A stretch of 9,066 nucleotides of DNA, taken from contig NZ_CAMLGT010000157.1 of NCBI RefSeq assembly GCF_946479605.1, positions 1 to 9,066 on the forward strand, read 5' to 3'. Both the position numbers and the translations under genes were made by a program. Shown here in pieces: positions 1 to 9,066 of this stretch. The stretch's first letter is position 1; each line of letters opens with the position of its first letter. This DNA is from an uncultured Lacibacter sp. (GTDB lineage Bacteria; Bacteroidota; Bacteroidia; Chitinophagales; Chitinophagaceae). The notes beneath the pieces are model-generated. The model had not been told where the DNA came from. It ran no database searches and was given only the letters and a program-made list of their open reading frames with translations.

Positions 1-271
1 AGGCAGTTACGATCTCAGTTCCGGTAATTTTTCCGACAGGTTTCGTGTATTCAGTATTATCTGGGAAGAAGATAAAGTTCGCTGGTTTGTTGATGATGTG
101 TTGTATTTCACATTTACAAAAGCAGATGTTGGTGCAGCCAATTATCCGTTTAATGCACCACAGTTTTTAATTTTTAATGTAGCTGTTGGTGGTAACTGGC
201 CCGGCCCTCCCGATGCGTCAACTGTTTTTCCTCAACGGATGTATGTGGATTATGTGCGTGTGTTTCAGTAA
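1..271 (+). CDS. GH16 beta-glucanase (laminarinase type), C-terminal fragment
   Basis: Only the last 89 codons are present, read from base 2 to a TAA at 269-271; the gene begins left of the window. The translation contains a WEEDKVRWFVDD strand and then NVAVGGNWPGPPD, STVFPQRMYVDYVRVFQ, which is the characteristic end of the GH16 jelly-roll fold in bacterial endo-beta-1,3-glucanases and lichenases. The catalytic ExDxxE motif lies upstream and cannot be checked. The protein stops right at the end of the GH16 domain, so it has no C-terminal carbohydrate-binding module and no type IX secretion tail. GH16 members of this type hydrolyse internal beta-1,3 (or mixed 1,3/1,4) glucan bonds outside the cytoplasm. 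The next gene starts 30 bases later on the same strand, too close for an obvious separate promoter, so it is probably the first visible gene of the operon. The family call is firm; exact substrate is inferred. Confidence 0.93.
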   Translation, partial: GSYDLSSGNFSDRFRVFSIIWEEDKVRWFVDDVLYFTFTKADVGAANYPFNAPQFLIFNVAVGGNWPGPPDASTVFPQRMYVDYVRVFQ

Positions 272-301
272 TCAATTTTCTTGATCGTTATCAGTTCTCT
301 C

Positions 302-1741
302 ATGAAAAAAATAATTTATCTGGCCTCGGTTTTGTTCCTGATGGGTAATGGTTGTGCAAAAAAATCGTCGCCAACCGGCGGAAGCACACCCCCTCCTGTA
401 ACCCCTGGTAAAAGTGATGTGGAATATTGGATCACAAAAGGCGATCAATCGGCATTGCTGCAAAAGCAAACTGCCACCTTGAATTTTGTGAACACTGTAA
501 ATGGTTATCCTGAAATAGAAGTGATACCTGAAACCACTTATCAGACTGTTGATGGTTTTGGTTATACACTCACGGGTGGCAGTGCCACACTCATCAATAA
601 ACTTTCGGCAACGGAAAAAGATGCATTGCTGCAGGAGTTGTTTGGAAAAACAGAAAACAATATTGCTGTCAGTTATTTGCGCATCAGTATTGGCGCTTCC
701 GATCTTAGTGCATCTGTTTTCAGTTACAACGATCTTCCTGCAGGACAAACGGATGTTGATCTTACAAATTTTTCTTTATCGCAGGATACAGTTGATCTTA
801 TTCCGGTGTTAAAGAAAATACTCGCCATCAATCCTGATATTAAGATCATGGGCTCACCATGGAGTGCACCGGTTTGGATGAAGAGCAATGGCAGCAGTAT
901 TGGTGGTTATCTTTTACCACAGTATTATTCAACGTATGCTGCCTACTTTGTAAAGTACATCCAGGCCATGCAAATGAAAGGAATTACGATTGATGCAGTA
1001 ACCTTACAGAACGAACCGCAGCATGGCGGTAATAATCCAAGCATGGTGATGTCTGCAGCAGAACAGGCAACGTTTGTAAAAACAAGTCTTGGTCCTGCAT
1101 TCCAGGCAGCAGGTATTAAAACAAAGATCATTGTATGGGATCACAATTGCGATAACCCCGGTTATCCTATTGCAGTGTTGAATGATGCTGCTGCAAAAGC
1201 ATACATTGATGGTTCTGCATTTCATTTATATGGTGGCGATATCAGTGCACTCAGCACTGTTAAGACAGCACATCCTGATAAAAATTTATACTTCACCGAA
1301 CAATGGACAGGTAAGAACGGAAGTTTTGATGGAGACTTAAGATGGCATGTAAAGAATGTGATCATCGGTTCCATGCGCAACTGGAGCAAAGTAGCATTGG
1401 AATGGAATCTTGCAAACGATCCTAACTACGGGCCACATACACCCGGTGGTTGTACGGAATGTAAAGGTGCGCTGACAATTGGCTCCAGTGTTATATCTCG
1501 TAACGTTGGTTATTATATTGTTGCTCATGCGTCAAAGTTTGTGCCCCCTGGTTCTGTTCGCATCAGCAGCAGTATTGCAGGTAATATCCATAGTGCAGCT
1601 TTCCGCACAGCTGCCGGAAAAAAGGTATTGATTGCGGTAAACGATGGTGCAACTGCTGTCAACTTCAATATTAAATACAACGGAAAAGTTGCTGCCACTT
1701 CCTTACCCGGAGGAGCTGTGGCAACATATCAATGGGATTAA
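302..1741 (+). CDS. GH30 family beta-glycosidase lipoprotein (first of two)
   Basis: A 479-residue secreted glycosidase. The ATG at 302 gives MKKIIYLASVLFLMGNGC, a lipoprotein signal with Cys18 as the likely acylated residue. The -3 residue is Gly rather than the usual Leu, but the Cys is followed by AKKSS and a Pro/Thr/Gly-rich linker (about 20-38). An in-frame TTG at 281 would only add seven residues before the signal. The TIM barrel runs from about 75 to 400: GSPWSAPVWMK (184-194), acid/base Glu238 in LQNEP, and nucleophile Glu333 in FTEQW. The C-terminal beta domain (about 405-479) has KVLIAVNDG, typical of GH30. A CxxC pair, Cys384 and Cys387, sits in the late barrel loop GGCTECKG. GH30 enzymes are retaining; bacterial members in beta-glucan loci are often beta-1,6-glucanases or beta-glucosidases. 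It differs enough from the next gene in its active-site loops to suggest different specificity. The exact subfamily is not determined. Confidence 0.93.
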   Translation: MKKIIYLASVLFLMGNGCAKKSSPTGGSTPPPVTPGKSDVEYWITKGDQSALLQKQTATLNFVNTVNGYPEIEVIPETTYQTVDGFGYTLTGGSATLINKLSATEKDALLQELFGKTENNIAVSYLRISIGASDLSASVFSYNDLPAGQTDVDLTNFSLSQDTVDLIPVLKKILAINPDIKIMGSPWSAPVWMKSNGSSIGGYLLPQYYSTYAAYFVKYIQAMQMKGITIDAVTLQNEPQHGGNNPSMVMSAAEQATFVKTSLGPAFQAAGIKTKIIVWDHNCDNPGYPIAVLNDAAAKAYIDGSAFHLYGGDISALSTVKTAHPDKNLYFTEQWTGKNGSFDGDLRWHVKNVIIGSMRNWSKVALEWNLANDPNYGPHTPGGCTECKGALTIGSSVISRNVGYYIVAHASKFVPPGSVRISSSIAGNIHSAAFRTAAGKKVLIAVNDGATAVNFNIKYNGKVAATSLPGGAVATYQWD

Positions 1742-1755
1742 ATAATTCAAACAAT

Positions 1756-3219
1756 ATGAAAAGAATATTATACGGATTAACTGTATTGCAACTGGTGGCC
1801 TGTACAGCCAAACAAAATTCGGCTTCTGACAATGCTGCTTCCTATTCAACTGATGGAAAGAAAGTAACAGTGTACACCACTGCCGATAGTTCCAGCTACC
1901 GGTTATCTTTAACCGATACACTGGAGTTTGTTGAAAAGGGTCAGCCTTTTGAAAACGAGATCATAGTATTTGTTGATCCCGGAAAAAGTTTTCAAAGTTT
2001 TTTAGGTGTAGGTGCTGCCATAACAGATGCATCAGCAGAAGTGTTTGCCAAATTACCAGAGGCGGCACAGCAGGAATTTTTAACGGCACATTTCGATAAG
2101 CAAAATGGAATTGGGTACACTGTTGCAAGAACAAATATCAATAGTTGCGACTTCAGCAGCGACATGTACACGTATGTGGCTGATGGTGATAAAGAATTGA
2201 AAACATTTAACATCGATCATGACCGGAAATTTAAATTACCCCTGATCAAAGCTGCAATGAAAGCTGCAGGCGGATCACTGAATTTATTTGCTAGTCCCTG
2301 GAGCCCACCAGCCTGGATGAAAGATAACAACAACATGTTGCAGGGTGGTAAGTTGAAGCCGGAGTATTATGATGCATGGGCAATGTATTACACAAAATTC
2401 ATCAAGGAGTACGAAAAAGAAAATGTGCCGGTGTGGGGTATCTCAATACAGAACGAACCTATGGCGAAGCAACGTTGGGAAAGCTGCATTTATACTGCAG
2501 AGGAAGAACGTGATTTCCTGAAAAATCATTTAGGTCCAACGATGCATAAAGAAGGATTGCAGGATAAAAAGATCATTGTATGGGATCATAACCGTGATCT
2601 TATTTACCAGCGTGCTCAAACTTATTTTAATGATCCGGAAGCTTCAAAATATATCTGGGGTATAGGATTTCATTGGTATGAAGACTGGAGTGGCGGACAA
2701 CCGATGTATGATAATTTGAGAAGAGTGTATGAATCGTTTCCTGATAAGCATATCTTTTTTACTGAAGGATGTGCTGAAAGTTTTGACTCTACACGTTACA
2801 ACGCATGGGTATTGGGCGAAGAATATGGCCGTAGTATGATCAATGACTTCAACAATGGTATGACAGGCTTTACTGACTGGAATATTTTACTGGATGAAAC
2901 CGGTGGACCAAACCATGTTCAGAATTTTTGTTTTGCTCCTGTGCATGCTGATACAAGAACCGGAAAACTGATCTATACAAATGCATATTACTACATAGGT
3001 CATTTCTCAAAATTCATTCAGCCCGGTGCAAAACGCATCAGTGCAGCTGCCAGCAGAAGCCAGTTGTTAACAACGGCATTTCAAAATACAGATGGCAGTG
3101 TGGCTGTGGTGGTTATGAACCAAAGCAGCAAGCCAACAGACTTTATGCTCTGGATCAACGGAAAGGCAGCTAACACAAAAGCATTACCTCATTCAATCAA
3201 TACCTATCTTATCAAATAA
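1756..3219 (+). CDS. GH30 family beta-glycosidase lipoprotein (second of two)
   Basis: A 487-residue lipoprotein. The start at 1756 is chosen over an in-frame ATG at 1732, which lies inside the preceding gene, because it gives a normal signal, MKRILYGLTVLQLVAC, with a good LVAC lipobox (Cys16). Catalytic barrel about 75-410: ASPWSPPAWMKDN (179-191), acid/base Glu234 in IQNEP, a WESCIYTAEEE loop (241-251), IIVWDHNRD (273-281), and nucleophile Glu337 in FFTEGC. The C-terminal beta domain (about 425-487) includes VAVVVMNQSS. The WESC.YT and WDHNRD segments are those of glucosylceramidase-like GH30 enzymes; bacterial relatives in glucan loci commonly release glucose or gentio-oligosaccharides from beta-1,6 bonds. 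It starts 14 bases after the previous stop, so the two are probably cotranscribed. The two GH30 proteins align through the whole barrel but the first lacks the WESC loop. Beta-1,6 activity is an inference. Confidence 0.94.
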   Translation: MKRILYGLTVLQLVACTAKQNSASDNAASYSTDGKKVTVYTTADSSSYRLSLTDTLEFVEKGQPFENEIIVFVDPGKSFQSFLGVGAAITDASAEVFAKLPEAAQQEFLTAHFDKQNGIGYTVARTNINSCDFSSDMYTYVADGDKELKTFNIDHDRKFKLPLIKAAMKAAGGSLNLFASPWSPPAWMKDNNNMLQGGKLKPEYYDAWAMYYTKFIKEYEKENVPVWGISIQNEPMAKQRWESCIYTAEEERDFLKNHLGPTMHKEGLQDKKIIVWDHNRDLIYQRAQTYFNDPEASKYIWGIGFHWYEDWSGGQPMYDNLRRVYESFPDKHIFFTEGCAESFDSTRYNAWVLGEEYGRSMINDFNNGMTGFTDWNILLDETGGPNHVQNFCFAPVHADTRTGKLIYTNAYYYIGHFSKFIQPGAKRISAAASRSQLLTTAFQNTDGSVAVVVMNQSSKPTDFMLWINGKAANTKALPHSINTYLIK

Positions 3220-3247
3220 ATGAATGATTTTTGCTGTAAACAGATAC

Positions 3248-4918
3248 ATGTATCGGACAATTACTTTTTTGTTGATCCTGTTTGCCGCAGGTTTCTATGC
3301 TTGTAAAAAGAAATCAGCTCCTGTAGTTGAGCAGCCAAAGACGGTTACGTTACAGTCTTTAAAGTTAAATGGAGTTGATTTTGCAAATAATTTAGTATAT
3401 GGTGCGCCACTGCAACCGGTTTTGCGGTTGCAGTTTTCGCAACCTTTGCAACGCAGCAGTATAGCCGCATCTGTAAAGATGCTTACTGCATCAGGCAGCG
3501 AAGTAAGCATCAATACGAGTTTTCAGAACAATGATTCCGTATTGGTAGTTCAACCTGCTGCTTCGCTTACAGCGATTGCACGTTACCAGTTTGTTGTGAC
3601 ATCAGGACTAAGATCTGCATCCAACGGCAACTACATTGGCTCAGTAGACAAAACTTTTATCACACAAATTGACTCTTCCAGAAAATTTCCGGCAATTACT
3701 GATGATGAATTGCTGACAAAAGTGCAACAGCAAACCTTTAAGTATTTCTGGGACTTTGCTCATCCTGTGAGCGGGCTTGCAAGAGAACGTAATACATCGG
3801 GCGACCTTGTTACATCAGGCGGATCAGGTTTTGGTGCAATGGCAATTGTTACAGGCATCCACCGCAGTTTTATTACAAGAGCACAAGGGTTACAGCGTAT
3901 GCAAACCATTGTTGATTTTCTAAAAACAAAAGCGCAAAAATTTCATGGTGCATTTCCGCACTGGCTCAATGGAAATTCAGGAAATGTAATTGCTTTCAGT
4001 GCAAAAGATGATGGTGCTGATCTGGTAGAAACTTCTTTGTTGATGATGGGACTGATCACAGCCCGGCAATATTTTAACGGCGTTGATGCCGCAGAAACAA
4101 ATTTGCGAAACGATATTACGGCTTTGTACAATGCAGTAGAATGGAGTTGGTTCAGGAAAAATAATGAGCAGGTATTGTACTGGCACTGGAGCCCGAATTT
4201 TGCCTGGGATATGAATTTGCAGATAAGAGGCTGGAACGAATGTTTGATTACTTATGTTCTTGCTGCAGCATCATCAACACATGGCATTCCAAAAACTGTG
4301 TATGATAATGGATGGGCAAGAAATGGTGCTGCAGGTTTTGTAAACGGAAATCAGTATTTCAATATGACTCTGCCGCTGGGAAGCGCTTATGGCGGGCCGT
4401 TATTCTTTTCGCATTACTCCTTTATGGGTATTGATCCAAACGGGTTAAGTGATGCGTATGCAAATTACGAAGTGCAGACAAAAAATCATTCACGCATCAA
4501 TTATCAATATTGTGTTGCAAATCCCAATGGTCATTACGGCTACAGCGATTCGTTGTGGGGACTTACGGCAAGTGATATCCCCAATGGTTACACGGCGAGT
4601 TCGCCCAACAATGATGTGAGTGTTATAGCTCCAACAGCAGCACTTTCATCAATGCCTTACACTCCAACGGAAAGTATGAAGGCTCTGAAGTTTTTTTACT
4701 ATGTGCTGGGTGATAAACTGTTTAAAGAGTATGGTTTTGTTGATGCGTTTTCGCTGAAGCAAACCTGGTTTGCCAGCTCGTTTCTTGCAATTGATCAGGG
4801 ACCGATCATTGCAATGATCGAAAATCACCGCAGTAAGTTGTTGTGGAATTTATTTATGAGTGCACCGGAGGTGAAAAGCGGATTAACCACGCTGGGATTT
4901 TCTTCGCCTCATTTGTAA
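3248..4918 (+). CDS. GH144-type (glycoamylase-like) beta-1,2-glucanase lipoprotein with Ig-like N-terminal domain
   Basis: A 556-residue protein if started at ATG 3248, giving MYRTITFLLILFAAGFYAC with Cys19 as likely lipid site, then KKKSAP. An in-frame ATG at 3224, four bases after the upstream stop, would add eight residues; I prefer 3248 because it leaves an ordinary signal length. Residues about 33-140 look like a bacterial Ig-like domain (Big_5 type: LKLNGVDFANNL, LRLQFSQPLQ, then VDKTFIT). Residues about 150-550 match the glycoamylase-like (alpha/alpha)6 family now called GH144: DDELLTKVQQQTFKYFWD (152-169), AKDDGADLVETS (252-263), RGWNE (327-331), GLTASD (438-443) and DQGPIIAMIENHR (516-528). 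GH144 founders, including one from Chitinophaga, are endo-beta-1,2-glucanases; a relative in Parabacteroides is exo-acting and releases sophorose. The downstream GH3 gene fits a role in clearing sophoro-oligosaccharides. Family call strong; endo versus exo mode is not resolved. Confidence 0.92.
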   Translation: MYRTITFLLILFAAGFYACKKKSAPVVEQPKTVTLQSLKLNGVDFANNLVYGAPLQPVLRLQFSQPLQRSSIAASVKMLTASGSEVSINTSFQNNDSVLVVQPAASLTAIARYQFVVTSGLRSASNGNYIGSVDKTFITQIDSSRKFPAITDDELLTKVQQQTFKYFWDFAHPVSGLARERNTSGDLVTSGGSGFGAMAIVTGIHRSFITRAQGLQRMQTIVDFLKTKAQKFHGAFPHWLNGNSGNVIAFSAKDDGADLVETSLLMMGLITARQYFNGVDAAETNLRNDITALYNAVEWSWFRKNNEQVLYWHWSPNFAWDMNLQIRGWNECLITYVLAAASSTHGIPKTVYDNGWARNGAAGFVNGNQYFNMTLPLGSAYGGPLFFSHYSFMGIDPNGLSDAYANYEVQTKNHSRINYQYCVANPNGHYGYSDSLWGLTASDIPNGYTASSPNNDVSVIAPTAALSSMPYTPTESMKALKFFYYVLGDKLFKEYGFVDAFSLKQTWFASSFLAIDQGPIIAMIENHRSKLLWNLFMSAPEVKSGLTTLGFSSPHL

Positions 4919-4919
4919 A

Positions 4920-4964
4920 AGCAGACAAAGATTCTAGCAAATGAATTCACTTACTTTGTGTGCT
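4920..4964. repeat. Imperfect inverted repeat in the gap before the SGNH gene
   Basis: AGCAGACAAAG (4920-4930) and CTTTGTGTGCT (4954-4964) are reverse complements at 10 of 11 positions and are separated by 23 bases. The spacer itself holds an 8-base palindrome, TGAATTCA (4942-4949). The repeat begins two bases after the GH144 stop. The right arm is not followed by a T tract, so it is not a standard intrinsic terminator. It could be a transcript hairpin that tunes 3' stability or partial termination, or a binding site for a dimeric regulator. A weak -7-like motif, TTACTTTG (4951-4958, one mismatch to the Bacteroidota TAnnTTTG), overlaps the right arm, but no matching TTTG was seen at the usual upstream distance. 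The repeat is seen directly; a function is not shown. Confidence 0.45.
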
Positions 4965-5000
4965 GTCTAATGCCCGGTATTAACAGATAAAGTTGTAGAA

Positions 5001-5666
5001 ATGAAAAGATTCACGCTCAGTATTGCTTTAACGTTCATTGTTCTTGCAGCAAATGCGCAAAACAAAGAGCCGTTTCCTTTTTGGAACGAAGTACAGAAAT
5101 TTAAAACGGCCGATAGTATTGCTTTCCCTGCGTCCAACCAGATTTTATTGATCGGCAGTTCTTCATTCACCTTGTGGAAAGATGTACAAACCTATTTCCC
5201 CGACCGGAAAATATTGAACCGTGCATTTGGCGGCAGTACACTGACCGATGTGATTCGTTACCGTTACGATGTTATTTTTCCTTATCAGCCTAAGCAAATC
5301 GTTATCTATTGCGGTGAAAATGATTTTGCATCAAGCGATACTGTAACTGTGGAGTTGGTAACACAACGGTTTATTGCATTGTTTAACTACATCCGTGCAA
5401 AATATAAAAATGTTCCGGTGGTTTATGTGTCAATGAAGCCAAGCCCAAGCCGTATGCATTTACTGGAAAAATATAAGGAAGGTAACAAACGTATCCACGC
5501 TTATCTTGCAACACGACCAAACACAAGATTTGTGGATGTGTACAACGCAATGCTTACTTCAACTGGTGAGCCGATGCCGGATATTTTTTTGAAAGATAAC
5601 CTGCACATGAATGCAAAGGGCTATGCTATCTGGAAAACGAAATTGGAAAAAGTATTACTCAAATAA
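5001..5666 (+). CDS. Secreted SGNH/GDSL-family hydrolase (possible carbohydrate esterase)
   Basis: A 221-residue protein with a type I signal peptide, MKRFTLSIALTFIVLAANA, probably cleaved after Ala19 and leaving a Gln N-terminus. It is therefore likely periplasmic or extracellular and not lipid-anchored. The SGNH blocks are in order: block I LLIGSSSFTLW (49-59), with Ser54 as likely nucleophile and a GSSS in place of the usual GDS; block II Gly77/78 in NRAFGGS; block III GEND (105-108) with Asn107; block V DNLHMN (199-204) with Asp199 and His202 as the rest of the triad. The length is typical for a single-domain GDSL lipase/acylhydrolase (PF13472 type). Lying between a GH144 and a GH3 gene, it may remove acyl esters (for example acetyl or succinyl) from the glucan, but this is inference; acyl substrate cannot be read from sequence. 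It follows an 82-base gap and ends immediately before the GH3 gene. Confidence 0.9.
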   Translation: MKRFTLSIALTFIVLAANAQNKEPFPFWNEVQKFKTADSIAFPASNQILLIGSSSFTLWKDVQTYFPDRKILNRAFGGSTLTDVIRYRYDVIFPYQPKQIVIYCGENDFASSDTVTVELVTQRFIALFNYIRAKYKNVPVVYVSMKPSPSRMHLLEKYKEGNKRIHAYLATRPNTRFVDVYNAMLTSTGEPMPDIFLKDNLHMNAKGYAIWKTKLEKVLLK

Positions 5667-5678
5667 TAAATGTTGGTT

Positions 5679-7967
5679 ATGAAAGTTTTAAAAGGATTAC
5701 TTATTGGTTTGTTTGTTTTGGTTGCGCTGCAGTTGCAAGCCCAGCAAACAAAAGAGGCAAAGATGAAAACCTTCATTGATGCATTAATGAAGAAGATGAC
5801 GTTAGATGAAAAAATCGGGCAGTTGAATTTACCTGGCTCTGGCGATATTGTAACAGGCCAGGCAGGAAATTCTGATATAGGTAAAAAGATCAAAGAAGGA
5901 AAAGTGGGCGGGCTTTTTAATATTAAATCTGTTGCTAAAATTAAAGCAGTACAAAAAGTAGCAGTAGAAGAAACACGCCTGAAGATTCCGCTCATTTTTG
6001 GGATGGATGTGATTCATGGCTATCAAACAGTGTTTCCTATTCCATTGGGTTTAAGTGCAAGCTGGGATATGCAGCTCATTGAACAAAGTGCACGCATTGC
6101 TGCTGTTGAAGCAAGTGCCGATGGCATTAACTGGACGTTTTCACCAATGGTAGACCTTACACGTGATCCACGTTGGGGCCGTGTATCAGAAGGTAGTGGT
6201 GAAGATCCTTATCTCGGAGGACAAATTGCAAAAGCAATGGTGCGTGGTTACCAGGGAAAAGATCTTTCGCTCAATAACACCATCATGAGTTGCGTAAAAC
6301 ATTTTGCATTGTATGGTGCTGCAGAAGCTGGTCGTGATTATAACACAACTGATATGAGCCGTTACCGTATGTACAATGAATATTTTTATCCATACCAGGC
6401 TGCAGTTGATGCCGGAGTAGGAAGTGTAATGGCATCGTTCAACGAAATTGACGGTATTCCGGCAACAGCCAACAAATGGTTATTAACGGATGTGTTGCGT
6501 AAGCAATGGGGCTTTAAAGGTTTTCTTGTTACTGATTACACCGGTATTAATGAAATGATCGATCATGGTCTCGGCAATCTGCAAACAGTTTCAGGCAGGG
6601 CATTGAATGCAGGCATTGATATGGATATGGTGGGCGAAGGATTTTTATCAACGCTTAAACAATCGTTGAAGGAAGGCAAAGTAACAATTCAGATGATTGA
6701 TGCAGCATGCAGAAGAATCCTTGAAGCAAAATACAAACTTGGTTTGTTTGATGATCCGTATCGCTATTGCGATGAAGAAAGAGCAAAAACAGAAGTGTTT
6801 AGTTTGGAGCATCGCAAAATTGCACGTTCAACAGCTGCGCAAAGTTTTGTATTGCTCAAGAATGAAAACAATGTATTGCCATTGAAGAAGAATGGAACCG
6901 TTGCTGTGATAGGACCATTGGCAAATGATAAACGTAATATGCCGGGTACGTGGAGTGTGGCTGCAGAATTTGATAAAGCCACAGCTGTATTAACAGGTTT
7001 AAATGAAGTGGTGGGCGATAAAGTAAAATTCCTGTACGCAAAAGGCAGTAACCTCGATTATGATGAGAAGTTTGAAGAGCGTGCAACTGTATTTGGCAAA
7101 AGTATGGGACGGGATAAACGTTCGCCGGAAGAAATGATCAGCGAAGCTGTTGCTATTGCTAACCAAAGTGATGTTGTGTTGGCTGTGCTTGGCGAAAGTG
7201 CAGAAATGAGCGGTGAAGCATCGAGCCGGACAAACATTGAAATACCACAGGCACAGAAAGACTTATTAAAGGCATTATTAAAAACAGGCAAGCCTGTTGT
7301 GCTGGTATTGTTTACAGGTCGTCCATTGGCATTAACATGGGAGCATCAGAACGTTCCTGCAATTTTGAACGTATGGTTTGGTGGCAGTGAAGCTGGTTAT
7401 GCCGTGGCAGATGTATTGTTTGGTGATGTAAACCCTTCAGGAAAAATAACAATGACCTTTCCGCAGAATGTAGGACAGGTTCCATTGTTCTACAATCATA
7501 AAAATACCGGACGTCCTTTACCCGATGGCCAGTGGTTCCAGAAATTCCGTAGTAATTATTTAGATGTAAGTAATGATCCGTTGTATCCGTTTGGTTACGG
7601 ATTGAGTTATACAAAATTCAGTTACAGCGATGTAAAAATCAGTAATGCTTCGCCAAAAGGAAACCAAACCATTACAGCAAGTGTTACACTTACTAATACA
7701 GGTACTGTTACCGGTAAAGAAGTCGTGCAGTTATATATACGTGATGTGGTTGGTTCCGTTACCCGCCCGGTTAAAGAGTTGAAAGGTTTCCAGAAAGTAG
7801 AATTGAAAGCAGGAGAAAGTAAAACAGTAACATTCAATATTTCGCCAAGTGATCTGAAGTTTTATAACTACGATCTTAAGTATGATTGGGAGGCTGGTGA
7901 ATTCCAGGTAATGATTGGTGGCAATTCACGTGATGTGAAGATGGCAAAGCTCAACTGGAGTAAGTAG
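5679..7967 (+). CDS. bglX: GH3 beta-glucosidase, BglX-like
   Basis: A 762-residue enzyme if started at ATG 5679 (MKVLKGLLIGLFVLVALQLQA, cleavage probably after Ala21). An in-frame ATG at 5670, three bases after the SGNH stop, would add MLV. Domain order: TIM barrel about 38-355 with KHF (207-209), ASFNEIDGIPA (252-262) and nucleophile Asp286 in GFLVTDY; alpha/beta sandwich about 385-590 with probable acid/base Glu513 in SGEASSRT; fibronectin-III-like domain about 640-755 with YPFGYGLSYT at its start and RPVKELKGF. Length and motif spacing closely follow E. coli BglX (765 residues). It should act in the periplasm, removing glucose from the non-reducing end of beta-gluco-oligosaccharides. A GH3 neighbour of GH144 in Bacteroides is a beta-1,2-glucosidase, so sophorose-type substrates are plausible; beta-1,3 and beta-1,6 substrates are also possible. 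Two tandem TAG stops end the gene, followed by a terminator. Confidence 0.96.
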   Translation: MKVLKGLLIGLFVLVALQLQAQQTKEAKMKTFIDALMKKMTLDEKIGQLNLPGSGDIVTGQAGNSDIGKKIKEGKVGGLFNIKSVAKIKAVQKVAVEETRLKIPLIFGMDVIHGYQTVFPIPLGLSASWDMQLIEQSARIAAVEASADGINWTFSPMVDLTRDPRWGRVSEGSGEDPYLGGQIAKAMVRGYQGKDLSLNNTIMSCVKHFALYGAAEAGRDYNTTDMSRYRMYNEYFYPYQAAVDAGVGSVMASFNEIDGIPATANKWLLTDVLRKQWGFKGFLVTDYTGINEMIDHGLGNLQTVSGRALNAGIDMDMVGEGFLSTLKQSLKEGKVTIQMIDAACRRILEAKYKLGLFDDPYRYCDEERAKTEVFSLEHRKIARSTAAQSFVLLKNENNVLPLKKNGTVAVIGPLANDKRNMPGTWSVAAEFDKATAVLTGLNEVVGDKVKFLYAKGSNLDYDEKFEERATVFGKSMGRDKRSPEEMISEAVAIANQSDVVLAVLGESAEMSGEASSRTNIEIPQAQKDLLKALLKTGKPVVLVLFTGRPLALTWEHQNVPAILNVWFGGSEAGYAVADVLFGDVNPSGKITMTFPQNVGQVPLFYNHKNTGRPLPDGQWFQKFRSNYLDVSNDPLYPFGYGLSYTKFSYSDVKISNASPKGNQTITASVTLTNTGTVTGKEVVQLYIRDVVGSVTRPVKELKGFQKVELKAGESKTVTFNISPSDLKFYNYDLKYDWEAGEFQVMIGGNSRDVKMAKLNWSK

Positions 7968-7981
7968 TAGATCCTCTACAG

Positions 7982-8017
7982 AAAAATGCCGGGCATGTAG
8001 TCCGGCATTTTTGTTTT
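7982..8017 (+). terminator. Strong intrinsic terminator after the GH3 gene
   Basis: AAAAATGCCGG (7982-7992) pairs perfectly with CCGGCATTTTT (8002-8012) across a 9-base loop, and the right arm runs into TTTTTGTTTT. The stem is 11 bp with a GC core and lies 15 bases after the GH3 stop. The A tract on the left means it could also stop transcription coming from the right. It marks the end of the glucan operon and separates it from the sensor gene. Confidence 0.88.
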
Positions 8018-8024
8018 ATAAGAG

Positions 8025-8057
8025 TTTGCACTTATTTTCAACTTAATTTTTTATTTG
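8025..8057 (+). promoter_or_regulatory. Candidate Bacteroidota-type promoter for the sensor gene
   Basis: TTTG at 8025-8028 and TTTATTTG at 8050-8057 resemble the Bacteroidota -33 (TTTG) and -7 (TAnnTTTG) elements, with one mismatch in the -7 box and a 21-base spacer. The site lies just after the terminator, where a new promoter is needed. It would give a leader of roughly 190 bases before the GTG start at 8258, which is long. In a T-rich region such matches arise easily, so this is a weak call. Confidence 0.3.
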
Positions 8058-8111
8058 GCTAAGGCTGTTTTGTGTTTATCAGCGATATTCAATTATCCAA
8101 ATCCAGTATCC

Positions 8112-8261
8112 ATGAAGTTCGCAAATACAATGCGTGGTTTACGCAGTATTCAATTCTTCCACAAACAAATATTTTCCCTGTTATCCCGGCTTCATGCTGT
8201 GCCTGCTGTTGCGGATGAATATTCTTATTTGTTCATCTCAAACTGCAAGAAAGTATTGTGA
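8112..8261 (+). CDS. Possible small ORF overlapping the sensor start (49 residues, uncertain)
   Basis: An ATG at 8112 opens a 49-codon frame that ends with TGA at 8259-8261; a second in-frame ATG is at 8130. The product is basic (several Arg, Lys and His) with no recognisable domain, signal or membrane segment. I do not recognise it. Its interest is positional: the stop overlaps the GTG start of the sensor gene in a GTGA arrangement, the classic layout for translational coupling, and it sits in the otherwise gene-free 240-base leader. The frame also stays open upstream to a TTG at 8055. It may be a coupled leader peptide, but an ORF of this length can occur by chance. The same interval has a TGCGT-GGTTT-ACGCA hairpin (8131-8145) and a 9-base direct repeat, TATTCAATT, at 8086-8094 and 8147-8155. 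Confidence 0.25.
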   Translation: MKFANTMRGLRSIQFFHKQIFSLLSRLHAVPAVADEYSYLFISNCKKVL

Positions 8262-9066
8262 AGAAATCAACCTTCATAAAATTAAACATTCCGGTTAGCC
8301 GCACTATACTGTTGATATTTATTTTAGCAGCAGGTGTGCTTGTGTTTTTTGGCCGTATTATTTACGTGGGCTCTGTGCAAACAAAGCAAACCGATGAGAT
8401 GGTGATGCATACTTACCGGGTAATGGAGCAGGTTGATAATATCCGCATAGGCGTATCGGAAAGCGAAGGTTTGGTGAGAAGTTACCTGATAACGGGTGAA
8501 GATCACCTCCTGAATGAATTACAAAAAGTTCATCTTAGTATCCAGTATGCTGCTGCCACTGCACATCAAATGGCAATAGACTCCACACAAAAAGCATGGC
8601 TTGGTCAACTAGGATCAACGCTGAAGCAGAGTAGAACAGATCAACAGACTTTTCTTGCTTATCAAAAGCCAATTGCACAGGCAAAAGATCTTGATGCAAA
8701 GGGAAGAGAACTTTCTCAAAAGATCAATGATCAGTTATCGTCTATACGTGAGCGTCAGCAAATGCTGTTACAGCAACGTACGAAAGTAAGTGAACAAACA
8801 GAACAGCGATTGATCAAAATTACTGTAGCAGGTGCTTTCATTGTCATTCTTTTTATTGCAGTGTTGCTGTGGCAACTTGATAAAGACATTCGCCTCCGGA
8901 AAAGAGCTGAACAGGAAATACGGGAAAGTGAAGTGAAATACCGGAAACTAATTGAAGGTCCAGGAATTATCACGTTTACTGCCAACCTGCAGGGCGAGTT
9001 TGAATTCATTAGTGCAAAAGCAAAAAGTCTTACCGGTTATTCGCCACTTGAGTTACAAGGGAAATC
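8258..9066 (+). CDS. CHASE3-PAS membrane sensor, probably a histidine kinase (N-terminal part)
   Basis: An open frame from GTG 8258 runs to the right edge (269 complete codons). An in-frame TGA at 8216 and the absence of any ATG, GTG or TTG between it and 8258 support this start. Two membrane helices, about 17-37 and 188-205, flank a periplasmic segment of about 150 residues. That segment carries the CHASE3 signature EGLVRSYLITGED (70-82, in place of the common RGYLLTGDE) and is largely alpha-helical and Gln-rich. After the second helix come a short charged helix (RLRKRAEQEIRESE, 212-225) and a PAS domain starting at KYRKLIEGPG (227-236) with SLTGYSPLELQGKS at the end of the window. This order is usual for sensor histidine kinases in Bacteroidota, but the kinase domain lies outside the window, so a cyclase or other output is not excluded. 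It is separated from the glucan genes by the terminator, and a regulatory link to them is not shown. Confidence 0.88.
   Translation, partial: MKKSTFIKLNIPVSRTILLIFILAAGVLVFFGRIIYVGSVQTKQTDEMVMHTYRVMEQVDNIRIGVSESEGLVRSYLITGEDHLLNELQKVHLSIQYAAATAHQMAIDSTQKAWLGQLGSTLKQSRTDQQTFLAYQKPIAQAKDLDAKGRELSQKINDQLSSIRERQQMLLQQRTKVSEQTEQRLIKITVAGAFIVILFIAVLLWQLDKDIRLRKRAEQEIRESEVKYRKLIEGPGIITFTANLQGEFEFISAKAKSLTGYSPLELQGK

What the first reader, a model, noticed from the sequence alone, without database searches (positions are those of the whole stretch)
1..7967. Beta-1,3/1,6-type and beta-1,2-type glucanases in one apparent operon
GH16, two GH30, GH144, SGNH and BglX-like GH3 genes lie head to tail with short gaps and one terminator at the end. 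GH16 and GH30 point to beta-1,3 and beta-1,6 bonds, while GH144 is known for beta-1,2-glucan. Loci for laminarin or pustulan and loci for beta-1,2-glucan are usually described separately. The combination may mark a system for a glucan carrying several linkages, or a pathway in which GH144 relatives have a specificity not yet described.
Basis: partly seen in the sequence, partly recalled or inferred. Interest (0 to 1): 0.7.

Follow-up and report, generated by a model that had tools for sequence, protein, structure and literature searches.

The report
Beta-1,2/1,6-glucan locus in Chitinophagaceae
This stretch of DNA from an uncultured bacterium carries a recurring set of sugar-cutting genes, and the steady pairing of a beta-1,2-cutting enzyme with beta-1,6-type enzymes suggests, but does not show, that the target is the branched glucan that other bacteria keep in their cell envelope.

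Summary
GH16 (last 89 residues only), GH30_3-like, GH30_1-like, GH144, SGNH and BglX-like GH3 genes lie head to tail, with gaps of 3-82 bases and a strong terminator. It is not a one-off. Among 80 related genome loci plus the window, 30 have the exact order GH30a-GH30b-GH144. The window's GH30_1 belongs to a clade of 38, all with GH144 within 15 kb. When 41 copies without a seen GH144 were added, 3 joined that clade, all at contig ends, and 38 did not. The GH144 keeps every tested catalytic and clan residue of the beta-1,2-glucanase CpSGL, so an undescribed GH144 specificity is not needed. My preferred mechanism is a locus for bacterial osmoregulated periplasmic glucans, whose groups together contain beta-1,2, beta-1,6 and beta-1,3 bonds. 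That step is inference (0.37). A supporting link to phosphate-removing genes (17/39 versus 2/42) did not recur in a second sample (2/14 versus 1/15). GH16-GH30a-GH30b also occurs without GH144 (L238), so fungal-type glucan plus separate beta-1,2-glucan is an equal rival. New variant of a known kind.

The parts
2..271 (+). 3' end of a GH16 gene (89 aa), laminarinase-like
   Evidence: Pfam PF00722 E 4e-10; best PDB relatives 4dfs (GH16) and 3azx (laminarinase), E about 2e-25; catalytic half outside the window
302..1741 (+). GH30a: GH30_3-like endo-beta-1,6-glucanase candidate with a lipoprotein-type signal (by eye)
   Evidence: NCBIfam BT3312 model 391.8 bits, below its cut-off of 700; best PDB 5ngk, E 4.9e-84 (that 5ngk is BT3312 is recalled, and all 13 numbered residues checked fit); D131, W179, N237, E238, N244, H281, N282, E339, W377, C393, C396 kept, D286 and W345 not
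1756..3219 (+). GH30b: GH30_1-like beta-glucosidase candidate with a lipoprotein-type signal (by eye)
   Evidence: Pfam GH30 261.4 bits; best PDB 2wnw (SrfJ, name recalled) and human glucosylceramidase 1ogs; in the 38-row GH144-linked clade, support 100/97
3224..4918 (+). GH144 with N-terminal Big_5 domain: beta-1,2-glucanase candidate, lipoprotein-type signal (by eye)
   Evidence: PF10091 232.2 bits and PF13205; PDB 4gl3, 5gzk/5gzh CpSGL; catalytic and clan residues kept
5001..5666 (+). SGNH/GDSL esterase candidate with signal peptide (by eye)
   Evidence: PF13472 55.8 bits; PDB 3p94 and others; GSS, GEND and DNLH motifs read by eye
5670..7967 (+). BglX-like GH3 beta-glucosidase with signal peptide (by eye)
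   Evidence: NCBIfam BglX 958.3 bits, above its cut-off of 666; PDB 3u48 JMB19063; also 5xxl, recalled to be BT_3567
7982..8012 (+). intrinsic terminator-like hairpin with T tail
   Evidence: 13-pair stem, 6 G-C, T tail

Best explanation
The window is the 3' part of a polysaccharide-utilisation locus of a Chitinophagaceae bacterium close to Lacibacter. It takes apart glucans that carry beta-1,2 together with beta-1,6 (and beta-1,3) bonds. Most likely the target is osmoregulated periplasmic glucan (OPG) released by other bacteria: group 1 has a beta-1,2 backbone with beta-1,6 branches, groups 2 and 3 are cyclic beta-1,2, group 4 is cyclic beta-1,3/beta-1,6. Proposed steps, all inferred from family and gene order: the lipoprotein GH144 cuts the beta-1,2 chain; GH30b (GH30_1) removes beta-1,6 glucosyl branches; GH30a (GH30_3) and GH16 cut beta-1,6 and beta-1,3 runs as in group 4; the SGNH enzyme removes acyl (such as succinyl) substituents; the periplasmic GH3 finishes the oligosaccharides to glucose. 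Shown: gene content, order, kept catalytic residues, long-term co-inheritance of GH30_1 with GH144. Inferred: the substrate, the division of labour and the operon.
For: Order GH30a-GH30b-GH144 in 30 of 81 loci, 35 if one gene may intervene. GH30_1 tree of 68 rows: 38 of 38 members of the window's clade (100/97) have GH144 within 15 kb; the label needs 4 changes against 18.8 in shuffles, 0 of 500 as low. Adding 41 copies without a seen GH144 (7, 34): FastTree keeps the clade (0.984, 41 of 109 rows); the 3 newcomers in it, L210, L211 and L216, lie at contig ends, and 38 fall outside. Linkage within 25 kb 19/26 (identity 66% or more) versus 5/40 (lower) in 147 family genomes drawn without regard to GH144. 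All six CpSGL residues kept in the window; in 181 rows (178 from loci) one Y330F is the only change. GH30a keeps most of the BT3312 active site. OPG linkages and substituents: passages of PMC10514313 and PMC3818809. SGNH in 17/39 GH30-bearing versus 7/42 other loci; phosphate enzymes, among them an EEP like a mannosyl-6-phosphatase, in 17/39 versus 2/42.
Against: The phosphate-enzyme link did not recur in 29 new loci: 2/14 (one a near copy of L010) versus 1/15; within FG-GAP loci over 12 kb it is 17/31 versus 1/6, p = 0.18. EEP also stands in GH30 loci without GH144 (L150, L152; L240). The window itself shows no phosphate enzyme. BT3312 does not cut gentiobiose and needs a -2 subsite (PMC5481569 passages), so single-glucose branches would not suit GH30a unless its changed -2 region alters this. 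GH30_1 beta-1,6 activity was not shown by any search. GH30_3/GH30_1/GH16 sets also exist without GH144 (L148, L150, L156, L158; L238, L240, L243, L249), and L238 has the window's own order GH16-GH30a-GH30b, as expected for a fungal or algal glucan set.
Confidence: 0.37

Rival explanations
1. Fungal or oomycete wall locus with an add-on. GH16, GH30_3, GH30_1 and GH3 degrade beta-1,3/1,6-glucan of fungi; GH144 serves a separate beta-1,2-glucan that is met in the same habitat (rhizosphere, biofilm), so one regulon handles two polymers.
For: GH30_3/GH30_1/GH16 sets with SusC/SusD and without GH144 occur in L148, L150, L156, L158 (L148 shows no GH3) and in L238 and L240. L238 has GH16-GH30a-GH30b in the window's order. 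BT3312 serves fungal beta-1,6-glucan (PMC5481569). The GH16 end is laminarinase-like.
Against: The window's GH30_1 belongs to a lineage seen only with GH144 or at contig ends, separate from the GH30_1 of those GH144-free loci. GH16 is in only 4 of 39 GH30-bearing GH144 loci, the window included.
Confidence: 0.37
2. An undescribed glucan, for example a beta-1,3-glucan with beta-1,2 side chains (as in some bacterial exopolysaccharides, recalled) plus beta-1,6 bonds, is the single target.
For: The window is unusual among GH144 loci in placing GH16 directly before GH30a; 31 of 39 GH30-bearing loci carry an FG-GAP/ASPIC protein, often at that place.
Against: A GH144 cleft binds a run of beta-1,2 bonds (Sop7 in XcSGL, PMC12102758 passages), not single side chains. 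No call points to such a polymer.
Confidence: 0.12
3. GH144 of this locus has a new, non-beta-1,2 specificity.
For: It is a paralogue of the CpSGL type: longer, with a Big_5 domain; the 86 copies of 530 aa or more average 53.7% identity to CpSGL against 58.6% for the 92 shorter ones.
Against: All six tested catalytic or clan residues are kept in the window and, but for one Y330F, across 181 rows; a long and a short GH144 stand together in 38 of 42 loci without GH30.
Confidence: 0.05

Closest known systems
PULs with syntenic GH30_1 and GH30_3 genes (Lapebie et al. 2019, PMC6499787, passages read)
   Same: GH30_3 and GH30_1 genes with high synteny across Bacteroidetes; the same paper lists GH144 PULs as abundant.
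   Different: The passages treat GH30_1/GH30_3 and GH144 PULs apart and call the significance of the synteny unclear; here GH144 follows directly.
B. thetaiotaomicron beta-1,6-glucan PUL BT3309-BT3314 (PMC5481569, passages)
   Same: GH30_3 and GH3 enzymes; GH30a keeps most of the BT3312 active site.
   Different: The passages name just two enzymes there, GH30_3 and GH3.
GH144 beta-1,2-glucan loci (CpSGL; fosmid PULs with SusC/SusD, GH3 and a GH16 or a GH144, PMC6550366 passages)
   Same: GH144 with a GH3, here with an intact catalytic set.
   Different: Addition of the GH30 pair and, in this window, of GH16; that study speaks of either a GH16 or a GH144.
GH144-free loci with GH16-GH30a-GH30b, such as L238
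   Same: Same order of the first three genes, with SusC/SusD upstream.
   Different: No GH144; their GH30_1 falls outside the window's clade.
Lacibacter luteus and L. cauensis loci L003 and L002
   Same: GH30a-GH30b-GH144, later SGNH and GH3; L003 also has the downstream sensor gene.
   Different: Both carry a second GH144, DoxX and GH43 (L002 more genes still) between GH144 and SGNH, and an FG-GAP/ASPIC gene instead of GH16 before GH30a.

Membership tests
GH144 beta-1,2-glucanase | PF10091 domain and similarity to CpSGL | tested here: met
   232.2 bits; 53.4% identity to CpSGL over the aligned stretch
GH144 beta-1,2-glucanase | E211 (acid), E142, D139, D135 and clan residues F268, Y330 | tested here: met
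   roles from PMC12102758 passages
GH144 beta-1,2-glucanase | hydrolysis of beta-1,2-glucan | not testable with these tools
   needs assay
GH30_3 endo-beta-1,6-glucanase | catalytic E238/E339 and N244, D131, C393-C396 of BT3312 | tested here: met
GH30_3 endo-beta-1,6-glucanase | -2 subsite Trp345 | tested here: not met
   replaced in all 48 of 49 GH30a copies that cover the site, the window included (one is truncated); a W or Y stands two residues after E339
GH30_3 endo-beta-1,6-glucanase | NCBIfam BT3312 equivalog cut-off (700 bits) | tested here: not met
   391.8 bits: same kind, not the same equivalog
GH30_1 beta-glucosidase | closest to GBA1/SrfJ and catalytic glutamates aligned | tested here: met
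   alignments (NEP motif and FTEG against FSEG/FASE); GBA1 as GH30_1 representative from PMC5481569
GH30_1 beta-glucosidase | beta-1,6 bond specificity | not testable with these tools
   needs assay
GH16 beta-1,3-glucanase | catalytic EXDXXE motif (recalled) | not testable with these tools
   outside the window; only the last 89 residues are present
Bacteroidota polysaccharide-utilisation locus | SusC/SusD pair | tested here: inconclusive
   none in the window; SusC or SusD in 27 of 39 GH30-bearing loci, window included, several of them short
OPG-utilisation locus (proposed) | enzymes for phosphoglycerol/phosphoethanolamine and acyl substituents | tested here: inconclusive
   SGNH present; phosphate enzymes 17/39 vs 2/42 in the first sample, 2/14 vs 1/15 in the second

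The most novel reading that the evidence does not exclude
Chitinophagaceae and relatives carry a dedicated locus type for eating the periplasmic glucans of other bacteria, in which a specialised GH30_1 lineage debranches beta-1,6-substituted beta-1,2-glucan for GH144; this would be a utilisation system for branched OPG of a kind I found no report of, and would explain part of the unexplained GH30_1/GH30_3 synteny.
Probability: 0.31. Interest if true: 0.75.

Novelty: new variant of a known kind. Interest (0 to 1): 0.5.

Why it matters
Periplasmic glucans are made by many Gram-negative bacteria, yet I found no paper on how other bacteria feed on them: searches for 'osmoregulated periplasmic glucan' with 'polysaccharide utilization', and for 'periplasmic glucan' with Bacteroidetes, glycoside hydrolase and degradation, returned none. 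The library is open-access only, and spellings such as 'osmo-regulated' escape the first search. A GH30_1 lineage tied to GH144 gives a concrete, assayable candidate for debranching such glucans, and a possible reason for the GH30_1/GH30_3 synteny that was called unclear in 2019 (PMC6499787).

Tried and rejected
A new GH144 specificity was set aside because the catalytic set is intact. The hope that GH30a of GH144 loci would differ in its active site from GH30a of GH144-free loci failed: the scored positions do not separate the two, and in the GH30a tree the window hangs from an unresolved fork among mostly GH144-linked copies. The phosphate-enzyme argument was tested twice and held only the first time. 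Gene labels come from BLAST clusters: the label GH43 also covers DoxX genes, because one ORF of L010 fuses both; the PhoD gene of L002 was not counted as a phosphate enzyme. The 80 loci are the best 80 of 293 relatives, so they lean to close kin; several are short, which lowers counts. In one search GH144 matches beyond the listed ones would only raise the linkage. Rows dropped: GH30 proteins under 300 aa or 350 aa and hits at 45% identity or less; ten loci (L170, L176-L178, L180, L185-L188, L199) that repeat earlier ones and L189 (2.9 kb) were left out of the replicate. L149, with both GH30 genes, GH144 and no phosphate enzyme, is in neither sample; with it the second count would be 2/15. One of the 41 added GH30_1 copies, L212, joined the clade in the smaller tree but not in the larger; its contig ends 6 kb upstream. 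They strengthened the clade but also showed L238 and L240, so I lowered the leading odds from 0.40 to 0.37, raised the fungal rival from 0.33 to 0.37 and lowered the novel case from 0.33 to 0.31. The search for homologous proteins, structure prediction, fold search and RNA-family search were not run.
Full report
What is there. The window holds seven genes on the + strand. By Pfam and NCBIfam they are the end of a GH16 gene, two GH30 genes, a GH144 gene with an N-terminal Big_5 domain, an SGNH esterase, a BglX-type GH3 and, after a strong terminator at 7982-8012, a CHASE3/PAS sensor gene that runs off the window. Gaps between the first six genes are 30, 14, 4, 82 and 3 bases. G+C is even across the genes, 0.396-0.428, so composition gives no hint of a junction of foreign pieces. 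No whole genome is held for the window. Among the fetched loci the nearest DNA is a contig of the Chitinophagaceae MAG SCNH_8 (L001, 92.9% over 6.2 kb), then the Lacibacter genomes.

What each enzyme looks like. GH30a is nearest 5ngk among solved structures. That 5ngk is BT3312 is recalled, but all 13 residues numbered in the BT3312 paper fall where expected. GH30a keeps both catalytic glutamates, N244, D131 and the C393-C396 pair, but not W345 of the -2 subsite or D286. The W345 loss is shared by all 48 of 49 GH30a copies that cover the site, with or without GH144 nearby. It falls below the NCBIfam equivalog cut-off (391.8 against 700 bits). GH30b is nearest 2wnw (SrfJ, recalled) and human glucosylceramidase. 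GH144 is 53.4% identical to CpSGL and keeps D135, D139, E142, E211, F268 and Y330 (roles from passages of PMC12102758). The GH16 end resembles laminarinases. GH3 is nearest JMB19063, and 5xxl is also close (that 5xxl is BT_3567 is recalled). PMC12369401 passages say BT_3567 and Lin1840 hydrolyse the beta-1,2 and beta-1,3 disaccharides at comparable speed. GH30a, GH30b and GH144 start with lipoprotein-type signals and SGNH and GH3 with cleavable signals (read by eye).

How often the set recurs. A scan of genome contigs with GH144 gave 293 relatives, of which the best 80 were kept. With the window that makes 81 loci. The strict order GH30a-GH30b-GH144 is in 30 of 81, and in 35 if one gene may intervene; 36 have both GH30 genes and 39 at least one. 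A typical larger locus reads SusC, SusD, LamG protein, FG-GAP/ASPIC protein, GH30a, GH30b, one to three GH144, then a varying choice of GMC, Gfo/Idh/MocA, EEP, DoxX, GH43, SGNH and GH3. Of the 42 loci without GH30, among them those of Dyadobacter, Pedobacter and Mucilaginibacter, 34 have SusD, LamG and at least two GH144, and 27 have GH43 or GH3.

Is the link real, or just crowding of sugar genes? Two draws were made without regard to GH144. In 148 genomes across the phylum, 33 have a GH30b relative. Thirty regions around such relatives, not all of them, were fetched; one (L149) has GH144 close by, besides L003 and L026 already in hand. The GH144-free ones include beta-1,3/1,6-type sets such as SusC-SusD-GH30a-GH3-GH16-GH30b (L156, L158). 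In 147 genomes of the Lacibacter family, 63 have a GH30b and 89 a GH144 match. GH30b copies at 66% identity or more have GH144 within 25 kb in 19 of 26 cases, those below in 5 of 40, Fisher p = 8e-7, not corrected for kinship. A tree of 68 GH30b proteins puts the window in a clade of 38 with support 100/97, all 38 with GH144 within 15 kb; a neighbouring group of 12 is mainly GH144-free, 10 of 12. Many of those rows had been chosen by GH144 or by linkage. So the copies without a seen GH144 in the family draw were added too: 7 close ones and 34 more distant ones; the remaining one, G132, was already in the tree as L141. In the enlarged tree of 109 the clade keeps FastTree support 0.984 and gains only L210, L211 and L216, all at contig ends. 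A fourth, L212, whose contig ends 6 kb upstream, joined it in a smaller tree (support 0.49) but not in this one. So no placed clade member with an intact neighbourhood lacks GH144.

Mechanism. A GH30_1 lineage that is always beside a beta-1,2-glucanase suggests one substrate with beta-1,2 bonds plus the bond that GH30 cuts, most likely beta-1,6. [quoted passage not shown] E. coli OPG bears phosphoglycerol, phosphoethanolamine and succinyl groups (PMC3818809 passages). The window's enzyme families therefore match the beta bonds of all four groups, and SGNH would fit the acyl groups. This is inference.

Results against it. Phosphate-removing genes (EEP, type I phosphodiesterase, PAP2) are in 17 of 39 GH30-bearing and 2 of 42 other loci, but in 2 of 14 and 1 of 15 new loci. 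EEP, whose relatives in the PDB include a mannosyl-6-phosphatase, also occurs in GH144-free GH30 loci (L150, L152; L240). BT3312 does not cut gentiobiose (PMC5481569 passages), so GH30a may not act on single-glucose branches. The proposed debrancher is therefore GH30b, whose bond preference no call shows. The window shows no phosphate enzyme and no SusC/SusD. L238, a SusC/SusD locus without GH144, has GH16-GH30a-GH30b in the window's order, so the front of the window could be an ordinary beta-1,3/1,6 set.

What is special to this window. Relative to Lacibacter luteus (L003) it lacks the second GH144, DoxX and GH43 genes between GH144 and SGNH, and has GH16 where L003 has the FG-GAP/ASPIC gene. 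GH16 is otherwise in L019, L061 and L079 of the first sample (4 of 39 GH30-bearing loci with the window) and in L183 and L204 of the second.

What is known. Lapebie et al. 2019 reported strong synteny of GH30_1 and GH30_3 PULs of unclear significance and many GH144 PULs (PMC6499787 passages). A fosmid study found SusC/SusD-GH3 sets with GH16 or GH144 (PMC6550366 passages). Fourteen papers in the library hold both GH144 and GH30. I read passages of four of these, and none of the passages describes this locus; of the other ten I saw only the listing. Two searches on periplasmic glucans with utilisation or Bacteroidetes degradation returned none; a looser one listed 15 papers, none on uptake of OPG by title or abstract opening. 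The library is open-access only, so this is no proof of absence.

Verdict. The combination is a recurrent locus type rather than an oddity, so it is a new variant of a known kind. The most useful lead is the GH144-bound GH30_1 lineage and the OPG hypothesis, which can be assayed directly.

Noticed in passing
L003 3676-6975; cluster of 38 loci: A protein of about 1100 aa with FG-GAP repeats and an ASPIC/UnbV domain sits directly before GH30a or GH144 in many loci; its role in glucan use is unknown.
   Followed up: partly
L002, L010, L019, L030, L018, L026 and others: GMC oxidoreductase, Gfo/Idh/MocA, DoxX, PhyH, SDR, multihaem-cytochrome-like and DUF1501/DUF1553 genes recur beside GH144; this recalls oxidative (3-keto) sugar routes.
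   Followed up: no
window 8258-9064; L003 18621-21617: A CHASE3/PAS sensor gene after the terminator is kept next to GH3 in L003 (83% identity), a possible but untested regulator.
   Followed up: no
L150, L152 and L240: Loci without a seen GH144 combine GH30b with an EEP phosphatase-like gene and GH3, so phosphate enzymes go with GH30_1 in more than one context.
   Followed up: partly
window 4919-5000: The 82-base gap between GH144 and SGNH is where Lacibacter luteus has a second GH144, DoxX and GH43; a gene loss here or a gain there.
   Followed up: partly
L016, L032, L075, L080, L078: A SASA-type esterase of about 650 aa recurs (one member scanned), four of five times in GH30-bearing loci, which hints at acylated substrate.
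   Followed up: no
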